From positions 33,823 to 97,822 of the forward strand of contig NZ_LMIJ01000010.1 of assembly GCF_001428665.1 (NCBI RefSeq): 64,000 nt of DNA, given 5' to 3'. The notes beneath the pieces are model-generated. The model had not been told where the DNA came from and made no database searches. It saw only the letters and a list, made by a program, of their open reading frames with translations. The translations under genes were made by a program, and so were the position numbers. The DNA is from Acidovorax sp. Root219 (GTDB taxonomy: Bacteria; Pseudomonadota; Gammaproteobacteria; Burkholderiales; Burkholderiaceae_C). Below, in pieces: positions 1-64,000 of the stretch (positions are counted from its first letter, which is position 1; the number at the start of each line of letters is the position of its first letter).

Positions 1-19
1 GCGAAAGATTCTCAGCCTC

Positions 20-475
20 TCAGTTCTTGCGCGGCATGTCCAGCGTGAGCATGGCCGGGCCGCCCACATCGGCACCCAGTTGCGCCTGGCGCGGGCCGAG
101 GGACTGCAAGACCATGCCGGAGTCCACCAGGGTGCCCACGCGGAAGGTTTTGGGCGGCTTGCCGTCTACCGCGATCAGCGCGGCACCGCCTCCACTCTGG
201 CGCCCGGACAGCACGCCAATCAGGGCAAAGCGGCTGGCCAGCGAGGCCACTGGCGCCGCCACGGCGGCCACCGCGCCGGCCGGCACGGCGCCCAGCACCC
301 GGGCGACCGCCTGGGCATCGGGCACCGCCGACATGGAGGCCATCGCCGGAACGGCTTGCGCGACCGGCCGGTTCGACAGGCGCAGGCCCCAATAGGCCAC
401 GCTGGCGCCCGCGGCGACCCAGAACGCCAGAGTCCCCAGGCGCACGCCCCATTTGCTGTATGAATTGGTCACCAT
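20..475 (-). CDS. gspC: Type II secretion system protein GspC
   Basis: Inner-membrane component of the type II secretion system that links the cytoplasmic assembly platform to the secretin. The 151-residue product has one N-terminal membrane segment at about residues 12-30, a Pro/Ala-rich linker, and a homology-region domain (FALIGVLSG, VDGKPPKTFRVG). It ends soon after that domain, so it lacks the C-terminal PDZ or coiled-coil module of longer GspC proteins. The chosen ATG at 475 gives MVTNSYSKWG directly before the membrane segment; an upstream in-frame start would overlap the divergent gspG leader. It is transcribed away from the rest of the operon. Family assignment is firm. Confidence 0.87.
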   Translation of the reverse strand: MVTNSYSKWGVRLGTLAFWVAAGASVAYWGLRLSNRPVAQAVPAMASMSAVPDAQAVARVLGAVPAGAVAAVAAPVASLASRFALIGVLSGRQSGGGAALIAVDGKPPKTFRVGTLVDSGMVLQSLGPRQAQLGADVGGPAMLTLDMPRKN

Positions 476-522
476 GCGGGGATTATGATTCACCCGATAC
501 GACCCTAGCGAGACCGCCTGCA

Positions 523-987
523 GTGAACACTCTTTCTTTCCTGTCTTCCTCCGCCTCCCTGGGCTCCGCACGCCGCAGCCTGGCCCGGGGTTTCACCCTG
601 ATCGAGCTGATGGTGGTGGTGGTCATCATCGGCGTGCTGGCCGCGCTGATCGTGCCCAACGTGCTCGACCGCGCCGACGACGCGCGCAGCACTGCCGCCA
701 AGACGGACATCACCAACATCATGCAGGCGCTCAAGCTGTACCGGCTGGACAACCAGCGCTACCCCACGCCCGAGCAGGGCCTGCAGGCGCTGGTGGCCAA
801 GCCCACGTCCGGCCCGGTTCCCGGCAACTGGAAGCTGTACCTCGAAAAGCTCAACAACGACCCCTGGGGCCGCCCTTACCAGTACCTGAACCCCGGCATC
901 AAGGGCGAGATCGATGTGATGTCCTTCGGTGCCGATGGGCAGTCGGGCGGCGAAGGCAAGGATGCCGATATCGGCAGCTGGCAGTAA
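523..987 (+). CDS. gspG: Type II secretion major pseudopilin GspG
   Basis: Main subunit of the periplasmic pseudopilus that pushes substrates through the secretin. A basic leader ends in ARG, followed by the prepilin peptidase site and a mature N-terminus FTLIELMVVV with Glu at +5. The C-terminal part has the calcium-binding GspG signature (DPWGRPYQYLNPG, then MSFGADGQSGGEG). I chose the GTG at 523, which gives a 22-residue leader; the ATG at 460 would run into the divergent gspC gene. First gene of the plus-strand operon. Length (154 residues) is usual for the family. Confidence 0.92.
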   Translation: MNTLSFLSSSASLGSARRSLARGFTLIELMVVVVIIGVLAALIVPNVLDRADDARSTAAKTDITNIMQALKLYRLDNQRYPTPEQGLQALVAKPTSGPVPGNWKLYLEKLNNDPWGRPYQYLNPGIKGEIDVMSFGADGQSGGEGKDADIGSWQ

Positions 988-996
988 GGATGTTGG

Positions 997-1164
997 CCCC
1001 CACGGTCGCGCACTGCGTGTCGCTCCCTGCCCCCCAGGGGGGCCGGGCCTTGCTTGGGGCGGCCCGGCGCAAGGCCGGTGCCCCCACGCTCCCGCACTTC
1101 GTGTCGTCGCTGCCCCCCGAGGGGGCCGGGCCTTGCTTGGGGCGGCCCGGCGCTGCGGCCGGCC
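997..1164. repeat. Two tandem 84-bp GC-rich repeat units
   Basis: Two imperfect copies start at 997 and 1081 with an 84-bp period. They share a C-run, a CGCACT-CGTGTCG block, a C6/G5 inverted repeat, and a 26-base block that is identical in both copies. That block contains the arms GCCGGGCC and GGCCCGGC around an 11-base loop. The unit lies between gspG and gspH inside the operon, where its hairpins could affect mRNA stability or read-through. I infer a genus- or family-level intergenic repeat; no third copy was noticed in the window. Confidence 0.8.
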
Positions 1165-1265
1165 GCCCTCGGCTGGTGCTGTGACCGTTGCAACGGCGCC
1201 CCATGCACACCGTTGACGCCTGCGATGATGCTGCGAGCACTGTGTGCCCGGCATTCCAAACACCC

Positions 1266-1691
1266 ATGACACGCCGTGCACGTGGATTCACGATGCTCGA
1301 ATTGCTGGTGGTCATCAGCATCATGGCGCTGGCGACGGCGGGTATTTCGCTGGCGCTGCGCGACAACGGGCAGACGCAGCTCGAGCGCGAGGCGGCGCGG
1401 CTGGCTGCCCTGCTCGAATCGGGGCGGGCGCAGTCGCGGGCCAGTGGCGTGCCGGTGCGCTGGCGCGGCGGGCCGCAGGGTTTCAATTTCGAGGGGCTGC
1501 CGCCCGAGGCGCTGCCGCACCAGTGGCTGGCCACCGGCACCCTGGTGCGCGGCAATGCCATCCTGCTGCTCGGGCCCGAGCCGGTGATCGGGGCGCAGCA
1601 GGTGCTGCTCACGCACCAGGACCACCCCGACCAGGCCCTGCGCGTGGTGACGGACGGGCTGCGGCCTTTCAGTGTGGAGTCGGTGCAATGA
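1266..1691 (+). CDS. gspH: Type II secretion minor pseudopilin GspH
   Basis: Minor pseudopilin thought to sit near the tip or within the shaft of the pseudopilus. The ATG at 1266 gives a short basic leader MTRRARG followed by FTMLELLVVISI, with the cleavage Gly and Glu+5 conserved. Upstream in-frame ATGs at 1188 and 1203 would make an atypically long leader and reach into the repeat region. Product is 141 residues with little conserved beyond the N-terminal helix, as is usual for GspH. Its stop overlaps the gspI start in ATGA. Confidence 0.85.
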   Translation: MTRRARGFTMLELLVVISIMALATAGISLALRDNGQTQLEREAARLAALLESGRAQSRASGVPVRWRGGPQGFNFEGLPPEALPHQWLATGTLVRGNAILLLGPEPVIGAQQVLLTHQDHPDQALRVVTDGLRPFSVESVQ

Positions 1692-2062
1692 CCCGCACTC
1701 CCATGAACACGCACCAGCAGGGGTTCACGCTGGTGGAGGTGCTGGTGGCCCTGAGCATCGTGGCGATTGCGCTGATGGCGGGGCTGCAGTCCACGAATGC
1801 CCTCACGCGCAATGCGCTGCGCCAGTCCGACATCGTGCTGGCACAGCTGTGCGCCGAGAACGAACTGGTGCGCACGCGCCTGTCGCGCCAGATGCCCAGC
1901 GTGGGTGACAGCACCCAGCCCTGCGAGCAGGCGGGCCGGCGCTTTGACGTGCGCCTGATCGTGCGGCCCACGCCCAACCCGAGCTTTCGGCGGGTGGATG
2001 CGCAGGTGCTCGACGGCGAAAACTCCGTCCTGCGCATATCGACCATCCTGGGGCGCTATTGA
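1688..2062 (+). CDS. gspI: Type II secretion minor pseudopilin GspI
   Basis: Minor pseudopilin that with GspJ and GspK forms the tip complex starting pseudopilus assembly. The 124-residue product has a short leader ending QQG before FTLVEVLVALSIVAIAL, a standard class III pilin site. The ATG overlaps the gspH stop by 4 bases, indicating translational coupling. The body contains Cys residues (AQLCAEN and QPCEQAG) and a C-terminal beta region (FDVRLIVRPTPNP) typical of GspI. Confidence 0.87.
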   Translation: MTRTPMNTHQQGFTLVEVLVALSIVAIALMAGLQSTNALTRNALRQSDIVLAQLCAENELVRTRLSRQMPSVGDSTQPCEQAGRRFDVRLIVRPTPNPSFRRVDAQVLDGENSVLRISTILGRY

Positions 2063-2064
2063 CC

Positions 2065-2796
2065 ATGCGCTCCAGGCCCATGACCCACCCTGCGCGCCTC
2101 TCTGTGCCACCAGGCCGCGAGCGCAGCCCGTTGCCGGCGGCATCGGGCGGCTTCACGCTGATCGAACTGCTGGTCGCCATTGCGCTGATGTCCATCCTGG
2201 CCATCATGAGCTGGCGCGGCATCGACGGCATGGTGCGCGCGCAGGAGCAGACGCGCCTGCGCGCCGATGAGATGCTGGTGATCCAGTCGGCCCTGGGGCA
2301 GTGGGGCGCCGACCTCGACGCCATCCTGCCGCTGGCCAGCACCACCCCGATGGACTGGGACGGGCAGGTGCTGCGCATCACGCGCCGCACCACGGCCGTG
2401 CCCGACGAAGGCGCGCTGGTGGTGGCCTGGACCCGGCGTGATGCGCCGGGCGTGGAGGGCGGCGGCCAGTGGGTGCGCTGGCAGTCCCCGCCCGTGCGCA
2501 ACCGAACCGAATGGCAGCAGGCCTGGCAACAGGCCGAGCAGTGGGCGCGCACGCCCGACGAACAGGCCCGGCGCTACGAGATCAGCCTGGTGCCCATCAC
2601 CAACTGGCAGCTGTTCTATTTCCGCGGCGGCGCCTGGTCCAACCCGCTGTCGAGCGCCGGGCAGACCGCAGGCACCCCGGCCTCCACCTTGCCCGATGGG
2701 GTGCGGCTGCAGATCACGCTGTCACCCGGCCAGGCACTGAGCGGCGCCATCGTGCGCGACTGGGTCAACCCGACACTGGGTGGGGGACGCACCTGA
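2065..2796 (+). CDS. gspJ: Type II secretion minor pseudopilin GspJ
   Basis: Minor pseudopilin of the GspI-J-K tip complex. The product has a leader of roughly 29 residues ending ASGG, then FTLIELLVAIALMSILA, and a long soluble domain with a late aromatic strand (WQLFYFRGGAWSNPLSS), as in other GspJ proteins. The start is uncertain between TTG 2059, ATG 2065 and ATG 2080; I took 2065, just past the gspI stop. Length of 243 residues is slightly long because of the leader. Confidence 0.87.
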   Translation: MRSRPMTHPARLSVPPGRERSPLPAASGGFTLIELLVAIALMSILAIMSWRGIDGMVRAQEQTRLRADEMLVIQSALGQWGADLDAILPLASTTPMDWDGQVLRITRRTTAVPDEGALVVAWTRRDAPGVEGGGQWVRWQSPPVRNRTEWQQAWQQAEQWARTPDEQARRYEISLVPITNWQLFYFRGGAWSNPLSSAGQTAGTPASTLPDGVRLQITLSPGQALSGAIVRDWVNPTLGGGRT

Positions 2797-3794
2797 TGCG
2801 CCGCGCACCGAACATCCGGCAACGGCGAACGCTGGCCCAGCGCGGCGCGGCGCTGCTCGCGGCCATGCTCACAGTGACGCTGGTGGCCACGTTTGCCGCC
2901 GCCTCCCTGTGGCAGCAGTGGCGCGCCATCGAGGTCGAGACCGCCGAGCGCGCCCGCGTGCAGGCCGCCTGGATACTGGTGGGGGCGCTGGACTGGTCGC
3001 GCCTGATCCTGCGCGAAGACGGCCGAGCCGGCGGTGCCGACCACCTGGCCGAGCCCTGGGCGGTGCCGCTGCAGGAAGCCCGGCTGTCCAGCTTCCTCGC
3101 GGCCGAGCGCGGCGTGGCGCAGGTGGAAGACGCCAGCACCGACACCACCGATGCCTTTCTCTCGGGGCAGATCACCGACCTGCAGTCGCGCCTGAACATC
3201 ACCAGCCTGGCCGAAGGTGGGCAGGTGCAGGCCGGGGCCTTGAAGCAGTTCACCCGGCTGTTCGAGCGGCTGGGGCTGCCCTCGCAGGAGCTGGCGCTGC
3301 TGCTGGAAAACCTGCGCAAGGCCCAGGCCCGCACGGGGGCCGATGGCAGCGCCCCGCTCATGCCGCAGACAGTATCTCAGCTGGGCTGGCTGGGGCTGTC
3401 GCCGCCCACCGTGGCGGCGTTGCTGCCGCATGTCACCATCCTGCCGGTGCGCACACCGGTCAACCTCAACACGGCGGGCATCGACGTGGTCTGGGCCAGC
3501 ATCGACGGGCTGGACATGGCCGGTGCCCAGAAGCTGGTGCAGGCCCGCGAATCGAAACATTTCCGCTCCATGGCCGAAGTGGTCGAGGTGCTGGGCAAGG
3601 TCCCGTTCGACACCAATGACCTGGCCATCGCCTCGGCCTATTTCGAGGTACGGGGCCGGCTGCGCATGGACAACACCACTGTGGACGAGCGCTCCCTGGT
3701 CCGCAAGCTGGGCCTGGAAGTGACGACGCTGTGGCGGGAACGCGGCGCTTTCGACCGGGACACTGCCGCCCCGGCGCAACAGGGCCTGCGCTGA
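2796..3794 (+). CDS. gspK: Type II secretion minor pseudopilin GspK
   Basis: Largest minor pseudopilin, which caps the pseudopilus tip. The ATG overlaps the last base of gspJ. The N-terminus has a basic leader ending QRG, then AALLAAMLTVTLVATFAAA, without the Glu at +5, as is normal for GspK. The body holds a long alpha insertion (residues about 90-230) and the conserved NLNTAGIDVVWA and SMAEVVEVLGKVPF helix-hairpin-like segments. Length is 332 residues, typical of the family. Followed by a 50-base gap before gspL. Confidence 0.9.
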   Translation: MRRAPNIRQRRTLAQRGAALLAAMLTVTLVATFAAASLWQQWRAIEVETAERARVQAAWILVGALDWSRLILREDGRAGGADHLAEPWAVPLQEARLSSFLAAERGVAQVEDASTDTTDAFLSGQITDLQSRLNITSLAEGGQVQAGALKQFTRLFERLGLPSQELALLLENLRKAQARTGADGSAPLMPQTVSQLGWLGLSPPTVAALLPHVTILPVRTPVNLNTAGIDVVWASIDGLDMAGAQKLVQARESKHFRSMAEVVEVLGKVPFDTNDLAIASAYFEVRGRLRMDNTTVDERSLVRKLGLEVTTLWRERGAFDRDTAAPAQQGLR

Positions 3795-3844
3795 ATGCGC
3801 GCAGCCCTCCCAGCACACCCTAAAATGGCCCGCACTACCCGCCC

Positions 3845-5098
3845 ATGAGCACGCTGATACTTTCCCTGCCGCCCTCCCTTCCGGGGATATCGACCCAGTA
3901 CGGCTATACGCTGACTGCGGACGGGCACACCGCACAGCGCCACGCGCTCACCGAGGCCGCCCTGCTGCCCGAGACCGCGCGCCCCGGCGAGGTCGTGGCC
4001 GTGGTGCCGATAGAGGCGCTGTCCTGGCAAAAGGTGCAGTTGCCGCCCGGACTGCCCCTGGGGGCCAGCCAGCAGACGCCGCGCCTGCGCTCGGTGCTGG
4101 ACGGCCTGCTCGAAGACCGCCTGCTCGACGACACGGCCCAGCTGCACTTTGCGCTGCAACCGGGCGCCCAGGCCGGCGTGCCGGTGTGGGTGGCCGTGTG
4201 CGACCGCGCCTGGCTGCGCGCCCACCTGCAGGCCCTGGAGGCCGCAGGCCGGCGCGTGTCCCGCGTGGTGCCCGAGTTCGCGCCCGGCCCCACGGCCAGT
4301 GGCGGCCCCGAGGTGTCGGCCATCGGCACGGCGGACGACCCCCAGTTGATCCTGTGCGGGCTGGGCGCCGACCAGGGGATTTCGGTGCTGCCCCTGACGC
4401 CGGCCACGCTGGCCTTGGCAGGCCTTGGCGCTGCCGGCAGCGATGCGCCCCCCGCCCCCTTGCGCGCCGACCCGGCCGTGGCGGAACTGGCCGAACGCGC
4501 CCTGGGCCACCCGGTGGACCTGCACACGGCCAGCGCCCGCGCCCTGGACGCCGCCCGCGGCGACTGGGACCTGGCGCAGTTCGACCTGTCCAGCACCAGC
4601 CGTTCGCGCGCCCTGCGCAAGGCCGGCGGCGTGCTGAGCGCCCTGCTGTACGCCCCCCAGTGGCGCGCAGCGCGCTGGGCGCTGGGCGTGCTCGTACTGG
4701 CGCACCTGGCGGGCCTGAACGTCTGGGCCTGGCAGGAGAGGCAGGCCTTGGCCGCCAAACAGACCAGCCTGCGCAGCACCTTCACGCAGACCTTCCCGCA
4801 GGTGCAGGCCGTGATCGCCCCCCTGGAGCAGATGGAACGCGAGATGGCGCTGCTGCGCCAGGCGTCCGGCAGCTTCTCGCCGCGCGACCTGGAGCCCATG
4901 ATGGCCGCTGCCGGCAGCGTGCTGCCCGATGGCCGCATCCCTACCGGCCTGGAATTCACCACCGGCGAGCTGCGCCTGCGCGGCCTGCCGCTTGCACCCC
5001 AAGAGGAACCCGTGCTCACCACCCGACTGCGGGCTGCCGGCTACACCGGCCGCCTGGACGATGGCAGCCTGGTGCTGCGTGCGGAGACCGCCCCATGA
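3845..5098 (+). CDS. gspL: Type II secretion assembly platform protein GspL
   Basis: Bitopic inner-membrane protein whose cytoplasmic domain binds the ATPase GspE and whose periplasmic domain pairs with GspM. The 417-residue product has a large actin-like cytoplasmic region (about 1-275), one membrane segment near residues 278-298 (WALGVLVLAHLAGLNVWAW) and a periplasmic ferredoxin-like C-terminus. Starts ATG after a 50-base gap behind gspK and overlaps gspM by 4 bases. Sequence is very Ala/Pro-rich, but fold order and position identify it well. Confidence 0.88.
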   Translation: MSTLILSLPPSLPGISTQYGYTLTADGHTAQRHALTEAALLPETARPGEVVAVVPIEALSWQKVQLPPGLPLGASQQTPRLRSVLDGLLEDRLLDDTAQLHFALQPGAQAGVPVWVAVCDRAWLRAHLQALEAAGRRVSRVVPEFAPGPTASGGPEVSAIGTADDPQLILCGLGADQGISVLPLTPATLALAGLGAAGSDAPPAPLRADPAVAELAERALGHPVDLHTASARALDAARGDWDLAQFDLSSTSRSRALRKAGGVLSALLYAPQWRAARWALGVLVLAHLAGLNVWAWQERQALAAKQTSLRSTFTQTFPQVQAVIAPLEQMEREMALLRQASGSFSPRDLEPMMAAAGSVLPDGRIPTGLEFTTGELRLRGLPLAPQEEPVLTTRLRAAGYTGRLDDGSLVLRAETAP

Positions 5099-5772
5099 GC
5101 CAGCTCGCCCCCTTGAAAACCCAATGGCAGGCCATGGCCCCGCGCGAACAGAACTTCGTGCTGGGTGCTGCCGCCCTGGTGGGCCTGGCCCTGGTGTGGT
5201 GGGTGGCCATTTCACCGGCCCTGCAGACCTTGCGCACCGCCCCCAAGCGCCACGCCGAACTGGACACGCAGCTGCAGCGCATGCGCAGCCTGCAGGCCGA
5301 GGCTCAGCAGTTGCAGGCCGCACCGCGCAACAGCACGGGCGACCCTACCGGCGCCCTGCGCAACGGCCTGACCCAGCGCATGGGCACAGCCGCCCAGCTC
5401 AACGTGACCGGCGACCGTGCCACCGTGACGCTCAAGGCCGCCCCTGCCGATGCCCTGGCGCAGTGGCTGGCCCTGGCGCGCAGCAATGCCCGAGCCGTGC
5501 CCATCGAGGCGCGCCTGACCCGCACTGCCAACCCGACCACGCCCGCAACGACAACAGGCAATGCCCGCCCGGCCCCGCAAGGCCCCGCCGCGGCGCCGGC
5601 CTTACCGGCACTGGGAGCGGGGGCCGTGCCCTCAGGCTCGCTGATGCCGCCGATTCCCGGCAACATGCCCGCCATGGGCGCCAACCCCGTACAGGGCAAC
5701 GCACCTGAGGGCTCTGCCCCCGGGACCCCGCGCTGGGACGGCACGCTGGTGCTGGCCCTGCCTGCACGGTGA
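5095..5772 (+). CDS. gspM: Type II secretion assembly platform protein GspM
   Basis: Inner-membrane partner of GspL. The 225-residue product has a short cytoplasmic N-terminus with MAPREQNFVLGAAALVG, which is characteristic of GspM, then a membrane segment (about 22-40), a coiled-coil stretch (LDTQLQRMRSLQAEAQQLQ) and a ferredoxin-like domain. An Ala/Pro/Gly-rich tail follows (about 150-210), longer than in classical GspM. It overlaps gspL at the start and gspN at the end, both by 4 bases. Confidence 0.87.
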   Translation: MSQLAPLKTQWQAMAPREQNFVLGAAALVGLALVWWVAISPALQTLRTAPKRHAELDTQLQRMRSLQAEAQQLQAAPRNSTGDPTGALRNGLTQRMGTAAQLNVTGDRATVTLKAAPADALAQWLALARSNARAVPIEARLTRTANPTTPATTTGNARPAPQGPAAAPALPALGAGAVPSGSLMPPIPGNMPAMGANPVQGNAPEGSAPGTPRWDGTLVLALPAR

Positions 5773-6608
5773 CCCCCACGGAACGCCCCGTGTCCCCCAC
5801 CCGCAGCACACGCACCTCCTCGCGCACCACCGGTGCCGTACCGCGCTCGCCCTGGGGCTGGGCGGTGGGCGGCGCCCTGGCCGGCCTGCTGCCTGCGCTG
5901 GTGGTCTTTGCCCCGGCGCAATGGCTGGCGCAGGGCCTGGCCCGGGCCACGGGTGGGCAACTGCTGCTGTCGGAAGCGCGTGGCACGGTCTGGAGTGGCT
6001 CTGCTCAATTGGTCCTGACCGGCGGCACCGCCAGCCAGGACCGCACGGCGCTGCCCGGGCGCCTGCAATGGACATTGCGCCCCACCCTGAATGGCGTGCG
6101 CGCACAGGTGCAGGCCCCCTGCTGCACCGCGCAGCCGCTGCAGGCGCGGCTGGCGCTGGGCCTCTCGCAACTGCGCCTGACGGTGGGCGATGGCCAGAGC
6201 AACTGGCCCGCCGCATTGCTCTCGGGCCTGGGCACTCCCTGGAACACGCTGCAGCCGCAAGGCCAGCTGGTGCTGCAGACCCAGGGGCTGCAAGCCGCCT
6301 GGCAGGCCGGCCGCATGGTGCTGGACGGCAAGGTGCAGCTCGATGCGCTGGACATGTCCTCGCGCCTGTCCACCCTGCGCCCCATGGGCAGCTACCGGCT
6401 GGCCGTGCAGGGTGGCGAGGTGCCCATCCTGACCTTGACCACCCTGAGCGGCCACCTGCAATTGAGCGGCACCGGCCAATGGGTAGGCCAGCGCCTGCGC
6501 TTTGCGGGCGAGGCCAGTGCAGCGCCCGACCGCGAAGCGGCGCTCACCAATCTTCTGAACATCATCGGACGGCGCAACGGCGCGCGCTCCCTCATCACCG
6601 TGGGTTGA
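5769..6608 (+). CDS. gspN: Type II secretion system protein GspN
   Basis: GspN is an accessory inner-membrane-anchored component found in only some type II systems; its exact role is not settled. The product has an N-terminal membrane segment at about residues 30-55 and a periplasmic region. Recognisable stretches are the motif RGTVWSGSAQLVLTGG and repeated beta-rich segments such as LRPMGSYRLAVQGG. The GTG start overlaps the gspM stop by 4 bases; a second GTG at 5790 is possible. Position between gspM and gspD supports the call. Confidence 0.83.
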   Translation: MTPTERPVSPTRSTRTSSRTTGAVPRSPWGWAVGGALAGLLPALVVFAPAQWLAQGLARATGGQLLLSEARGTVWSGSAQLVLTGGTASQDRTALPGRLQWTLRPTLNGVRAQVQAPCCTAQPLQARLALGLSQLRLTVGDGQSNWPAALLSGLGTPWNTLQPQGQLVLQTQGLQAAWQAGRMVLDGKVQLDALDMSSRLSTLRPMGSYRLAVQGGEVPILTLTTLSGHLQLSGTGQWVGQRLRFAGEASAAPDREAALTNLLNIIGRRNGARSLITVG

Positions 6609-6612
6609 CCCT

Positions 6613-9216
6613 ATGACGACTTCCGCATCCTCCCTTTCGCCGCACCTGCAATGCGCCGTCAGCTCGATCACCCTGGCCGCCATGCTGCTCACCAGCAGCC
6701 CGCTGGCGCTGGCGCAGACAGCCGTTGGCACGGGCACCAGCAGCGTGCGCGGGAACGAACCCGTCACGCTGAACTTCGCCAACGCCGAGATCGAGGCCGT
6801 GGCCCGCACCATGGCCACCATCACCGGGCGCAACGTGGTGGTCGACCCGCGCGTGAAGGGCCAGCTCACGTTGATCACCGAGCGCGCAGTGCCCCCCTCG
6901 GCCGCGTTCCAGCAGTTCCTGGCCGCACTGCGCCTGCAGGGCTTCACGGTGGTTGAATCGGCCGGCCTGTACAAGGTGGTGCCCGAGGCCGACGCCAAGC
7001 TGCAAAGCGGCAGCGTGGGCGTGAGCGAGTCGGGCTCTGCGCGCGGCACGCCCGGCGGCGGGCAGATCGTGACGCAGATCTTCAAGCTCAATTACGAAAA
7101 TGCGGGCAACCTGGTGCCGGTGCTGCGCCCGCTGATCAGCCCCAACAACACCATCAACGTGAACCCCGGCAACAACTCGCTGGTGATCACCGACTACGCC
7201 GACAACCTGCAACGCCTGGGCCGCATCATCGCGGCGATGGACGTCTCCAACGCCAGCGATGTGGAGATCATCCCGCTGCGCAACGCCCTGGCGGTCGACC
7301 TCGCACCCCTGGTGGCACGCCTCATCGATGGCGGCAGTGGCGCCGCCCCCGCCGCTGCCCAGGGCCAGGCGGATACCTCGTTCAAGACCACGCTGCTGGC
7401 CGAGCCGCGCAGCAATTCGCTGATCCTGCGTGCGGCCAACCCTGCACGGGTGGCCATGGTGCGTGCCCTCGTCGACAAGCTCGACCAGCCCCCGGTGCCG
7501 GGCAGCAGCGCCTCCACGGGCAACATCCATGTGGTCTACCTCAAGAACGCCGATGCCACCAAGCTCGCCACCACCCTGCGCGCGGCCATGGCCAGCATGG
7601 GCGGCAACGCCAGCGGAGGGGCCAGCGCCAGTACGCCGGCGATTTCCGGTGGGGGTGCACCGTCCAGCTCACTGTCGGGTGGCGGCAGCAACAGCGGCGG
7701 CCTGAGCGGCGGCTCCAACAGCAGCAGCAACAGCAGCCTCGGCGGGCTGGGCAGCAGTTCCGGCATGGGCGCCGGCTCGGGCATGGGCAGCGCCAACAGC
7801 AACCAGCCCTCCACCGGCGGCCAGATCCAGGCCGACCCGACCACCAACTCGCTGATCATCACGGCGCCCGAGCCGCTGTTCCGCCAACTGCGCGCAGTGA
7901 TCGACCAACTCGACGGTCGACGGGCCCAGGTGCTGGTGGAAAGCATGATCGTAGAGGTCTCGGCTACCAAGCTGGCGGAGTTCGGCATCCAGTGGCAAGG
8001 GGTTTTGGGCAAGCAGGGCGATGGCACCGTCGGCGTCATCGGCACCAATTCGGTCCAAGGTGGAGGTGCGAACATCCTGAATGTCACAGGAGCACTGGCC
8101 AGTGGAAGCACCAGCGCCATCACCTCGGCAGCCAGCACGCTGAGCAAGGGCCTGAACCTGGCCCTTGCACCGCGCATCAATGGCCAGTACTACCTGGGCG
8201 CCCTGGCCAACTTCCTGCAGAACAGCGGTGATGCCAATGTGCTGTCCACCCCCAACCTGATGACGCTGGACAACGAGGAAGCGCGCATCGTGATCGGCAA
8301 CAACGTGCCCTTCCCGACCGGCTCGTATGCCAACACCGGCGGCAGCAACACGGTGAACCCCTTCACCACGGTGGAGCGCAAGGACGTGGGCCTGATGCTC
8401 AAGGTGCGCCCGCAGATCAGCGAGAACGGCACCGTGAAGATGTCGATCTACCAGGAGGTCTCCAAGATCGACCGCGCGACCCTCTCTGACGTGAACGGCC
8501 CCACGACGAGCAAGCGCTCCATCGAGTCGAACGTGGTGGTGGACGATGGCAACATCATCGTTCTCGGCGGTCTGCTCGAAGACAGCTACTCCCAGGGCGA
8601 GGACAAGGTGCCGGTGATGGGCGATCTGCCTCTGGTTGGCGGCCTGTTCCGCAGCGAAAACCGCACGCGCAACAAGACCAACCTGATGGTCTTCCTGCGC
8701 CCCGTGGTGGTGCGCGATGCGGCCACCAGCGAAGCCCTGATGGCAGACCGCTACGACGCGATCCGCGGGCTGCAGCAGGTGACGCAACCCGCGTCGAGCC
8801 TGCCGCTGCGGTCGATATCGGGCGCTCCTGTCTTGCCGGAACTGCCCCAGCGTAGCGCCCCGGCAACGCGCTTGCAGCCTGCCCCCCTGCAGGACCTGGT
8901 GACGCCTGTTCAACCAGCACCCCAGTTGACGCCTTCGGGCGTGCCCATCAGTGAAGCCCCGGCGCCCGCTGCGGCCACTGCACCGACCTACTACGTGCGT
9001 GCCGGCGTGTTCGGCGATGACTCGGCCTCGCAGGCTGCACTGGCCAGGCTGCGCAATTCGGCGCTCCCCATCTCGGAGCAGCCGGTGGACACCAGCCAGG
9101 GCCCCCGCACCAGCGTGCGTGTAGGCCCGTACCATAACCCGGCCTCGGCCGACTCCGCTGCCGCGATGGTGCGCGAGCTCGCGCCCGCCGCCACGGTGAC
9201 CCGCCAGACGCTCTGA
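6613..9216 (+). CDS. gspD: Type II secretion secretin GspD with SPOR-like tail
   Basis: Outer-membrane secretin that forms the exit pore. The 867-residue product has a signal peptide (cleavage near LALAQ), N0 domain (LNFANAEIEAVARTMA), N1-N3 domains, a Ser/Gly-rich insertion in N3 at about residues 335-400, and the secretin domain with VPVMGDLPLVGGLFR. After the beta-barrel gate there is a Pro-rich linker and a final domain at about 792-867 (YYVRAGVFGDD and TSVRVGPYHNPASADSA) that resembles a SPOR peptidoglycan-binding domain, not a usual part of GspD. The family call is certain; the SPOR call is by motif only. Confidence 0.95.
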   Translation: MTTSASSLSPHLQCAVSSITLAAMLLTSSPLALAQTAVGTGTSSVRGNEPVTLNFANAEIEAVARTMATITGRNVVVDPRVKGQLTLITERAVPPSAAFQQFLAALRLQGFTVVESAGLYKVVPEADAKLQSGSVGVSESGSARGTPGGGQIVTQIFKLNYENAGNLVPVLRPLISPNNTINVNPGNNSLVITDYADNLQRLGRIIAAMDVSNASDVEIIPLRNALAVDLAPLVARLIDGGSGAAPAAAQGQADTSFKTTLLAEPRSNSLILRAANPARVAMVRALVDKLDQPPVPGSSASTGNIHVVYLKNADATKLATTLRAAMASMGGNASGGASASTPAISGGGAPSSSLSGGGSNSGGLSGGSNSSSNSSLGGLGSSSGMGAGSGMGSANSNQPSTGGQIQADPTTNSLIITAPEPLFRQLRAVIDQLDGRRAQVLVESMIVEVSATKLAEFGIQWQGVLGKQGDGTVGVIGTNSVQGGGANILNVTGALASGSTSAITSAASTLSKGLNLALAPRINGQYYLGALANFLQNSGDANVLSTPNLMTLDNEEARIVIGNNVPFPTGSYANTGGSNTVNPFTTVERKDVGLMLKVRPQISENGTVKMSIYQEVSKIDRATLSDVNGPTTSKRSIESNVVVDDGNIIVLGGLLEDSYSQGEDKVPVMGDLPLVGGLFRSENRTRNKTNLMVFLRPVVVRDAATSEALMADRYDAIRGLQQVTQPASSLPLRSISGAPVLPELPQRSAPATRLQPAPLQDLVTPVQPAPQLTPSGVPISEAPAPAAATAPTYYVRAGVFGDDSASQAALARLRNSALPISEQPVDTSQGPRTSVRVGPYHNPASADSAAAMVRELAPAATVTRQTL

Positions 9217-9219
9217 CCC

Positions 9220-10608
9220 ATGCGCCACCCCCTGCCCTACGCGTTTGCCCGCACCTCGCAGCTGCTGCTGGAGGACGATGGCCAGCAGCTCGTGCTGTGG
9301 CACGGCCCTGCACCCGACGTGACCGCGCTGTCGGAAGTGATGCGCAAGCACAAGATCCGCCACCTGCAGTCGCTGGCGGCCCCGGCCCTGGCCCAGCGCA
9401 TCAGCGCAGCCTATGCCCAGGGCGAGTCGAGCGCTGCCACCGTGGTGAGCGAAGTCGAGTCCGACGCCGACCTGTCGCGCATGATGCAGGACCTGCCGGC
9501 GGTGGAAGATCTGCTGGAAACGGCCGACGACGCGCCCATCATCCGCATGCTCAACGCCCTGCTCACGCAAGCCGCGCGCGACGGCGCGAGCGACATCCAC
9601 ATCGAGCCCTACGAGCGGCATTCGAGCGTGCGCTTTCGCGTCGACGGCTCTCTGCGCGAAGTGGTGCAGCCCAACCGCGCCCTGCACGCCGCACTGATCT
9701 CGCGCCTGAAGATCATGGCCGACCTCGACATTTCGGAAAAGCGCCTGCCGCAGGACGGGCGCATCAGCCTGCGCCTGGGCACGCGCGCCATCGACGTGCG
9801 CGTCTCCACCCTGCCCAGCGCCCATGGCGAGCGCGCCGTGCTGCGCCTTCTGGACAAGAGCGAGAGCAAGCTCAGCCTGGAAGCCGTGGGCATGCAGGGC
9901 GACACGCTGCGCCGCTTCGAGGGCCTGATTGCCCAGCCGCACGGCATCATCCTCGTGACCGGGCCCACAGGCTCGGGCAAGACGACCACGCTGTACGCCG
10001 GCCTGGGGCGGCTCGATGCCACGCGCAACAACATCATGACGGTGGAAGACCCCATCGAGTACGAGCTGCCCGGCGTGGGCCAGACCCAGGTCAACAGCAA
10101 GATCGAGCTGACCTTCGCCAAGGCCCTGCGCGCCATTTTGCGCCAGGACCCGGACATCATCATGATCGGCGAAATCCGCGATTTCGAGACCGCGCAGATC
10201 GCCATCCAGGCCTCGCTCACGGGCCACCTGGTGCTGGCCACGCTGCACACCAACGACGCGGCCAGCGCCGTGACGCGCCTGACCGACATGGGCGTGGAGC
10301 CCTTCCTGCTGTCGTCCTCATTGCTCGGCGTGCTGGCCCAGCGGCTGGTGCGCAAGTACTGCAGCCACTGCCAGGGTGCCGGCTGCGAGCACTGCGGCCA
10401 GACCGGCTACACCGGCCGTACCGGCCTGTTCGAGCTGCTGGTGACCAACGACGCCATCCGCGCGCAGATCCACAACCAGGCCTCCGAGGCGGACATCCGC
10501 ACGGCGGCCCTCGCAGGCGGCATGGCGCTGATGCGCGAAGACGGCGAGCGCCTCATTGCCGCCGGCATCACCAGCCGCGAGGAAGTGCTGCGCGTCACAA
10601 GGGATTAG
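9220..10608 (+). CDS. gspE: Type II secretion ATPase GspE
   Basis: Cytoplasmic hexameric ATPase powering pseudopilus extension. Visible motifs are DIHIEPYE, Walker [11 protein letters not shown], an Asp box, Walker [15 protein letters not shown], a His box (LATLHTND), and a compact Cys cluster near residues 384-398 (CSHC and [14 protein letters not shown]) for zinc. Length is 462 residues, so the N-terminal GspL-binding domain is short. It starts 3 bases after gspD and ends the operon at a terminator; its usual partner gspF does not follow. Confidence 0.95.
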
Positions 10609-10642
10609 CAGACCTTCGCAACGCAAGCCCAAGCGCCCCAAG

Positions 10643-10681
10643 AAAAAAGCCCCCGTCACCAACCGGCGACAGGGGCTTTTT
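10643..10681. terminator. Bidirectional rho-independent terminator
   Basis: An A-run, a GC-rich stem (AAAAAGCCCC...GTC pairing with GAC...GGGGCTTTTT) and a T-run lie between the convergent gspE and chemoreceptor genes. The symmetric A and T tracts let it work on both strands. Confidence 0.85.
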
Positions 10682-10713
10682 GCTGGGTGCAGCCGGGGAT
10701 AGCCGGCAGACCG

Positions 10714-12396
10714 TCAGCGGATCTGCAATGCCTGCTTGGGCGCGCGCACCGGAACGGCAGGCCGCTGGGCCGGCGCAGGGATGCCCTGGCGTGGGGTCGG
10801 CATGCTGCCGCCCGCACCCGGGCTGGCGGCCCTGGCTCCCGGCTGCAGCTTGAACTGGCTCACGGCCTGGGTCAGTTGCAGGGCCTGCTCACGCAGGGAT
10901 TCGGAGGCCGCAGTGGACTGCTCGACCAGCGCGGCGTTCTGCTGCGTCATGTTGTCCAGCTGGCTCACCGACTGGCTGATGTGGCCCACGTTGTCGCGCT
11001 GCTCGGCGGACGATGCCGTGATCTCGCTGATGATGTCCGAGACGCGGCGCACGCTGCCCACGATCTCGTTCATGGTCGCTCCCGCCTGGCTCACCAGGCG
11101 CGAGCCGTCTTCCACACGCTCCACCGAGGAGCCGATCAGGCCCTTGATCTCCTTGGCAGCCGCTGCCGAGCGCTGGGCCAGGCTGCGCACCTCGCTGGCC
11201 ACCACGGCAAAGCCCCGGCCTTGCTCTCCGGCACGGGCGGCTTCCACCGCCGCATTGAGGGCCAGGATGTTGGTCTGGAAGGCAATGCCGTCGATGACGC
11301 CAGTGATGTCGGCGATCTTGCGCGAGCTGGTGGTGATTTGGTCCATGGTGGTCACCACCTGGGAGACCACCACACCGCCACGCCCGGCCACCTCGGCGGC
11401 CGACGAGGCGAAGTCGCTGGCCTGGCGCGAGGACTGGGCGCTCTGGCCGATGGTGCTGGTGAGCAGCTCCATCGACGAAGCGGCCTCTTCGAGGTTGGCG
11501 GCCGTCTGTTCGGTGCGGTGGCTCAGGTCGTGGTTGCCCGAGGCGATCTCGGTGCTGGCCGTGGAGATGTTGCTGGCCGCCTCCTGCACCTGCTGGACCA
11601 GGCCACGCAAGGCGTCCTGCATGCGTGCCATGGAGGCCACGAGCTGGCCCACCTCGTCCTGCGAAGTCACCTGCACGTCCTGCGACAGGTCACCGCCGGC
11701 AATGCGCTCGGCCAGTTCGCTGGCCTGCGCGATCGAGCGGGTGATGGAGCGCACACTGAAGAAGGTCAGCGGGATGAGCACGGCCAGGGCCAGCACCAGC
11801 ACGATGCCGATCAGGCCGGACATGGTGGTGGTCAGCGTGTTCACGCCCTCGCGCGCCTCGTCCATCTTGGTGCGTGCCGTCACGGAGAGGTCGGACAGCA
11901 GCTTGTCGGTGGCCTCCATGTGCTTCTTGAGGCGGTCGGCATAGGCACCGCCCACGGCGCCATCGATCTGGGCGCGCTCGATCTGCTCGAACACGGGAGA
12001 GATGCCGGCCTCGTATTCCTTGACCTCGGCCAGGGACTTGTCGATGGACTCGACGAAGGCCGTATCGCCCGACTGCACCTGGCGCACATCGGCCATGCCC
12101 TTGTTCAGCGCGGTGAGCGATTTCTTCCAGCTCTCACGCAGGGCCGCGACCTCGACGGAGTTGTTGAAGCTGATGATGATGTCTTTTTCGGACCGGCGCA
12201 GGTCACCCAGGGTGGTGCGCAGCTCGGCCACATCGGTCAGGGTCTGCACCCGCTGGGAGAACAGCTGGTCCAGGGTGCTGCGGGTGCGCTCCAGCGCCAG
12301 ATACCCCATGGCACCGATGACCACGAGCAGAACCAGGGAGAAAATCGTGCCGAAATAAAGACGTGCGCGGATGGAAAGACGGCTGAGCAGGTTCAT
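10714..12396 (-). CDS. Methyl-accepting chemotaxis protein
   Basis: Transmembrane chemoreceptor signalling through CheA/CheW to the flagella. The 560-residue product has two membrane segments (about 12-32 and 192-212) around a four-helix-bundle ligand domain with no recognisable specificity. A HAMP domain ([23 protein letters not shown]) follows, then the signalling hairpin with the invariant tip [20 protein letters not shown]. The C-terminus is a Pro/Ala/Arg-rich tail with no CheR/CheB tethering pentapeptide. Monocistronic; no flanking chemotaxis genes. The ligand cannot be inferred. Confidence 0.93.
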
Positions 12397-12465
12397 CGCT
12401 CTTCCTTACATTTTTTGACAACTCAAGCATAGCAACTTTGGTGCCATAGGGTGACTTGTCCCTAC

Positions 12466-12506
12466 GGAGCGTGTGTGGGCGCGACTGTATGCGCCCCGCA
12501 CGCTCC
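12466..12506. other. Long GC-rich inverted repeat between mcp and thiC
   Basis: The arms GGAGCGTG and CACGCTCC, continuing into GGGCGC/GCGCCC, give a stem of about 15 bp with an 8-base loop. There is no adjacent T-run, so a classical terminator is unlikely. It lies downstream of thiC and upstream of the chemoreceptor gene on the minus strand. Confidence 0.6.
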
Positions 12507-12531
12507 ACCCCAGAGGGTATGTACCGCCCCC

Positions 12532-12560
12532 CTGCCCCCAGCAGCCAAACTGCGGGGGCA
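12532..12560 (-). terminator. Possible thiC transcript-end hairpin
   Basis: The arms TGCCCCC and GGGGGCA plus GCAG/CTGC form an 11-bp stem starting 10 bases after the thiC stop. It lacks a U-tract, so it may only protect the 3' end or act with Rho. Confidence 0.4.
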
Positions 12561-12570
12561 GTAGCCACGC

Positions 12571-14699
<2,129 letters not shown>

Positions 14700-14735
14700 A
14701 GGCGCCAGTATATCGATACCGGCCTGCGTTGTTTC

Positions 14736-14837
14736 TACGGATTTGCATTCGATCGTATGACTAGGCGGGAGCCGCAGACAGTGCTGTAGCACGGCAAGGC
14801 GAACCAACGACGTTAGACGGTTGAAGGCAAATCCGTA
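14736..14837. repeat. 102-bp element bounded by 15-bp inverted repeats
   Basis: TACGGATTTGCATTC at 14736-14750 is matched in inverted orientation by GAAGGCAAATCCGTA at 14823-14837, 14 of 15 bases. Both outer ends are TA. Inside is a small perfect hairpin, GTGCT-GT-AGCAC. The size, terminal repeats and TA ends resemble a miniature inverted-repeat element, though a large stem-loop serving as transcript end for the gene at 14838 is also possible. It lies upstream of the thiC riboswitch. Confidence 0.5.
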
Positions 14838-15011
14838 TCAGATGCGCCCGATGATCGCCACGGCGAAGAAGAACACAGCTGCGATGACGGTCCACTTGAG
14901 CACCACCAGGCCCCAGCGCTTGTAATGGGGCTGACCGGTGCCCGCGTAGAACGCGAACGATACGGCGGCTGCCAGCAGCAGCGCCATGACGGCCCAGCGA
15001 AAGAGCACCAT
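14838..15011 (-). CDS. Small two-helix membrane protein, 57 residues
   Basis: Function unknown. The product starts MVLFRWAVMALLLAAAVSFA and has two hydrophobic stretches (about 5-22 and 38-56) separated by a short polar loop (TGQPHYKRWG). It would form a helical hairpin in the inner membrane. It starts 9 bases after the lpxC stop on the same strand, so it is probably cotranscribed with lpxC. The open frame, good start context and hydrophobic pattern make it likely real. Its stop is next to the inverted-repeat element. Confidence 0.7.
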   Translation of the reverse strand: MVLFRWAVMALLLAAAVSFAFYAGTGQPHYKRWGLVVLKWTVIAAVFFFAVAIIGRI

Positions 15012-15020
15012 GGCGGGTGC

Positions 15021-15944
15021 TTACCAGGCGCGCGCCGGCTGCGCAAAGCCGCGCGGTGCCTGGCGCTCATCCTCGAAGGTAACCTCTTCCCAGGCATCGG
15101 GCTGGGACAGCAGTTCGCGCAGCAGCAGGTTGTTCATCGCATGGCCCGAGCGGAAGGCGCTGTAGGCCGCCAGCAGAGGCTTGCCGATGATGTACAGGTC
15201 GCCCATGGCGTCGAGGATCTTGTGCTTGACGAACTCGTCGTCGTAGCGCAGCCCATCGCTGTTGAGCACCTTGTAGTCGTCCATCACGATGGCGTTGTCC
15301 AGCCCGCCGCCCAGGGCCAGGCCGTTGGAGCGCATCATCTCCACATCGCGCGTGAAACCGAAGGTGCGTGCGCGTGCGATGTCGCGGCTGTAGTTGCCCT
15401 CGCCCAGGTCGAACTCCACACGCTGGCCAGTAGAGTCCACCGCAGGGTGGTCGAAATCGATCTCGAAGCTCAGCTTGTAGCCATGGTAGGGCACGAGGCG
15501 CGCCCACTTGGCCTGGGCACCACTGCCCTCGCGCACCTCCACCGGGCGCTTGACGCGGATGAAGCGCTTGGGGGCTTTCTGCAGCTCGATCCCCGCGCTT
15601 TGCAGCAGGAACACGAAGGAGGACGACGACCCGTCGAGGATGGGCACCTCTTCAGCCGTGATGTCCACGTACAGGTTATCGAGCCCCAGGCCGGCGCACG
15701 CCGACATGAGATGCTCCACGGTATGCACCTTGGCACTGCCGACCCCGATGGTGGAGGCCAGGCGCGTGTCCGTCACCGCGTCGGCCCGGATCGGGATGTC
15801 CACGGGCTGGGGCAGATCGACCCGGCGGAACACGATGCCGGTGTCGGGCTGCGCAGGCCGCAGGGTCAGCTCGACCCTCTGGCCACTGTGCAGCCCCACG
15901 CCGACGGCGCGGGTCAAGGTCTTGAGGGTGCGTTGCTGGAGCAT
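15021..15944 (-). CDS. lpxC: UDP-3-O-acyl-N-acetylglucosamine deacetylase LpxC
   Basis: Zinc enzyme for the committed step of lipid A synthesis in the cytoplasm. The 307-residue product has the two-domain LpxC fold, with [11 protein letters not shown] (zinc His), the [11 protein letters not shown] segment and [17 protein letters not shown] (zinc ligands and catalytic region). The ATG at 15944 gives the usual [21 protein letters not shown] start. In many betaproteobacteria lpxC lies close to ftsZ; here about 7.3 kb separates them. TACAAT lies a few bases upstream of the start, but no good -35 element was found. Confidence 0.96.
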
Positions 15945-16000
15945 TCTCGCATTGTAAAAGGGCGGGCCCGTCCCTGCTCGCCGCAAGACCATGGCAAGCC

Positions 16001-16735
16001 TTACGGCACCCGCCACAGTTTCCCGCAAAGGCCCCGATACACATAGGCACTGGAGGGTATTGCGGGGCTGCTGCCCTCTGGCTCCACGCTCACCGCCAGC
16101 TCCACCGCCTTGGCAAACACGGTTTCAGACGAGGCGCCCAGTTGCAGGTGCACGAAGGCCCCTTGCGGCAGCGGCGCCACGGGGCTGGCCTTGCCCGCCG
16201 CATCCAGCGACCACAGGTACAGCACCTGGCCGGCAGGCACCGGCACTGCGGCCACGCGCTTGATGTCCACCGTGCGGCCCTGCCGCAGGCTGGAGACGAT
16301 GAGCCCTGGGCGCCCGTCGGCCAGGCCCAGCACCCCCACATAGCTTTCGGGCAATTGGGTGGAGGCCGGTGCATCAGGCCCGCCGTGCTGCGCCTGCCAG
16401 AGCGACGGCAGCAGCACCCCCACCATCAGGCCCAGCGCCAAGGCGCCCGCCGGGGCTGGCTGCAACAACCGTTTCCACCACGGCACCCGCACCCCAGGGG
16501 CAGGAAACCCCAGGCGCTGCTCAATGGCGCGCCAGGTAGCGGGTGCCGGCGCCTGGGGTGGCAGGGCCAGCAGCGCGGGCGCCATGCGCTCGTTCCAGCG
16601 CGCCACGGCTTCGGCCAGATCGGGCCGCCGCGCGAGCAGCTTCTTGAAGCGGCGGCGGGCGCCCCCCTGCAGCGTGCCCAGGGCGTACTCGCCTGCCAGC
16701 AGGTCCACGAGCCGGGGGTTCTGGTGCCATTTCAT
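16001..16735 (-). CDS. RskA-type anti-sigma factor
   Basis: Predicted membrane-anchored inhibitor of the ECF sigma factor encoded just upstream. The 244-residue product has an N-terminal cytoplasmic anti-sigma region (about 1-75, [19 protein letters not shown]) without the HxxxCxxC zinc motif, so it is a zinc-less anti-sigma domain. One membrane segment lies at about 95-113. The periplasmic domain matches the RskA C-terminal family ([35 protein letters not shown]). The ATG overlaps the sigma gene stop by 4 bases. Release by regulated proteolysis is known for the family and only inferred here. Confidence 0.87.
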
Positions 16736-17325
16736 GCGCAGGACTCCATGCAGTCGCGCAGGCGCGCCAGGCTGCGGCGCATCCAGGCCTTGACCGTGCC
16801 CAGGGGGCGGGCCAGGCGCTGGGCCAGCTCGGCATGGGTGAGCCCTTCGTAGTAGACCAGCAGCAGCGCGCTGCGCGGTTCGCTGTCGATCTGGCCCATG
16901 CAGCGCCCCAGGCGCGAGCCGTCTTCCTCGGCCAGCAGCAGCTCCAGCGGCGAGCCGCCTTCGGCTGCGGCATCGTGCACCTGTTCCTCGCCATCGGCAT
17001 CGCGCCAGTGCAGCGGCGTTTCGGGGCGGCGCTTGCGCAGTGCGTCGATGGCGCGGTTGCGTGTGACCACGCACAGCCACGACAGGCTCAGCGCCTGCCC
17101 CGGCGCACCGGTCTGCGGCCGGTTCCACAGGTGCACGAAGACCTCCTGCAGCACGTCTTCGGCCAGGGCGCGGTCCTGCACCACGCGCACGGCCACCGCC
17201 AGCAGGCGGCTGGCCACCAGCTGGTACAGGCGCTGGAAGGCCGATGTGTCGCGCAGCACCACGCGCGACAGCAGCTGCGCCACGGCGTCGGGCAGCCCAT
17301 CGGCGGGCAATGCAGCGCCAGTCAT
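16732..17325 (-). CDS. ECF-family RNA polymerase sigma factor
   Basis: Extracytoplasmic function sigma factor of 197 residues, similar to the SigK/RskA-linked group. Region 2 is visible as LAEDVLQEVFVHLWNRP and SWLCVVTRNRAIDALRKRRP, and region 4 as YYEGLTHAELAQRLARPLGTVKAWMRRSL. It overlaps the upstream lipoprotein gene and the downstream anti-sigma gene by 4 bases each, so the three are translationally coupled. Target promoters are unknown; autoregulation of this operon is the simplest guess. Confidence 0.92.
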   Translation of the reverse strand: MTGAALPADGLPDAVAQLLSRVVLRDTSAFQRLYQLVASRLLAVAVRVVQDRALAEDVLQEVFVHLWNRPQTGAPGQALSLSWLCVVTRNRAIDALRKRRPETPLHWRDADGEEQVHDAAAEGGSPLELLLAEEDGSRLGRCMGQIDSEPRSALLLVYYEGLTHAELAQRLARPLGTVKAWMRRSLARLRDCMESCA

Positions 17326-18932
17326 CGTGGCACCGCGAAGAGCTGCACGGGCATGCCCGAAGCCTGTGCGAAACCGGCACGGATCTCGTCGAACGTGCCT
17401 ACGCGGATGTCCTCGAAGTCACCCCAGCGCAGCGGCGGCGGCAGGTCGCCATAGACCTCGCTCGGCGCATGCAGGCAGGCGTATTCGGCTGCGGGGTTGA
17501 GCACGAAGCGCTCGTTACCCGGCAGGCGCTGCGGCTTGCCCGGCACCATGCGCGGGTCGCGCGTGAAGCGGTTGGGAAAGATGCGCTGGATGCGCCGCGT
17601 CACCGGGTCTTGCGAGTAGCAGTACACATAGCCAGGGCGCAGCACCGCGATGTCCAGGCTGGCGCTGCCGCGCTGCGGTGCACCCAACGCCACGGCCAGG
17701 GCCGCAACCTCGGGCGCCGCAGCGGGTGCAGGCGGTGGCGGGGCCGCAGTTGCGCTGGCGTCGCCGGGGGCTGGTGCTGCGGCGGGCACGGCGGCCAATG
17801 CGGCGCCCGATGCGCGCGTGGAGGCATTGCGCGGCAGCGCCTTCAGCGGGCCGCGTGGCACCTTGGCGAGCACGAAGGAGCGAAAAAAACCCTCGTCCAA
17901 CGCGCCCTGGGCAGGCAGGCCGAGCGCCTGGCGGTAGCTGCGCAGCGCCGTGGCAAAGGCGGCGTCGGCCTGGTCGTCGATGGCGCCGTCGTAGTAGCGC
18001 CGCTCGCGCATGCGCTCCTTGTAGAAGGCGATGCGTTCGGCCTCGTCCATGGACAGGAACCAGTCGGCCAGCTCGCGCTGCACCTCGGCATCACTGTCGG
18101 TGGTGCCCAGGCACTGCCAGTAGGGCGCGCGAAGCAGCTTGCCCACCAGTTCCACGGCGGCCAGCTCGACCATGTTGCGCGCCGCCTGCGAGGGGCCGTC
18201 GGCGCGCGAGGTCGAGAACGAGAACACCACGCCGATGCCGGGGTTGACCAGTTGCGCCTGGCCATCGGCCGCGCTCGCGTCGCGGCTGGCCAGCACGGTG
18301 GTGTTCTTGGACGACACACCGGGCAACAGCGTCATGCTCGCAGTCTCCACCACGGCGGCGTCCAGGCCAAGCACCGAGAACTTGGTCTCGCTGCCGAAGC
18401 GCACGCCGAACACCGATTGCGCCAGCGTGGCGCCAAAGGAGCTGCCGTTCTTGAGCACCGATTCGTCGAGCTGGCTCACCGTGCCGCGGATGTTGTAGGC
18501 CGGCACCACACCGAAGGCGCTGGTGCGCTGCGCCTGCGCCAGCACCTGGGCCAGGTTCTGCTGGTCGCTGCCGAAGACCGACAGGCGCACCCCGCGCGAG
18601 CGCCGCGTCATGTCCGACACGGCCGAGGTCAGCATGTCGCGCGCCGAGATGGGCACCTTCTGCGTGGCGTCGCGAAACTCCTCCATCATCATGGTCACGT
18701 CGCGCGTGCCCATATCGAACATCATCTCGTCCATGCAGCGCAGCGCGGGCGTGAAGTTGGTGATGGTGCGCTGCGCCTTGTCCGTCGGGTTGGCCTGGGC
18801 GCGCACCTCGTTGAGGGCGGCACGGTCGGGTGCGCCGGCACAGCCGGCCAGAGCCGCCGCCAGGGCCAGCACGGCGGCCGCAGCGGCTGCGCGGCGTGCA
18901 CGGCTGTGCACGGGGGAGTGGTTGAAGGTCAT
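17322..18932 (-). CDS. CsgG-like lipoprotein with DUF4384-like C-terminus
   Basis: Predicted outer-membrane lipoprotein of 536 residues. A signal peptide ends in the lipobox LAGC (Cys31). Residues about 45-275 resemble the CsgG/HfaB family (curli and holdfast export), with ARDMLTSAVSDMTRRSRGVR and NIRGTVSQLDES. Residues 285-352 look like a peptidoglycan-binding-1 helical motif (RMRERRYYDGAIDDQADAAF). An Ala/Pro linker follows, then a DUF4384-like domain at 425-510 (LRPGYVYCYSQDP and RIFPNRFTRDPRMVPG). The stop overlaps the sigma factor start. Domain calls are by pattern; the function of the combination is unknown. Confidence 0.72.
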   Translation of the reverse strand: MTFNHSPVHSRARRAAAAAAVLALAAALAGCAGAPDRAALNEVRAQANPTDKAQRTITNFTPALRCMDEMMFDMGTRDVTMMMEEFRDATQKVPISARDMLTSAVSDMTRRSRGVRLSVFGSDQQNLAQVLAQAQRTSAFGVVPAYNIRGTVSQLDESVLKNGSSFGATLAQSVFGVRFGSETKFSVLGLDAAVVETASMTLLPGVSSKNTTVLASRDASAADGQAQLVNPGIGVVFSFSTSRADGPSQAARNMVELAAVELVGKLLRAPYWQCLGTTDSDAEVQRELADWFLSMDEAERIAFYKERMRERRYYDGAIDDQADAAFATALRSYRQALGLPAQGALDEGFFRSFVLAKVPRGPLKALPRNASTRASGAALAAVPAAAPAPGDASATAAPPPPAPAAAPEVAALAVALGAPQRGSASLDIAVLRPGYVYCYSQDPVTRRIQRIFPNRFTRDPRMVPGKPQRLPGNERFVLNPAAEYACLHAPSEVYGDLPPPLRWGDFEDIRVGTFDEIRAGFAQASGMPVQLFAVPR

Positions 18933-19023
18933 GGCAATCTCGGCAAAGGGGATGGGCGTGCACAGGCCAGCCCGCGGTGCGCACCCAAGCCGGTGCACGC
19001 ACAGCGCGGGCTGGTGCGGGATG

Positions 19024-19848
19024 TCAGCGGCCTACGGGGCGGGTGTAGGAAACGCGCACCCAGCGGTCCTCGTTGCCGACGGCGTCGGTGTCCAGGTCCC
19101 AGTCATTGCCGGGGCCGGCATGCTCGCCCTCGGGCTTGGTCGGGCCTTCGGTGGGGCCCTGGCAGCGGTCTTCACCGCGCTTGACCTCCAGGCGCCAGCC
19201 AATGCCGTTGACGTTCTGGCACATGGGCTTTTTCTTCTCGATCCTTTCGCAGCCCAGGCTGTCCTGGCTGCGGCCGGTGACGTCGGTGTAGCCATTGGGG
19301 CAGCTCACGCCGTTGGTCGGGTTCTTGCCCAGGGTGTAGTGCACCGGATAGCTCGCGGGCCACAGGTGAACGATCTTCTCGGCTACGAATTTGTCGGCAC
19401 CACCGGCGTTGACGACGCGTTGGTAGCGCCCTTCGTCAGGCCCGAGCAGCGCGGCCGGACCGACGGCAGTCAGGTAGCCCATGATGTCGCCCGGCAGACC
19501 CGACTGGCCCTTGAGCTTGGGCGGGCCGACCACCGGGTTCATGGCCGACGGCACGCTGGCCACGTCACCCGTCACGGCGGGCAGGCATTTGTCGGCGCCC
19601 GCCATCTGGATGGTCACGTAGTTGGGTTTGTTGGCAGGCGGGCAGATCGAGCCGCGCTCGAACACCAGGGTGACGCTGCACTTGAGCACGCCGCCGGCGC
19701 GGTTGACCTCGGTGTTGGCGGGGCATTCAGCGCGCTCGGGCACGTTGCCGGTGGCGCGCAGCAGGGAGGCCTTGTCAGCCCAGGCGGAGGTGGAAACGGC
19801 GGCACCGGCCAGGGTGAGGCAGGCGATGGCGATGGAAGAGAACTTCAT
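19024..19848 (-). CDS. Secreted Cys-rich protein of unknown function
   Basis: I do not recognise this family. The 274-residue product has a clear signal peptide (cleavage near SAWA) and eight cysteines in the mature part. Six fall into two similar modules of the form C-P-x13 to x15-C-x9 to x11-C (from Cys at ECPANTEV and at SCPNGYTD), suggesting disulfide-bonded repeats. The C-terminus is acidic (EGEHAGPGNDWDLDTDAVGN). It lies 91 bases upstream of the CsgG-like lipoprotein gene on the same strand, so the two are probably coexpressed. No enzyme motif is seen. Confidence 0.75.
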   Translation of the reverse strand: MKFSSIAIACLTLAGAAVSTSAWADKASLLRATGNVPERAECPANTEVNRAGGVLKCSVTLVFERGSICPPANKPNYVTIQMAGADKCLPAVTGDVASVPSAMNPVVGPPKLKGQSGLPGDIMGYLTAVGPAALLGPDEGRYQRVVNAGGADKFVAEKIVHLWPASYPVHYTLGKNPTNGVSCPNGYTDVTGRSQDSLGCERIEKKKPMCQNVNGIGWRLEVKRGEDRCQGPTEGPTKPEGEHAGPGNDWDLDTDAVGNEDRWVRVSYTRPVGR

Positions 19849-19908
19849 GGGGGTGTCCTTCGGGAAATGGGGGAGTGCAATCGGTGAAAGGCCTTGGGTG
19901 GGAACAGG

Positions 19909-20271
19909 TCAGGGCTTGGGCACCACGTGCCATGCGCCGCCCATGCCGTCGCCCAGGCGGTCGCCGGCCTTGGCATCGCTGGCGTAGTAGTACAGGGGCT
20001 TGCCCTTGAAGCTCCACTGGCGCGCACCACCGGCCTCGATGACGCCGAAGTCGCCCTCGGCCTTGGCACCGGCCTTGGCTGCAAAGGCCGGCCATGCGGC
20101 CAGACAGCCGCCGCTGCAGTTGCTCTTGCCAGCAGCGTCCTTGTCGAAGGTGTAGACCGTGCGGCCGGCGGCGTCGGTGAGCACGCCCTGCTGAAAGACG
20201 GGCTGCGCCTGCGCGGTCAGCGTGGCCAGGCCCAGGAGCAGTGCGGGTGCGAAGTACTTGAGCTGTTTCAT
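19909..20271 (-). CDS. Secreted PF03640/COG4315-type repeat protein
   Basis: Small periplasmic protein of 120 residues with a signal peptide (about 1-20, no lipobox Cys) and two copies of the short beta repeat of this family. The first is VLTDAAGRTVYTFDKDAAGK with a following CSGGCLAAWP, and the second is WSFKGKPLYYYASDAKAGD. The ATG at 20271 gives the best signal peptide. The biochemical role of the family is not established; members are often found with ECF sigma factors. It is the first gene of the minus-strand accessory group. Confidence 0.82.
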   Translation of the reverse strand: MKQLKYFAPALLLGLATLTAQAQPVFQQGVLTDAAGRTVYTFDKDAAGKSNCSGGCLAAWPAFAAKAGAKAEGDFGVIEAGGARQWSFKGKPLYYYASDAKAGDRLGDGMGGAWHVVPKP

Positions 20272-20567
20272 GTTGGTTCCTGTATCTCGGTAGGTCCGGT
20301 TGAAGAGCGCCACATGGCGTCCTGCTTGTGGAACGGCGCGGTGCAGCGTTTGGATGCAGGGGGCAGAAACTTTTTTTCCTGATCTCGACCTGCATCCATG
20401 CCGAGGCCCTGTGGCTCCTGCAGCACCGGGAAAATCGTAGGTTCCGCGCGCTTTGCCCGCACCCCATGAACATGGGAGGGGCGCCGCCGCGAAGATGGGA
20501 TGACGCGGCGCAGGCGGGCGCTAAGATGGCGCGACGCACCCCCGCCGACCTCCCTACCCTGCCATCC
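20272..20567. other. Divergent intergenic region of the accessory module
   Basis: This 296-base gap separates the minus-strand secreted-protein group from the plus-strand two-component genes and should contain both promoters. I see no confident -35/-10 pair. Notable items are a T-run at about 20370 and the related words GGATGCAGG and CTGCATCC at about 20350 and 20390. An ECF-type promoter for the minus-strand genes may be hidden here. Confidence 0.5.
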
Positions 20568-21263
20568 ATGAGCACACCCCGCTGGCGCGTCGTACTGATA
20601 GAGGACGATGCCGAGATGCGCAGATTCTTCGAAGGCTGCGTCACCGCCCACCCAGATCTGGAGCTGGCCGCTTCCTTCGGCATGCTGGCGCCTGCGCGCC
20701 GCTGGCTGGACGAGCACCCTGCCGACGTGCTGCTGACCGATCTGGCGCTGCCCGATGGCCATGGCCTGGCACTGCTGCAGCACGTGGTGCGCACGCAGCC
20801 GGCGTGCGAGGTGCTGGTGGTGTCGGTCTTCGGCGACGAGGACACCGTGATCGCCTGCGTGGAGGCCGGTGCCGTGGGCTACATACAGAAGGACTCCACC
20901 CCGGCGGACGTGGGCCGGATCATCGTCGGCGTGAAGCACGGCGAGTCGCCCATCTCGCCCATGATCGCGCGCAAGCTGCTGGCCCGGCTGCGCCAGCGGG
21001 GCGCGCGCGAGGAACCCCAGCCCCAGCCCGTGGACCCGGCACTGCCCAGCCTGGAACTCACGCCGCGCGAGTCGGACGTGCTGGAGCTGATCGCGCGCGG
21101 CTACTCGTACGCTGAGATCGCGCGCCTGCAGGACATCTCCAAGCACACGGTGCAAAGCCACATCAAGAACCTGTACAGCAAGCTGGCCGTGCACTCGCGT
21201 GGCGAAGCGGTCTTCGAGGCCAGCCGCATGGGCCTGCTGGACCGCCACCGTCGCGCCCCCTGA
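20568..21263 (+). CDS. NarL-family response regulator
   Basis: DNA-binding response regulator of 231 residues. The receiver domain has IEDDAEMRRF, the phosphoacceptor Asp at about residue 58 (LLTDLALPDGHG) and the conserved Lys in GYIQKDST. The C-terminal LuxR-type HTH is LTPRESDVLELIARGYSYAE and KHTVQSHIKNLYSKL. I chose ATG 20568; an ATG at 20526 would add 14 residues. It ends 13 bases before the sensor kinase gene, so the two form a two-component operon. Confidence 0.92.
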   Translation: MSTPRWRVVLIEDDAEMRRFFEGCVTAHPDLELAASFGMLAPARRWLDEHPADVLLTDLALPDGHGLALLQHVVRTQPACEVLVVSVFGDEDTVIACVEAGAVGYIQKDSTPADVGRIIVGVKHGESPISPMIARKLLARLRQRGAREEPQPQPVDPALPSLELTPRESDVLELIARGYSYAEIARLQDISKHTVQSHIKNLYSKLAVHSRGEAVFEASRMGLLDRHRRAP

Positions 21264-21276
21264 CAGTTCACCGGCC

Positions 21277-23130
21277 ATGCAGCGCACCCTCGGCCTGCCC
21301 GCGTCGTTCATCGGCCACCTGCTGTGCGGCCTGGTCCTTTGGAGCCTGCAGGTTCTGCCGGCGCTGGCGCAGGACGCTGCGCCGCCCCCGGGCGTGCAGG
21401 TGCTGCGCGACGCCGAACTGACGGTGCGCCTGCGCCAGAGCGCCGCCCAGACCACGACGGCCCACACACTTCCGCTGCACTGGGACGTGCTGCACCGGCG
21501 CAAGGCCGGCTGGGCCACTGCCACGCTGCGCTTCGACGCCATGGATGCACAGCGGCTGCAGCCCCAGGCCCTTCTGATCCCCCGGCTGGGCAATGCCTAC
21601 CGCATCTCGCTCAACGGGATGGAACTGGCCACTGGCGGCGAACTGCTGCTGCCCAACGACGGCTGGACCGGCCGGCGCCCGCTGTGGATCCGGCTGCCGG
21701 GCACGCTGCTGCAGGCGCACAACGTGCTGGAGATCCACATCCGTGCGGACTATCTGCGGCGCGCCGGCATCTCGTCCGTGCAGTTCGGGCCGGAGGCGGC
21801 GCTGCAGGGCACCTGGCACGCGCTGGAGTGGCAGCGCGTGACGCTGCCGCGCGCGGTCTCGCTGTTCAGCCTGGTGGTGGGCATCTTCTGCCTGCTGCTG
21901 TGGTGGCAGCAGCGCCAGGCGCTGTATGCGTTTGCGGCGCTGTGCGAGCTGGCATGGGCCTGCCGCGTCACCGCAGCCTGGCTGGAGGAGATCTTTCTGG
22001 CCTGGCCCGCCTGGTTCCAGGCCGTTCAGGGCCTGTTCTGGACCGGCTGCCTTGCCACCTACTGGCTCACGCGCACCGTCTGGGGGCCCCGGCCACGGGC
22101 AGAGCTGTATGTCGCGTCAGCGATCTTCGTGCTGTGCCCTTTTGCTGTAGCCGGCGGTGCCGACTGGGTGCTGGGCTGGACCGTCGTGCTGGTCGTGGCC
22201 TGGGCCGCACTGGTCCTGCGGCTGGGCTGGGAGTGCAGGCTCACCCGCGACAGCCCGCGGCTGTGGATGCTGGTGGCCCTCGGTGTCTGCTGGGCGGCCC
22301 TGGTGCGCGACATCGCGGCCGCACGCCTGGCGCCTGCACAGTACATGGACGGCGGCTGGACGCAATGGGCAGCCGCCTTCGCTGGCGTGGCCGTGCTGGC
22401 CATCGTGGGGCAACGCTTTCAGCAGGCGCGCAATGCGCTGATCAACCTCACGGCGTCGCTGGAGCAGCGCGTTCTGCAGCGCGAGGAGAAGCTGGCCGAG
22501 CAGCACCAGGCGCTGCGCAAGCTCGAGCGCATCAGCGCCAAGTCCGAGGAGCGCGCACGCATCCTGCGCGACATGCACGACGGCGCGGGCGCCCACCTGA
22601 TCACGGCCATGCGCCAGCTCGAAGGCGGGGTGGCATCGCAGGCCGAGGTGATGCAGACGCTGCGCGAGTCGCTGGACCAGTTGCGCCTGTCGGTGGACGC
22701 GATGTCCTTGCCCAACGGCGACGTCAACGCACTGCTGGCCAGCCTGCGTTTCCGCCTGGAGCAGCGCATCCGCGATTCGGGTCTGGAGCTGCTGTGGGAC
22801 GTGGAGCTGCTGCCCCTGTGGCCCGACAGCAGCGAGGAGGCCATGCGCCACCTGCAGTACATCGTGTTCGAGGCCATCTCCAACGTGCTGCAACACGCCC
22901 ACGCGCGGCAGCTGGCACTGACCGCCCGCGCCGACGGCCAGGCCATCACCATCCACCTGCGCGACAACGGCGTGGGCAGGCAGGACGGCGCCTGCGGCAA
23001 TGGCCTGCGCACCATGCACGAACGCGCCGCCCTGATCGGTGCCGTGCTGGAGCTGCGCCAGGAAGGCGACGCGGGCACCACGGTGTGCCTGTCCTTGCCG
23101 CTGGGCGCGCCTGCACCTGCACAGGCCTGA
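21277..23130 (+). CDS. HPK7-type sensor histidine kinase with 7TM-like sensor
   Basis: Membrane sensor kinase of 617 residues. A signal peptide is followed by a periplasmic beta domain (about 30-190, AYRISLNGMELATGGELLLP and WIRLPGTLL) and roughly seven membrane helices (about 190-375), an arrangement like 7TMR-DISM sensors. A coiled coil leads to the dimerisation segment with the phosphorylated His near residue 434 (LRDMHDGAGAHL) and a short HATPase with N-box FEAISNVLQHAHA. This NarX/DegS-like class pairs with NarL regulators such as the one upstream. The signal is unknown; the neighbours suggest envelope or redox cues. Confidence 0.87.
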   Translation: MQRTLGLPASFIGHLLCGLVLWSLQVLPALAQDAAPPPGVQVLRDAELTVRLRQSAAQTTTAHTLPLHWDVLHRRKAGWATATLRFDAMDAQRLQPQALLIPRLGNAYRISLNGMELATGGELLLPNDGWTGRRPLWIRLPGTLLQAHNVLEIHIRADYLRRAGISSVQFGPEAALQGTWHALEWQRVTLPRAVSLFSLVVGIFCLLLWWQQRQALYAFAALCELAWACRVTAAWLEEIFLAWPAWFQAVQGLFWTGCLATYWLTRTVWGPRPRAELYVASAIFVLCPFAVAGGADWVLGWTVVLVVAWAALVLRLGWECRLTRDSPRLWMLVALGVCWAALVRDIAAARLAPAQYMDGGWTQWAAAFAGVAVLAIVGQRFQQARNALINLTASLEQRVLQREEKLAEQHQALRKLERISAKSEERARILRDMHDGAGAHLITAMRQLEGGVASQAEVMQTLRESLDQLRLSVDAMSLPNGDVNALLASLRFRLEQRIRDSGLELLWDVELLPLWPDSSEEAMRHLQYIVFEAISNVLQHAHARQLALTARADGQAITIHLRDNGVGRQDGACGNGLRTMHERAALIGAVLELRQEGDAGTTVCLSLPLGAPAPAQA

Positions 23131-23161
23131 TACCCTCGGCAATCCCCGGCCATCGGCCATG

Positions 23162-23182
23162 AAAAAGGGGCCCGAAGGCCCC
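23162..23182 (-). terminator. Rho-independent terminator after ftsZ
   Basis: On the minus strand a perfect 6-bp stem GGGGCC/GGCCCC with a TTCG tetraloop is followed by TTTTT. It starts 35 bases after the ftsZ stop and marks the end of the division cluster transcript. Confidence 0.88.
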
Positions 23183-23216
23183 CTGAAGAGTCAGGACCTG
23201 ACGGCCCCCTACTCCA

Positions 23217-24476
23217 TCAATCCGCCTGCTTGCGCAGGAAGGCCGGGATTTCCAGGTCGTCCATGCCGCCCGAGGACAGCGCGTCCACGCGGGCGGCGGC
23301 CTGCGTGCGGTTGGTGCGCCACACGCTGGGCACCGACATGCTGCCGTAGTCGGCCTGCGAGCTGCTGCTGCCGCCATGGCCGGTCTGGCCCGAGGGCACG
23401 CCCATGGCACTGCCCATCGCACCGGCAACGCCTGCCACGGGGATCTGGTAGGCCATGTTGTCGGTGCCGGTGCGCAGGCCGCCCTGCACCACCGAGATGG
23501 GCTGGCGGCGGGCGTTCTGGCGCGACAGGCCGGTCGCGACCACGGTCACACGGATCTCGTCGCCCAGGGTGTCGTCGTAGGCGGCGCCAAAGATCACGTG
23601 CGCATCCTTGGACGCGTAGGCGTTGATGGTGTTCATCGCCAGGCGCGACTCGGACAGCTTGAGGCTGCCCTTGCTGGCCGTGACCAGCACCAGCACACCC
23701 TTGGCACCCGACAGGTCGATGCCTTCGAGCAGCGGGCAGGCGATGGCCTGCTCGGCTGCGATGCGGGCGCGGTCGGGGCCGCTGGCCGTGGCCGTGCCCA
23801 TCATGGCCTTGCCGGGCTCGCCCATCACGGTGCGCACGTCTTCGAAGTCGACGTTCACCTGGCCGTACTCGTTGATGATTTCGGCAATGCCGCCCACGGC
23901 GTTCTTGAGCACGTCGTTGGCGTGCGCGAAGGCTTCGTCCTGGGTGATGTCGTCGCCCAGCACTTCCAGCAGCTTCTCATTGAGCACGACGATCAGCGAA
24001 TCGACGTTGGCTTCGAGTTCGGCCAGGCCGTTGTCGGCGTTGGTCATGCGGCGCCCGCCCTCCCAGTCGAAGGGCTTGGTGACCACGCCCACGGTGAGGA
24101 TGCCCATTTCCTTGGCGATGCGCGCGATCACGGGCGCTGCGCCCGTGCCCGTGCCGCCGCCCATGCCGGCGGTGATGAACAGCATGTGCGCGCCGTCGAT
24201 GGCCGCGCGGATGTCCTCGGCTGCGGCTTCGGCTGCGTCACGGCCCTTGTCGGGCTTGCTGCCGGCGCCCAGGCCGCTGGCACCGAGCTGGATCACGCTG
24301 TGCGCGGAGCTGCGCGTGAGGGCCTGCGCATCGGTATTGGCACAGACGAATTCCACGCCCTGCACACTGCGGGCGATCATGTGCTCGACGGCGTTGCTGC
24401 CGCCGCCGCCCACGCCGATCACCTTGATCTGGGTGCCCTGGTTGAAAGTTTCGGCTTCGATCATTTCGATGGACAT
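23217..24476 (-). CDS. ftsZ: Cell division protein FtsZ
   Basis: Tubulin-like GTPase that forms the Z ring. The 419-residue product has the GGGGSNAVEHM start of the GTP fold, the tubulin signature AGMGGGTGTGAAP, the T7 catalytic loop region (NVDFEDVRTVMGEPG), a variable Gly/Ser linker and the C-terminal FtsA/ZipA-binding peptide DDLEIPAFLRKQ. ATG 24476 is chosen for the family-typical start. A 154-base gap separates it from ftsA and may hold an internal promoter. Last gene of the cluster. Confidence 0.98.
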   Translation of the reverse strand: MSIEMIEAETFNQGTQIKVIGVGGGGSNAVEHMIARSVQGVEFVCANTDAQALTRSSAHSVIQLGASGLGAGSKPDKGRDAAEAAAEDIRAAIDGAHMLFITAGMGGGTGTGAAPVIARIAKEMGILTVGVVTKPFDWEGGRRMTNADNGLAELEANVDSLIVVLNEKLLEVLGDDITQDEAFAHANDVLKNAVGGIAEIINEYGQVNVDFEDVRTVMGEPGKAMMGTATASGPDRARIAAEQAIACPLLEGIDLSGAKGVLVLVTASKGSLKLSESRLAMNTINAYASKDAHVIFGAAYDDTLGDEIRVTVVATGLSRQNARRQPISVVQGGLRTGTDNMAYQIPVAGVAGAMGSAMGVPSGQTGHGGSSSSQADYGSMSVPSVWRTNRTQAAARVDALSSGGMDDLEIPAFLRKQAD

Positions 24477-24630
24477 GTTGGAGCTCCTGGTTCTGTCTTC
24501 GTACGCAATTGCAAAATGGGGTTCGGTGTTGTCTGGTGGCGCGGGCGGCATGGCGGTCCTGTGCATCGCCATCGCCCGCCGGGCATTCGTGGGCCTGCGC
24601 GCGCAAATCGGTGGCACTGGTTCATGGTCA

Positions 24631-25860
24631 TCAAAAGTTCCCCACGATGAAGTCCTTGAACCGGCCGAACGCGGTTTTCATGGAGCCGCTCTTCTGGGCC
24701 ACCTTGAAGCCGCGCAGGCGCGCCAGGCGCGCCTCTTCGAGCAGGCCCATCACGGTCGACGCACGGGGCTGGGCCACCATGTCCGACAGCGCGCTCGAAT
24801 ACTTGGGGATGCCGCGGCGCACGGGCTTGAGGAAGATGTCTTCCCCGAGTTCGATCATGCCGGGCATGACGGCACTGCCGCCCGTGAGCACGATGCCCGA
24901 GGACAGCACTTCTTCATAGCCCGACTCGCGGATCACCTGCTGCACCAGCGAGAAAATCTCCTCCACCCGCGGCTCGATCACGCCGGCCAGGGCCTGCTTG
25001 CTCAGCATGCGGGGGCTGCGGTCACCGAGGCCTGGCACTTCCACCTGGCTCTCGGGGTCGGCCAGCAGCTGCTTGGCGTAGCCGCTCTCGACCTTGATGT
25101 CCTCGGCATCCTTCGTTGGCGTGCGCAGCGCCATGGCGATGTCGCTGGTGATCAGGTCGCCCGCGATCGGTATCACCGCCGTGTGGCGGATGGCGCCCCC
25201 GGTGAAGATGGCCACGTCAGTCGTGCCGGCACCGATGTCGACCACCACCACGCCGAGCTCGCGCTCGTCGTCGGTCAGCACGGCCTGGCTCGATGCGAGC
25301 GGGTTGAGCAGCAGTTGCTCGACCTCCAGCCCGCAGCGGCGCACGCACTTGATGATGTTCTCGGCCGCGCTCTGGGCACCGGTCACGATGTGGATCTTGG
25401 CCTCCAGGCGGATGCCGCTCATGCCGATGGGCTCCTTGACGTCCTGCCCGTCGATCACGAACTCCTGCGGCTCCACCAGCAGCAAGCGCTGGTCGGACGA
25501 GATGTTGATGGCCTTGGCCGTCTCCACCACGCGGGCCACGTCGGCCGAGGTGACTTCCTTGTCCTTGACGGCCACCATGCCGCTGGAATTGAGGCCGCGA
25601 ATGTGGCTGCCGGTGATGCCGGTGTACACGCGCTGGATCTTGCAGTCGGCCATCAGCTCTGCCTCCTTGAGCGCCTGCTGGATGCTCTGCACCGTGGCGT
25701 CGATGTTGACCACCACGCCACGCTTCAAGCCATTGCTCGGGGCCACGCCCAGGCCTGCGAGCTTGAGCTCGCCATTGGGCAGGACTTCGGCCACCACCGC
25801 CATGATCTTGGCTGTGCCGATGTCCAGGCCGACCACCACGTCTTTGTATTCTCTAGCCAT
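24631..25860 (-). CDS. ftsA: Cell division protein FtsA
   Basis: Actin-like ATPase that tethers FtsZ filaments to the membrane and recruits late divisome proteins. The 409-residue product has the phosphate-1 motif VVGLDIGTAKIMAVV, phosphate-2 VVVDIGAGTTDVAIF, adenosine motif GIVLTGGSAVMPGM and a C-terminal amphipathic tail (FGRFKDFIVGNF) expected to bind the membrane. Follows ftsQ after 61 bases. Length and order are standard. Confidence 0.97.
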   Translation of the reverse strand: MAREYKDVVVGLDIGTAKIMAVVAEVLPNGELKLAGLGVAPSNGLKRGVVVNIDATVQSIQQALKEAELMADCKIQRVYTGITGSHIRGLNSSGMVAVKDKEVTSADVARVVETAKAINISSDQRLLLVEPQEFVIDGQDVKEPIGMSGIRLEAKIHIVTGAQSAAENIIKCVRRCGLEVEQLLLNPLASSQAVLTDDERELGVVVVDIGAGTTDVAIFTGGAIRHTAVIPIAGDLITSDIAMALRTPTKDAEDIKVESGYAKQLLADPESQVEVPGLGDRSPRMLSKQALAGVIEPRVEEIFSLVQQVIRESGYEEVLSSGIVLTGGSAVMPGMIELGEDIFLKPVRRGIPKYSSALSDMVAQPRASTVMGLLEEARLARLRGFKVAQKSGSMKTAFGRFKDFIVGNF

Positions 25861-25921
25861 ATTCAGTCACTGCCCTTCGTTGTTCTGTTGCGCCGGCTGC
25901 GGGTTCGTTCATGCATGGTGG

Positions 25922-26716
25922 CTACCTCCGGGGGGCGGCAACTGCGGCCGCCTCCGTGGTGGTCACGCCCTTGAGGCGCAGCGCATACCCCCCCGCGTGC
26001 CGCAGGTCCGCCGATTCGAGGGCGTCCACCCGGCGCTTGTACTGGGCCGCCACCTGGGTCAGCGTGCGCGCAAAGCGCTTGGCACGGGCCACCACCTCTT
26101 GCGGTGTGCCGCCTCCCAGCTCCACCACCGCCCCGGTGTCCAGCGTGGCGCGCCAGCCGCCCCGGCCGGTCAATGCCAGCTCTTCCATGTCCATGCCCAG
26201 CGGTTCGAACACCGGCTGCAGCAGGCCGTACATCTGCAGCACCTCGCCCGAACTGCCGCCCGGCCCCTGCAGGCGCGGCAGGCCGTCCTGGTCCACGTCG
26301 CCGACATTGGCCTCGAACACCTCGCCCTGCGTGTTGACCATGGCCGAACCCGACTCGGGCCCCCAGTACGCCACGGCGTCGTGCTCTTCGAGCACCACGT
26401 GCAGGCTGCCCGGGAACTCACGCCGTACCGACGCCTTGCGCACCCAGGGCACCTGCTCGAAGGCTTCGCGCGCCTTGCGCAGGTCCACCGTGAAGAAGTT
26501 GCCCACCAGGTGCGGCGCCACGTTGGCCCGCAGGGTGACGGCGTTGTTGTGCACCAGCTCGCCCTGCACCACGATGCGGGCGATGGCAAAGCCCGGGTAG
26601 CGCAGCACCCACCAGGCCCCCGCTGCCAGCACGAGCATGGCGCAGCCCACGAACAGGACCGATGCGGTCATGTTCATGAGCTTGACGTCCAGCGGTGCGG
26701 GCAGCGTGTTGTTCAT
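25922..26716 (-). CDS. ftsQ: Cell division protein FtsQ
   Basis: Bitopic divisome protein bridging early and late division proteins together with FtsB and FtsL. The 264-residue product has a short cytoplasmic end, a membrane segment at about 17-38, a POTRA domain (IARIVVQGELVHNNAVTLRA, VDLRKAREAFEQVPWVRKAS) and the beta domain (LHVVLEEHDAVAYW). The ATG overlaps the ddlB stop by one base. Typical length. Confidence 0.95.
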   Translation of the reverse strand: MNNTLPAPLDVKLMNMTASVLFVGCAMLVLAAGAWWVLRYPGFAIARIVVQGELVHNNAVTLRANVAPHLVGNFFTVDLRKAREAFEQVPWVRKASVRREFPGSLHVVLEEHDAVAYWGPESGSAMVNTQGEVFEANVGDVDQDGLPRLQGPGGSSGEVLQMYGLLQPVFEPLGMDMEELALTGRGGWRATLDTGAVVELGGGTPQEVVARAKRFARTLTQVAAQYKRRVDALESADLRHAGGYALRLKGVTTTEAAAVAAPRR

Positions 26717-27705
26717 CAGGTTCCCAGGGTGCTGCCGGCGGGCGTGTCCATGGTGGCCGTGGCCAGCACCCCCACGCACAGGTCTTCGTAGCTGATGCCC
26801 GAGGCACGTGCCGACATGGGCACGAGCGAGTGCCCGGTCATGCCGGGCGAGGTGTTGATCTCCAGCAGGAAGGGCTGGCGGTCGCTGGCGCGGATCATGA
26901 TGTCCGCACGCGCCCAGCCGCGGCAGCCCAGCGAGCGGAATGCTGCCACCACCAGGCGCTGGATCTCGCGCTCTTCGGCCTCGGGCAGGCCGCTCGGGCA
27001 GTGGTACTGGGTGACGTCGGTGAAATACTTGTTCTGGTAGTCGTAGTTGCCTTCGGGCGCCACGATGCGGATCACCGGCAGCGCATAGGCGCCAGCCCCC
27101 TCGCCCAGGATCGGGCAGGTGGTTTCCTCACCCTCGATGAACTGCTCGCACAGCACTTCAGGGTCGTAGCGCGAAGCCAGGGCATAGGCCTGTGCACACT
27201 GCTCAGGCGAGGTGACCTTGGTCAGGCCGATGGTGGAGCCCTCGCGCGAGGGCTTGACGATCATCGGGGCGCCCAGCGCCGCCAGCGCGTCCGTGGTCTC
27301 GGCCACGCTGCCCACCAGGCGCCAGTCGGGCGTGGGCAGGCCTTCGGCGCGCCAGATGCGCTTGGTCATGATCTTGTCCACCGCGATGCTCGAGGCCATC
27401 ACGCCCGGGCCGGTGTAAGGGATGCGCAGCAGCTCCAGCGCGCCCTGTACCGTGCCGTCCTCGCCATGGCGGCCATGCAGTGCGATGAAGCAGCGCGCAT
27501 AGCCGTCTCTGCGCAGCTCGCCCAGGTCGTTCTGCGAGGGATCGAAGGCATGCGCGTCCACGCCGCGCGAGCGCAGCGCCTGCAGCACACCGGTGCCGGA
27601 CATCAACGACACCTCGCGCTCGGCGGACGCGCCACCCATCAGCACGGCGACCTTGCCCAGTGCCTTCACATCGATGTTGGAACCCAGTTTCGTCGTCATC
27701 GTCAT
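26716..27705 (-). CDS. ddlB: D-alanine--D-alanine ligase
   Basis: ATP-grasp enzyme joining two D-Ala for the peptidoglycan stem peptide. The 329-residue product shows [17 protein letters not shown] at the N-terminus, the ATP-grasp lysine region [18 protein letters not shown], and the Mg-binding end [18 protein letters not shown]. The ATG at 27705 overlaps the murC stop by 4 bases; ATG 27699 is also possible. Located between murC and ftsQ as in many proteobacteria. Confidence 0.97.
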
Positions 27706-29144
27706 GTCGCGCTCCCCGCCAGCGCCTTGTGGTTGGATTGGTTGTTGTTCTGCAGCATGTCGACCACCTTGGCCGGCACGGCACCGATGGAGCCTGCTCC
27801 CATGCACATCACCACGTCGCCGTTGCGCGCGTTGTCGGCAATGGCCTGGGGCAGCTCGACCACGTCGTCCACGAAGACCGGCTCCACGCGCCCGGCGACG
27901 CGCAGTGCGCGTGCGAGCGAACGGCCATCGGCCGCCACCACGGGGGCCTCGCCTGCGGCATAGACCTCGGTGAGCAGCACGGCATCGGCGTTGCCGATGA
28001 CCTTCACGAAATCCTCGAAGCAGTCGCGCGTGCGGCTGTAGCGGTGCGGCTGAAAGGCCAGCACCAGGCGCCGCCCGGGGAAGGCGCCACGCGCCGCCGC
28101 CAGCGTTGCGGCCATCTCCACCGGGTGGTGGCCGTAGTCGTCGATGACGGTGAAGCTGCCGCCGTCCCTGGCGGGCAGGTCGCCATAGCTCTGGAAGCGC
28201 CGGCCCACGCCCTTGAAGCCGGCGAGCGCACGCTGCACGGCCTCGTCGGGGATGTTGAGCTCCACCGCCACGGCAATCGCCGAGAGCGCGTTGAGCACGT
28301 TGTGCTCGCCCGCGAGGTTGAGCACGATCTCCATGTCGGGCAGGGTGACGCCGTTGCGCCGCTGCACGGTGAAGCGCATCTGGCCCGCCTCGGCGCGCAC
28401 GTTGATGGCACGCACCTGGGCGTCCTCGGAAAAGCCGTAGCTCGTGATCGGGCAGGTCACGCTCTGCAGGATGTCGCGCACCGCCGGGCTGTCCACGCAC
28501 AGGATGGCCGTGCCGTAGAAAGGCATGCGGTGCAGGAAGTCGACGAAGGCGCCCTTGAGCCGGCCGAAGTCGTGCCCGTAGGTTTCCATGTGGTCGGCAT
28601 CGATGTTGGTCACCACCGCCATCACCGGCAGCAGGTTCAGGAACGAGGCGTCGGACTCGTCGGCCTCGACCACGATGTAGTCGCCGCTGCCCAGCTTGGC
28701 ATTGGCACCGGCGCTGTTCAGGCGCCCACCGATCACGAAGGTGGGGTCCAGCCCCGCCTCGGCCAGCACGCTGGTGACCAGGCTGGTGGTGGTGGTCTTG
28801 CCGTGCGTGCCGGCAATCGCGATGCCTTGCTTGAGGCGCATCAGCTCGGCCAGCATCAGCGCGCGCGGCACCACGGGGATGCGCTTGTCGCGCGCGGCCA
28901 GCACCTCGGGGTTGTCGGCCGTGACGGCGGTGGAAGTGACCACGGCGTCGGCGCCGTCGATGTGCGCGGCCGCATGGCCCAGGCAGGTCTTGATGCCCAG
29001 GCCCTGCAGCCGGCGCAGGGTGGCGCTGTCGGCCAGGTCCGAGCCGGAGATGCGGTAGCCCAGGTTGAACAGCACCTCGGCGATGCCGCTCATGCCGGCG
29101 CCCCCGAGGCCTACGAAATGGATGTGGCGAATGGCGTGCTTCAT
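27702..29144 (-). CDS. murC: UDP-N-acetylmuramate--L-alanine ligase MurC
   Basis: Adds L-Ala to UDP-MurNAc. The 480-residue Mur ligase has the nucleotide-sugar-binding start [19 protein letters not shown], the ATP loop [13 protein letters not shown], the central [11 protein letters not shown] and the C-terminal domain [16 protein letters not shown]. Overlaps murG and ddlB by 4 bases each. Length and motifs match the family fully. Confidence 0.97.
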
Positions 29145-30211
29145 GGTGTTGCAAGCTCCTCGCAGGCAGTCACCACCTCATGGGTGGCGTTGGTTTTTTG
29201 CATTTTCTTGGCTTCTGTGGCCCGGTGCAGCAGCTCCGGGCGCTCTGTGTTGCGCAGCACCGCCGCCAGGCCCTGGGCCGTGAGCTCGCGCTGCGGCACC
29301 AGCCAGCCGCCCTCGCTGGCCACGAGGAACCGGGCGTTGGTGGTCTGGTGGTCGTCTACCGCCGAGGGGAAAGGCACGAACAGGGCGGCCGCGCCCACGG
29401 CGGCGATCTCGGTCACGGTGCTGGCGCCCGCGCGGCAGACGATGATGTCGGCCTGCGCAAACGCGCTGGCGGTGTCGTCGATGAAGGGGGTCAGTTCGGC
29501 CTCGACGCCTGCGGCGGCATAGTGGGCGCGCAGCGCGTCGATCTGGGTGGCGCCGCTCTGGTGCGTCACCACGGGCCGGTTCTCGGACGGGATGAGGGCC
29601 AGCGCCTGCGGCACGATCTCGTTGAGCGCACGCGCGCCCAGGCTGCCACCCACCACCAGCAGGCGCAGCGGGCCGCTGCGGCCGGCAAACCGCTCGGCCG
29701 GCTCGCCCTGGCGGGTGAACGGGGCGCGCAGCGGGTTGCCCACCCACCGGCCCTTCTTGAAGACATTCGGGAAGGCGGTGAACACCCGGTCGGCCACGCC
29801 GGCCAGCACCTTGTTGGCCATGCCGGCCACGGAGTTCTGCTCGTGCAGCACCAGCGGCTTGCCGCACAGCACGGCCATCATGCCGCCCGGAAAGGTGATG
29901 TAGCCCCCGAGGCCCACCACCACGTCGGGCTTCACGCGGCGCACCACCTGCAGCGCCTGCCAGAAGGCGCGCAGCAGGCGCAGCGGCAGCAGGGCCAGGG
30001 TGACCAGGCCCTTGCCGCGCACACCCGAAAAATCGATGGTTTCCAGCGCAAAGCCCTGCGCGGGCACGATGCGCGACTCCATGCTGCCGGGCGCACCCAG
30101 CCAGTGCACGCGCCAGCCGCGCGCACGCAGCTCCTCGGCCACGGCCAGGCCGGGGAAGATATGGCCGCCGGTGCCACCGGCCATGATGAGGGCAGTCTTG
30201 GGCGCCGTCAT
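29141..30211 (-). CDS. murG: Lipid II synthase MurG
   Basis: Peripheral inner-membrane glycosyltransferase that adds GlcNAc to lipid I. The 356-residue product has the glycine-rich loop [19 protein letters not shown], the second loop [31 protein letters not shown], and the donor-binding segment [18 protein letters not shown] 30211 overlaps the ftsW stop by 4 bases. The last residues ([20 protein letters not shown]) form the usual helical tail. Confidence 0.97.
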
Positions 30212-31488
30212 ACGCGACCTCCGCGCATCATGTGTTTGTTCTCGTAATCGACGCGGAGCACCACCGCAATCGCCACCAGATTCATCAGGATGGCCGAGCC
30301 CCCAAAGCTCATCAGCGGCAAGGTCAGCCCCTTGGTGGGCAGCGCCCCCAGGTTCACGCCCATGTTGATGAAGGCCTGGAAGCCGATCCAGATCGCCACG
30401 CCCTGGGCAACCAGGCCGGCAAAAACGCGGTCCAGCGCGATCGCCTGGCGCCCGATGTGCATGATGCGGCGCGTCATCCACAGGAACAGCACGATGAGCA
30501 CCAGTACACCCACCAGGCCGAATTCCTCGCCGATCACGGCCAGCAGGAAGTCGGTGTGCGCCTCGGGCAGCCAGTGCAGCTTCTCGACGCTGCCGCCCAG
30601 GCCCACGCCGAAGATTTCGCCGCGCCCGATGGCGATCAGCGAGTGCGACAGCTGGTAACCCTTGCCCAGTGCATGCTGTTCGCTGAAGGGGTCGAGGTAG
30701 GCGAACACCCGCTCGCGGCGCCAGGGCGAGCTGGCGATCATCAGGGCAAAGGCGCCTACCAGCACCCCAGCGATCAGGAAGAACATGCGCGCGTTGACGC
30801 CGCCCAGGAACAGGATGCCCATGGCGATCACCGCCACCACCATGAAGGCCCCCATGTCGGGCTCGGCCAGCAGCAGCACGCCCACGATGGCCACGGCAGC
30901 GCCCATGGGCAGCACGGCGCGGAAGAACCGTTCCTTGACCTCCATCTTGCGCACCATGTAGTCGGCGGCATAGATGAGCACGGCGAACTTGGCCACCTCG
31001 GAGGGCTGGAAGCCCACCGGCCCGATGGACAGCCAGCGCCGGGCCCCGTTGACCACCTTGCCCACGCCCGGAATCAGCACGGCCACCAGCAGCAGCAGCG
31101 CCGCCACGAAGAGCCAGGGCGCCGCGCGCTCCCAGAGCTTCATGGGCACCTGGAAGGTCAGCAGCGCCGCGACAAAACCCACCACGAGGTACATCACATG
31201 GCGGGTAAGGAAATGCGTGGGCGCGTAGTTGGCGAAGCGCGGGTTGTCCGGCATGGCAATCGATGCCGAATACACCATCACCAACCCCCAGGCGAGCAGT
31301 GCCACCACCACCCACAACAGGGCCTGGTCAAAGCCCAGCACGCTCGCGGGTGTGGTGGTCGACTGGCGGTATTCGGTGCCGCCCACGCGCACGGGCAGCA
31401 CCTCGCCGGCCTTGCCGCTGAGGCGGCCGAGCCAGCCGGCCAGGCGTTGCGGGAAGCTGATGGGGGCGCTGGCGCTGCTTGCAGCCAT
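30208..31488 (-). CDS. ftsW: Peptidoglycan glycosyltransferase FtsW
   Basis: SEDS-family polytopic glycosyltransferase that works with FtsI at the septum. The 426-residue product has about ten membrane helices after a hydrophilic N-terminus of about 45 residues. SEDS hallmarks are visible: [34 protein letters not shown] and the conserved Asp/Glu-containing loop [23 protein letters not shown] 31488 overlaps the murD stop (TGATG); a GTG one codon earlier is possible. Confidence 0.96.
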
Positions 31489-33572
31489 CACATGCCCTCC
31501 AGGGATTGGCCGGCGTCCTGCGCCATGGCCAGCACCGTGTCGCAGAACACACGCGCGCGGTGTTCGTAGCCGGTGAACATGTCGAAGCTCGCGCAGGCGG
31601 GCGACATCAGCACCGCATCGCCCGAACGCGCGCGCTGCGCGGCCTGGTGCACGGCCTCGGGCAGCGTGGCCGCATCGAGCAGCGGCACGCCGGCCTCGTG
31701 CAGGGCCGTGCGGATCAGCGGCGCGTCACGCCCGATGAGCACCACGGCGCGGGCATAGCGCGCCACGGGCGTGGCCAAGGGCGCGAAATCCTGGCCCTTG
31801 CCGTCGCCGCCCAGGATCAGCACGATGCGCCGGTCAGCCCCCAGGCCGTTGAGCGCGGCCACAGTGGCACCCACGTTGGTGCCCTTGCTGTCGTCGAAAT
31901 ACTCCACACCGTCGATCAAGGCCACGGGCTCCACGCGGTGCGGCTCGCCCCGGTACTCGCGCAGGCCGAACAGCATGGCCGACAGCGTGCAGCCTGCCGA
32001 CGATGCGAGCGCCAGCGCCGCCAGGGCGTTGGAGGCGTTGTGGCGCCCGCGGATACGCAGTGCGTCGGCGGGCATCAGGCGCTGGATGTGCAAGTCTTCC
32101 TCGTCCATCGCAACAGCGGCGGCCGCTGCATCGCCCTGTGCCGGCACCACGGCACGGCGGCGCGTGCTGCGCTTGCGCGTTTCGTCGGCCTCCAGGGCTC
32201 GCACCAGCCAGGGCATGCCGCCCACGATCTCCATGCCGAAGTCGCCAGGGCGCCGGGGCATGTCGATGCCGAAGCTCAGGTGCTCGCGCAGCGGCACCTT
32301 CGCGGGCTGCTTGCTGCGCGAGGTCGGTACGGATTTGCCGGATGCCGCCAGTGCAGCAGCCTGCGCTGCCTGGGCCGCAGCAGCAGAAGCCGAGCCCAGC
32401 ATGTCCATGACGGTGGGGTCGTCCCGGTTGAGCACCATCAGCGCCGTGTCGCCGAAGATGCGTGCCTTGGCGCCGGCATAGGCGGCAATGTCGCCATGCC
32501 AGTCCAGGTGGTCCTGCGTGATGTTGAGCACGGTGGCGGCCGTGGGCTCGAAGCCCGTGGCGCCATCGAGCTGGAAGCTTGAAAGCTCCAGCACCCAGAC
32601 TTCGGGCAGGGTATCGGCGTCGATGTGCCCGGCCAGGGTGTCGAGCAGGGTGGGGCCGATGTTGCCGGCCACGGCCACGGTCTTGCCGGCGCGCTCCACC
32701 AGTTGGCCGGTGAGCGAGGTGACGGTGGTCTTGCCGTTGGTGCCGGTGATGGCCAGCACCGCCGGCGCGTAGCCGTGCGATGCGCGCAGGTACTGCAGCG
32801 CTGCGGCATACAGGCCCAGCTCGCCGCCCGTGGCCAGGCCGATGGCCTGAGCCGCCGCCCAGACCGGCGCCACCGTGGCCGGGCTCAGGCCGGGCGAGCG
32901 GTAGACGGCATGCACGCCAGCGCCGCCTTCGACCAGACTGGCATCGAACGGACCAGCCACGAAACGCACGCCGGGCAGTTCGCGCTGCAGCACCGCCAGT
33001 TGGGGCGGCGCGGCGCGGGTATCGGCCACGGTGACGGTGGCGCCGCAGCGCACGCACCAGCGTGCCATGGCCAGGCCCGAGGCGCCCAGGCCCAGCACCA
33101 GAAAGTGCTTGCCCTCATAGGGCAGCATGCCCTCACCCGGCCGGCCCAGGGGTTGCGCTGGCTCGGCCTCGCCATCGGGCGCGTCCACGGGCATGGCCAA
33201 CAGCGGCGATGGCTCTGTCGTGTCTGGCGCATTCACCTCGGCAAAGATCTGTGCCACGAAATCAGCGGCTGCCTTGGCGGCCGAAATGGCGGGGGCCACA
33301 TAGCCATCGGCAGCTGGCACCGCAGAAGGCGCAGGGACGGCTGCGGCGTCCGGCGTAGGTTCGGGCTCTGCGGCGGGTTCGTCGCCGTGAACCGCTTCGA
33401 CCGGCGTTTCTCCGGGCAAGGCAACCGACTCGGCACCGGCCTCATCCACGCGCTCTTGCGGCACAACAGCCTCCTCACCGCCTGGCACAGGCAGGCCATC
33501 GCCTGCCGATGGGGGCAGGTGATCGACGGGCTCGGTGCCGCTGGCGTGGGGATCGTGGGGCGTGGTCGTCAT
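31488..33572 (-). CDS. murD: MurD ligase with N-terminal and internal extensions
   Basis: UDP-MurNAc-L-Ala--D-Glu ligase. The catalytic core is complete: [19 protein letters not shown] (about 155), [12 protein letters not shown] (about 276), [20 protein letters not shown] and the C-terminal [16 protein letters not shown] and [12 protein letters not shown]. It is 694 residues against about 450 in typical MurD. About 150 extra Pro/Glu/Ala-rich residues precede the core, and two Ala- or Arg-rich inserts interrupt the central region (about 391-430 and 458-497). ATG 33572 lies 2 bases past the mraY stop; an internal ATG at 33128 would remove the extension but leave a large gap in a tight operon. 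Confidence 0.93.
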
Positions 33573-33574
33573 GG

Positions 33575-34753
33575 TCAGCGCAGCTTGAGCGTGGACAGGC
33601 CGATCAGGCACAGCAGCATGGTGATGATCCAGAAGCGCACGACCACCTGGGTCTCCTTCCAGCCACTCTTCTCGAAGTGGTGGTGCAGGGGCGCCATCTT
33701 GAGCAGGCGGCGGCCTTCGCCGTAGCGCTTCTTGGTGTACTTGAACCAGACCACCTGCAGCATCACCGACAAGGCCTCGACCACGAAGATGCCGCCCATG
33801 ATGGCCAGCACGATCTCCTGGCGCACGATGACGGCGATGGTGCCCAGCGCCGCGCCCAGCGCCAGCGCGCCCACGTCGCCCATGAACACCTGCGCGGGGT
33901 GGGCGTTGAACCACAGGAAGGCCAGGCCCGCACCCGCCATGGCGGCGCAGAAGATCAGCAGTTCGCCAGCCCCCGGGATGTTCGGGAAGAACAGGTACTT
34001 GGAGTAGACCGAGCTGCCGGTGACGTAAGCGAACACACCGAGGGCCGAGCCCACCATCACCACCGGCATGATGGCCAGGCCATCGAGCCCGTCGGTCAGG
34101 TTCACGGCGTTACTCGAGCCCACGATGACCAGGTAGGTCAGGATCACGAAGCCGAGCACGCCCAGCGGGTAGCTCACTTCCTTGAAGAAGGGCAGTTGCA
34201 GGCCGGCCTTGGGCGGCAGGTCCAGCGAGAAGCCCGACTGCACCCAGGTCATGAACAGCTCGAAGACCTTGGCGTTGGAGCTCTCGGAGATACTGAACAC
34301 CAGGTAGACGGCCGCAATCAGGCCGATGACGGACTGCCAGAAATACTTCTCGCGCGAGCGCATGCCCTCGGGGTCCTTGTTGACCACCTTGCGCCAGTCA
34401 TCGACCCAGCCGATGGCGCCAAAGCCCAGCGTCACGATGAGCACGATCCAGACGAAGCGGTTGGACAGGTCGAACCACAGGATCGTGGAAATCGCGATCG
34501 ACAGCAGGATAAGCACCCCACCCATGGTCGGCGTGCCGCTCTTGGACAGGTGCGACTGCATGGCGTAGCCCCGGATGGGCTGGCCGATCTTGAGCGAGGT
34601 GAGCACGCGGATCACCTTGGGGCCGGCCACCAGGCCGATCAACAGCGCCGTGAGCGCGGCCATCACCGCGCGGAAGGTGAGGTACTGGAACACGCGGAAA
34701 AAACCGAGCTCGGGCGACAGCCCCTGCAGCCATTGCGACAGGATCAGCAGCAT
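33575..34753 (-). CDS. mraY: Phospho-MurNAc-pentapeptide transferase MraY
   Basis: Polytopic membrane enzyme transferring phospho-MurNAc-pentapeptide to undecaprenyl phosphate, which makes lipid I. The 392-residue product has about ten helices. Motifs are [14 protein letters not shown], the Asp pair [20 protein letters not shown] and the C-terminal [15 protein letters not shown] loop. ATG 34753 gives [16 protein letters not shown] 48-base gap separates it from murF, one of the few gaps in the cluster. Confidence 0.97.
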
Positions 34754-34801
34754 GCGGCACCTCCCTGCAAGAGGCAACGTGCCCGGCGAGCGCTTGTCGA
34801 T

Positions 34802-36241
34802 TCAGTGCGTTGCGTCATGGGTTCCCTCGGACTTTCCTTGTTGTTCTTGTTGTGTTGCTGGCGGGGCGGCGGCAGCGGCAATGGCCTGCACCACCCTTTC
34901 CATCTTCATGAAGCGCGAACCCTTGACGAGCACACTGCCCACCGTGGGCAGCGCGGCACAGACCGCAGACTGCAGCTGTTCCATGCCCTCGAAATGCGTG
35001 GCAGCCCCATGGGCCCGCGCGGTGTGTGCCGACAGCGTTCCCAGCGCATACAGGGTGGCGATGCCGGCCGCCTTGGCTTGGGCGCCTGCCTCGGTGTGGA
35101 ACTGCGGCCCTTGCTCGCCTACCTCGCCGATATCGCCCACCACCAGCAGGTGCGGGCCGGGCAAGGCCGCCAGCACGTGGATGGCGGCCTGCAGCGAATC
35201 GGGGTTGGAGTTGTAGGTGTCGTCCACCACGGTGATCTCGCGCCCGGCGTGCTGCACGCTGAAGGCGCGCGAGCGGCCCTTGACCGGCACGAAAGCATCG
35301 AGCCCCCGGGCGATGGCGGCCAGCGGCACACCGGCGGCCAGGGCGCAGGCGGTGCCCGCCAGTGCATTGGTCACGTTGTGGCGGCCGGCGATCTGCAGGC
35401 GGCAATCGAGGGCCCCGGCGGGTGTCTGCACCTGCACAACCCAGGCGCCCTGTGTCCATTCGGCAGACGCGCAGGCCACATCGCCCCCCTCGCCGAACGC
35501 GAGGCAGCGGCGTGCTCCGGCCAGCTCGCGCCACAGCGGCGTGAAGGGGTCGGCAGCGGGAAACACGGCCACGCCATCGGCGGGCAGCGCCGCGAACACC
35601 GAGCCGTTCTCGCGCGCCACGGCTTCCACCGTGTGCATGAACTCCATGTGTTCACGTTGCGCGTTGTTCACCAGGGCCACCGTGGGTTGGGCCATGGCGG
35701 CCAGCACGGCGATCTCGCCGGGGTGGTTCATGCCCATCTCGATCACGGCGGCGCGGTGCGATTCGCGCAGGCGCAGCAGCATCAGCGGCACGCCGATGTC
35801 GTTATTGAAATTGCCCTCGGTGGCAAAGGCGGCATCGCCCTGCCAGGCGCGCAGGATGGAGGCGATCATCTGCGTCACCGTGGTCTTGCCGTTGCTGCCG
35901 GTCACGCCGATCAGCGGCAGGCGCAGTTGCGTGCGCCAGCCGGTGGCGAGCGCACCCAATGCGGCCAGGCTGTCGGGCACCTCGATACCAGGCATGCCGG
36001 CCGCTTCGAGGCCGCCATGCGCAATCGCTGCGGCAGCCCCGCCCGTACGGGCCTGGTCCAGGAAGGCATTGGCATCGAAGCGTTCGCCCTTGAGCGCCAC
36101 GAACAGGTCGCCCGCCAGCAGGCTGCGGGTATCGGTGTGCACGCGCTGCAGCGCCACATCGCCATCGCCCACCAAGCACGCCGAAGCGATGCGCGGATGG
36201 ATGAGGGCGTGCGCCTGGCGCAGGTTCATCATCATGCCCAT
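34802..36241 (-). CDS. murF: UDP-MurNAc-tripeptide--D-Ala-D-Ala ligase MurF
   Basis: Adds D-Ala-D-Ala to the UDP-MurNAc tripeptide. The product (479 residues from ATG 36241) has the HTDTRSLLAGDLFVALKGERFD substrate region, ATP loop GVTGSNGKTTVTQM, VIEMGMNHPGEIAVL, and VVDDTYNSNPDSLQAAI in the C-terminal domain. Several adjacent ATGs exist at 36241, 36235, 36232 and 36229; 36235 would overlap the murE stop as ATGA. The C-terminus is Ala/Gln-rich. Confidence 0.96.
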   Translation of the reverse strand: MGMMMNLRQAHALIHPRIASACLVGDGDVALQRVHTDTRSLLAGDLFVALKGERFDANAFLDQARTGGAAAAIAHGGLEAAGMPGIEVPDSLAALGALATGWRTQLRLPLIGVTGSNGKTTVTQMIASILRAWQGDAAFATEGNFNNDIGVPLMLLRLRESHRAAVIEMGMNHPGEIAVLAAMAQPTVALVNNAQREHMEFMHTVEAVARENGSVFAALPADGVAVFPAADPFTPLWRELAGARRCLAFGEGGDVACASAEWTQGAWVVQVQTPAGALDCRLQIAGRHNVTNALAGTACALAAGVPLAAIARGLDAFVPVKGRSRAFSVQHAGREITVVDDTYNSNPDSLQAAIHVLAALPGPHLLVVGDIGEVGEQGPQFHTEAGAQAKAAGIATLYALGTLSAHTARAHGAATHFEGMEQLQSAVCAALPTVGSVLVKGSRFMKMERVVQAIAAAAAPPATQQEQQGKSEGTHDATH

Positions 36242-37731
36242 GTGCGGGCTCCTCGGGCCTGCAGCGCAGCCTGCGCATGGGCCATGTCGGAGAACGGCAG
36301 GCGCACGCCGGCCGTCTCCTGGGTGTCTTCGTGTCCCTTGCCGGCGATCAGTACCACGTCCAGGGCATCGGCTTCACCGATGGCGGCCGCGATGGCGGCG
36401 GCGCGGTCGGGCTCGGGCAGCACCGAGGCGCCGGCAATCGTGCCTTGCAGGATCTGGTGGATGATCAGGGCGGGGTCTTCGCTGCGCGGGTTGTCGCTGG
36501 TCACCAGCACGCGGTCGGCCTGCTGCTGCGCCACGGCGCCCATCAGCGGGCGCTTGCCGGCGTCGCGGTCGCCGCCACAGCCGAACACGCACCACAACTG
36601 GCCGCCGCGTTCCTCCGCCAGGGGGCGCAGCGCGCGCAGCGCCTTGTCCAGCGCATCGGGGGTGTGGGCGTAGTCCACGGCCACCAGGGGTTGCCCTGGC
36701 GCCACCAGGCGCTGCATGCGCCCGGGCACCGGCTGCAGGCGGCTGCAGGCATCGACGGCATCGGCCAGGGACACGCCCAGGCTGCGCAGCGTGGCCAGCA
36801 CGCCCAGCAGGTTCAGGATGTTGTACTGGCCGATCACGCGGGTCTGCAGGACCTGCCGCTCTGCGCCCTCCACCACGGTGAAGCGCAGGCCCTGCTCGCC
36901 CAGTGCCACGTCGCGGGCGACCAGGCGGGCGTCGGCTTCAAGGGCTATGCCCCACAGGTCCAGCGCCGTGCCCGCCAGCTCGGCATGCAGTTGCGCGCCG
37001 GCCGGGTCGTCCACGTTGACCACAGCGGCCTGCAGGCCGGCCCAGCCGAACAGCTCGCGCTTGGCCAGCCAGTAGTCGGCCATGCTGCCGTGGTAATCCA
37101 GGTGGTCCTGCGTGAAGTTAGTGAACACGGCCACGCGGATGCGCGTGCCGTCCAGGCGCCGCTCGGCGATGCCGATGGACGAGGCCTCGATGGCGCAAGC
37201 GCCCATTCCCTCCTCCGCGAACTGCGCGAAGGCGCGCTGCAGGCGCACGGGGTCGGGCGTGGTCATGCCGGTGTAGGTGAGTGCCGGTGGCCGCCCGAGC
37301 CCCAGGGTGCCGACGATAGCGCAGCCCTTGCCGTACTGCGGGCCCGCCAGCAGGTTGAGCGCATCGGCCAGCCAAGAGGCGGTGCTGGTCTTGCCGTTGG
37401 TGCCCGTCACGGCAAGCACATCGAGCCGCTGGGTGGGATGGTCGAACCACTCGGCCGCCATCGGGCCGGTGGCGGCCTTGAGGCCCGGCAGTGCGGCGAT
37501 ATGCTCACCCTCCAGCGCAAACACCTCCACGCCCGCCTGCTCCACCAGGCAGGCCGTGGCACCGCGCACCAGGGCATCGGACACATGGGCACGCCCGTCG
37601 GTGGCCGCACCGGGCCAGGCAATGAAGCCGTCGCCCGGGCCGATCAGACGGCTGTCGGTCTGCAGCGTGCCGGTGACGCGGCCGCGCAGCCACTGCACTG
37701 CGTCGCGGGGGGAGTTCAGCACCTGGGTCAC
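36232..37731 (-). CDS. murE: UDP-MurNAc-L-Ala-D-Glu--meso-DAP ligase MurE
   Basis: Adds meso-diaminopimelate to the stem peptide. The 499-residue product has LQTDSRLIGPGDGFIAWPG, the ATP loop AVTGTNGKTSTASWL, the carbamylated-lysine region DYHGSMADYWLAKRELF, and the meso-DAP specificity motif DNPRSEDP. The last motif indicates a DAP-type rather than Lys-type cell wall. dapF at 53904 supplies meso-DAP in the same window. Overlaps ftsI by 4 bases. Confidence 0.97.
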   Translation of the reverse strand: MTQVLNSPRDAVQWLRGRVTGTLQTDSRLIGPGDGFIAWPGAATDGRAHVSDALVRGATACLVEQAGVEVFALEGEHIAALPGLKAATGPMAAEWFDHPTQRLDVLAVTGTNGKTSTASWLADALNLLAGPQYGKGCAIVGTLGLGRPPALTYTGMTTPDPVRLQRAFAQFAEEGMGACAIEASSIGIAERRLDGTRIRVAVFTNFTQDHLDYHGSMADYWLAKRELFGWAGLQAAVVNVDDPAGAQLHAELAGTALDLWGIALEADARLVARDVALGEQGLRFTVVEGAERQVLQTRVIGQYNILNLLGVLATLRSLGVSLADAVDACSRLQPVPGRMQRLVAPGQPLVAVDYAHTPDALDKALRALRPLAEERGGQLWCVFGCGGDRDAGKRPLMGAVAQQQADRVLVTSDNPRSEDPALIIHQILQGTIAGASVLPEPDRAAAIAAAIGEADALDVVLIAGKGHEDTQETAGVRLPFSDMAHAQAALQARGARTWA

Positions 37732-39473
37732 AGGGATTCCTCCACGGGGTTGGCCACGATCTGGGGCTTGACAGCCATGTCGGGCTGCACGCCCATCATG
37801 CGCAGCGTCTGCTGCACCACCTCGCTGAACACCGGGGCGGCCACGGCGCCGCCGTAGTACACACCGTTGTTGGGCTCGTCGATCATCACGGCAACGATGA
37901 TGCGCGGCTTGTCGATGGGCGCCATGCCGGTGAACCAGGCGCGGTACTTGCCGGAGGCATAGCTCTTGCCCACCTGCTTGCGCGCCGTGCCGGACTTGCC
38001 ACCCACCGAATAGCCCAGGGTCTGGGCCTTCTGGCCGGTGCCGCCGGGGCCGGCGGCCATCTGCAGCATCTTGCGCACCTGGTCGGCCGTGCGCTCGGAG
38101 AACACGGGCACGCCGATGGCGGGCTCATCGGTCTTGAACATGGTGGCCGGGATCACCTTGCCGCCGTTGGCGAACACGGTGTACGAACGGGCCATCTGGA
38201 ACAGGCTGGCCGACAGGCCGTAGCCGTAGGACATGGTGGCCTGCTCCACAGGGCGCCAGGTCTTGTAGGGGCGCAGCTTGCCGGTGACGACGCCAGGAAA
38301 AGTGATTTGCGGCTTCTGGCCAAAGCCCGCAGCCGAGAAGGTCTCCCACATTTCACGCGCCGGCATCTGCATGGCGATCTTGGTGGTGCCCACGTTGCTC
38401 GACTTCTGGATCACGCCTTCGACGGTGAGCACCCCATGGTTGCTCGTGTCGGAAATGGTGGAGCCCGTGATGGTGATGCGGCCGGGATTGGTATCCACGA
38501 TCGTGTCGGGCTTGACCCGCCCCGACTCCAGCGCCAGACCGATGGTGAATGGCTTCATGGTCGAACCGGGCTCGAACACATCGGTCAGCGCGCGGTTGCG
38601 CAGTTGCTCGCCAGTGAGGTGCTGGCGCTTGTCGGGCACATAGCTCGGGTAGTTGGCCAGGGCCAGCAATTCGCCCGTGTGGGCATCGAGCACCACCACG
38701 CTACCGGCCTTGGCCTTGTGCAGGGCGACCTGGTCGCGCAGCTTCTGGTAGGCGAAGAACTGCACCTTGCTGTCGATGGACAGTTGCATGTCGCGCCCGT
38801 CCACGGGTGGCACGGTCTCGCCCACGCCCTCGACCACGCGGCCCAGGCGGTCCTTGATCACGCGGCGCGATCCGGCCTTGCCGGCCAGCTCCTTGTTGAA
38901 GGCCAGCTCCATGCCCTCCTGGCCATGGTCCTCGACGTTGGTGAAGCCGACCACGTGCGCAGCAGCCTCGCCCTCGGGGTACTGGCGCTTGTATTCCTTG
39001 CGCTGGTAGATACCCTTGATGCCCAGGGCGGCAATCTGCTGGCCCACTTCCCAGTCGAGCTGGCGCTTGATCCAGACGAAGGTCTTGTCCTCATCGGCCA
39101 GTTTGGCGTTGAGTTCGGACAGCGGCATCTCCAGCAGCTTGGCCAGTTGCTTCATCTTGGCCTTGACCTCGGGCTGGTCCTGCTCCACGTCCTCGGGGAT
39201 GGCCCAGATGCTGGCAGCCGGCACACTGGAGGCCAGGATCAGGCCGTTGCGGTCGAGGATCTTGCCGCGGTTGGCCGGCATCTCCAGGGTGCGGGCAAAG
39301 CGCACCTCGCCCTGGCGCTGGAAGAACGCGTTGCCGAACACCTGCACATAGGCCGCCCGCGCGCCCAGGCCCAGAAAGCCCAGCGCGATCATTGCCACGA
39401 TGAACTTGCTGCGCCAGACGGGCGTCTTGCTGGCCAGCAGCGGGCTGGAGGTGTACAGAACGCTGCGGCTCAT
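37728..39473 (-). CDS. ftsI: Septal transpeptidase FtsI (PBP3)
   Basis: Class B penicillin-binding protein that crosslinks septal peptidoglycan. The 581-residue product has an N-terminal membrane anchor at about 24-42 and a dimerisation domain with NRGKILDRNGLILASS. The transpeptidase motifs are EPGSTMKPF (catalytic Ser), KSSNVG and GGKSGTA. Overlaps ftsL by 4 bases and murE by 4 bases. Length is normal. Confidence 0.97.
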   Translation of the reverse strand: MSRSVLYTSSPLLASKTPVWRSKFIVAMIALGFLGLGARAAYVQVFGNAFFQRQGEVRFARTLEMPANRGKILDRNGLILASSVPAASIWAIPEDVEQDQPEVKAKMKQLAKLLEMPLSELNAKLADEDKTFVWIKRQLDWEVGQQIAALGIKGIYQRKEYKRQYPEGEAAAHVVGFTNVEDHGQEGMELAFNKELAGKAGSRRVIKDRLGRVVEGVGETVPPVDGRDMQLSIDSKVQFFAYQKLRDQVALHKAKAGSVVVLDAHTGELLALANYPSYVPDKRQHLTGEQLRNRALTDVFEPGSTMKPFTIGLALESGRVKPDTIVDTNPGRITITGSTISDTSNHGVLTVEGVIQKSSNVGTTKIAMQMPAREMWETFSAAGFGQKPQITFPGVVTGKLRPYKTWRPVEQATMSYGYGLSASLFQMARSYTVFANGGKVIPATMFKTDEPAIGVPVFSERTADQVRKMLQMAAGPGGTGQKAQTLGYSVGGKSGTARKQVGKSYASGKYRAWFTGMAPIDKPRIIVAVMIDEPNNGVYYGGAVAAPVFSEVVQQTLRMMGVQPDMAVKPQIVANPVEESL

Positions 39474-39796
39474 GGCTGCACCCCTGTGGCGGGTGCCGCG
39501 GCCTGCGAGGGCGAGGCGGCGGCCGTGACACCGGCCGGGTCGGACACGTACTGGGTGATGGCCGGCGTGGCCGTGCGCATCTGCAGCTGCGCGCGCGCGA
39601 GCTTTTCCACGCGCAGCGGCGTGGCCTGGGCGCGCTTTTCCACCTGCAGGCGCTGGTGCTCGGTTTCCAGCCGGCGGGCCTCGGCCGTGGCGCGGTCGAG
39701 CTCGGTGAACAGGCGGCGCGACTGGTACTGGGTGTGCACCAGGAACAGCGCGCTGGCCAGCACCGCCAGCAGCAGCACCAGGTTCAACCGGGTCAT
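39470..39796 (-). CDS. ftsL: Cell division protein FtsL
   Basis: Small bitopic divisome protein that pairs with FtsB and FtsQ. The 108-residue product has one membrane segment (about 5-22) and a leucine-zipper-like coiled coil ([20 protein letters not shown]). The C-terminus is an Ala/Pro-rich tail. Identification rests on size, topology and its fixed place between rsmH and ftsI, since the sequence is poorly conserved. Overlaps both neighbours by 4 bases. Confidence 0.93.
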
Positions 39797-40722
39797 GCGG
39801 GCACCTCGGTGCGCTCGGCCACGCGCATGATCGCGCTGCGCGAACGGGGGTTGCCGGCCACTTCGGCCGCGCTGGGCTTGATGCGGTCCAGCGCCACCAG
39901 CCTCATGGCCTGGGGCACGGCAAAGGGTGCGCGGCGGTCGTAGACCTCCTTGGAGTGCTTGGCGATGAACTGCTTGACGATGCGGTCTTCCAGCGAATGG
40001 AAGCTGATCACCGCCAGGCGCCCGCCCGGCTGCAGCACCGACAGGCTGGCCTCTAGCGCCTGTTGCAGCTCTTCAAGCTCGGCGTTGATGAAAATCCGAA
40101 GAGCCTGAAATGTGCGCGTTGCAGGGTTCTGGCCCTGCTCGCGGGTTTTGACCGTGCCAGCCACGAGACTGGCCAGTTCACCGGTGGTTGCAACAGGCCC
40201 CCGCTCTTCGCGCCGCGCAACAATCGCCTTTGCAATGGGGCCAGCAAACCGTTCTTCACCGTAGTCACGTATCACCTCCGCAATCTGTTGAACCTCGGCA
40301 GTTGCCAACCACTGGGCCACGCTTTCGCCACGCGTGGTATCCATGCGCATGTCCAGCGGGCCATCGAAACGGAAACTGAAACCCCGCTCGGGGCTGTCGA
40401 TCTGGGGCGAGCTCACGCCCAGGTCCATCAGCACGCCTGCGGCACTGCCCGCAGGCAGTTCACCGAGGTGGCGAAATCCTTCGTGCCGAATGGAAAAACG
40501 CGCATCGTTGATGCGCGTTGCTTCGGCGATGGCTTCGGGGTCCTTGTCGAATGCCACAAGACGCCCCTCTGGCCCCAGCCGCAGCAAGATCCGGCGCGAG
40601 TGCCCCCCGCGCCCGAAGGTGGCGTCCACAAAGGTGCCAGACGGCTCGGGGCCCGCGCCGCCGAGCAGCGCGTCCACCGCTTCTTCGAGCAGGACGGTCG
40701 TATGTTGCAAAGCCTCGGTCAC
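39793..40722 (-). CDS. rsmH: 16S rRNA (cytosine-1402-N4) methyltransferase RsmH
   Basis: SAM-dependent methyltransferase acting on C1402 of 16S rRNA. The 309-residue product has the conserved start [14 protein letters not shown], the SAM motif [35 protein letters not shown] and the late motif [16 protein letters not shown]. It sits 9 bases after mraZ, the standard arrangement at the head of this cluster. Confidence 0.97.
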
Positions 40723-40731
40723 CGCGCGCCT

Positions 40732-41160
40732 TTAGAAAGAGAAGTCCTTGAAGACGTCGGGCATTTCACCCTGCATGGCCTTGGCCTCCTGCTCGTCATA
40801 GGTGGCCTTGTCCCAGAGTTCGAAATGGTTGCCCATGCCCAGCAGCATGGTCTCGCGCGAAATGCCGGCGGCCTCGCGCAGTTCGGGGGAAACGAGGACG
40901 CGCCCCGTGCCGTCCATCTCCACGTCCTGGGCATTGCCCAGGAAGATGCGCTTCCACCACTGGGCGGACATGGGCAGCTCGGCAATGCGCTCGCGGAATT
41001 TTTCCCACTCGGGACGGGGAAAGACCATCAGGCAGCCATGGGGGTGCTTGGTGATCGTGAGTTGCCCGGCGGCCGTCGCGGCGAGGACGTCACGATGCCG
41101 GGTCGGCACGGACAGCCGACCCTTCGCATCGAGACTCAGCGACGAGGCACCTTGGAACAC
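40732..41160 (-). CDS. mraZ: Transcriptional regulator MraZ
   Basis: Ring-forming DNA-binding protein that in E. coli represses its own cluster promoter. The 142-residue product holds two AbrB-like halves, each with the DxxxR signature (DAKGRLSVP and [10 protein letters not shown]). The GTG at 41160 gives the family-standard start [11 protein letters not shown] and length; an upstream ATG at 41190 is less likely. It lies directly downstream of the repeat array that I interpret as its own operator. Confidence 0.96.
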
Positions 41161-41217
41161 GAAAAAAATCCCCACTCGGTATGGATCCACTCAACCCGTG
41201 CAAAGGGTCTTCGAGGG

Positions 41218-41251
41218 CACTTTTCACCACTTAATTGCACTTTTTTGCACT
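41218..41251 (-). promoter_or_regulatory. MraZ box array, four AGTG repeats at 10-bp period
   Basis: On the minus strand AGTG occurs four times (plus-strand CACT at 41218, 41228, 41238 and 41248), each exactly 10 bases apart. They lie 58 bases upstream of the mraZ start. Known MraZ targets are short direct repeats spaced by 5 bases, that is one per helical turn, upstream of mraZ. The regular phasing supports binding of a ring-shaped oligomer. Inferred as the autoregulatory operator. Confidence 0.82.
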
Positions 41252-41276
41252 GTAGCAGGAAAAGCACACCGAGCAA
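41249..41276 (-). promoter_or_regulatory. Candidate mraZ (division cluster) promoter
   Basis: Minus-strand TTGCTC (41271-41276) and TACAGT (41249-41254) with a 16-base spacer fit a moderate sigma-70 promoter. The start point would fall inside the AGTG array, so MraZ binding would block transcription. The spacing and -10 match are acceptable, the -35 weak. The remaining gap to hslU (41277-41412) is comparatively AT-rich and shows no other feature I can name. Confidence 0.45.
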
Positions 41277-41412
41277 GGGGGTGCACAACAAACTTTTGTA
41301 ATGAAATCAAGGACTTAGGCGCAACTCCGAAGAAGCCAAACAAGCAAAAGTCGTTGAAAAAGAACCACTTAGAGCAGCCTATGCAAGTGTTACCTCAAGG
41401 CAGCGCCCAAGG

Positions 41413-42744
41413 TCACAGGATGTAGCGCGAGAGGTCCTCGTTCTGGCTCAGGGTTTGCAGCCGGGCATCGACATAGGCCGCATCGATGGTGACCGTCTGA
41501 CCCGACAGCCGCGTGGCGTCGAAACTCACCTCATCGAGCAGCCGCTCCATCACGGTGGAAAGCCGGCGCGCGCCGATGTTCTCGGTGCGCTCGTTGACCT
41601 CGAACGCGATGTGCGCCAGGCGCGTGATGCCCTCGGAGGCGAATTCCAGGGTGACCCCCTCGGTGGCCAGCAGCGCCTGGTACTGCTTGACCAGGGAGGC
41701 ATGGGTCTGCACGAGGATGGCCTCGAAATCCTGCACCGAGAGCGAGCCCAATTCCACCCGGATCGGAAAGCGCCCCTGCAGTTCGGGAATCAGGTCGCTG
41801 GGCTTGGCCAGGTGAAAGGCGCCCGAGGCGATGAACAGGATGTGGTCGGTCTTGACCATGCCGTACTTGGTGGACACGGTGGTTCCCTCCACCAGCGGCA
41901 GCAGATCGCGCTGCACGCCCTGGCGCGAAACATCGGCGCCACTGCTTTCCTGGCGCGATGCCACCTTGTCGATCTCGTCGATGAAGACGATGCCGTTCTG
42001 CTCGGCGTTGGCGATGGCGCGGGTCTTGATCTCTTCCTCGTTGACGAGCTTGGCGGCCTCCTCCTCAACGAGCAGCTTGAGCGCCTCGGCGATCTTGAGC
42101 TTGCGCGTGCGCCGCTTGTCCTGGCCCATCTGGCTGAACATGCCACGCAACTGCTCGGTCATCTCCTCCATGCCCGAGGGGCCCATGATCTCCAGCGCTG
42201 GCCGGCTTTCGGCCACGTCGATCTCGATCTCCTTGTCGTCGAGCGAGCCCTCGCGCAGCTTCTTGCGAAACACCTGGCGCGCCGTGCTGTCGGTGGCAGG
42301 GGGTGCTTCACCGCCGGCGCCCGAGCGGGCCACGGGGATCAGCACGTCCAGGATGCGCTCTTCGGCTGCATCCTCGGCACGCGCGCGCACCTTGCGGGTC
42401 TCGGCATCGCGCGTCTGTTTGACGGCGATCTCGGCCAGATCGCGGATGATGGAGTCCACGTCCTTGCCCACATAGCCCACCTCGGTGAACTTGGTGGCCT
42501 CGACCTTGATGAAGGGCGCATCGGCCAGGCGCGCCAGGCGCCGGGCGATCTCGGTCTTGCCGACGCCTGTCGGGCCGATCATGAGGATGTTCTTGGGAGT
42601 GATCTCGTGGCGCAGCGCGCCCTCGACCTGCTGGCGGCGCCAGCGGTTGCGCAGCGCGATGGCCACCGCACGCTTGGCGCTGGCCTGGCCAACGATGTGG
42701 TGGTCGAGTTCGGAGACGATTTCTTGGGGGGTCATGGACGACAT
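41413..42744 (-). CDS. hslU: ATP-dependent protease ATPase subunit HslU
   Basis: Unfoldase hexamer that feeds substrates to the HslV peptidase. The 443-residue product, identical in length to E. coli HslU, has [20 protein letters not shown], Walker [13 protein letters not shown], the pore motif GYVGKD, the intermediate domain (about 110-230), Walker [10 protein letters not shown] and the C-terminal LSRYIL that docks into HslV. ATG 42744 ([10 protein letters not shown]) is chosen. It follows hslV after 106 bases. Confidence 0.97.
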
Positions 42745-42850
42745 GGGGATCCGCCTGGGTTCGGTGGGGGAACCGGCCGCCGCATCACACTGCGGCCGGC
42801 ACCATGAAAGGGAGGGCTCGGGTCGCGCAGTCGCGCACCGGGCAAAGCCA

Positions 42851-43414
42851 TCAAAGCGTTTCGATGGTGTGGTGCATGTTGGTGTAGATGCACAGTTCAC
42901 CCGCGATCTCGAGGGACTTCTTGACGATCTCCTGCGCCGGCAGGTCGGTGTGGTTGAGCAGCGCCTTGGCGGCCGAGTGGGCATAGGCCCCGCCCGAGCC
43001 GATGGCCACGATGCCCTGCTCGGGCTCCAGCACGTCGCCGTTGCCGGTGATGATGAGCGAAGCCTCCAGGTCGGCTACCGCCAGCATGGCCTCCAGGCGG
43101 CGCAACACGCGGTCGGTGCGCCAGTCCTTGGTCAGTTCGATGGCGGCACGCACCAGGTGGCCCTGGTGCTTGTCGAGCTTGGCCTCGAAGCGCTCGAACA
43201 GCGTGAAGGCATCGGCCGTGGCGCCCGCAAAGCCGGCCAGCACCTTGCCATGGTGCAGCTTGCGCACCTTGCGGGCGGTGCCCTTGACGACGATGTTGCC
43301 CAGGGTGACCTGGCCGTCCCCGCCAATGGCTACCTGCACGCCGGCAGGGGTCTGGCGGCGCACGCTCAGGATGGTGGTGCCGTGAAACACCGGGTGGTTG
43401 TTTGAGGAATCCAT
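42851..43414 (-). CDS. hslV: ATP-dependent protease peptidase subunit HslV
   Basis: Proteasome-like threonine peptidase. The 187-residue product starts [12 protein letters not shown] before TTILSVRR. Removal of this short propeptide would expose the catalytic Thr, as in other HslV proteins that keep an FHG-TT start. Also visible are [15 protein letters not shown] and the [15 protein letters not shown] segment. Paired with hslU downstream; the typical hslV-hslU order. Confidence 0.97.
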
Positions 43415-43491
43415 AGCTGCCGCAGATGGGGGCGCCGGCACGGCTTTCAAGCCGGGGCAGCGCCCGCCGCCCGGCACAGGCACGCAGCCCG

Positions 43492-45213
43492 TCAGTTCTT
43501 GCGGGGGATCACCCAGGCGTGCTCGTTGATACCGATCACGTTGAAGAAGATGGCCACCAGGCGCTGCAGGTTGTGGAAATGCACCTCATGGCCCTGGCCC
43601 TGCTGCTCTGCGGCCCAGTTGAGCACCGAACCGGCCGCAGCGAAGTCGACGCGGATCAGCTTGTCGCAGGACACCGTGAGCGGCACCCCGGGGCGCATCA
43701 GCGCCTGGAAGGGCTCAAGCAGCGGGGTGGCATCGCCATCGATGTGGCCGCTGAGCGAGGCCACAGGCGTGTTGTCCAGCGTCGCAGGAACCGAGGCATC
43801 AAAACCGAAGTCCGACGCCAGCATGTCCCGCTCCGCGGGCGCCGCAGCCTGGCTGCTGGTCGCTGTAGCATCGTCCGAATAGCCCATCTTGGGGGCCACC
43901 CAGGAGGGCGGCGACACCTCATAGGTCACGCAGTAGTCGAGCGCCACCAATTCGAACTCGTCAGGCCGGCCCATCAGGCGCAGCGCTGCCATGCGCAGGC
44001 GCCACCACTCGGGGCCTGAGGCGCGATCACCCGACTGGGTCATGATCTCCATCAGCGTCGTGAGCCGGTCCACCCCCGAGAACACGAACTGGCCCGCACG
44101 GTCCGCCCACTTGGTGAACTGGTCTGCCAGCAGGGGCACGGCGGCATCGTCGATGCCGGCGATGCGCGTCCAGGCCAGCGTCCAGGGCGCAGCAGAGCGC
44201 TCGATGGAGGCCTGCAGCGCCGCCACGGATGACACCGTAAGCCGCGGGGGCGCATTCCAGCTGAAATCCCGGCGGGCCGCACCCGCTGCGGGCGCCTGCT
44301 CCTGCACCAGACCGAGCTGCTCGGGCATGGAGAACCACAAGGGCGCCGAGCGGCTGAAGCCGGCGGCAAAATCGATGGCCAGGGTGTCGAAGCGGTCGTG
44401 CTGGCCCGTCGCGCGGTACAGATCGAACAGCGTCATCCAGATTTCCAGCTGCTGCGCCGGCTCGTCCTGCTGGTGCTGTGCCAACACGTCGAGCAAGCCG
44501 GACTCCGCCCCTGCGTGATCGCCGTTGGCGAAGCGGATGGCGGCCTCTTCAAGGTCGGGTTCGTGCACGAATTCCTCCGGTGCGGATGCGGTTTCGGGCG
44601 TTGGTGCCGGACTCGGGTCAAACGATGCCAGTACGTCCTGCCGCGGCGGCTCCCCCCGCATGGTCGCATCGATGCCGCCAAACTGGCCGATCGCCATGCT
44701 GTCGTCATCAAAAAGGGGCTTGACCGCCGCAGGGGCGGCGGCAATGGGCGCGGCCAGGCTGACGGGCGCGGTGGGCGCGAAGGCGCGTGCAGCGGCCTCG
44801 TCCTCCCCGCGAAAATCCGCAGGCTGGGTGGGGGCGTCGGCGTTGGCCTTGCTCTTCCACCACTGCTGCGACATCTGCGCCTCGATCTCGTCGATCTTCT
44901 TGAGCGTCACGGCGCGCTCGTCGGGCGAGGCCATGCTGCTCTGGAAGAACGAGGGGCGTGCGGTGGGGTCTTCGGTGCGCTGGCCTTGCAGCACTTCGCG
45001 CTGGCGCAGCTTGCGCAGCTGATCGAACTCGCGGCGGCGCACGAAATCGTTGCGGCGCTTGCGCTCGATCATCTCCTTGAGCATCTGCTTGCTGTACTGG
45101 CTCTCCCGGTCGTCCTGAAGCGAGTCGAGCTCGGTCCAGTTTGTCGTCGGGTTGCGCACAAACCGCACCATCTTGGACAGCAGGCCGCCGGGCGTGGTTT
45201 CTTCCTTGCTCAT
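43492..45213 (-). CDS. STAS-domain protein with FimV-like helical region
   Basis: Function unknown. The 573-residue cytoplasmic protein has a charged N-terminal coiled region (about 40-115, [20 protein letters not shown]), a low-complexity linker and a TPR-like segment at about 215-300 ([20 protein letters not shown]) that recalls FimV or TPR adaptors. Two STAS-like segments follow, the second at about 490-565 ([20 protein letters not shown] and [19 protein letters not shown]). The C-terminal part resembles MlaB-type STAS proteins. It lies 77 bases upstream of hslV. A signalling or scaffold role is inferred only. Confidence 0.72.
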
Positions 45214-45266
45214 GGGGTAGGCGAGAGAGGGTGCGTGCGCATGGGTGCATTCAGGCCGGGCGGACT

Positions 45267-46052
45267 TCAGTCACCGAACATTTTCTGCTTGAGTTCACGG
45301 CGCTGTTGCGCTTCGAGCGACAGCGTGGCTGTGGGGCGGGCGATCAGGCGGCCGACACCGATGGGCTCGCCCGTCTCGTCACAGTAGCCATAGTCGCCAG
45401 CGTCGATGCGGGCGATGGACTGCTCGATCTTCTTGAGCAGCTTGCGCTCGCGATCGCGCGTGCGCAACTCCAGGGCGTGCTCTTCCTCGATGGTGGCACG
45501 GTCGGCAGGGTCCGGCACCACCACGGTGTCTTCACGCAGGTGCTCGGTGGTTTCACCGGCACTGTTGTGGATGTCCTGCTTGAGCTGGACCAGCTTCAGG
45601 CGAAAGAACGCCATCTGCTTTTCGTTCATGTATTCGCTGTCAGGCATGGCCAGGACTTCAGCGTCGGTCAGCTCCTGGGCCGTCTTGGCTTTCCAGTTGT
45701 TGGCCAGCTTGGGGTCTTTTTTGGCAGCAGTGAAAGTGGGATGCACTTGCGCGGTCGTGGGCATGGTCTGTTGGTAGCTGGCTTTGGCAGCGGTGGAAGC
45801 CGTTGCCTGTGCCATGGATGGTACGGTCAATTGGGCCAATCGGGAAGAAGGCCGGGTCGTGCGCACGGGTACATGGGATCCCGCCTGCAGAACAGGTTCG
45901 GGGGCGACGGGCACCGGGGCGGCTGTCGCCTTGGGAGCAGCCTTGGCAGGGGCCTTTGCAGCAGCTTTGGCTGCCGCTGGTGCGGCAGCGCTTTTACCCG
46001 CGCTCGGGGCTGCTTTCGCAGCCGCCTTGGATTTGCTGGTTTCGGCTTTCAC
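45267..46052 (-). CDS. dksA: DksA with long N-terminal extension and lost zinc Cys
   Basis: RNA polymerase secondary-channel factor that acts with ppGpp in the stringent response. The core (about 127-261) matches DksA: EYMNEKQMAFFRLKL, the coiled coil, and the tip region VVPDPADRATIEEEHALELR with the functional Asp pair. Of the four zinc-finger cysteines only one remains (Cys224 in GYCDETGEPIG); the later pair is replaced in TATLSLEAQ. The first 120 residues or so are Ala/Lys/Pro-rich and unlike E. coli DksA. It lies 53 bases upstream of the STAS protein gene. Confidence 0.93.
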   Translation of the reverse strand: MKAETSKSKAAAKAAPSAGKSAAAPAAAKAAAKAPAKAAPKATAAPVPVAPEPVLQAGSHVPVRTTRPSSRLAQLTVPSMAQATASTAAKASYQQTMPTTAQVHPTFTAAKKDPKLANNWKAKTAQELTDAEVLAMPDSEYMNEKQMAFFRLKLVQLKQDIHNSAGETTEHLREDTVVVPDPADRATIEEEHALELRTRDRERKLLKKIEQSIARIDAGDYGYCDETGEPIGVGRLIARPTATLSLEAQQRRELKQKMFGD

Positions 46053-46272
46053 TTCCTGGTCTCCTCGCTATACGGGCGGGCCCAGGCTGCGCTGGCAGCC
46101 AAGGGCGGATGGCAAGCCTTCCGGGGTTTTACCGGGGCGCGATTGTATCGACCTGGGCTGACGCAAACGAAAACGTTGCAGATACGACACATCTTGCCAG
46201 CCATATCGCGGTTTTCCGAGGCAAATCGCGAAGGGGACGCTTGTTGACAATCCCCAACCAGCTCAGCGCCCG

Positions 46273-47352
46273 TCAAGCCACAAGGCTTTGTTCCAGCCCT
46301 TGCAGGAGGATGTCCTTGGGCAGGTCGATGCCGATGAAGACCATCTTGCTCAGGCGCTCCTCGCCCTCGGCCCACTGCGGCCCCAGGTCGCTGCCCATGA
46401 GCTGGTGCACGCCCTGGAAGATCACCTTGCGCTCGGTGCCCTTCATGTACAGCACGCCCTTGTAGCGCAGCATGCGCGGACCGTAGATGTTGACGATGGC
46501 GCCCAGGAAGTCCTCGAGCTTGGCCGGATCGAAAGGACGCACCGAGCGGAAAACGAAGCTCTTGACGTCGTCATCGTGGTGGTGGTGGTGCCCACCGCCT
46601 TCGTGGCCCTGCTGGTGCGAAGGGTGGTCGCAGTGCTCACCATGTTCATGGTCATGGTGGTCATGGCCATGGTCGTGGTGGTCGTGATCGCCCTCTTCCT
46701 TGAGGAAGTCGGGATCGATGTCGAGCTTGGCGTTGAGGTTGAAGCCACGCAGGTCCAGCACTTCCTTGAGCGGCACTTCGCCGAAGTGCACGGCCTTGAT
46801 GGGCGCGCGCGGGTTCATGTGCTTCAAGCGATGGATCAGGGCATCGGTCTCCTCGGCGCTGACCAGGTCGGTCTTGGACAGGAAGATCTGGTCGGCAAAG
46901 CCCACCTGGCGGCGTGCCTCCTGGCGGTCGTTGAGCTGCTGGGGCGCGTGCTTGGCATCCACCAGCGTGATGATGGAGTCGATCAGGTAGGTCTCGGCAA
47001 TCTCCTCGTCCATGAAGAAGGTCTGCGCCACAGGGCCGGGGTCGGCCAGGCCCGTGGTCTCGATCACGATGCGATCGAAGTCGAGCAGGCCCTTGCGCTT
47101 CTTGGCGGCCAGCAGTTGCAGCGTCTCGCGCAGGTCCTCGCGGATGGTGCAGCAGATGCAGCCATTGCTCATCTGCACGATCTGCTCCTTGGACTCGGTC
47201 ACCAGGATGTCGTTGTCGATGTTCTCTTCGCCGAACTCGTTTTCGATCACGGCGATCTTCTGGCCGTGGGCTTCGCTGAGCAGGCGCTTGAGCAGGGTGG
47301 TCTTGCCCGAGCCCAGGAAGCCGGTGAGGATGGTGGCAGGTATGAGGGACAT
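46273..47352 (-). CDS. CobW/COG0523-family metallochaperone GTPase
   Basis: G3E-type GTPase of the COG0523 family, implicated in zinc or other metal delivery. The 359-residue product has Walker A GFLGSGKTTLLK, the metal-binding CxCC motif at residues 65-68 (GCICCT), Walker B-type ETTGLADPGP, the SKTD guanine motif, and a His/Asp-rich loop at about 222-264 with more than 20 histidines. The C-terminal CobW_C domain follows (FVFRSVRPFDPAKLEDFL). ATG 47352 starts MSLIPATILTG. I see no Zur box in the 219 bases upstream. Confidence 0.92.
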   Translation of the reverse strand: MSLIPATILTGFLGSGKTTLLKRLLSEAHGQKIAVIENEFGEENIDNDILVTESKEQIVQMSNGCICCTIREDLRETLQLLAAKKRKGLLDFDRIVIETTGLADPGPVAQTFFMDEEIAETYLIDSIITLVDAKHAPQQLNDRQEARRQVGFADQIFLSKTDLVSAEETDALIHRLKHMNPRAPIKAVHFGEVPLKEVLDLRGFNLNAKLDIDPDFLKEEGDHDHHDHGHDHHDHEHGEHCDHPSHQQGHEGGGHHHHHDDDVKSFVFRSVRPFDPAKLEDFLGAIVNIYGPRMLRYKGVLYMKGTERKVIFQGVHQLMGSDLGPQWAEGEERLSKMVFIGIDLPKDILLQGLEQSLVA

Positions 47353-47571
47353 GGAGAAAAGCCTAGAAAAGGATGCGGGTGCCAGGGGGACGACTTGCGG
47401 CAGTTTAGCCACGAAATCAAGACCCCACCGAACACCTGCACCAATGAGGATCCCGCATTTTTGAGCTCAGTCGCATACCAGTCTTTGACTTGAAGCTATG
47501 GATCAAGGAGCAAAAAAGCATCTCTTGACGAAAGGAAGTTGCGTTAGTGCCCGGACAGGAAGCTGTGGACT

Positions 47572-48807
47572 TCAGGATTTGCGCATCACCACCAACCCCT
47601 TGAGGTATTCGCCTTCGGGAAACTCCAGCGTCATCGGGTGGTCGGGAGCCCCTGCCAGGCGTTCGACGATGTAGCCGTCCACCCCCGCATCGGCCCCTGC
47701 CGAGGCCACGATCTTGTGGAACAGGTCGGCGCTGATGCCGCCCGAACACGAGAAGGTGAACAGCACGCCGCCGGGCGTGAGCAGTTGCAGCGCCAGACGG
47801 TTGATGTCCTTGTAGGCGCGCGCGGCGCGTTCGGCATGCGCCGCGGTGGGCGCGAACTTGGGCGGATCGAGCACGATGGCGTCGAAGCGCTGGCCTTCCT
47901 TGAGGAACTGGCGCAGCGAGGCGTTCACATCGGCATCCAGGAAGCTCGCGCGGTTCACGTCGAAGCCGTTGAGCGCCACGTGGGCGCGCGCCCGCTCCAG
48001 CGCGGGGCCGGAGGAGTCAATGGAAGTCACGTGGCCGCCTCCCGGGCCGCCCGCCGCCTCGGCCGCACGCATGCCGGCCAACGCTGCCACGCTGAAGCCG
48101 CCGGTGTAGCAAAAGCAGTTGAGCACATGCTGGAAGCCCAGCCGGCGCGCATAGTCGGCAAAACGCTTGCGGCTGTCGCGCTGGTCCAGGTAGAAGCCGG
48201 TCTTGTGGCCTTCGGCAATGTTGAGCGTGAGCTGCCACTGGTGCTCGTGGATGGTCAGCTCCACCGGCGGCACCTCGCCACCGGCCACCGGGCCGCCGCG
48301 CAGCCAGCCCGTGGCGGGCTCCAGCCCCTCCAGAGCGCGCACGCTCGCATCCGAGCGCTCGTACAGCCGGGTGAGGCCGGTCTCGCGCAGCAGGGCATCG
48401 GCCAGCACATCTTTCCAGCGCTCGGTGCCGGCACTGGTGAACTGCGCCACCAGCGTATCGCCGTAGCGGTCCACGATCAGGCCGGGCAGGCCGTCGGACT
48501 CGCCATGCACCAGGCGGATGCCGTCGCTCTGCACATCGAAGCGCGCGCGGGCGATGATGGCGCGCGCGCAGGCGGCGATGAAGAAGGGCTCATCGATGCG
48601 CTGCGCCTCGTCGAAGCTCCACACCCGGGCCCGGATGCGCGAGCTGGGGCTGAACGCGGCCCAGGCCAGGAACTGGCCCTCGTGCGACTCGACACGCACC
48701 GTCTCGCCGCTGTCGCCGCCGCCCTTGGCGATGGCCGATTCGAAGATCCAGGGATGGCGGCGCAGGAGCGAGCGCTCCTTGCCAGGGCGAAGGCGAAGGG
48801 TTTTCAT
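47572..48807 (-). CDS. rlmI: RlmI-like 23S rRNA cytosine methyltransferase
   Basis: SAM-dependent methyltransferase of the RlmI family, known in E. coli to make m5C1962 in 23S rRNA. The 411-residue product has an N-terminal PUA domain (LRRHPWIFESAIAKGGG), an EEHAD-like central domain (IHEHQWQLTLNIAEGHKTGF), SAM motif I NCFCYTGGFSVAAL and motif IV IVLDPPKFAPT. The gene is isolated by a 219-base gap on the cobW side. The general family is certain, the exact target probable. Confidence 0.88.
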   Translation of the reverse strand: MKTLRLRPGKERSLLRRHPWIFESAIAKGGGDSGETVRVESHEGQFLAWAAFSPSSRIRARVWSFDEAQRIDEPFFIAACARAIIARARFDVQSDGIRLVHGESDGLPGLIVDRYGDTLVAQFTSAGTERWKDVLADALLRETGLTRLYERSDASVRALEGLEPATGWLRGGPVAGGEVPPVELTIHEHQWQLTLNIAEGHKTGFYLDQRDSRKRFADYARRLGFQHVLNCFCYTGGFSVAALAGMRAAEAAGGPGGGHVTSIDSSGPALERARAHVALNGFDVNRASFLDADVNASLRQFLKEGQRFDAIVLDPPKFAPTAAHAERAARAYKDINRLALQLLTPGGVLFTFSCSGGISADLFHKIVASAGADAGVDGYIVERLAGAPDHPMTLEFPEGEYLKGLVVMRKS

Positions 48808-48859
48808 GGCCCCGATTGTCGCGCCGTTGGAGCGCTCCCCCGCCAGACGGGCGGCTGGA

Positions 48860-49525
48860 TTACAGCTTCTGGCCGAAGCGCTCGAAGCGCGGCATGAAAT
48901 ACCGGTCGGTATCCGCCGACACCAGCACGCCCAGGGCCCGGCCGATCAGCAGATGGCGCGGCACCAGGCCGATGTAGCGTGAATCGGCGCTGTTGTCGCG
49001 GTTGTCGCCCAGCACCAGGTACTCACCCTCGGGCACGGTCACGGGGTCAAAGCTGCTGCGCGCCGTCACGCCATGCAGCCATTGCACGCGGCGCTCGTGG
49101 CCCTGCACCTGCTCCGTCAGGCGCGTGGCGTCGACCGTGCGGCCCAGGCCCATGGCTTCCTGTAGCGCCTGCGGTGCCTCGTAACGGGCGGCTTCGCCAT
49201 TGATGATGAGCACTTCGTCGCGCATCTCCACCGTATCGCCTGGCACTGCCACCAGGCGCTTGATGAGGCGCGTGCCGTCCAGCGGCGAAGAGAAGGTCAC
49301 CACGTCACCGCGCCGCGGCTCGCCCATCGGGGCCAGCACCACGTCGGTCAGCGGAATCTTCACGTTGTAGGCCAGGCGGTTGACGAACACCACATCGCCC
49401 TCGACCAGGTTGGGCCGCATCGAGCCCGAGGGAATGGGGTTCCAGTCCGCCACGGCCGTGCGAAACAGGCCGAAGCACATCAGCAGCACCAGAAATCCCT
49501 TGTTGGCCTTGATCCAGCGTCCCAT
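48860..49525 (-). CDS. lepB: Signal peptidase I, short form
   Basis: Membrane serine protease that removes secretory signal peptides. The 221-residue product has one N-terminal hydrophobic segment (about 9-25), the catalytic Ser35 in IPSGSMRPNL, the general base Lys89 in RLIKRLVAVPGD, and the conserved box VLGDNRDNSADSR. It is shorter than the main LepB of E. coli, having a single anchor, and is not next to lepA, rnc or era. It could therefore be a second signal peptidase. Confidence 0.9.
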   Translation of the reverse strand: MGRWIKANKGFLVLLMCFGLFRTAVADWNPIPSGSMRPNLVEGDVVFVNRLAYNVKIPLTDVVLAPMGEPRRGDVVTFSSPLDGTRLIKRLVAVPGDTVEMRDEVLIINGEAARYEAPQALQEAMGLGRTVDATRLTEQVQGHERRVQWLHGVTARSSFDPVTVPEGEYLVLGDNRDNSADSRYIGLVPRHLLIGRALGVLVSADTDRYFMPRFERFGQKL

Positions 49526-49813
49526 CGATTCTTCTCCTCGGGTTGTCCCTTGAACGGCTTATCGTGTGGCCCTGCGCTGCACGGCCACAGCGCTCGGAGC
49601 CCGCCACCGCGCCAAAGGTTCCCGGCCACCATGCGCATGCAGCCCGAACGCCGTGCGGTCGGCGCAACGGACCGCGCGCCCCCTGGGTTGACCCCTGGGC
49701 AGGCACACAGCCGAGGGTGCACAATGGTTGCAAAGTGTGTTTTGCCGAAACCTGTGTGATGACGCAGCCGCCCGAGCGCAGAGGCCGGAGGCTGCCCCAA
49801 CGGACCCGCCTGC
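49526..49813. other. Divergent intergenic region lepB / GGDEF-EAL gene
   Basis: This 288-base gap should hold the promoters of both flanking genes. I could not place a convincing promoter, terminator or repeat in it. The only items noted are a TTGACC word near 49688 and a short AT-richer stretch at about 49720-49745. Confidence 0.4.
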
Positions 49814-52171
49814 ATGGCAGAACCCCGCCTTTTGACACTCCTGCCCGCGCGCGTGCAGCAATGGCTAGCCCCCTACGAGGCAGACGAACCGCTGGCCGCG
49901 AGCTTTCGCGCCCAGCAGTTGCAGGCCATGCTGCGCCTGACCCCGCTGGCCATGGCGGTCAATGTCTTCAACGGGTGTTTCATCGCCTGGCGGCTGGCCA
50001 CGGTGCCGCCCTGGCTCTGGGCCTGGATGCTGGCGCTGCTGTTTGTGGCGGCACAGGGACTGCGTGCCTGGCAGCGCGCACGCAACCACCCTCCTCGACT
50101 GCTGGCGTCGAAGAAGGCCATCCGGCGCGCCGCCCGCCACGCCGGCGCGCTGGGCCTGCTGTGGGGCGCCATACCGGCTGCGCTCTTCGCCTCGGCCACG
50201 GCGCCGGACCAGATGATGATCCTGGCGATCAGCTGCGGAATGATCTGCGCGGGGGGCTTTGCGCTGGTGACGGTGCCCGAGGCGGCCCTGAGCTACGTGC
50301 TGCTGCTCGCGGGAGGCTCGGCCGTGGGGCTGGCGCGGGCTTCAGACCAGCCGGGCACGGTGACACTGCTGGTGCTGCTGATGACCTATGGGCTGGTGGT
50401 GATCGCCTCGGTGCGCGTGATGGCCCGCTCCTACGGATCGCGCCTGGCGGCCGAGGCCGATGCCGCCCACCAGCAGCAGATCGTGGGCCTGCTGCTGCGC
50501 GATTTCGAGGAGAACACCAGCGACTTCCTCTGGGAGGTTTCCAGCGAAGGCACGCTGCGCCACTCCTCCAACCGCCTGGACCAGGCCCTGCGCTACAGCC
50601 GCCAGGACGACCCCGACCTGGGCCTGGTGGAACTGATCGCCCGCACCCACCAGGGCGCCACCCATGGTGTGGACCCGGCCGGCCACCTGCAGGCACTGCA
50701 GGCCGCGCTCAGGGGCCCGCAGCCGTTTCGCGACCTGCCCGTACCCATCGTGATCGAGGGCCAGTTGCGCTGGTGGGCGCTTACCGCCAAACCCATCTGG
50801 CGGCTGGACCAGAGCCTGCAGGACTGGCGCGGCGTGGGGGTGGACATCACCCACAAGAAACACGCAGAGGACGAGATGCACCGCCTGGCGCACTTCGACT
50901 CGCTGACCGGTCTTGCCAACCGGCGCCACTTCCAGCATCGGCTGCAGCAGCAGTGTGCGCTGGACAGTGCCGGCACCAGCGCTGCAGCCCTGCTGTGCCT
51001 GGACATGGACAATTTCAAGCGCATCAACGACGCCTATGGCCACGGCAACGGAGACCTGCTGCTCAGGACCGTGGCGCAGCGCATGGACCAGGAGATCCGC
51101 AGCCGCGACCTGGTGGCCCGACTGGGTGGGGACGAGTTCGCCATCCTGCTCGACGGTGCCAGCACACGGGCCGAGGTGCAGGTGTTCTGCGACCGGCTGA
51201 TGCGCGCCGTAGAGCAGCCCTGCGACCTCTCGGGCCTGGCCACCACCCCGCACCTGAGCATCGGCGTGGCCTTCCTGCCGCGCGATGGCACCCACGTGGA
51301 CGCCCTGCTGCACCACGCCGACCTGGCCCTGTACGAAGCCAAACAGCGCGGCCGCAGGCAGGTGCAGTTCTTTTCCATCGAGATGGACCAGCGCGCCCAC
51401 CGGCGCATTGCGCTCGAGGACGGCCTGCGCACCGCCCTGGCCCAGGGCGAACTGCACCTGGCCTTCCAGCCCCAATGGCACCTGGCCTCGGGCCGCATCG
51501 CGGGGCTGGAGGCCCTGCTGCGCTGGAACAGCACGCGCTTTGGCAGCGTGTCGCCCGTGGAATTCATCCCCGTGGCCGAAGAGGCAGGCCTGATCCGCGA
51601 CATCGGGCTGTGGGTGCTGGAACACGCCTGCCTGGCGGCGCTCCAGTTGCCGGGCGAGCTGGTGATGTCGGTCAACCTCTCGGTGTGCCAGTTCGACGAT
51701 GCCCTGCTGGCCGACAAGATCCTGGCGGTGGTGGAGCGCTGCGGCCTGCCGCCCGAGCGGCTGGAGCTGGAGATCACCGAATCCGTCTTCCTGCAGGACA
51801 CGGACGATGTGATGGCCACGCTGCACCGGCTGCGCCATGCCGGGGTGCGCATTGCGCTGGACGACTTCGGCACGGGCTACTCCTCGCTGGCCTATCTGCG
51901 CAGCTTTCCGTTCGACCGGCTCAAGATCGACCGCTCCTTCATCGCGCCCATAGAGGGCAGCTCTGAGTCGAAGGCCATCGTGCACTCGGTGATCGAACTG
52001 GCGCAGGCGCTGCACATGGAGACCACGGCCGAGGGCATCGAAACCGCCGAGCAGGCCCACCTGCTGCAGGGCCTGGGCTGCGTGACCGGCCAGGGCTTCT
52101 ACTTTGCCCGCCCGCTGGACCTGGCAGCGGTCACCGCATTCATCGCCGCGCAGCCAGCGACGGCCACCTGA
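49814..52171 (+). CDS. Membrane GGDEF/EAL cyclic-di-GMP protein
   Basis: Predicted bifunctional or switchable cyclic-di-GMP enzyme of 785 residues. An N-terminal membrane domain with about six helices (about 45-215, MASE-like) is followed by a PAS-like region (about 235-345) and a GGDEF domain with an intact GGDEF signature near residue 438 and FDSLTGLANRRHF. The EAL domain has EALLRW near 565, NLSVCQFDD, LEITES, DDFGTGYSSLAYL and ETAEQAHLL, so both sites look active. No adjacent partner gene. Likely controls a motility or adhesion decision. Confidence 0.93.
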   Translation: MAEPRLLTLLPARVQQWLAPYEADEPLAASFRAQQLQAMLRLTPLAMAVNVFNGCFIAWRLATVPPWLWAWMLALLFVAAQGLRAWQRARNHPPRLLASKKAIRRAARHAGALGLLWGAIPAALFASATAPDQMMILAISCGMICAGGFALVTVPEAALSYVLLLAGGSAVGLARASDQPGTVTLLVLLMTYGLVVIASVRVMARSYGSRLAAEADAAHQQQIVGLLLRDFEENTSDFLWEVSSEGTLRHSSNRLDQALRYSRQDDPDLGLVELIARTHQGATHGVDPAGHLQALQAALRGPQPFRDLPVPIVIEGQLRWWALTAKPIWRLDQSLQDWRGVGVDITHKKHAEDEMHRLAHFDSLTGLANRRHFQHRLQQQCALDSAGTSAAALLCLDMDNFKRINDAYGHGNGDLLLRTVAQRMDQEIRSRDLVARLGGDEFAILLDGASTRAEVQVFCDRLMRAVEQPCDLSGLATTPHLSIGVAFLPRDGTHVDALLHHADLALYEAKQRGRRQVQFFSIEMDQRAHRRIALEDGLRTALAQGELHLAFQPQWHLASGRIAGLEALLRWNSTRFGSVSPVEFIPVAEEAGLIRDIGLWVLEHACLAALQLPGELVMSVNLSVCQFDDALLADKILAVVERCGLPPERLELEITESVFLQDTDDVMATLHRLRHAGVRIALDDFGTGYSSLAYLRSFPFDRLKIDRSFIAPIEGSSESKAIVHSVIELAQALHMETTAEGIETAEQAHLLQGLGCVTGQGFYFARPLDLAAVTAFIAAQPATAT

Positions 52172-52188
52172 CCACCTGCAGGATCGGA

Positions 52189-53187
52189 CTATTCAGAGCC
52201 TGGCTTGCGCCTGGCCCTCGGGTGTGCCGCATCGTACACCTTGGCCAGGTGCTGAAAATCCAGGCGCGTGTAGACCTGAGTGGTGGTGATGTTGGCGTGG
52301 CCGAGCAACTCCTGCACGGCCCGCAGGTCACCGCTGGACTGCAGCAGGTGGCTGGCGAACGAATGGCGCAGCATGTGCGGGTGCACGGGGGTGGTCAGCC
52401 CGGCCTGCTGGCTGCGCTGGCGCAGGCGCAGCCAGATGGACTGTGCCGTGAGCCGCGCGCCGCGCTGGCCCAGGAACAGCGCGGCATCCATGCGCGCCGA
52501 TCCGCCGCCGCCGAAGGGGCCGGCGCGCAGCGCCAGCCAAGCCTGCAGGGCCTCCAGGGCCGAGCGGCCCACCGGTACGCTGCGCCGCTTGCTGCCCTTG
52601 CCGAACACATGCGCCTCGCCCGCCTGCAGGTCGATCCAGCCGCGGCCCTGGCGCTGGGTTTCGGCACTGGGCACGGCATCAAGCCCCGCGAGCTCGCCCA
52701 CGCGCAGACCACAGCCGTAGAGCAGCTCCACCATGGCGGCGTCGCGCGCTTCCAGCCACGGGTCGGCGCCGGTGTTGTCGAACTCGGCCAGGCGCACGGC
52801 GTCGTCCACGCCCAGTGCCTTGGGCAGGGGCTTGGGCGCCTTGGGCGCGCGCACGTCCTGCACCGGGTTGTGTGGCACCAGGCCCTGGCGCCCGGCCCAG
52901 ATGAAAAAGCCGCGCCAGCCCGAAAGGATGAGCGCAATGCCGCGCCCGCTGCGCCCGCCACTGTGCATCTGCGCGACGAAGCGGCGGATGTGCGCCGTCT
53001 GCAACTGCAGCAGGGGCAGGCCCACGCCGGCTGCGAACTGCGCCAGCTTTTCGAGGTCCAGCGTGTAGAGCGTGAGCGTGCGCGCCGCCAGGCGCTTTTC
53101 CACGCGCACATGCTCCAGGTAGCGCAGCACCAGCGGGTCTGGCGCCAAGGTGCCGGGCTCAGGGGCGACGGGTGCGGTGGTGGTCAC
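52189..53187 (-). CDS. xerC: Tyrosine recombinase XerC
   Basis: Site-specific recombinase that with XerD resolves chromosome dimers at dif. The 332-residue product has a SAM-like core-binding domain (about 20-110) and the catalytic set: Arg in YGCGLRVGELAGL, Lys in GKGSKRR, HMLRHSFASHLL, LGHANITTTQVYTRLD with the nucleophilic Tyr. It lies 21 bases after the DUF484 gene and with dapF forms the conserved dapF-DUF484-xerC group, which argues for the housekeeping XerC rather than a phage integrase. Confidence 0.94.
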   Translation of the reverse strand: MTTTAPVAPEPGTLAPDPLVLRYLEHVRVEKRLAARTLTLYTLDLEKLAQFAAGVGLPLLQLQTAHIRRFVAQMHSGGRSGRGIALILSGWRGFFIWAGRQGLVPHNPVQDVRAPKAPKPLPKALGVDDAVRLAEFDNTGADPWLEARDAAMVELLYGCGLRVGELAGLDAVPSAETQRQGRGWIDLQAGEAHVFGKGSKRRSVPVGRSALEALQAWLALRAGPFGGGGSARMDAALFLGQRGARLTAQSIWLRLRQRSQQAGLTTPVHPHMLRHSFASHLLQSSGDLRAVQELLGHANITTTQVYTRLDFQHLAKVYDAAHPRARRKPGSE

Positions 53188-53208
53188 GTGCAGCCGTCCG
53201 CCAGCAGG

Positions 53209-53907
53209 TCAGCGCAGGCGCACCAGCGCCGAGCTGGCCAGCTCGGCAATGCGCGAAAGGAATTCGGTGCCCATGGTGGCATCGAAGCGCTGGGGATCGT
53301 GCGAGCCCAGCACCAGCAGCCCGAAGGCCGGAGTGGCGCTGTCGATGGCGCCCTGGCGCAGCGGCAGCAGGGCCAGCGACTGGGCCTGCACGCCATCGAT
53401 TGCGCTGAGCCAGCCGGCGGGCTCGAAGCCCAGGTTGGGGCCGCAAAAGGGCATGGTCAGCGACGAAGCGAACGCCCGCGCGTCCTCACTGGCGCCCTGG
53501 GCGAAGTCGGCATCCACGTAGGGGCCGGCCACTTCCCACACGCGCACGGTGGCCTGGGGCACGTCGAACAGGGAGCGGATGCCCTCCACCACTGCTTCGG
53601 GCAGGTCGAACGGGTCCTTGACCTGCAGCAGTGCGCTGGTCCACTGGTGCACCTTGGCCGCAATGGCGGTGTTCTCACCGCTGTTGCGCACCATGTCCAT
53701 CACGCGGTGCTCCAGACCCTTGATCTTCTCGCGCAGCATCTCGGCCTGGCGCTCCTGCAGGCTCACGGCGCGCGCGCCGTGGGGGCTGGTGATCTGCACG
53801 CTGGCCAGGACCTCGGCGTGGCGCTCGAAAAAGCCGGGGGTGTTCTCCAGGAACTGGGCGATGTCGTCTTCGGTGATGGGCGGGATATGGGTGCTGGGAT
53901 TGGTCAT
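53209..53907 (-). CDS. DUF484 family protein (YigA-like)
   Basis: Member of the DUF484 family, whose fold resembles GAF domains and whose function is not established. The 232-residue product starts with the typical [21 protein letters not shown], then a coiled coil ([20 protein letters not shown]) and a GAF-like region with LALLPLRQG and [14 protein letters not shown]. It overlaps the dapF stop by 4 bases and precedes xerC, the same neighbours as in many proteobacteria. Confidence 0.92.
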
Positions 53908-54782
53908 GCTGCGTCCGGAATGTCGATCTGGCCTTCGAATACGGTGGTGGCCGGGCCGGTCATGAAAAGGGAATCGGTGTCCTCGCCGCTCCAGGCGATG
54001 GTCAGGCGCCCGCCGTGCATGTCCACATGCACCTCGCTGTCGAGCAGCCCCAGGCGGATGCCGGCGGCCACGGCCGCACAGGCGCCCGAGCCGCAGGCCA
54101 GGGTCTCTCCGGTGCCGCGCTCGAACACCCGCAGGCGCACATGGCCGCGGTCCACGATCTGCATGAAGCCCGCGTTCACGCGCTCAGGAAAGCGCGAATG
54201 GCTCTCGATCAACGGGCCCCACAGGCCCACGGGGGCCGTGTCCACGCTGTCCACCAGTTGCACGGCGTGCGGGTTGCCCATGGAGACCACGGCCACCGGC
54301 ACGGTGACGGAGATGCCCTGCACGTCGAACGCCAGGGGCCAGGTGCGGCCATTGCCCTGCACCGTAGGGGCCAGGGCCGCGGTATCGAAAGGCACGCGGG
54401 GCTCGTCGAGCACGGGCACGCCCATGTCCACCGTGACCCGGCCATCGGCATTGAGCCTGGGCGAGAGCACCCCGCTGAGCGTCTGCACGCGGATGGTGTC
54501 CTTGGTGGTCAGGCCCTTGTCGTAAACGTAACGCGCAAAGCAGCGCGAGCCGTTGCCGCACTGACCCACCTCGCCGCCGTCGGCGTTGTGGATCACGTAT
54601 TCGAAGTCGATGCCCGCGGCAGGCGAGGGCCGCACGGTGAGGATCTGGTCGGCGCCCACGCCGAAATGGCGGTCCGCCAGGTAGCGGTACTGGCCGGCGG
54701 TGAGATTCAGCCGCGAGCGGGTCTCGTCGAGCACGACGAAGTCGTTGCCCGCGCCCTGCATTTTGGTGAAGTGGATCTTCAT
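53904..54782 (-). CDS. dapF: Diaminopimelate epimerase DapF
   Basis: Pyridoxal-independent epimerase making meso-DAP for lysine and peptidoglycan. The 292-residue product has the start [16 protein letters not shown] and the two catalytic cysteines in [14 protein letters not shown] and [16 protein letters not shown]. It overlaps the DUF484 gene by 4 bases. Functionally linked to murE in this window, which uses its product. Confidence 0.97.
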
Positions 54783-54909
54783 GCCCGGATTATCGTCGGT
54801 GCAGGGCCGGCCTTGTCAGACACCGTGGCAATGGCAATACCCCCATCCGGCACAGGGCGGCCAAGCGGTTTAGGCTAACGCGTCTTTGAAAACAACGAAC
54901 GAGGAGCCC

Positions 54910-55614
54910 ATGGCAGACATTTCCGCTTTCCCCATCACCCGCAAGTGGCCCGCCCAGCACCCCGACCGCATCCAGCTGTACTCGCTGCCCACGCCCAATG
55001 GCGTGAAGGCCTCGATCGCGCTCGAAGAACTGGGCCTGCCCTACGAGCCGCACCTGGTGAGTTTCGAGACCAACGACCAGACCTCGCCCGAGTTCCTGTC
55101 GCTCAATCCCAACAACAAGATCCCCGCCATCCTCGACCCCGACGGCCCCGGCGGCAAGCCACTGGCGCTGTTCGAGTCCGGTGCCATCCTCATCTACCTG
55201 GCTGACAAGACCGGCAAGCTGGTGCCCCAGGACGCGGCCGCCCGCTATGAAACCCTGCAGTGGGTGATGTGGCAGATGGGCGGCGTGGGCCCGATGTTCG
55301 GCCAGCTCGGCTTCTTCCACAAGTTTGCCGGCAAGGACTATGAAGACAAGCGCCCGCGCGACCGCTATGTGGCCGAGTCCAAGCGCCTGCTGGGCGTGCT
55401 GGACCAGCGCCTGGCCGGACGCCAGTGGGTGATGGGCGACACCTACACCATTGCGGACATCGCCATCCTGCCCTGGGTGCGCAACCTGGTGGGCTTCTAT
55501 GGCGCGGGCGAGCTGGTGGAGTTCGACCAGTTCAAGGAAATCAAACGCGTGCTGCACGCCTTCGTGGCACGCCCGGCCGTGGCCAAGGGGTTGAACATTC
55601 CCGCGCGCGGCTGA
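54910..55614 (+). CDS. Nu-class glutathione transferase (YghU/YfcG-like)
   Basis: Cytosolic glutathione transferase-like protein of 234 residues. The thioredoxin-fold half has IQLYSLPTPNGVKASIALEE and NPNNKIPAILDPDG, ending in the glutathione contact LFESGAILIYLADK. The helical half has MGDTYTIADIAILPWVRN. The TPNG motif and overall pattern match the disulfide-bond reductase group YghU/YfcG. ATG 54910 follows a GAGGAG ribosome-binding site. Divergent from dapF; probably monocistronic. Confidence 0.9.
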   Translation: MADISAFPITRKWPAQHPDRIQLYSLPTPNGVKASIALEELGLPYEPHLVSFETNDQTSPEFLSLNPNNKIPAILDPDGPGGKPLALFESGAILIYLADKTGKLVPQDAAARYETLQWVMWQMGGVGPMFGQLGFFHKFAGKDYEDKRPRDRYVAESKRLLGVLDQRLAGRQWVMGDTYTIADIAILPWVRNLVGFYGAGELVEFDQFKEIKRVLHAFVARPAVAKGLNIPARG

Positions 55615-55624
55615 GCGATCGAGC

Positions 55625-56509
55625 TCAGCCCATTCTCTCCTGGAGAAAGTCCAGGAAGCACGCAATGCGCGCGGCCAGCTGCGTGTTGCGGTAGTACACC
55701 GCATTGATGGGCTGGCGCACGTCCACCGTGTCGCGCGCCAGCACCTGCACCAGGCGGCCGGCCTCGCGGTCGCCTGCGGTCATGAAATCCGACAGGCAAA
55801 CCAGCCCCACATGTTCCAGCGCCAGCTGGCGCAATGTTTCGCCGCTCGACGCGGTGAGGCTGGGCACGATCCGCCATTCGTCTCCGTGCGTGCCGCGCAG
55901 CGGCCAGCGGTTGAGCGACTCTGGCTCGTTGAAGCCCAGCAGCGTGTGCCCGGAGAGTTCGGCCACGCCCTTGGGCTTGCCGGCGCGCGCCAGGTACTCC
56001 GGGCTGGCCAGCACGCGCAGGCGGCTGGTGCACAGGGGGCGCGCGTGCAGGGTCGAGTCCTGCAGCCGGCCTATGCGGATGGCCACGTCCGTGCGCTGCT
56101 CCAGCAGGTCGATGTACATCTCGTCCGTATTGAGCTCCAGCGTGATCTGCGGATAGGCGGCTCGGAACGCCGGCACCAGCGGCACCACGGCGTGCAGCAT
56201 GAAAGGCGTGGCCGCATTCACGCGCAGCCGGCCGGCGGGCTGCTGGCGGCGTGCCGCCATGCTTTCCTCGGCATCGTCGATGGAGGCCAGGATGGCGCGC
56301 GTGCGCAGCAGGAAGGCCTGGCCCTCCTCGGTCAGCTCGGTGCGGCGCGTGGTGCGGCGCAGCAGCGTGGTCTCCAGCTTCTTTTCCAGGCGCCCAAGGG
56401 CACGGCTGATGCCCGAAACCGTCTGCCCCAACTGGTCCGCCGCCGCCGTGATGGAGCCGCCGTCGACCACGGCCACGAAGGCCTGCAACTCTTCCAGGGT
56501 GGATTTCAT
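55625..56509 (-). CDS. LysR-family transcriptional regulator
   Basis: Regulator of 294 residues with an N-terminal winged HTH (LEELQAFVAVVDGGSITAAA and ISRALGRLEKKLETTLLRRT) and a LysR substrate-binding domain (FRAAYPQITLELNTDEMYID). ATG 56509 is chosen. It is divergent from an MFS exporter and aldo-keto reductase pair, its likely targets. A clear inverted repeat between the genes is the probable operator. The effector is unknown. Confidence 0.93.
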   Translation of the reverse strand: MKSTLEELQAFVAVVDGGSITAAADQLGQTVSGISRALGRLEKKLETTLLRRTTRRTELTEEGQAFLLRTRAILASIDDAEESMAARRQQPAGRLRVNAATPFMLHAVVPLVPAFRAAYPQITLELNTDEMYIDLLEQRTDVAIRIGRLQDSTLHARPLCTSRLRVLASPEYLARAGKPKGVAELSGHTLLGFNEPESLNRWPLRGTHGDEWRIVPSLTASSGETLRQLALEHVGLVCLSDFMTAGDREAGRLVQVLARDTVDVRQPINAVYYRNTQLAARIACFLDFLQERMG

Positions 56510-56529
56510 GGGCGCAATGCTCGCCGATT

Positions 56530-56546
56530 GTTGATTCCAAATCAAC
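56530..56546. promoter_or_regulatory. Candidate LysR operator, GTTGATT-CCA-AATCAAC
   Basis: A perfect inverted repeat with 7-bp arms and a 3-bp centre lies 21 bases upstream of the LysR gene and 78 bases upstream of the MFS gene. It contains the T-N11-A core typical of LysR sites (TGATTCCAAATCA). Confidence 0.72.
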
Positions 56547-56623
56547 TATCTATGGCGTAGAACCCTCTTTTTCTGCAAGGCTGCAAACCCGACACTTCCC
56601 TGCATCTACACAGGAGTGTTTCC

Positions 56624-57826
56624 ATGCCCATTGCCTTGCTCGCGCTGACGCTCAGCGCATTCGCCAGCGGCACGACGGAGTTCGTGATCGTTGGCCTGCT
56701 GCCCACCGTGGCGGCCGATCTGTCCATCAGCATCCCTTCGGCGGGCCTGCTGGTGAGCCTGTATGCCCTGGGTGTCGCCGTCGGCGCCCCGGTGCTCACC
56801 GCGCTGACCGGCAAGCTGCCGCGCAAGGCGCTGCTGCTGTCGCTGATGGCGCTGTTCACCGCCGGCAACCTGCTGGCCTGGCAGGCACCGAGCTATGAAT
56901 CGCTGGTGGCCGCGCGCATCCTCACCGGCCTGGCGCACGGGGTGTTCTTCTCCATCGGCTCAACCATCGCCACCGGTTTGGTGCCGCGCGAGAAGGCGGC
57001 CAGCGCCATTGCCATCATGTTCACCGGGCTCACCGTGGCGCTGGTCACCGGCGTGCCGCTGGGCACCTTCATCGGCCAGCACTTCGGCTGGCGCGAGACC
57101 TTTTTGGCCGTCTCGGCCCTGGGCGTGGTCGCCTTCATCGGCAGCGCACTCTTCGTGCCGCGCAATATCGCCCATACCCCACCCGCCTCGCTGCTGCAGC
57201 AGGCCAAGGTGCTGGCCGAGCCACGCCTGCTGCTGGTCTATGCCAAGACGGCCATCGGCTACGGTGGCACCTTCATTCCCTTCACCTTTCTTGCACCCAT
57301 CCTGACCGACATCTCGGGGTTCAGCGCCGGTGCGGTGGGCTGGGTGATGCTGGTCTACGGCGTGTCGGTGGCCGTGGGCAACATCTGGGGTGGCCGGCTG
57401 GCCGACCGGCTGGGCCCGATCCCGGCGCTGCGCATCGTGTTCGCCCTGCTGGCCGCCGTGCTTTTGCTGCTGCAGTTCACCGCGCCGCACCCCTGGCTGG
57501 CGCTGGTGACCGTGCTGCTCTGGGGCGCCGTGGCCTTCGGCAATGTGCCGGGGCTGCAGGTCTACGTGGTCAAGCAGGCCGAGCGCTTCACGCCGCAGGC
57601 GGTGGACGTGGCCTCGGGCCTGAACATCGCCGCCTTCAACCTGGGCATTGCCGGTGCCGCCTGGGCCGGTGGCCTGATCGTGACGCACCTGGGCCTGATG
57701 CACACGCCCTGGATCGGTGCCGTGGTGGTGCTGGGCTCCCTGGCCCTGACGCACTACAGCGGCGTGCTGGACCGCCGAGCCGGCATCCCCGTGCGCTCCA
57801 GTGGCCCGGTCCCCGTCGGCCACTGA
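56624..57826 (+). CDS. MFS transporter, DHA1 (AraJ/SotB-like) family
   Basis: Twelve-helix major facilitator efflux protein of 400 residues. The start [20 protein letters not shown] matches the DHA1 group that exports sugars or drugs. Motif A-like [19 protein letters not shown] and the repeat in the second half [15 protein letters not shown] are present. It is the first gene of a two-gene unit with the aldo-keto reductase, opposite a LysR gene. The substrate is not inferable. Confidence 0.9.
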
Positions 57827-57866
57827 TCACCTTCTTTTCCTGCACATCCACACGGAGTCTTTCTTC

Positions 57867-58679
57867 ATGCATTCTTCTACCATCCCCGCCTTCGGCCTCG
57901 GTACCTTTCGCCTCAAGGACCAAGTCGTCATCGACTCGGTGCGCAACGCGCTCGACCTGGGTTACCGCGCCATCGACACCGCGCAGATCTACGGCAACGA
58001 GGCCGAGGTCGGCCAGGCCATCGCAGAAAGCGGTGTGCCACGCAGCGCGCTGTTCCTCACCACCAAGGTCTGGACGGAGAACCTGGCGGCGGACAAGCTC
58101 ATCCCCAGCCTGAAGGACAGCCTCGCCAAGCTGCGCAGCGAGCAGGTGGACCTGGCGTTGATCCACTGGCCTTCGCCCAGCGGTGCCGTGCCCGTGGCCG
58201 AGTTCATGGGTGCACTGGCCGAAGCCAGGGCCCAGGGCCTGGCGCGGCAGATCGGTGTCTCCAACTTCACCGTGGCGCTGATGCAGGAGGCCATTGCCGC
58301 CGTGGGCGCGGGCGCCATCGCCACCAACCAGGTTGAGCTGCACCCCTACCTGCAGAACCGCAGCGTGGCCGACTTCGCGAGAAGCCAGGGCATCCCCATC
58401 ACCTCGTACATGACGCTGGCCTACGGCAAGGTGCTGAACGACCCGGTGATCGAAGCCATTGCCCGCGCGCATGGGGGCACCACGGCCCAGGTGGCATTGG
58501 CCTGGGCGCTACAGCTCGGCTACGCGGTGATCCCCTCGTCCACCCGGCGCGAGAACCTGGCCAGCAACCTCAAGGCGCAGCAGCTGCGCCTTACCGATGC
58601 CGATATGGCGCAGATCGCCAGCCTGGACCGTGGCGGCCGCCTGGTCGACCCCGACGGCCTTGCCCCTGCCTGGGATTGA
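57867..58679 (+). CDS. dkgB: Aldo-keto reductase, DkgB-like
   Basis: NADPH-dependent aldehyde and ketone reductase of 270 residues, similar in length and pattern to 2,5-diketo-D-gluconate reductase B. The catalytic tetrad is visible: Asp and Tyr in [17 protein letters not shown], Lys in LTTKVWTE and His in LALIHWPSP. The cofactor site is [21 protein letters not shown] 57867 starts 40 bases after the MFS gene. The true substrate is not certain; methylglyoxal or other reactive aldehydes are possible. Confidence 0.88.
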
Positions 58680-58688
58680 CCGATCCTC

Positions 58689-59558
58689 TCAGCCGGTCAC
58701 CACGCGCACGAAGGCCGGCACCACCCCCAAGGCATCGTCGCGCCGCTGCAGCGCATGCACGTCGGCACGCGGTGCCCTGGCCCCCAGGGTCTTGAGCACC
58801 ACGCGGGCGCCGAACAGGCTGCCGAGCGACGACGGCACCAGCGCCACGCCCAGCCCTGCGGCCACCAGGCTCAGCAAGGCCGCCAGCTCCACCGTGGTCT
58901 GCGCCACCCGGGGCGCAAAGCCGGCCTGCACGCAGCACTGCACCATGTGCTCGGCGTGGGCCGATGAATCGCGGCGCAGCATCACGAAGGCCTCGCTGCG
59001 CAGGTCCTTCAGGGCCAGCGCCTTGCGCGCCGCCAGCGGGTGGCCGGGCGGCAGGGCCGCCACCACGGGGTCGGGCCACAGCAGGGTGCTCGCGAGCTGG
59101 TCGTCGTTGACCGCCGTGCGCGAAATGCCCACGTCGATGCGCTTGTCGCGCAGGGCCGCCTGCTGCAGCGAGGGCTGCATCTCGTGCAGCACCACGTCCA
59201 CGCCCGGGTGGCTGTGCCGGTAGCGCGCCAGCGCTGCCGGAAACGGCCCGAGGAAATGCGAGCCCGACAGCCCCACCTCGATGCGCCCCGCCTGCCCCTG
59301 GCCGATGGCCGCCACGCGCTGGCGCGCCGTGTCCAGCCGCTCCAGCACCGCACGCGCATCCACCAGGTAGGCCTGGCCTGCCAGCGTCAGTTCCACACGC
59401 CGGCTGGTGCGCACGAACAGCTGGGCGCCCAGCTCCGCCTCGAGTTGCGCGATCTGCAGGCTCAGCGGCGGCTGCGACACATGCAGGCGCTGCGCGGCGC
59501 GCGTGAAGCTCAGCTCTTCGGCCAGGGCGATGAAGTAACGCAGGTGCCGCAGTTCCAT
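58689..59558 (-). CDS. LysR-family transcriptional regulator
   Basis: Regulator of 289 residues with the N-terminal HTH (MELRHLRYFIALAEELSFTR and VSQPPLSLQIAQLEAELGAQ) and a LysR substrate-binding domain (RIEVGLSGSHFLGPFPAALA), resembling the BenM/CatM type that senses aromatic or dicarboxylic compounds. It is divergent from the Bug-type binding protein and maleate isomerase genes, which it probably controls through the inverted repeats between them. Confidence 0.93.
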   Translation of the reverse strand: MELRHLRYFIALAEELSFTRAAQRLHVSQPPLSLQIAQLEAELGAQLFVRTSRRVELTLAGQAYLVDARAVLERLDTARQRVAAIGQGQAGRIEVGLSGSHFLGPFPAALARYRHSHPGVDVVLHEMQPSLQQAALRDKRIDVGISRTAVNDDQLASTLLWPDPVVAALPPGHPLAARKALALKDLRSEAFVMLRRDSSAHAEHMVQCCVQAGFAPRVAQTTVELAALLSLVAAGLGVALVPSSLGSLFGARVVLKTLGARAPRADVHALQRRDDALGVVPAFVRVVTG

Positions 59559-59571
59559 TGATACTTTTCAA

Positions 59572-59585
59572 GTCTTGATCAAGAC
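59572..59585. promoter_or_regulatory. 14-bp perfect palindrome GTCTTGATCAAGAC
   Basis: It lies 13 bases upstream of the LysR start in the LysR/Bug divergent region and abuts a second inverted repeat. Probable regulator-binding or autoregulation site. Confidence 0.6.
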
Positions 59586-59607
59586 CAACAATATATTGGA
59601 CTGTTGG
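59585..59607. promoter_or_regulatory. Inverted repeat CCAACA-N11-TGTTGG, candidate LysR site
   Basis: Perfect 6-bp arms are separated by 11 bases in an AT-rich stretch 50 bases upstream of the Bug gene. The spacing fits a LysR recognition site, with the adjacent palindrome as a possible activation site. Confidence 0.62.
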
Positions 59608-59657
59608 TTCGCTTGTTTCCACAATACCCTGACTACAACATCCAGGCGGAGACAAAC

Positions 59658-60620
59658 ATGACGATCAAGCACAGCCTGCTGGCTGCCACGCTGGCCCTTT
59701 CGGGCCTGGCCACTGCGCAGGACAACTTCCCCAGCAAGGCCATCACGCTCACGGTGCCCAACCCGCCCGGCGGTGTGGTGGACACCTCGGCCCGGTTGCT
59801 CAACGAACCCCTGGCGCGCGTGCTCGGCCAGCCGGTGGTGATCGACAACAAGGCGGGCGGCAGCGGCAACGTGGCCTACGGTGCGGTGGCCCGCAGCAAG
59901 GCCGACGGCTACAACCTGCTGATCTCGTATTCGGCCTACCATGTGGGCAACCCGGCGCTCTCGCCCAGCCTGCCCTGGGAGGCCAAGGATTTCGCGCCCG
60001 TGGCCCTGCTCACCGTGGCCACCAACGTGATTGCGGCCCACCCTTCGGTACCGGGCAACAACCTCAAGGAGTTCATCGCCTACCTCAAGGCGAACCCCGG
60101 CAAGGTCAACTACGCATCGCAAGGCAATGGCTCGCTCTCGCACATCGGCACCGAGATCTTCAAGCAGCAGAGCGGCACCTTCATGACCCACATCCCCTAC
60201 CGCGGTTCGGGCCCGGCCGTGGCCGACGTGCTGGCCGGCCAGGTGCAGGTGTTCATCACCACGCCGCCCTCCGTCATGCAGCATGTGGTCAGCGGCAAGC
60301 TCAAGGCCTTTGCCGTGACCGGCACCAAGCGCCACCCGGGCCTGCCCAACGTGCCGACAGTGGCCGAGGCCGGCATGCCCGACTTCAAGCTCGAAGCCTG
60401 GGTGGGCCTGTTCGCCCCGGCGGCCACGCCACCGGCAGTGATCACCAAGCTCACGGCCGACGTGAAGAAGGCCCTGGAGATGCCCGAGACGCGCCAGCGC
60501 GCCGACGCCGCCGGCATCGAGCTGCGCTACCTGCCACCCGATGCGCTCGGCGACCTGGTGAAAACCGAGACCGCCTACTGGGCCAAGACCATCAAGGGCG
60601 CCGGCATCAAGGCCGACTGA
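59658..60620 (+). CDS. Bug-family (TctC) periplasmic solute-binding protein
   Basis: Tripartite tricarboxylate transporter receptor of 320 residues, a family greatly expanded in Comamonadaceae and Alcaligenaceae. It has a signal peptide (cleavage after GLATA) and the family landmarks FPSKAITLTVPNPPGGVVD, NKAGGSGNVAYGAVARSKADG and HIPYRGSGPAVADVLAGQVQ. No TctA or TctB membrane genes are adjacent, so it is an orphan receptor. The downstream maleate isomerase suggests a C4-dicarboxylate or related ligand; this is inference. Confidence 0.93.
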   Translation: MTIKHSLLAATLALSGLATAQDNFPSKAITLTVPNPPGGVVDTSARLLNEPLARVLGQPVVIDNKAGGSGNVAYGAVARSKADGYNLLISYSAYHVGNPALSPSLPWEAKDFAPVALLTVATNVIAAHPSVPGNNLKEFIAYLKANPGKVNYASQGNGSLSHIGTEIFKQQSGTFMTHIPYRGSGPAVADVLAGQVQVFITTPPSVMQHVVSGKLKAFAVTGTKRHPGLPNVPTVAEAGMPDFKLEAWVGLFAPAATPPAVITKLTADVKKALEMPETRQRADAAGIELRYLPPDALGDLVKTETAYWAKTIKGAGIKAD

Positions 60621-60710
60621 CCCGCCAAAGACTCTCCCTGCGTGATCCCGTCCCCGGCGCCTCCAGCGCCGGGCAGGCAGCGCTTTGCCATTTTTCCCTG
60701 AAAGACCGCC

Positions 60711-61463
60711 ATGCAACGCACCTACCGCATCGGGCAGATCGTGCCCAGCTCCAACACCACCATGGAGACCGAGATCCCCGCCATGCTGCGCGCCCGCGAG
60801 CAGATCCTGCCCGAGCGCTTCAGCTTCCATGCCAGCCGCATGCGCATGCAGAAGGTCACCCAGGAAGAGCTGGCCGCCATGGACCGCGACTCCGACCGCT
60901 GCGCACTGGAACTTTCGGATGGAAAGATGGACGTGATGGGCTATGCCTGCCTGGTGGCCATCATGAGCATGGGCCTGGGCTACCACCGCACGTCCGAGCG
61001 GCGGCTGCACGATGTCACCGTGGCCAACGGCAAGCCTGCGCCCGTGGTGTCGAGCGCTGGCGCGCTGGTCGAAGGCCTGAAGGCCATGGGCGCGAAGAAG
61101 GTTTCCATCCTCACGCCCTACATGAAACCCCTCACCCAACTGGTGGTGGATTACATCGAACACGAAGGCATCGCCGTGCACGACAGCCTGTCGCTGGAGA
61201 TCGCCGACAACCTGGAGGTGGGCGCACAGGACCCTGCGGCACCGGCGCAGATCGTGCAGCGCCTGGACACGCGCGGCGTGGACGTGGTGGTGATCTCGGC
61301 ATGCGTGCAGATGCCCTCGCTGGCATCGGTGCAGGTGGCGCAGGACCGGCTGGGCATCCCCGTCGTGTCGGCTGCGGCTTGCACCACCTGGGCCATGCTC
61401 AGGCGCCTGGGGCTGGAGACCCGGGTGCCCCATGCCGGCGCCCTGCTCTCGGGCAAGTACTGA
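60711..61463 (+). CDS. maiA: Maleate cis-trans isomerase
   Basis: Asp/Glu racemase-superfamily enzyme converting maleate to fumarate, the last step of nicotinate and some aromatic degradation routes. The 250-residue product has IGQIVPSSNTTMETEIPAM and two cysteines at residues 80 (MGYACLVAI) and 198 (VVISACVQMPS), in the spacing of the catalytic pair in known maleate isomerases. It lies 90 bases after the Bug gene. No other catabolic genes of the nicotinate pathway are in the window. The substrate could also be an arylmalonate-type compound. Confidence 0.85.
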   Translation: MQRTYRIGQIVPSSNTTMETEIPAMLRAREQILPERFSFHASRMRMQKVTQEELAAMDRDSDRCALELSDGKMDVMGYACLVAIMSMGLGYHRTSERRLHDVTVANGKPAPVVSSAGALVEGLKAMGAKKVSILTPYMKPLTQLVVDYIEHEGIAVHDSLSLEIADNLEVGAQDPAAPAQIVQRLDTRGVDVVVISACVQMPSLASVQVAQDRLGIPVVSAAACTTWAMLRRLGLETRVPHAGALLSGKY

Positions 61464-61535
61464 TCCGCGGGAAAGCCCCGCGCTTTCCCGCATGACGCGC
61501 CCGGCAGGCTGCGGTCAAAGCCGGATAATGGGCCC

Positions 61536-63203
61536 ATGCCCCGCATCAGCCAGCAACTCCATCCCCACCGCGAACCCGTTCCCACCCGCCTGGCCGCCAC
61601 CGTGCTGCTGCTGCGCGACGCCGAAGGCGACGGGGCGCTGGAGGTGCTGATGACGCGGCGCTCGCCCAACGCGAGCTTTGCCCCAGGGGCCTACGTCTTT
61701 CCGGGCGGCGGCATCGATGCGCTCGATGCCCAGTCGCACCAGGTGGCGGACCGCCGCCCGGCCCAGAGCGACCTGCACCTGACCCAGGCGATCGCCGCCA
61801 TCCGCGAGAGCTTCGAGGAACTGGGCGTGCTGCTGGCGCGCCACGCCGACGGCCGCATGGCCGATGCCGACGACATTGCCGCACTGGACCGCAGCGCGCC
61901 ATTTGCCGCGCAGTGCGAAGCCCGGGGCCTGCGCCTGGCGGCCGACAGCGTGTACCTGCTGGCCTACTGGACGGCCGACCGCGACCTGCCGCGCCGCTTC
62001 GAGGTGCCCTTCCTGGCCGCACGCATGCCCGAGGGCCAGACCCCGGTGGCCGACGAGGCCGAGCAGTTCGAGCCCGTGTGGGTGCGCCCGGCCGACGCAC
62101 TGGCGCGGCACGAGGCAGGCCAGTTCTTCATGATCTTCCCGACCATCCGAACGCTGCAGCGGCTGGCGAAATTCAAGAACACCGACGCCGTGCTCGGCGC
62201 CCTGGCCAATGAACAGCCCCTGTGGGTGAGCTGCCCGCGCGCCGGCCTGCTGGGTGGCAAGGAAGCGCGCTACATGGAAGACGAGATGCCGTTCGGCGAA
62301 CTGGCGCTGGTCTGCCCCGATGGGCAGATCGTGCACCCGCTCGACTGGCAGACCGACCACCCCGTGCCCCTGCTCAAGAACGTGCAGCGCCTCACGGCCC
62401 CCAATTCGGGTGTGATGACCGGCCCGGGCACCAACAGCTACCTGGTGGGCGACCCGGCCACGGGCTATATCGCCATCGACCCCGGACCGGCCGACCCCGA
62501 GCACCTGGAGAAGCTCTGGCGCGCCGCCGGTGGCGACATCCGCTCCATCGTCTGCACACACTCGCACCCCGACCACTCTCCCGGCGCGGCGCCGCTGCAG
62601 GCACTGTGCGTGCAGGCCGGGCAGCCGGCGCCCCCCATCCTGGGCCTGCGCTCGGCCCCCACAGCCCGCGTGGCCAGCGCCTTCACGCCCGAGCGCGAGC
62701 TGGCCCATGGCGAGCGCCTGGTGCTGTCCGCCCAGGTGGGCGATGCCGCCACCAGCCACACCCTGCAGGTGGTCCACACCCCCGGCCATGCGGCCAACCA
62801 CCTGTGCCTGCTGCTGGAGGAGGATGGCCTGCTGTTCAGCGGCGACCACATCCTCAACGGCAGCACCACGGTGGTCGACCCGCCGGACGGCAACATGGCC
62901 GACTACCTCGATTCGCTGGACGCGCTGGACGCGGCCTGCGAGAAGCAGGGCGTGAACTTCATCCTGCCCGCGCACGGCTACGTATTGGGCGAGGCGCGCA
63001 GCGCCATTGCCCGCCTGAAGGCCCACCGCCTGGCGCGCGAGGCCAAGGTGCTGGCCGCCATGCAGGCCCTGCCCCAGGGCAGCATGGACGACTGGGTGCG
63101 GCACGCCTACGACGACGTGCCCCCGCGCATGTGGCCCGTCGCCCAGCGTTCGCTGCTTGCACATGTAGAGCGCATCCGCGCCATGGAACCCGGTAATGAC
63201 TGA
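61536..63203 (+). CDS. NUDIX hydrolase-metallo-beta-lactamase fusion
   Basis: Two hydrolase domains in one 555-residue protein. The N-terminal half (about 15-235) is NUDIX-like, with FPGGGIDALD and, after an insertion, the REXXEELG helix (RESFEELGVLL, residues 90-100). The C-terminal half (about 265-545) is a metallo-beta-lactamase fold of the LACTB2 type, with zinc motif THSHPDHSPG near 341, TPGHAANHL, the Asp in FSGDHIL and a final His in PAHGYVLG. The NUDIX part resembles NUDT8/NUDT19-like CoA or nucleotide hydrolases. It overlaps the next gene by 8 bases. Confidence 0.88.
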   Translation: MPRISQQLHPHREPVPTRLAATVLLLRDAEGDGALEVLMTRRSPNASFAPGAYVFPGGGIDALDAQSHQVADRRPAQSDLHLTQAIAAIRESFEELGVLLARHADGRMADADDIAALDRSAPFAAQCEARGLRLAADSVYLLAYWTADRDLPRRFEVPFLAARMPEGQTPVADEAEQFEPVWVRPADALARHEAGQFFMIFPTIRTLQRLAKFKNTDAVLGALANEQPLWVSCPRAGLLGGKEARYMEDEMPFGELALVCPDGQIVHPLDWQTDHPVPLLKNVQRLTAPNSGVMTGPGTNSYLVGDPATGYIAIDPGPADPEHLEKLWRAAGGDIRSIVCTHSHPDHSPGAAPLQALCVQAGQPAPPILGLRSAPTARVASAFTPERELAHGERLVLSAQVGDAATSHTLQVVHTPGHAANHLCLLLEEDGLLFSGDHILNGSTTVVDPPDGNMADYLDSLDALDAACEKQGVNFILPAHGYVLGEARSAIARLKAHRLAREAKVLAAMQALPQGSMDDWVRHAYDDVPPRMWPVAQRSLLAHVERIRAMEPGND

Positions 63204-63984
63204 AAAAAACCCTGAAGCCGGCCATGTCCGGCTGGCCAAGCGCGTGGCCGAGCAGCTCAACTGCTCGCGCAGCACGGCCGAACAATTCATCGAGGGCGGC
63301 TTCGTGAGCGTGGAGGGCGCCGTGGTCGAGGTGCCCGGTGCGCGCGTGGCACCGCACCAAAGCGTGGCGGTGGACCCCGATGCGAGCCTGCTGGAGCTGA
63401 CCCCCGTCACCCTGCTGCTGCACAAGCCCGCCGGTTTCGAGGCCGGCCTGGGTGCGCCGGGGCAGGCCGGCGCCGCCCATGCGAGCCGTAGCCAGGGCGC
63501 GACGCCCGCCGTCACGCTGCTGGCCCTCGCCTCGCACCTGCCCGAGGACGCCTCGGGCATTCGCGTGCTGCAGCGCCATTTTCGCCAGCTCGAATGCTTC
63601 ACCCCCCTGCCCACAGAGGCCAGCGGCCTGGTGGTCTATACCCAGGACAAGCGCATTGCACGCAAGCTGGCCGAGGACATCGAATCGCTGGAGCAGGAAT
63701 GCATCGTGGAGGTGGCCGGCGAGATCGCACCCAACGGCCTGCAGCGCCTGTGCCACGGCCTGTCATTCAATGGCCGCGCGCTGCCCCCCATCAAGGTGAG
63801 CTGGCAGAACGAGACGCGGCTGCGCTTTGCGCTCAAAGGCATCCGTCCGGGGCAGATTCCGGCCATGTGCGAGGCCGTGGGCCTGCGCGTGGTGGCCATC
63901 AAGCGCATCCGCATCGGGCGCGTGCCACTGTCCAAGGTGCCCGAGGGACAGTGGCGCTACCTGCAGCCCTGGGAGCGATTCTGA
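63196..63984 (+). CDS. Pseudouridine synthase-like protein lacking catalytic Asp
   Basis: RsuA/RluB/RluF-type protein of 262 residues. An N-terminal S4 RNA-binding domain (VRLAKRVAEQLNCSRSTAEQ, FIEGGFVSVEG) precedes a pseudouridine synthase fold with VTLLLHKPAG, YTQD and the C-terminal MCEAVGLRVVAIKRIRIG. The catalytic RLDxxTSG motif is replaced by PLPTEASG at 137-144, with Pro139 where the catalytic Asp should be. It is therefore probably inactive as a synthase and may only bind RNA. The start overlaps the NUDIX-MBL gene by 8 bases. Confidence 0.82.
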   Translation: MTEKNPEAGHVRLAKRVAEQLNCSRSTAEQFIEGGFVSVEGAVVEVPGARVAPHQSVAVDPDASLLELTPVTLLLHKPAGFEAGLGAPGQAGAAHASRSQGATPAVTLLALASHLPEDASGIRVLQRHFRQLECFTPLPTEASGLVVYTQDKRIARKLAEDIESLEQECIVEVAGEIAPNGLQRLCHGLSFNGRALPPIKVSWQNETRLRFALKGIRPGQIPAMCEAVGLRVVAIKRIRIGRVPLSKVPEGQWRYLQPWERF

Positions 63985-64000
63985 ACGGCACTCGCTAGCT

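Follow-up and report, generated by a model that had tools for sequence, protein, structure and literature searches.

A predicted ECF sigma factor operon and a probably separate two-component pair in a putative insertion between ftsZ and lpxC of two Acidovorax genomes

Seven genes lie between lpxC and ftsZ in the window, the stretch of 64,000 nucleotides from the ~6.8-Mb genome of Acidovorax sp. Root219 that was analyzed in this work, and the question that this locus raises is whether these genes act as one unit. An earlier note on this DNA had placed the seven genes at 16001-23130, where all of them were found again, and had joined them into a single envelope-sensing unit with two inputs. The best explanation, to which we assign a probability of about 0.75, is that the minus-strand genes would form a single, self-activating ECF sigma/anti-sigma operon, that the plus-strand response regulator (RR) and histidine kinase (HK) would be a separate system, and that the block would have been inserted in an ancestor.

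Gene content of the locus

The features of the locus are compiled in Table 1. The sigma factor is assigned to the ECF type by its regions 2 and 4 and its match to the sigma70-ECF profile. Its neighbor is classed as an RskA-type membrane anti-sigma factor on the basis of an RskA_C match above cut-off, a single predicted span, and a gene that overlaps that of the sigma factor by 4 bases; matches of NCBIfam anti-sigma models to this protein were below their cut-offs. The serial 4-base overlaps of the lipoprotein, sigma, and anti-sigma genes that had been pointed out previously were confirmed, both being exact ATGA overlaps (17322-17325 and 16732-16735, respectively). A divergent intergenic region of 296 bp separates the PF03640 gene from the RR gene. 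The lipoproteins of the window and of Acidovorax sp. A1169 (G265) show a 99% match, and dN/dS values between the two strains are 0.02-0.22 for all seven genes, so all seven look maintained.

Table 1. Features of the ftsZ-lpxC region in the window
Feature	Position	Strand	Evidence or remark
lpxC	15021-15944	minus	flank of block
Inserted block between ftsZ and lpxC	15996..23153 (approximate borders)		empty site of G005 and G032 aligned to both ends
Anti-sigma factor, RskA_C	16001..16735	minus	PF10099, E 2.3e-8; one membrane segment predicted by hydropathy, residues 90-108
ECF sigma factor, regions 2 + 4	16732..17325	minus	PF04542, 7.5e-13; PF08281, 1.3e-11; TIGR02937 above cut-off
Predicted outer-membrane lipoprotein, lipobox Cys31	17322..18932	minus	DUF4384 in C part, PF14326, 4e-7
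Lipoprotein middle part, PG_binding_1-like	within 17322..18932	minus	PF01471, 0.012, below cut-off
Secreted 8-cysteine protein, 274 aa, two spaced groups of four Cys	19024..19848	minus	8 invariant Cys
Small secreted PF03640 protein	19909..20271	minus	PF03640, 1.1e-24, two stretches
Predicted ECF promoter, TGCATCC-N16-CGT	20333..20358	minus	upstream comparison among loci
LuxR/NarL-type RR, neighbor outside module	20568..21263	plus	PF00072, PF00196
Membrane HK, HATPase_c, neighbor outside module	21277..23130	plus	PF02518, 2.2e-6; HisKA_3 below cut-off; hydropathy
ftsZ	23217-24476	minus	other flank of block

Mycobacterium tuberculosis SigK/RskA represents this type of ECF sigma/anti-sigma pair and belongs to group ECF19 (PMC7406223). 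As in SigK-RskA, an ECF sigma factor adjoins an RskA_C anti-sigma factor with one predicted span in the window, and the N-terminal helix of the latter resembles, by eye, the AS19-1 motif given in the same source (PMC7406223). Unlike SigK-RskA, the window pair keeps company with genes for a PF03640 protein, an 8-Cys protein, and a DUF4384 lipoprotein.

The ftsZ-lpxC gap in the genus

The ftsZ-lpxC interval was measurable in 39 of the 47 genus genomes; in the other eight, the two genes are on different contigs (six genomes) or far apart (one), or lpxC had no match (one). Fifteen intervals are short (131-432 bp), 21 measure 2.1-2.4 kb, those of the window and A1169 measure 7.3 kb, and that of G267 measures ~46 kb. 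Each of the 21 mid-sized intervals contains one minus-strand ORF of 586-643 codons, and the two that were domain-scanned, from five read, are both chemoreceptors. The large gap of G267 (L129-L131; 10 ORFs scanned) holds conjugation genes, including T4SS parts, and efflux genes, including that of a heavy-metal-type P-type ATPase; a tyrosine integrase gene adjoins ftsZ.

The two genomes nearest to the window by both ftsZ and lpxC, G005 and G032, have 131 bp in the gap, and alignment to this empty site places the block borders just past the ftsZ terminator and ~50 bp before lpxC. Close sigma, HK, and PF03640 genes were detected in only the window genome (G000) and A1169 among the 47 genus genomes, the next best matches being 40, 38, and 50% identical, and the lipoprotein had no match above 30% in 35 genus relatives, a set that excludes A1169. 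None of the seven genes of the block encodes an integrase, and a repeat search covered three short stretches of the block. Judged from these comparisons, the whole block (~15996-23153) is most likely an insertion, and the gap is a variable slot across the genus. The simplest reading is that the block was gained, by one or two insertions, in a common ancestor of the two Acidovorax species, in which case its entry point would be flanked by the ftsZ terminator and the lpxC promoter. The comparison of this interval that had been proposed earlier found the block in 2 of the 39 measured genus genomes, and the location is not one that the relatives of the module have in common. The gap being variable in Acidovorax, position there says little on function.

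In 38 of 38 genus intervals (window 15945-15956, L092-L128), the lpxC start codon is preceded by a TAnAAT hexamer, the end of which is 6 nt away from it (5 in two cases), an arrangement suggesting that the lpxC transcript may be leaderless.

The minus-strand module and its predicted promoter

A contig search with an alignment of five lipoproteins, in which two peptide patterns were used, identified close lipoprotein relatives at at least nine loci. These are A1169 and eight other genomes, namely, two Methylibium, one Rubrivivax, one Rhodoferax, one Burkholderiaceae, two uncultured betaproteobacterial MAGs, and Piscinibacter sakaiensis 201-F6, all but the last (7 of 8) being MAGs. In these eight genomes, the lipoprotein gene is preceded by that of the Cys protein in seven (missing at L085), the sigma and anti-sigma genes lie downstream in six (missing at L085 and L089), and the PF03640 gene precedes in three (L084, L085, and L090). 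All five module genes occur in the window order at L090, and two ORFs are situated between the PF03640 and Cys genes at L084. The Cys matches at L086, L089, and L091 concern sequences that are also in the profile, and those at L084, L087, L088, and L090 concern sequences outside it. Partial arrangements were found as well: L063 and L066 have PF03640-sigma-anti-sigma without the lipoprotein, and L065 has sigma-anti-sigma alone. The window genome itself contains a distant lipoprotein paralogue (L022/L082 on C11; 27%) with DUF4384 and PG_binding_1, and a plasmid search gave no match to the Cys protein and only two partial matches to the lipoprotein, both in Azospirillum.

The sequence TGCATCC-N16-CGT precedes the first module gene in the sigma-bearing loci; it is exact in nine of ten (window, L084, L086, L087, L088, L090, L063, L066, and L065) and has one mismatch in the tenth (L091). 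No exact copy occurs anywhere in the stretches of the two sigma-less loci L085 and L089. The window site (20358-20333) starts 87 bp upstream of the PF03640 ATG, and no other match occurs in the 64 kb, for which chance predicts a mean of 0.29 sites, with 25 of 100 shuffles having at least one. The motif was first spotted by eye, and a count of all 6-mer/spacer/3-mer words done afterwards put TGCATC-N17-CGT at the top, with 9 of 10 loci. In 100 Markov shuffles, no word pair was present in more than 4 of the 10 loci; these shuffles treat the ten loci as unrelated, so that common descent could account for some of the sharing. The genome of L064/L087 has three sites, one each in front of the Cys and lipoprotein genes and one behind the anti-sigma gene. 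At eight more distant sigma loci, no exact site was found in ~500 bp upstream, and one of them (L076) has a relaxed match ~91 bp upstream. These data support the view that the lipoprotein, sigma, anti-sigma, Cys-rich, and PF03640 genes form a conserved module with a common upstream site. On general knowledge of ECF systems, we read TGCATCC-N16-CGT as a predicted autoregulated ECF promoter.

Genome-wide counts of the pattern were rejected as evidence for a regulon: 78 matches, versus 17 for the reversed pattern, were obtained in 13 genomes, but the sister genomes without the sigma factor (G005, 9; G032, 6) have as many matches as the window genome (4) and A1169 (8). Since these sigma-less genomes hold as many matches, only the position before the operon is telling. 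The leader just past the predicted start (20280-20340 on the minus strand of the window) is partly conserved with L084, L063, L066, and L090; by eye, it may contain a short inverted repeat, the letters of which vary among loci.

Two other readings of the minus-strand genes were weighed. Depending on the species, the ftsZ-lpxC gap is short or is occupied by this island, a conjugative element, or a gene of the chemoreceptor type, which would agree with a permissive gap that collects unrelated cargo, the minus-strand genes being loosely linked chance neighbors too. This is very unlikely, given that these genes stay linked elsewhere in other genera and with a common upstream site; the idea suits the two-component pair but not the operon. 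According to the second reading, the purpose of the operon is to link lpxC expression via read-through to the sigma factor, for which the common strand and the end of the anti-sigma gene 56 bp before lpxC could be invoked. We consider it extremely improbable: neither lpxC nor ftsZ is present in the stretches of 10.7-17.6 kb around the module in the eight non-A1169 genomes, and the TAnAAT hexamer lies shortly ahead of the lpxC start codon in all the intervals, those of the window and A1169 included.

For the self-activating operon, the following sequence of events is proposed. The sigma factor would be held by the membrane-anchored RskA-type anti-sigma factor, and an envelope signal would lead to its release. 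The released sigma factor would then initiate transcription from the TGCATCC-N16-CGT site in front of the PF03640 gene, which would give rise to the small secreted protein, the 8-cysteine secreted protein, and the outer-membrane lipoprotein, plus more sigma and anti-sigma factor. For an ECF system with putative surface proteins, the locus provides a defined predicted promoter together with a set of genes.

Exported proteins and possible alternative regulators

The lipobox cysteine C31 is invariant in 25 of 25 lipoprotein sequences. Among ten close members, Pfam searches at an E limit of 5 detected DUF4384 in all, PG_binding_1 in six (best E 0.0002), and a weak CsgG match in three (best E 0.019). 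The window protein had been described as a CsgG-like/DUF4384 lipoprotein; the lipobox and DUF4384 were retrieved, but no CsgG domain was found in it by Pfam, and PF03783 had no match in the window genome at E 0.1. Alignment of the lipoprotein profile to one CsgG protein gave a plausible aligned region at a probability of only 3.0%. The lipobox is shared with CsgG-family outer-membrane lipoproteins, whereas the CsgG match is weak and confined to three members; the window protein is itself below detection and carries PG-binding-like and DUF4384 parts, and its N part is possibly CsgG-like, as weakly suggested by these matches.

In the Cys protein, C42, C57, C69, C88, C183, C200, C210, and C229 are invariant in 9 of 9 aligned sequences, one of which is the near-identical A1169 copy, and no Pfam match was obtained. 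The PF03640 protein contains two matched stretches and a CxxxC. At L077 (9654-12348), a secretin gene is located 22 bp after a relative of the Cys-protein gene. Sequence searches of the PDB with the lipoprotein, the PF03640 protein, and the Cys protein returned no convincing match. The structure models obtained for the lipoprotein and the Cys protein were of low confidence (mean pLDDT of 54.8 and 63.4), and Foldseek searches with both gave no match at E 0.001. In the open-access literature, we found no paper linking ECF or sigma factors with DUF4384, PF03640, or COG4315, none joining DUF4384 with CsgG, none on COG4315, and none combining ECF, ftsZ, lpxC, and Acidovorax, absences that carry little weight. 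The domain names, from which the functions of these proteins are deduced, suggest a surface or export role, and the exported proteins probably act jointly at the cell surface; that the Cys-rich protein is exported or anchored by the lipoprotein is a guess.

Some relatives have a different type of regulator beside the module. L085 and L086 encode AAA/TPR proteins of 1034 and 1072 aa that are 48% identical to each other, and L089 encodes a 1017-aa AAA/TPR protein, the N-terminal part of which is a relative of its L086 counterpart (36% over 135 columns). Pfam detected no BTAD in these three proteins. The L089 protein is 32% identical over ~850 columns to a BTAD-bearing protein at L079, where BTAD, AAA, and TPR are combined in a protein encoded beside two Cys genes. 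The L079 protein resembles SARP (AfsR-like) regulators in this architecture, and those of L085, L086, and L089 are tied to it by this chain of similarity; in contrast, no such regulator was seen at the window locus. The binding sites of SARP proteins are direct repeats with a pitch of about 11 bp. At L085, L086, and L089, two GAGACG words form a pair with 11-bp spacing between the AAA/TPR gene and the module, and at L085 a small ORF separates this pair from PF03640. At L084, the contig of which begins close upstream, there are three words of this kind, GAGATG being one; the pair is absent from the other 10 of the 14 stretches scanned, including the window.

With a SARP-like gene and 11-bp GAGACG repeats upstream in three relatives, control may therefore be exchangeable, with exported proteins of a similar kind apparently governed by a sigma factor, by a SARP-like regulator, or, as at L086, by both. 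This is a natural case of similar exported-protein genes beside two different regulator types. A tentative and rather doubtful extension is that the PF03640, 8-Cys, and CsgG-like lipoprotein genes constitute a cassette for surface assembly that can be exchanged; in it, the lipoprotein would export or anchor the Cys protein, and control by the ECF pair or the SARP-like regulator would be swapped or stacked between genera.

The two-component pair

The RR and HK possess a receiver, an HTH, and a kinase ATPase domain, and with its receiver, GerE, and HATPase_c domains, the pair resembles NarL/LuxR two-component systems with membrane kinases. The kinase had been considered 7TM-like, but none of the 7TM Pfam models matched it, and hydropathy analysis at one fixed threshold gives five segments, one of which is N-terminal.

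That all seven genes could be one envelope-sensing unit, with the two-component system and the sigma factor converging on one response, derives some appeal from their joint presence in both Acidovorax genomes, apparently as one inserted block, and from the common divergent intergenic region, which holds an inverted pair with TGCATCC. We regard it as unlikely. The A1169 locus repeats that of the window, the two-component pair included, and is the sole one of the nine loci with the pair beside the lipoprotein gene; in the 10.7-17.6 kb around the module in the eight other genomes, neither RR nor HK was found (0/8). Co-occurrence of the seven families, which had been put forward earlier as a test, is thus not seen outside the near-identical A1169 locus. 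Conversely, none of the five module genes is present in the ~1.5-kb flanks of the seven closest RR-HK pairs (L028-L034) or in a 19.5-kb stretch of G122 (L080). A plus-strand promoter of the same sigma factor for RR-HK was also considered and discarded: its TGCATCC is without CGT at N16 and the letters differ in A1169. The predicted sigma promoter is oriented toward the minus-strand operon.

A separate system within the same inserted block is the best explanation for the RR and kinase, although the sigma module and the pair could be functionally linked in the window strain and A1169. Of the unit proposed earlier, the linkage of the five minus-strand genes holds in relatives and that of the RR and HK does not; the operon had been correctly seen and the sensor over-joined to it.

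HK relatives are common, being present in 71 of 120 family genomes at E 1e-20. At 23 of the 29 HK loci besides that of the window, an RR relative adjoins the kinase gene, the exceptions being L035, L041, L046, L049, L052, and L054. At three of the latter, L049, L052, and L054, all from other genera, a different kinase is encoded between ftsZ and lpxC on the ftsZ strand; that of L049 was scanned and consists of 7TMR-DISM_7TM and HATPase_c.
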